Assembly: GCA_021157815.1 (NCBI GenBank)
Contig: JAGGVT010000009.1
Coordinates: 1 to 13,668 of the forward strand
Direction of reading: 5' to 3'
From: a bacterium
GTDB taxonomy: Bacteria; JAJVIF01; JAGGVT01
DNA: 13,668 nucleotides
This document shows positions 1 through 13,668 of this stretch, piece after piece. The notes under the pieces were generated by a model, which did not search any database, was not told the origin of the DNA, and saw nothing but the letters and a program-made list of their open reading frames with translations. A program made the translations under genes and the position numbers. The first letter of the stretch is position 1. Each line of letters opens with the position of its first letter.

Positions 1-1
1 C

Positions 2-112
2 TTCAGGGAAGTCCTGATGGAAAGGGTGTCTTTGGTGGATATTCTGTCTCTGAATCCCAATCAGGCAGCCAAAAGAATCAGAGACCCATCACCACAACTG
101 TCCTTATTTTAA
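2..112 (+). CDS. Possible 3' end of a gene entering from the left edge
   Basis: An open frame enters from the window edge and stops at TAA 110-112. Its 36 residues end in PSPQLSLF. This hydrophobic tail style is common at the end of DNA-transaction proteins, but I cannot name a family. The frame one base to the left is also open from base 1 to TAG 121-123. It reads as a Ser/Gly/Thr-rich peptide, which looks less protein-like. Choosing between the two frames needs the sequence upstream of the window. Confidence 0.3.
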   Translation, partial: FREVLMERVSLVDILSLNPNQAAKRIRDPSPQLSLF

Positions 113-228
113 CCGGACAGTAGTGACCTGCAGGAATAAGCAAGATTAATTCTGTCACCAAAGAGGATTTAGGTTACATTCGTGAATTCAATTTCTTTGA
201 CGCATACAAACGTGGCTTAGGCACAGGA

Positions 229-549
229 ATGTGGATCTATTTTGTTGGTAATCAATCTTTGATTAAGTTACTAAAGAAAAATCAGGAAATCCAGATAAGA
301 TTTGGTAAATTGAAAAACGGCAAAGATAAGGTTGAGTTATTAAATCAAAATGAGGTGATCGGCAGGTTGAAATATGATGCTGTCAAGTCCTTACTGTTGG
401 ATATTGGACATGATCCGAAGAGGATAATCCGGGTAGAGGCCGCACAGATCATCCTCACAGATACCGAACCAGATAAACGTAAATACAATGACGATCAGGA
501 TATGCATTACTACATCATTCCGCGCATCTTTTATCGGAAAAACCAGTGA
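229..549 (+). CDS. Small hypothetical protein, start uncertain
   Basis: The frame encodes 106 residues from the first ATG, and I do not recognise the family. It is a mixed charged alpha/beta sequence with no membrane segment or signal peptide. Codon choice looks natural throughout. The ATG at 229 is a doubtful start because its only purine-rich upstream run (AGGA) directly abuts it. The same frame stays open upstream to position 127 and reads like real protein (for example EDLGYIREFNFFDAYKRG), yet it contains no ATG, GTG or TTG. Either a rare start is used (ATT at 178 lies about 10 bases after AAGAGGA) or the gene is a 5'-damaged remnant. After the stop at 547-549 the frame is open again to 735. 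No partner gene is obvious. Confidence 0.45.
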   Translation: MWIYFVGNQSLIKLLKKNQEIQIRFGKLKNGKDKVELLNQNEVIGRLKYDAVKSLLLDIGHDPKRIIRVEAAQIILTDTEPDKRKYNDDQDMHYYIIPRIFYRKNQ

Positions 550-783
550 ATTAGACATAACTTTGTGATCTTCCATTCCAATCCCACTTCCAGCATATTC
601 ATTTGCTCTAACCTGGTTCTCATTCGCTTACTTCGCTTCACAGGTTATCTCAGCGATGCATTATTAAGTCCCAGGCACAGAAAGGATACAGCGGATCTTG
701 GATTAGCTGAATTTATTGAAAAATACTTTTCCTAAAACAGTTTTAGAAGAATTAACTACCGATAATCTCAATTCTTTTCAAGC

Positions 784-806
784 AAAAACCGACGTTTGCA
801 CGTCGG
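784..806 (-). terminator. Rho-independent terminator of the leftward operon
   Basis: A perfect 7-bp stem (CCGACGT / ACGTCGG, 789-795 and 800-806) encloses a 4-base loop. Read on the minus strand, it is followed at once by five T residues (784-788). It lies about 40 bases past the stop codon of the M23 lipoprotein gene, in the right orientation to end that transcript. On the plus strand the hairpin is followed only by CTTT, so termination in that direction would be weaker. Confidence 0.8.
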
Positions 807-847
807 CTTTGCATTTACTATTCCCTGGTATTTAATAATAAATTCTT

Positions 848-3800
848 CTATGGATCATAATGAGCGTTGATAAATGCAGTTGGATCAATCTGTCCTTGTG
901 GACCCTGAGAAACTGGGGAAGGTACATATCCTGGCCCTGCTGTGGTGCTATCGCCAATTCTAATTTCAAAATGAAGATGACAATAGTACATACCATGAGC
1001 GTCACCAATTGTGCCGATAGATTCACCTGCGCTGATAAGATCATTTAAATTGACATCAATCGTATCAAGATGTGCATACATTGAAGTAATTGTTCCTGTC
1101 CCATTCACATCATCATGCCTAATAAAGATAATCTTTCCCCAACCTCCATAATGATCATAGGCTGATGTAACAACACCATCCGCTACTGCATAAACAGTAT
1201 CTCCACAATCTGTATTACCTCCTCCATTACCGTTCCAATCATCTCCTAAATGATATCCGTATCCAGAATAATAAGCCATCCATCCTTGTGCATTATAATA
1301 TCCAGAGGCATCAGGATATCCAACCGGGAAGCCAAAACCATTTCCGCCGCCACCACAACTGCATTGCCATTCTGGTGGTGTATGGCTTGGGTTATAACAA
1401 ATGCAACCGTCTTGGAATTCCTGTCGAACTGTACCTCCGCCAATATCTTCTTCCCCACTACATGCTGGACCAAAAGATGTGCCTGCCATTCCTCCATTAT
1501 CTAACCAAAAAGTGCGTATTGCACCACGAATTGGAAAAGCGCCACAACTACTTGAAGTTATATAGCCACCTTCAAATATCTGGTATGCTCTGCTAGAAGA
1601 AAGATTTACTTGATTATTTAATGGATAACCCATATACCAACCTCCTGAATCATAATCCAGTTTCCAAGCTTGATATATTGGTCCATACATTACCCAAGTC
1701 TTGCCTTCCTGACTTGATCCGTAAGGGCTGTCTGTAATGTAATTAATACTGCCGGTAAAATAATCTGGATTGTCATTACATTCATAAGGACCGAATGCTG
1801 CGTAATTAGATGTAGATCCTGCACCATACGGAGGTGGTTCCTCAGGATGCGAACGAGGTCCAACTTTGATACCACATGCGAATTCATCCAATTCGGTTTT
1901 GTACTCCTCCCATTTATCTAATATATCCTGCCAGCCTGTGAGTTTAACGAGGCACCAAGGTTCGTCACTTGCATACCCCTCATCTGAGTTTGATTTAGGA
2001 CCTTCACCACATGAATTAACTGCTGAGACTTGATAATTGTAATGAGTTCCTGGATTTGCAGAATAATCGGAGTAGGGAGAACTGGTGTCAGTATCTAAAT
2101 GTCCACCATTGCGATAGATTATGTAATTATCTGCACCTGGAATTGAATCCCAGCTAACCAAAACATAGTCATCATATGTGCCGTCTGATGCAGAAACACC
2201 GGTAACTTTTGCAGGTAGTGGGCAATTTCGCCAACCAACATCTGGGTCTGATTTAGGACCCTCACCACAATCGTTAACAGCTGAAACCTGGTAATCATAG
2301 TGAGTTCCCGGGTTTGCTGAATAATCGCGATAAGGAGAACTTGTGTCAGTATTTAAATACCCACCATTACGATAGATTTTGTAATTATCTGCACCTGAAA
2401 CAGAATTCCAGCTAATCAGAACATAGTCATCATAGGTGCCATTAGAAGCTGAGACTCCGGTAACTTTTGCAGGTAGTGGGCAATTTCGCCAACCAACATC
2501 TGGATCTGATTTAGGTCCTTCATCACAATCGTTGACAGCTGATACTTGGTAATTATAGTGAGTTCCCGGGGTTGCAGTTGTATCGTTGTATGGTGAACTG
2601 GGCTGGTTATCCTTAATCCGTGAACCATCTCTGTAAATACGGTAATAGTCAGCTCCGGAAACTGAATTCCAACTAATCCTTACATAGTTATCGTATGTGC
2701 CATCAGAAGCAGCAACTCCAGTTGGTGCAGATGGTGTGTGACCACGATAACCATCATCCGAAGATGACATTGGACCTTCACCACATTCGTTTATTGCCTT
2801 AACAGAATATGAATAAATCTGGCATATTTCACTTGAAGAATCGTTATAAGGTGAACTTGTGTCAGTATCCAAAAACTGTCCATTTCGATAAATTTTGTAT
2901 GAATCAGCTCCAGAAACAGAATTCCAGCTAATCCGAACATAATCATCATATGTGCCGTCTGAGGCAGAAACAGTTGGGGCTTCTTCAGGTGCAACTTTTG
3001 GGTAGCCTGTATCAGGACCACCTCTGGGTCCTTCACCACAATCATTTACAGCAGTGACTTCGTATGACAATGGACCACTTGACGGATCGATATGCTCATA
3101 TGGTGAATTTGGATGCTCGTCTTTTATTAGATTATTATTTAAGTAGATTTTATAATAATCCGCGTCAACAACAGAAGTCCAAGTAACAATAACCTTGCCA
3201 CATTCTGTACCATCGGTCGCACTAACATTTTCAGGTGCATCAGGCAAAGTACACGATTGAGTAAACTCACATAAAGCAGGAGGTTCGCTTGTTAAGGCAG
3301 GATCTCCATCATCTGTAACTCGAACCTCAAACGTATGAGAACCCTCAGTAAGTCCAGTCCATTCATAGTTTAAGGCACCATTATCAAGTTCCAGCCATTC
3401 AGGTGATTCATCCTTGTTTATCTCAACTATTAGATCTTCTACTGGTGTATTGTCATCGCTCATTGTCCATTCAAATGTATAAAAATTTTCTGTTAATGGT
3501 TCAGGTGGACAATTTGTGATTTCAACCTCAGGTGGAGGATTGGTCAATCTTTCAAAAGGGCATGAAGCAGGAGGATCGCTTGTTAGTGCAGGATCGCCAT
3601 CATCTGTAACTCGAACATTGAATGTATGAGAGCCAATACTGATGGGGTCCCAAAGATAGCTTGTTGCGCCTGGACTTTCTGGATGCTCTATCCATGGGTC
3701 ATCATCCAATTTTATCTCAACTATTAGATCTTCTACTGGAGTATTATCATCTGCCATTGTCCATTCAAATTCATACGATTCACCTGTCACAGTTTGACAG

Positions 3801-4804
3801 TTAGTTAATTCAACAGTTGGTTTTTGGTTTTCATCCGTGACAGTTATCTTCACTCTGTCTATCATTTCAAGAGCACCGGAATTTTCTGATGTGGCAAATA
3901 TCATTGCTCCATATTCACCAGCTGGCGCACCGGTAGTGTTTTCCAGATTAAGTTTCCATGTGTCGTCCACACGGTCAGTAAATAAAACGATGGGTGTACC
4001 TGTAATATCAGGACATTGAAGTTTGACCTCGTTTACGTCATTCTGCCAATCATGCACATCAACTTGAATCCAAGCTGTTGATTCTAGGATACTTGGGAGT
4101 GGCTCCTGTTGGAAATTTTTGATTTCATATGGTTCCTCACAATTACCTGGATAGGATACATCGATTTTAATCGTTATATCATAATTATCCTCAGGGCAGT
4201 AAACCAAAACATTTTCAGTAGACTCCGTCCCAGCATGAAAAGATCGGTTAGGTAAATGTTTGTTGTACGCTTTAAAGGGATTTGACGAAAGCCCTATTCC
4301 CAAATCATCCCATAATTCAGTCCAGTTATCAGGATTTCTCATACTATGACCAATCTCATCTGTTATGATGATCAGACGAACATCGTAAACATTTTTATGA
4401 TATTGGAGTGGGTTTGTTATGGTTACATCAACATCTGCAACATGAGTTGCGCGATCATAACTATTGATAGTAACAAAAACAGGGGTGGCATACGGTGTTC
4501 CATCCCAATGCTGATCTGCATTTCGTACAGGATTAACCGTTGCGTTGAGCGAGTCAACATCGAGTGTGACTTGCCAGGCACCTAGGATTTGCCTGTTAGA
4601 ATTGTTTTCTTCAACAATGAGTTCTAAATCATTCGGAGCTGGAATCTCATTCCCGTTCCCCGATGCCACTAGAAGATTTTGGGATTCTCCTAGTGACCCT
4701 CCACTTGGGTCTGATGGTACAACCGGACTCCCTTTTCCTGCACTGCAACCTAACAGCATTACAGCAATAAACATCAAGATCATAAAACTAATGTGTGCTT
4801 TCAT
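848..4804 (-). CDS. Multidomain M23-family metallopeptidase lipoprotein with FN3 and LGFP repeats
   Basis: This 1318-residue secreted lipoprotein is probably a cell-wall endopeptidase. A signal peptide ends in lipobox LLGC (Cys20). Next come a beta-rich module (about 75-325), two related PKD/cadherin-like domains (about 330-420 and 425-515, both with DDNTPVEDLIVEI), five FN3-like repeats (about 522-946), LGFP-type repeats (about 1041-1140, with IYQAW, FEGGYI, RGAIR and RQEFQ) and a C-terminal M23 domain (about 1160-1315). The M23 zinc and catalytic residues look intact: H1185 and D1189 in HLGDD, H1245 in YAHLD, H1276 and H1278 in HLHFE. Known M23 enzymes cleave peptidoglycan cross-bridges or stem peptides. 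LGFP repeats are known from wall-associated proteins. The start has a GGAGGT Shine-Dalgarno at 4810-4815, six bases upstream. It is the second gene of a leftward operon, 23 bases after the zinc-ribbon gene, and is closed by the 784-806 terminator. The actual substrate is unknown. Confidence 0.9.
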   Translation of the reverse strand: MKAHISFMILMFIAVMLLGCSAGKGSPVVPSDPSGGSLGESQNLLVASGNGNEIPAPNDLELIVEENNSNRQILGAWQVTLDVDSLNATVNPVRNADQHWDGTPYATPVFVTINSYDRATHVADVDVTITNPLQYHKNVYDVRLIIITDEIGHSMRNPDNWTELWDDLGIGLSSNPFKAYNKHLPNRSFHAGTESTENVLVYCPEDNYDITIKIDVSYPGNCEEPYEIKNFQQEPLPSILESTAWIQVDVHDWQNDVNEVKLQCPDITGTPIVLFTDRVDDTWKLNLENTTGAPAGEYGAMIFATSENSGALEMIDRVKITVTDENQKPTVELTNCQTVTGESYEFEWTMADDNTPVEDLIVEIKLDDDPWIEHPESPGATSYLWDPISIGSHTFNVRVTDDGDPALTSDPPASCPFERLTNPPPEVEITNCPPEPLTENFYTFEWTMSDDNTPVEDLIVEINKDESPEWLELDNGALNYEWTGLTEGSHTFEVRVTDDGDPALTSEPPALCEFTQSCTLPDAPENVSATDGTECGKVIVTWTSVVDADYYKIYLNNNLIKDEHPNSPYEHIDPSSGPLSYEVTAVNDCGEGPRGGPDTGYPKVAPEEAPTVSASDGTYDDYVRISWNSVSGADSYKIYRNGQFLDTDTSSPYNDSSSEICQIYSYSVKAINECGEGPMSSSDDGYRGHTPSAPTGVAASDGTYDNYVRISWNSVSGADYYRIYRDGSRIKDNQPSSPYNDTTATPGTHYNYQVSAVNDCDEGPKSDPDVGWRNCPLPAKVTGVSASNGTYDDYVLISWNSVSGADNYKIYRNGGYLNTDTSSPYRDYSANPGTHYDYQVSAVNDCGEGPKSDPDVGWRNCPLPAKVTGVSASDGTYDDYVLVSWDSIPGADNYIIYRNGGHLDTDTSSPYSDYSANPGTHYNYQVSAVNSCGEGPKSNSDEGYASDEPWCLVKLTGWQDILDKWEEYKTELDEFACGIKVGPRSHPEEPPPYGAGSTSNYAAFGPYECNDNPDYFTGSINYITDSPYGSSQEGKTWVMYGPIYQAWKLDYDSGGWYMGYPLNNQVNLSSSRAYQIFEGGYITSSSCGAFPIRGAIRTFWLDNGGMAGTSFGPACSGEEDIGGGTVRQEFQDGCICYNPSHTPPEWQCSCGGGGNGFGFPVGYPDASGYYNAQGWMAYYSGYGYHLGDDWNGNGGGNTDCGDTVYAVADGVVTSAYDHYGGWGKIIFIRHDDVNGTGTITSMYAHLDTIDVNLNDLISAGESIGTIGDAHGMYYCHLHFEIRIGDSTTAGPGYVPSPVSQGPQGQIDPTAFINAHYDP
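1967..3241 (-). repeat. Array of five FN3-like repeats inside the M23 lipoprotein
   Basis: Five coding repeats of about 82-86 residues each carry the pattern SA(S/T)(D/N)GT, W(N/T/D)S(V/I), GADxYKIYRNG, SSPY and VSAVNxCGEGP. The last two copies in protein order (residues 778-863 and 864-949) are nearly identical. At DNA level they show a 258-base period: a tract starting at 2201 recurs at 2459 over more than 50 bases with only one or two changes. This points to recent duplication. A conserved Cys follows the last strand of each repeat and another sits in the NCPLP linkers, so disulfides are possible in the periplasm. Confidence 0.8.
3280..3800 (-). repeat. Tandem pair of PKD/cadherin-like domain repeats inside the M23 lipoprotein
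   Basis: Two copies of a roughly 95-residue domain share EFEWTM or TFEWTM, then (A/S)DDNTPVEDLIVEI, then VRVTDDGDPALTS. The matching DNA tracts around 3283-3325 and 3575-3617, and again around 3420-3460 and 3715-3755, are near-identical direct repeats about 290-295 bases apart. They are coding repeats generated by internal duplication, not a mobile element. Confidence 0.7.
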
Positions 4805-4827
4805 AAAGCACCTCCAGAAAGGATTTA

Positions 4828-5901
4828 TTAATGAAAAGAATTTTGTACTTCGTTTCGAATTTCCCCATCATCGTCAGGATTTATACGGTTGTGATTAATT
4901 TGAACATTATTCTCTAATTTTGTATCTTCAATCTGATTTGCCAGTAAGAAACCGCATGTATGACAGAATTTTGCTCTATCAACAAGATCAGCATTGCATA
5001 CTGGACACTGGTTTCCCCTTTCAGAGTCAACCTGTATGGCACCCACAATTCTCCCGCAACTCTTGCACTGACTGCCGTATGGATTGGGTTTAACGAAAGA
5101 AAAGTGATCTGAACCACAGAATGGGCAACAGCGAATATTCCTACCTACAAACTTTACCGTACTTTTCTTTCCTCCCGTCCCAGGAGAACTTATTTGGTTA
5201 AAACTACCTGTTTCAAGAATATTTGTGGCAAATCTGCTTGTGTTATCAAGAATTTCCGAGTTAACTTGTATTGAATCATAATCTGAATCATCAATACCGG
5301 CTATTAATCCACGTTTTTGCGCATAATTACCGAGAGCTCTACAGATAAGCGCGGTAATTAATGATGTAATTACCAGCGAAAACAGACAGGGAAGCCAAAG
5401 TAAATGGATGCTAAAATCACTTGCAAAATATTCATTCACATCGCCTTTAAAATCCTTCCACAAATAAAACATGATTACAATCGAGTAAACCCAATAAGGC
5501 CCCAGTATAGAGATTACGTTACTGCTTCTTCTGGTTATCAAAATTATACCCAGAAGACATAGGGCAAGGAAAAAAACGCCTGCTGTATAATCCGAATAGA
5601 AAGTTACAAATCCAGAACCCGATATCCCCAAGACTGTAGAATCTTTGCCTGCGATTCGGAATTTTAATGTATAAGGTAACAGATGAGTTCCCAGGTATTC
5701 CATAATCGAGGAACCCTCAGAAGATTCGTCCATATATGGATTAAAACCACCACCGGAAAATAACTCATATTCGAGCCCTCCCAATGAGACCATAGGCGGT
5801 GTGAATATAACTATCCCAATAGATATGATGGCTATCATACCAATCGCCCAAAACCACATGGCTGGATTGTTGAAAAATAGAGAGATTGGATTTTGATTCA
5901 T
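4828..5901 (-). CDS. Integral membrane protein with C-terminal double zinc ribbon
   Basis: The protein is 357 residues from the ATG at 5901-5899, chosen because AGAGGT (5911-5916) precedes it by nine bases. A longer frame to 5949 adds 16 residues without a better ribosome site. The N-terminal half is membranous: a segment at about 15-36, a roughly 75-residue stretch with an apparent extracytoplasmic look, then hydrophobic segments at about 107-123, 135-147 and 165-188. The C-terminal part has two CxxC pairs forming one zinc ribbon (C259/C262 and C279/C282) and a second set (C299/C302 and C313/C316), which is a double zinc ribbon. The tail is polar. I cannot assign a family function. Double zinc ribbons usually mediate protein or nucleic-acid contacts. 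It is the first gene of the operon with the M23 lipoprotein, divergent from the sigma-factor operon, so a role in sensing, or in assembly of that lipoprotein, is plausible but unproven. Confidence 0.8.
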   Translation of the reverse strand: MNQNPISLFFNNPAMWFWAIGMIAIISIGIVIFTPPMVSLGGLEYELFSGGGFNPYMDESSEGSSIMEYLGTHLLPYTLKFRIAGKDSTVLGISGSGFVTFYSDYTAGVFFLALCLLGIILITRRSSNVISILGPYWVYSIVIMFYLWKDFKGDVNEYFASDFSIHLLWLPCLFSLVITSLITALICRALGNYAQKRGLIAGIDDSDYDSIQVNSEILDNTSRFATNILETGSFNQISSPGTGGKKSTVKFVGRNIRCCPFCGSDHFSFVKPNPYGSQCKSCGRIVGAIQVDSERGNQCPVCNADLVDRAKFCHTCGFLLANQIEDTKLENNVQINHNRINPDDDGEIRNEVQNSFH

Positions 5902-6015
5902 GATACATTCACCTCTGAAAAAAGTATGTTCAATATTCGTAATCAACACTAACCAGTGGTTTTACATGATAATAATTTTCAAGTTTTTCCCAAAAATTAT
6001 TTAGTTTTTTTTAAT

Positions 6016-6043
6016 TTGACATTAATGGTCTTGAGGATATATC
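6016..6043 (+). promoter_or_regulatory. Sigma-70-type promoter for the sigma-factor operon
   Basis: A perfect -35 hexamer TTGACA (6016-6021) is followed after 16 bases by TATATC (6038-6043), which resembles TATAAT. Transcription would begin near 6050, about 40 bases before the TTG start at 6089. The divergent spacer 5902-6088 contains no other strong hexamer pair. I found no convincing promoter for the leftward zinc-ribbon gene. Confidence 0.6.
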
Positions 6044-6045
6044 CT
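6034..6045. promoter_or_regulatory. 12-base perfect palindrome over the -10 box (candidate operator)
   Basis: AGGATATATCCT is identical to its own reverse complement and covers the whole -10 hexamer of the promoter above. Its place is typical of a repressor site that blocks RNA polymerase. The binding protein is unknown. Confidence 0.45.
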
Positions 6046-6088
6046 GTCAGTAGACATACTCGGAAAATCTGTTCTCAAATGGTATATA

Positions 6089-6622
6089 TTGGAATCGACA
6101 AGGCACGACATATTTATTCGTGAGTGGAAAAGCGTCAAGGGCGATGTCGCTGCTTTTCTTAGCATGAAAGGATGTTCACCTCATGAAATCGAAGATCTCA
6201 TGCAAGAAATAGCCATTATCGCGTTTGAAAATCTGCATACTTTAGAGAAAGACTTTGGTGACTGGGTTAAGGGTATTACCCGGAATGCATACAAGGATTA
6301 TGTAAAGCGAACTGTCAGGCAAAGAAACAGGGAAAGCGAGTTCGGTGTCAAAATGTTTGAAGATGACAGGCATTCAAACCTGGAAAACCAAATCATAAGT
6401 AGAGAATATGTTAGAGCAATTCTTGGTGACCTAAAACCATTGGACCGTGAATGTATGGAATACCATTTCGTCAATGGATTAACTTTGGAAAAAACTGCTG
6501 AAAATCTGAAAATTTCCACCTCCGGAGTCCACTATCATATTGAATCAGCAATAAAGCAGATTCGAGAGAAGTTATTGAAAAGTCAAACAAGCTCATCTGG
6601 AAAGGTGAATCAAGATGTCTAG
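6089..6622 (+). CDS. ECF-type RNA polymerase sigma factor
   Basis: This 177-residue alternative sigma factor has only regions 2 and 4, as expected for the ECF group. Region 2 spans about 13-78, with the core-binding motif DLMQEIAIIAFENL (about 36-49) and W59 followed by the ITRNAYKDYVKR helix. Region 4 spans about 108-163, with LxPLDRECMEYHFVNGLTLEKTAENLKISTSGVHYHI forming the -35-binding helix-turn-helix. The start is TTG at 6089, with no clear Shine-Dalgarno. The frame extends to 6035 without an ATG or GTG, and the first in-frame ATG (residue 26) would delete part of region 2. A 14-codon out-of-frame ATG frame (6079-6123) overlaps the start. The next gene overlaps the 3' end by 8 bases. The gene following an ECF factor is often its anti-sigma factor, but here that neighbour lacks the usual features. 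Confidence 0.9.
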   Translation: MESTRHDIFIREWKSVKGDVAAFLSMKGCSPHEIEDLMQEIAIIAFENLHTLEKDFGDWVKGITRNAYKDYVKRTVRQRNRESEFGVKMFEDDRHSNLENQIISREYVRAILGDLKPLDRECMEYHFVNGLTLEKTAENLKISTSGVHYHIESAIKQIREKLLKSQTSSSGKVNQDV

Positions 6623-7502
6623 CGTTGATTTTATGAAAGATTTTCTTGCCTTAAACATTGATGAACTTGATTCAGATCAAATCAGGCTGGAAATTGAAGC
6701 GCTTCAAACTCTTATATCAAACCCGACAACTTTCCACAATCGGATTGTATTTCTTCAAGAACTGGCTTTTTCTATGGAAGAATCTCATCAGAATTCATGT
6801 GTTCCACTGGAGGATCCTCTTACTCGCGAGCAGCATCTAAAATGTGTAGAAAAGGGAATTATTCAATCGTATGATGATAATGATGTCTCTGCACCTGCTC
6901 TTTTCGTTTTTGCTCACAGCGAAGAAGGTCTTGGAAATTTCACGGATGCTTTGTTCGATACTCCCAAGGGAAAACGAAACGAGTGTTGGAACACTCTTTT
7001 TGATTTACCATTTGATGTTCCAGAGATCGACATGTCAAAGGTATTTGAATTGGAAACAACAAACAATTACATTCATAAAATCGCGTCCGATTGGAATGCA
7101 CTGATATTCAAACTATTTCCCCCACAGAAAAAAGTAGCTCTAGGATTTAGAAATGCAACGAGTACGAAACCCTCGGTCGATCTCGATTCACAAATTCCCA
7201 AGCGTAAGGAAATTCTTAATCTTCTGACAAAACTGTCTTTGATTATGGACCAGATTGAGCAGGAAGAAATCAGGAGAATGATGCTCATCTTTCCATTGGA
7301 TAAAATCAAAGGGATTTTCCAAGAAGCTGAATCACTAGGGTCGATTATCTCAAATATTTCAGATCTTTTAAGAAAGGTTTATTCTATTGATGATCTAATC
7401 GTCTTAAAAGCCTACTTTTCTGATTCTGATAACTATTTAAACAAATATGAAAATGAATTCAGCCTTATCTATTTAATTTTAAAGAGTGCTGGAGATTTCT
7501 AA
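6615..7502 (+). CDS. Orphan cytoplasmic protein, candidate sigma partner
   Basis: I do not recognise this 295-residue family. The sequence is mainly helical and acidic at the N-terminus (about 1-60). A central region with more aromatic residues (about 90-140) follows, then a helical C-terminus (about 195-292). It has no signal peptide, no transmembrane segment and no HxxxCxxC zinc anti-sigma motif; its cysteines (62, 77, 124) are scattered. The start is sound: AGGTGA at 6603-6608 lies six bases before the ATG. The ATG overlaps the sigma-factor stop by 8 bases, and its own stop overlaps the next ATG by one base, so translation of the three genes is probably coupled. Tight coupling to an ECF sigma gene suggests a regulator, anti-sigma factor or protease substrate. 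This is inferred from position only. Confidence 0.75.
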   Translation: MSSVDFMKDFLALNIDELDSDQIRLEIEALQTLISNPTTFHNRIVFLQELAFSMEESHQNSCVPLEDPLTREQHLKCVEKGIIQSYDDNDVSAPALFVFAHSEEGLGNFTDALFDTPKGKRNECWNTLFDLPFDVPEIDMSKVFELETTNNYIHKIASDWNALIFKLFPPQKKVALGFRNATSTKPSVDLDSQIPKRKEILNLLTKLSLIMDQIEQEEIRRMMLIFPLDKIKGIFQEAESLGSIISNISDLLRKVYSIDDLIVLKAYFSDSDNYLNKYENEFSLIYLILKSAGDF

Positions 7503-9589
7503 TGCGAAATCAGAATATTATTAAGGTCATTCTTCTTATAATCTGTTTTTCCTTTTCGGTCGGATGCTCAGGTGGGAAATCGCCTCTTGAACCGGTGATA
7601 AATCCTGAATTCAACAGTTTTAAAGATATACCTTTAGTTGAATTATCCGAATCCAATAATACAGCCGATGCTCCTGGGTTAATGGGCATTTATGAATTTA
7701 GCCTGGACACAAACAGCATGATTGCCGAATTGACATCAGCAAGGATGTCATCCATCGGTGAAAGCTATATTGTAAACGGGATCAGTTACTTCACAATAGC
7801 GCCATGTCCGGACTGTTTGAAGGTCAATTCGTTATCAATGACAGGTGAAGGATTCATCCAGATTACTTTCGGAATTCGTCACCCCTTCAAACCAGGAGAG
7901 CCACTAAAACCACCTACTGCTGTAAACCGGCTCGATCTCGATATTTTCGATGTCGCAATGGTAACTCATCCAACCAATAAAACACCACAAACCTACAATC
8001 TTACCGAAATATCTGCATATTCAAATGTGATTACAGCAAATGCAGGATACACGACCGAACTGGCGAATGTAATTGGTGATCAGGCAGCATTGCCTTTCGT
8101 ATTAGTAATAGATGACAGCATAACGGGAGTGAGCACATTCAATAAATTCGCGATGGGTGATGAATCGGAGTTTGATGTCACATTCACAGTAACACAGAAA
8201 ACATATTTTACTCTCTATTTGACTATGGGATACGGTGCCAGTGCGAAAAAAGCTCAAAGATTGAATCCGAGCTATTTTAATCCAGAATTCAATCGTAAAA
8301 GTGCCTGGAAAGTGGATGTAACTCCACCCAATGGCAGCAATCCACCTGTGATTGGAAACACATGGAATAATTCAGATACAACCACTCTTTATCCTGTTAC
8401 CGTTAAAGTATATGACTGGCAGGTAGGAGCAAACGTTAATCCGGCTCTTACAAATCCTACCGATATCTACGCTGCATCGGGAGTAGCTAAAGTCAGCCTT
8501 GAGATACCGGGAATGCATGACGCATTAATTGAATCAACCAGTCCCACAACCGGTACTGGTATTCCCGCAAACCCGCTTATCTATACGCTATCATTAGCTA
8601 ATGAAAATGCTCTACCGGAAGGTCAATATACAGGGATTGTTAAGGTTACTGATGAAAGGGTTCCGGGACAATCAGTTATCGGTGGCGAAACTGACACTCT
8701 GGTAACAACTCCAGACGGAGTAACATTGGAATGGAAAAACATTCCTGAGTTTGCTACATATCAGGTTTTCACCGCAACAGTAACAAGCACTGCAACCGGA
8801 AATCTTATCTGGGCAAAACGCGCCGGAGGGTCAGGTGATGATTATGGCTATGGAATCACCACACTTTCTGACAATTCGACAGTCATTACTGGATGGTTTG
8901 CTGGCACAAGCACATTTGGTCAGGACGAACCAAACCAGACAACCCTCATTTCCGCTGGAGATCCTGAAATCTTCATCGCGCGATTTTATACTGATGGTAC
9001 ACTTGCATGGGCTAAAAGCGCAGGTGGGGTAGCTACTGATGGCGGCTTAGCAATCACTACGCTTTCGGACAATTCGTCAGTTGTGGCTGGACATTTTTCA
9101 GGCTCAGCTACATTTGGTCTGGGTGAGCTAAACGAGACAATCATGATTTCCGATGGCAATTCTGATATCTTTGTTGCGCGATTCGATCTGAATGGAATGC
9201 TTTTGTGGGCAAAAAGAGCTGGAGGGACAGGTGCCGATTATGGTAGAAAAGTTACAATGCTTTCGGACGATTCGACAATTTTGACCGGGTGGTTTGCTGG
9301 TACAATCACATTCGGACTTGGCGAACCGAACGAGACAATCCTGATTTCCGCTGGTGGCGATGATATATTTATCGCACGGTATAATCCGAATGGAACACTC
9401 ACGTGGGCTAAACGCGCTGGAGGGACAAGTGATAATTCTGCTTATGCAATCACCACACTTTCGGACAATTCGACAGTCCTGACCGGATGGTTTGAAGGCA
9501 CAATCATTTTTGGTGAGGGTGAATCCAACGAGACCATTCTAAATTCTGCAGGACTCAGGGATATTTTTATTGCCAGGTTTGAGCCATAG
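7502..9589 (+). CDS. Lipoprotein with C-terminal SBBP-type beta-propeller repeats
   Basis: This is a 695-residue surface or periplasmic lipoprotein. The signal peptide ends in lipobox SVGC (Cys22) and is followed by GGKSP. Residues about 58-270 form a beta-rich module starting GIYEFSLDTNS, which matches GAWQVTLDVDS of the M23 lipoprotein. A CPDC motif lies at about 102-105. Residues about 286-385 form a second beta domain (VKVYDWQ ... PEGQYTGIVKVTD) that also has a counterpart in the M23 protein. Residues 435-695 are four repeats of WAKRAGG-type sequence resembling the SBBP beta-propeller family. The ATG overlaps the preceding stop by one base and has GGAG at 7491-7494, seven bases upstream. 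Its position in a sigma/CHAT operon suggests an envelope sensor or an exported target. No enzymatic motif is visible. Confidence 0.85.
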   Translation: MRNQNIIKVILLIICFSFSVGCSGGKSPLEPVINPEFNSFKDIPLVELSESNNTADAPGLMGIYEFSLDTNSMIAELTSARMSSIGESYIVNGISYFTIAPCPDCLKVNSLSMTGEGFIQITFGIRHPFKPGEPLKPPTAVNRLDLDIFDVAMVTHPTNKTPQTYNLTEISAYSNVITANAGYTTELANVIGDQAALPFVLVIDDSITGVSTFNKFAMGDESEFDVTFTVTQKTYFTLYLTMGYGASAKKAQRLNPSYFNPEFNRKSAWKVDVTPPNGSNPPVIGNTWNNSDTTTLYPVTVKVYDWQVGANVNPALTNPTDIYAASGVAKVSLEIPGMHDALIESTSPTTGTGIPANPLIYTLSLANENALPEGQYTGIVKVTDERVPGQSVIGGETDTLVTTPDGVTLEWKNIPEFATYQVFTATVTSTATGNLIWAKRAGGSGDDYGYGITTLSDNSTVITGWFAGTSTFGQDEPNQTTLISAGDPEIFIARFYTDGTLAWAKSAGGVATDGGLAITTLSDNSSVVAGHFSGSATFGLGELNETIMISDGNSDIFVARFDLNGMLLWAKRAGGTGADYGRKVTMLSDDSTILTGWFAGTITFGLGEPNETILISAGGDDIFIARYNPNGTLTWAKRAGGTSDNSAYAITTLSDNSTVLTGWFEGTIIFGEGESNETILNSAGLRDIFIARFEP
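8804..9589 (+). repeat. Four 198-base coding repeats (66 residues each)
   Basis: Repeats start at residues 435, 501, 567 and 633 with no length variation. Each reads LxWAKxAGG, TxLSDxS, VxxGxFxGxxxFG, then a DIFIARF-like motif. The last copy ends exactly at the stop codon. Near-identical DNA phrases recur, such as ctttcggacaattcgaca. They resemble SBBP propeller blades. Confidence 0.85.
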
Positions 9590-9687
9590 GCTTCACATAA
9601 ATTCTGCAACAATCGTGGTGGTCAGCTATCTCAATTCGTTTAGATAAATAATTGCATCCTAATTGTGAAAAGGTCACGAGACAAAAT

Positions 9688-12600
9688 ATGGATAAACAAA
9701 TCTTTGAAATAGAAACAAAAATAAAAGCTCTAATAGATGCGGGGAAATTCGATGAAACTTATTCTCTTTCTGATGAACTTCTAGGTCTAAGTCTAAAGTA
9801 CTATGGGGAAAAAAGTCTGAAGTATGCAAATCTATTACCTTTGATTATAACTGTACTTAATTTTAAAGGCGACTTTATTAAATCTGAGAAATTGGCAATG
9901 CAGTGTTTAGAAATAACCGAAATTCATATGGGTAAAAACAGTGAACTTTATATCGATCGTCTAAATACTCTCATATCAGTTTATCATAAAATTGGGAAAT
10001 ATTTCGAAGCAATAGAATTATCAAAAAAAGCGATAAGTTCTTCCCAAAAATTACTTGGAGAAGAGAATCAATACTATGCTCGCAGCTTAATGGGATTGGC
10101 AGGTGTGTATTATTTAATTGGCTTATTTGATAAGGCAGAACCATTAATGGTAAAGGCTTATAACATTTACCAGCAAGTTTTGGGTGATGAGAATCTTACA
10201 TGCGCTGGAGCAGTGAATAACCTGGCTATTCTCTACCACGCAATGGGCAATTATTCAGTAGCAAAGAAAATGCATTATAAAGGAATGGAGTTGATTAATA
10301 AACTAGTGGGTGAAAAACACCCATTTTATGCACAAAGGTTGAATAACCTGGCAAATTTATGTTTGGCAACTGGTGAATATTCTACTGCAAAAGCATTATA
10401 CGAGAAAGCAGTGTCGATTACAAAATCAATGGAGGGAAAAACATTCAATTATGCTTTTTATGGATTTAATTTAGCAGCCTATTACATTAGTCATGATGAT
10501 GCAAATAAAGCAAAGCCGCTTTTGTTTGAGACACTAGAAATTCTCAAAAATTCATGGGGAGAGCAGCATCCATCCTATGCAATGCAGTTAATTGACGTTG
10601 GGAATATGTATTTAAATCTAGGCAAATATGATGAGGCAGGAAGTATATATAAGCAATCAATAGCTATTTGGGAAACCTCTATAAGTTGTAATAATTACTA
10701 TTATGCATTTGGATTAAACAAGCTAGCAAATATATTTTATATAATGGGTGAATTTGAGAAATCATCTGAATTAGTAAGCAAAGTTATACATATCTACAGC
10801 GAAGTTTTAGGAAAATCTCATCCAGAATATTCCGAAGTGCTTGTTTTACAGTCATTAATTTCGGCTTTTACAAACCATGAAATTATCGCTTTAGAATCCT
10901 TAAATGATGCATCTTTAATTCAAGATGAGATGATTATGCAAATTCTATCGACAGGATCCGAATCTCAAAAATTGGATTTTATAAAAAAAATCCAACCAAG
11001 TATCGACATTCATCTTTCCCTTGTCATTAAACATTTCACTGATTCCCTCAAAGTATTTCGAGAAACACTTGATCTAGTCCTCCGTCGAAAGGCAATCACT
11101 GCTGAAGCGCTTGCAGCGCAACGTGATGCTGTTTACAGTGGGAAATATCCGGAGCTGGTAGAAAAACTACATGATTTGACAATTCTGCGAACTCAAATTG
11201 CGATGAAGGAATTAAAAGGTCCTACTTCTGAAGAGAAAGAATATCATGACAAACTTATCTCCGAATGGAAGGAGAAAAGAGATAATCTTGAATCGGAACT
11301 GGCGCGTCAAATTCCCGAGATGAACTTAGAGGAAAGGCTTAGACAGGCTGACCGAAAAGCGGTCGCAAAAGTTTTACCAAAAGATTCAGTTCTTGTGGAG
11401 TTTGTGAAATTCAACGAGTACGATTTCAAAGCAATCCCTGCAAAAGGCGAAAAACATTGGAAACCAGCACGATATCTGGCTTTTGTTCTGCCATCCGGTG
11501 ATCCTGATAATATACGCATGATTGATCTGGGTGAGGCTGAAGCGATTGATAAACTTATTGATAACTTCCGTGCTTCTGTTCTAAGCGATTTTGATGTGCC
11601 GGAACGATCTGCAACAACTGTCAAGAGTAATATTAAAAAACCTGACAATGATACTGGCAAAACTTTACGGAAAGCTGTTTTCGATAAAATCGAAGATGGC
11701 ATAAAAGGTTACAGCAAAATCTTTATCGCTCCTGATGGCAACTTAAGCCGTCTACCGTTCGAAGTCCTTCCAACAAGCGATGGCAGGTATCTTATCGATG
11801 ATTATAATATCAGCTATCTTTCTGTTGGGCGCGATATGTTACGATTCGAAAGACAATCCAGTGGCTCACCTGTTGCAGCATTAGTTGTTGCTGACCCGAA
11901 CTTCGACATGGGCAGAGATATGTCATTAGAACCGGGAGAACCAGAGACAGAATTCAGTTTTGCAAAAGGATGGCGAAAATCACGAGACTTCGACCGCACA
12001 TCTCTAAAATTCGACCGCCTTCCAGGAACTCGACCGGAAAGCGATAAAGTATCGGATCTTCTGAAAACAAAATCCTGGCTGGATAATGAAGTGCTTGAGA
12101 GTAAACTGAAAGCAGTTCATTCACCGTATATAATGCATCTCGCCACGCATGGATTTTTCCTGGAAGATCAGAGAATCAATCTGGAGAAGGAATCAGGCCA
12201 ACGCTACGAAAATCCTCTTTTACGATCTGGACTTGCATTGGCTGGGGCAAATACATTCATCAAAGGTGGAACTCTCCCTGACGAAGCCGAGGATGGCATT
12301 CTAACCGCTGAGGATGTTTCAGGACTCGACCTTACCGAAACAGAAATGGTTGTTCTATCAGCCTGCGATACCGGACTTGGTGAAATTCGCACCGGTGAAG
12401 GTGTATTCGGACTCCGTCGCTCATTCATGCTTGCTGGCGCTAAAACACTGGTGATGAGCCTATGGAAAATCCCTGACCTTGCAACCCCAATCCTCATGGA
12501 ACGATTCTATGAAAACCTGATAAATCGAAAAATGGGCAGAGCTGAATCCTTAAGAGATGCTCAAATTCATACGCGTGATATCACTCTTGGTGAAGTTAAA

Positions 12601-12774
12601 AAGAAATGGCTTACCGATGAAATGATTGGCAAACTATCCGCTGGTAATGAAGCGTTTAAGCGTGATTTGATAGAGTTGACAGAACAACCAGATGACCACA
12701 CTCCATTCAAAGCCCCAATCTACTGGGGAGCCTTTATTTGCCAAGGTGATCCAAGGCCGATTAAAATGAAATAA
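9688..12774 (+). CDS. TPR-CHAT domain protein (caspase-like protease)
   Basis: The protein is 1028 residues from ATG 9688. A TTG at 9652 would add 12 residues, but the ATG opens directly into the first helix, so it is preferred. Neither start has a strong ribosome site. Residues 1-395 are about nine 42-residue TPRs of the kinesin-light-chain type (G(E/D)xHPxYAxxLNNLAxLY). Residues 400-620 are a helical linker with the conserved ETLDLVLRRKA and IPEMNLEERLRQADRKAV motifs of the large TPR-CHAT family. The CHAT domain spans about 655-1018, with HLATHGFF (H821) and LSACDTGLG (C893). Both members of the catalytic His/Cys pair are present. CHAT enzymes are caspase-like cysteine proteases; TPRs bind a partner or substrate. 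It lies 98 bases after the lipoprotein gene with no obvious promoter, so it is probably the last gene of the sigma operon. GC content jumps near 11040, between TPR and linker. Confidence 0.92.
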   Translation: MDKQIFEIETKIKALIDAGKFDETYSLSDELLGLSLKYYGEKSLKYANLLPLIITVLNFKGDFIKSEKLAMQCLEITEIHMGKNSELYIDRLNTLISVYHKIGKYFEAIELSKKAISSSQKLLGEENQYYARSLMGLAGVYYLIGLFDKAEPLMVKAYNIYQQVLGDENLTCAGAVNNLAILYHAMGNYSVAKKMHYKGMELINKLVGEKHPFYAQRLNNLANLCLATGEYSTAKALYEKAVSITKSMEGKTFNYAFYGFNLAAYYISHDDANKAKPLLFETLEILKNSWGEQHPSYAMQLIDVGNMYLNLGKYDEAGSIYKQSIAIWETSISCNNYYYAFGLNKLANIFYIMGEFEKSSELVSKVIHIYSEVLGKSHPEYSEVLVLQSLISAFTNHEIIALESLNDASLIQDEMIMQILSTGSESQKLDFIKKIQPSIDIHLSLVIKHFTDSLKVFRETLDLVLRRKAITAEALAAQRDAVYSGKYPELVEKLHDLTILRTQIAMKELKGPTSEEKEYHDKLISEWKEKRDNLESELARQIPEMNLEERLRQADRKAVAKVLPKDSVLVEFVKFNEYDFKAIPAKGEKHWKPARYLAFVLPSGDPDNIRMIDLGEAEAIDKLIDNFRASVLSDFDVPERSATTVKSNIKKPDNDTGKTLRKAVFDKIEDGIKGYSKIFIAPDGNLSRLPFEVLPTSDGRYLIDDYNISYLSVGRDMLRFERQSSGSPVAALVVADPNFDMGRDMSLEPGEPETEFSFAKGWRKSRDFDRTSLKFDRLPGTRPESDKVSDLLKTKSWLDNEVLESKLKAVHSPYIMHLATHGFFLEDQRINLEKESGQRYENPLLRSGLALAGANTFIKGGTLPDEAEDGILTAEDVSGLDLTETEMVVLSACDTGLGEIRTGEGVFGLRRSFMLAGAKTLVMSLWKIPDLATPILMERFYENLINRKMGRAESLRDAQIHTRDITLGEVKKKWLTDEMIGKLSAGNEAFKRDLIELTEQPDDHTPFKAPIYWGAFICQGDPRPIKMK

Positions 12775-12950
12775 TTGTTTAAATCTGCCATTTGTCTTTG
12801 CATATAATACGTTTTGTAATTTTTATTTTTTTTACACACAAGGGGTTAAAACCTCAATAATATCCCCATCCTATGTTGCCAGCTATACCCTACCCGTCCA
12901 GCATTGATTTCCTGAGCTAAAATACTAATAAGATAGAACACGGTATAAGC

Positions 12951-12967
12951 ATCAGGAATGTCCTGAT
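12951..12967. repeat. Inverted repeat with 7-base arms
   Basis: ATCAGGA and TCCTGAT flank a 3-base spacer. The spacing fits a dimeric repressor site better than a terminator, since no T-run follows. Function is unknown. Confidence 0.35.
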
Positions 12968-13085
12968 TCATTTAAGATTGCGTTCTAAGAGTATGGAATT
13001 TCCAGATGGAGAATAACTTCTCAGTTTTTCGCATGATTTTATTCGTTTAATAAGCCATCCCGATTTGCTCATTATTCCACTGATT

Positions 13086-13119
13086 CAATTGTCTGGAATT
13101 ACCTGTTTCCGGACAATTG
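13086..13119. repeat. Long inverted repeat, 13-base arms, 8-base loop
   Basis: The arms at 13086-13098 and 13107-13119 pair with a single T.G wobble and could extend two more pairs. No T-run follows, so it is unlikely to be a plain terminator. It lies about 60 bases upstream of the ardC promoter. Possible roles are a regulatory or attachment site, or a structured single-strand element. Confidence 0.5.
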
Positions 13120-13176
13120 GAGTTCCGAAAGTTGAATTCAAAAGATATACCTGAGGAAAAAACTTTAAATTAGTTC

Positions 13177-13206
13177 TTGACAACACCGGACTATAACGGT
13201 TATAAT
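13177..13206 (+). promoter_or_regulatory. Perfect-consensus promoter for the ardC-like gene
   Basis: TTGACA (13177-13182) and TATAAT (13201-13206) both match consensus, with an 18-base spacer. Transcription would begin near 13213, about 50 bases before the ATG. Such a strong promoter suits a gene needed quickly after element entry, as with antirestriction genes. Confidence 0.8.
13192..13204. promoter_or_regulatory. Palindrome TATAAC-G-GTTATA overlapping the -10 box
   Basis: Perfect 6-base arms flank a single G, and the right arm covers the first four bases of the -10 hexamer. This is a good candidate operator for keeping the consensus promoter repressed. The repressor is not in the window, as far as I can see. 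Confidence 0.5.
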
Positions 13207-13265
13207 GGACATGGTCGAAAACTGAATATTTTACCTAACACACATCTTTACAGGGAGTCAAGAGC

Positions 13266-13668
13266 ATGAAACCTAACACAAAGAATGCTCTATATGAGCA
13301 AGTCACCAGTCAGATTATATCTGAGCTGGAGCAAGGCAAAATCCCATGGGTTAAGTCCTGGGTAATGGGAACTCCACCATCAAACCTGATATCCGGGAAA
13401 CCGTATCAGGGTATCAATCATGTTTTATTAAGCATGACAGATTTTGAAAGTCCCTATTTCCTGACATTCAAACAGGCTAAACAGCTTGGCGGGTATGTCA
13501 GAAAAGGTGAAAAGGGTTACCGGGTTATTTACTGGAAAATCAACAAGCTGGTAAAAACTGATCCGGTAACACTTGAGGAAACCGAAAGGAAAATACCACT
13601 ACTGAGAGCATACTGGGTATTTAACGTTTCGCAATGTGAAAATATCCCAGCTGACAAGATCCCGGTTA
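13266..13668 (+). CDS. ardC: ArdC-like antirestriction protein, N-terminal part (cut by window edge)
   Basis: The first 134 codons are present and the gene continues past the edge. It matches the ArdC N-terminal single-stranded-DNA-binding domain (DUF1738): YEQVTSQIISELEQGKIPWVKSW, then SGKPYQGINHVLL, then FLTFKQAKQLGGYVRKGEKG, then YWVFNVSQCENIP. In the full-length family a zincin-type metallopeptidase domain normally follows, but it lies outside the window. ArdC proteins are carried by plasmids and integrative elements and protect incoming DNA from restriction. The start ATG has AGGGAG at 13252-13257, eight bases upstream, and the consensus promoter at 13177-13206. The gene suggests mobile-element DNA to the right. 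Confidence 0.88.
   Translation, partial: MKPNTKNALYEQVTSQIISELEQGKIPWVKSWVMGTPPSNLISGKPYQGINHVLLSMTDFESPYFLTFKQAKQLGGYVRKGEKGYRVIYWKINKLVKTDPVTLEETERKIPLLRAYWVFNVSQCENIPADKIPV

Follow-up and report, generated by a model that had tools for sequence, protein, structure and literature searches.

A sigma factor, a candidate anti-sigma factor and a TPR-CHAT protein in one gene run: a possible protease-controlled switch without CRISPR genes

The locus described here raises the question of whether a TPR-CHAT protease may control an ECF sigma factor outside the context of a CRISPR system. The stretch of DNA analysed (the window) is a complete contig of 13,668 bases (C203) in an assembly of 3.2 Mb, 221 contigs and 91% completeness. 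It carries on one strand the genes for an ECF-type sigma factor, an orphan protein, a beta-propeller lipoprotein and a TPR-CHAT protein (Table 1). All four had been named in a preliminary description of this DNA, and ORF calls and Pfam searches placed them at the positions given there. The same description regarded the operon as coupled, and this holds for the first three genes, where the sigma and orphan reading frames overlap by 8 nt (6615-6622) and those of the orphan and the lipoprotein by 1 nt, in a TAATG where the lipoprotein ATG lies on the orphan TAA. It does not hold for the CHAT gene, which follows downstream without overlap, with 98 nt between the lipoprotein stop and its ATG. The lipoprotein gene places the sigma gene 3 kb from the CHAT gene. 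No significant hairpin was found in the gap between lipoprotein and CHAT genes (z = 0.42), and the frequency of promoter-like sites was not above that of shuffled sequences.

Table 1. Features of the window and of TPR-CHAT loci from other genomes that carry a sigma gene
Feature or locus	Positions	Strand	Description
ECF-type sigma factor	6089-6622	+	TTG start, 177 aa (ORF call)
Orphan protein	6615-7502	+	ATG start, 295 aa (ORF call)
SBBP/DUF5122 beta-propeller lipoprotein	7502-9589	+	695 aa (ORF call)
TPR-CHAT protein	9688-12774	+	ATG start, 1028 aa (likelier start)
TPR-CHAT protein, alternative start	9652-12774	+	TTG start, 1040 aa (less likely than ATG 9688)
Lipoprotein	848-4804	-	1318 aa; fn3 domains, LGFP repeat, C-terminal M23 peptidase domain
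Membrane protein	4828-5949	-	373 aa; C-terminal double zinc ribbon; divergent from sigma gene
Perfect TTGACA-18-TATAAT	13177-13206		Upstream of ArdC gene
ArdC N-terminal domain gene	13266-13668		Runs off contig end; may mark a mobile region (Pfam)
L148, L175, L179, L186, L191			Acidobacteriota; middle gene of 300-368 aa, one family (L191 by eye)
L195, L201			Middle gene carries HxxxCxxC zinc finger
L074, L084, L085, L117, L199			Sigma, zinc-finger protein and CHAT, differently ordered
L083	5796-9910		zf-HC2 finger fused to TPR-CHAT N-terminus, 12 nt after ECF sigma
L080	5743-11375		ECF sigma, then Ser/Thr kinase gene (Pfam), then TPR-CHAT
L170	7373-13165		ECF sigma, 654-aa gene similar to the L080 kinase by eye, then TPR-CHAT

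The sigma protein matches Sigma70_r2 (residues 19-76, 3.5e-07) and Sigma70_r4 (residues 112-160, 1.4e-07) in Pfam as well as sigma70-ECF in NCBIfam (1e-14), and it is a short protein with regions 2 and 4 and without regions 1 and 3, i.e., an ECF (sigma-70 group IV) factor. No homologue of it was found at 1e-10 among 385 genomes. The setting of sigma genes in the class was compared in four genomes in total, including that of the window. Behind three other sigma genes of the window genome (contigs C90, C40, and C18) the next gene codes for a zinc-finger protein of the anti-sigma type, and a zinc-finger protein gene is also next behind three sigma genes from the rest of the class (G001 C195, G003 C87, and G003 C562); these proteins are about 180-210 aa long. 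In G002 the sigma gene is followed by a gene for a 160-aa protein in which HxxxCxxC is absent as called. The orphan gene of the window occupies this slot, directly downstream of the sigma gene and overlapping it, which is the gene position of class I anti-sigma factors.

It is mainly because it fills the anti-sigma slot of its lineage that the orphan is read as an anti-sigma factor. The role of anti-sigma factor or substrate had been proposed for it at the outset; gene position in the window genome and its class speaks for an anti-sigma factor, and the absence of the HxxxCxxC zinc motif from the sequence speaks against it. Among class I anti-sigma factors the motif is present in about 56% and missing in about 44% (PMC7406223). 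The orphan is an acidic protein (33.9 kDa, pI 4.6), soluble by hydropathy and devoid of a transmembrane helix. It has no family match in Pfam, NCBIfam, PADLOC, or PHROGs, and no credible relatives in searches of 97 and then 385 genomes, of genome contigs, viral contigs, plasmids, and phages; it is also absent from the three other class genomes compared. When its sequence was compared with solved structures (PDB), no relevant chain was found at E up to 5, Csx30 included. Weak matches in G029, G237, and G263 (E 8e-4 to 3e-3 per genome) were rejected as chance level for 385 genomes, and the reading frame matched in G029 resembles RecO by eye. A single-sequence AlphaFold model was all-helical with a pLDDT of 35, too poor for detail or for fold comparison. 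By gene position only, the orphan is a candidate anti-sigma factor, which would be of a soluble, zinc-free and divergent kind.

The TPR-CHAT protein matches CHAT (PF12770, 1e-66) and TPR_12 (9.8e-45) in Pfam, where TPR_10 was also matched. The dyad motifs HLATHGF and LSACDTG are intact, with His821 and Cys893 in ATG numbering; the preliminary description had likewise given intact His and Cys residues and the same cysteine. Both residues fall in columns without variation when 14 distant relatives are aligned. As judged from this domain and the His/Cys dyad, the protein is a CHAT (clan CD) peptidase, and proteolysis is predicted. As no strongly hydrophobic N-terminal stretch is seen in the hydropathy profile, it is predicted to be cytoplasmic. 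Against solved structures the best match of the CHAT profile was another CHAT protein (8rot, 3e-4), with Csx29 chains only at E about 0.5. In the CHAT tree the window protein lies in a clade of 12 members, of which only L117 is also sigma-linked. The CHAT of this locus, which lies on an Acidobacteria contig, is among the closest relatives of the window protein, and its gene is contiguous with sigma and zinc-finger protein genes.

The lipoprotein has a DUF5122 propeller match in Pfam (8.6e-07) and four C-terminal repeats of 66 aa (198-nt period). Its family has 141 matches in the window genome and 79-117 in each of the three class relatives, with members found both in tandem and singly. In nine other members that were examined, the start is separated by 163 nt or more from the next listed ORF, or no ORF is listed upstream; by comparison the window copy alone is joined to an operon. 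In a comparison that took in loci L102, L103, L104, and L112, the propeller (about residues 430-695) has matches of 55-67% identity in genomes that belong to a different family of the class, and the N-terminal part has its best matches inside the window genome, a difference that suggests either module exchange or a strong constraint on the propeller. The lipoprotein is probably operon cargo from a large lineage-expanded family. A role as sensor, which had been proposed, is unlikely because the lipoprotein is exported, while sigma factor, orphan and CHAT protein show no membrane segment by which a signal could be brought in; the great expansion of the family also speaks against it.

A broader view of the locus comes from TPR-CHAT genes in other genomes. 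Loci were collected by CHAT alone, from the 385 genomes, from a profile scan of genome contigs (alignment A1) and from two small phyla. ECF sigma genes in the flanks were identified with an HMM that started from the window sigma and was iterated over the very loci being counted; in GC-rich loci the gene calls are guesses based on the longest ORF. In 108 loci 11 of 27 sigma genes were located on the same strand and at most 1.5 kb upstream of CHAT, where 1.8 were expected (binomial p = 6e-7, uncorrected for kinship, with five of the cases forming one Acidobacteriota clade). The comparison was run without the orphan and shows ECF sigma and TPR-CHAT genes to be linked in other phyla, in line with the co-occurrence that the preliminary description looked for. 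The sigma-linked cases fall in several separate places of the CHAT tree, i.e., the Acidobacteriota, the neighbourhood of G137/G386 and G139/G299, G069/G175/G328, G274, L117, and the window.

In seven of the loci (L148, L175, L179, L186, L191, L195, and L201) a sigma gene, a single gene of 186-368 aa and a CHAT gene follow each other on one strand with nothing else between. The middle protein of the Acidobacteriota begins with a helical domain, continues with a hydrophobic helix and ends in an Ig-like domain. In its model the N-terminal domain of five helices is well predicted, and structure searches matched mainly the Ig-like C-terminus; an hhalign comparison of these proteins with the orphan was not significant. 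L083, as read from its sequence, is a natural fusion of an anti-sigma-type finger and the protease. A Ser/Thr kinase gene between ECF sigma and TPR-CHAT, as in L080 and by eye in L170, is a further arrangement that recurs. The neighbourhood of sigma and CHAT genes is recurrent, and an anti-sigma-type protein is most often included. The window agrees with the seven loci in gene order and strand; it differs from them in the lipoprotein gene between orphan and CHAT, which leaves it outside the strict form of the cassette, and the Acidobacteriota middle protein is membrane-anchored and accompanied by a CHAT that usually has a hydrophobic N-terminus. Many sigma-linked CHAT relatives have such an N-terminus and are probably exported, so that one shared mechanism is not assured.

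Among known systems, the type III-E Craspase is one of the closest in its parts. In that system Csx29 cleaves Csx30, an inhibitor of CASP-sigma (PMC10028731), and the window resembles it in that one locus combines a TPR-CHAT protease with a His/Cys dyad, an ECF-type sigma factor and an additional gene. On the other hand, no Csx30 chain among the solved structures matched the orphan by sequence, and Csx29 was matched by the CHAT profile only at E about 0.5. The window is not a type III-E locus because its genome, as assembled, has no RAMP protein (PF03787). Control genomes were positive in this search, and the absence is not absolute, the assembly being incomplete. Nor did the repeat analysis of the 13.7 kb contig report any CRISPR-type family, in agreement with the original remark that CRISPR genes are lacking. 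The locus may work like the protein arm of Craspase without being a member of that type. Similarly, CalpL-CalpT-CalpS is a protease and ECF sigma system linked to type III CRISPR (PMC11417357), and its anti-sigma is close in size to the candidate in the window (33 kDa as against 33.9 here). Calp, however, has a Lon-type protease with a SAVED domain that senses cyclic oligoadenylate, where the window has a TPR-CHAT and no RAMP protein was found. An ordinary ECF sigma factor with a class I anti-sigma shares the two-gene layout of sigma and regulator seen behind other sigma genes here, but the orphan has neither HxxxCxxC nor a family match and the gene run also includes a TPR-CHAT gene. In the open-licence literature we found no account of cassettes that join sigma, anti-sigma and TPR-CHAT genes outside CRISPR.

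Our main reading, to which we give a probability of roughly 0.4, is that the locus is a CRISPR-free cassette of sigma factor, anti-sigma factor and TPR-CHAT protease in which CHAT cuts the orphan to free the sigma factor. The orphan, co-translated with the sigma factor, would act as a soluble zinc-free anti-sigma that binds and silences it; the TPR-CHAT, itself cytoplasmic, would sense a signal through its TPR superhelix and, once activated, cleave the orphan; and the freed sigma factor would switch on a regulon that includes its own operon and the lipoprotein. We consider binding of sigma factor and orphan somewhat more probable than its opposite, whereas cleavage by CHAT is put forward tentatively. 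The nature of the signal and the autoregulation are conjectural parts of the model, which draws on the precedents of Csx29/Csx30/CASP-sigma and CalpL/CalpT/CalpS. The layout, the intact catalytic residues, the lack of membrane segments and the recurrence of a sigma gene, one further gene and CHAT are observations in support of the cassette. Against it count the orphan, which has no homologue, no HxxxCxxC and a poorly predicted model, the single other linked member of the CHAT clade, and the lipoprotein gene that separates sigma from CHAT.

ECF operons commonly include their target genes, and it is conceivable that sigma factor and orphan form an ordinary pair with the lipoprotein and the TPR-CHAT as outputs, CHAT acting on other substrates, e.g., as a stress or conflict effector, and not regulating the sigma factor. 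This is a real if doubtful possibility, and a CHAT transcribed as a target of the sigma factor is almost as likely as one that cleaves the orphan. The lipoprotein is best seen as cargo. Of the 135 CHAT reading frames, 17 lie within 1.5 kb of a sigma gene when both strands and sides are counted, and in the clade of the window CHAT only one other member is sigma-linked. For the majority of the TPR-CHAT genes sampled no sigma gene is close by, so that they must function without it. In addition, the CHAT of the Acidobacteriota seems to be exported, whereas the anti-sigma domain would sit inside the cell. Yet sigma, anti-sigma and CHAT genes have been joined repeatedly in separate lineages, with the fusion in L083 as one instance, and this suggests contact rather than mere co-expression.

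It is improbable that the genes are chance neighbours, i.e., a sigma/orphan pair, one lipoprotein of an expanded family and a TPR-CHAT with no relation to them, possibly in a mobile region with ArdC. The orphan is unique, the contig carries the ArdC N-terminal domain, and the CHAT and TPR genes examined in the class genomes are not beside sigma genes. Accidental adjacency keeps some weight because the three related genomes show no comparable arrangement; it is opposed by the overlaps at 6615-6622 and 7502, the same-strand order and the enrichment of sigma genes at CHAT elsewhere. Finally, although neither the sequence searches nor the poor structure model gave any sign of an anti-sigma domain, it is most improbable that the orphan is a CHAT partner or substrate with another role, or a sigma co-regulator, since its position is the anti-sigma slot both in its own lineage and in sigma-CHAT cassettes elsewhere.

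The cassette reading can be widened to the idea that TPR-CHATs are broadly CRISPR-independent, signal-gated switches of dedicated ECF sigma factors that cut anti-sigmas, with Craspase as an RNA-guided offshoot of this older design and the window as a version with a soluble anti-sigma of an unrecognised kind; at this breadth we regard it as rather unlikely. The trios of switch, inhibitor and protease in other bacterial phyla suggest a CRISPR-free switch under protease control. If TPR-CHATs do gate sigma factors outside CRISPR, the unusual sigma-inhibitor branch of Craspase would have a natural source, and a class of substrates open to testing would be at hand for a widespread group of caspase-like proteases in bacteria.
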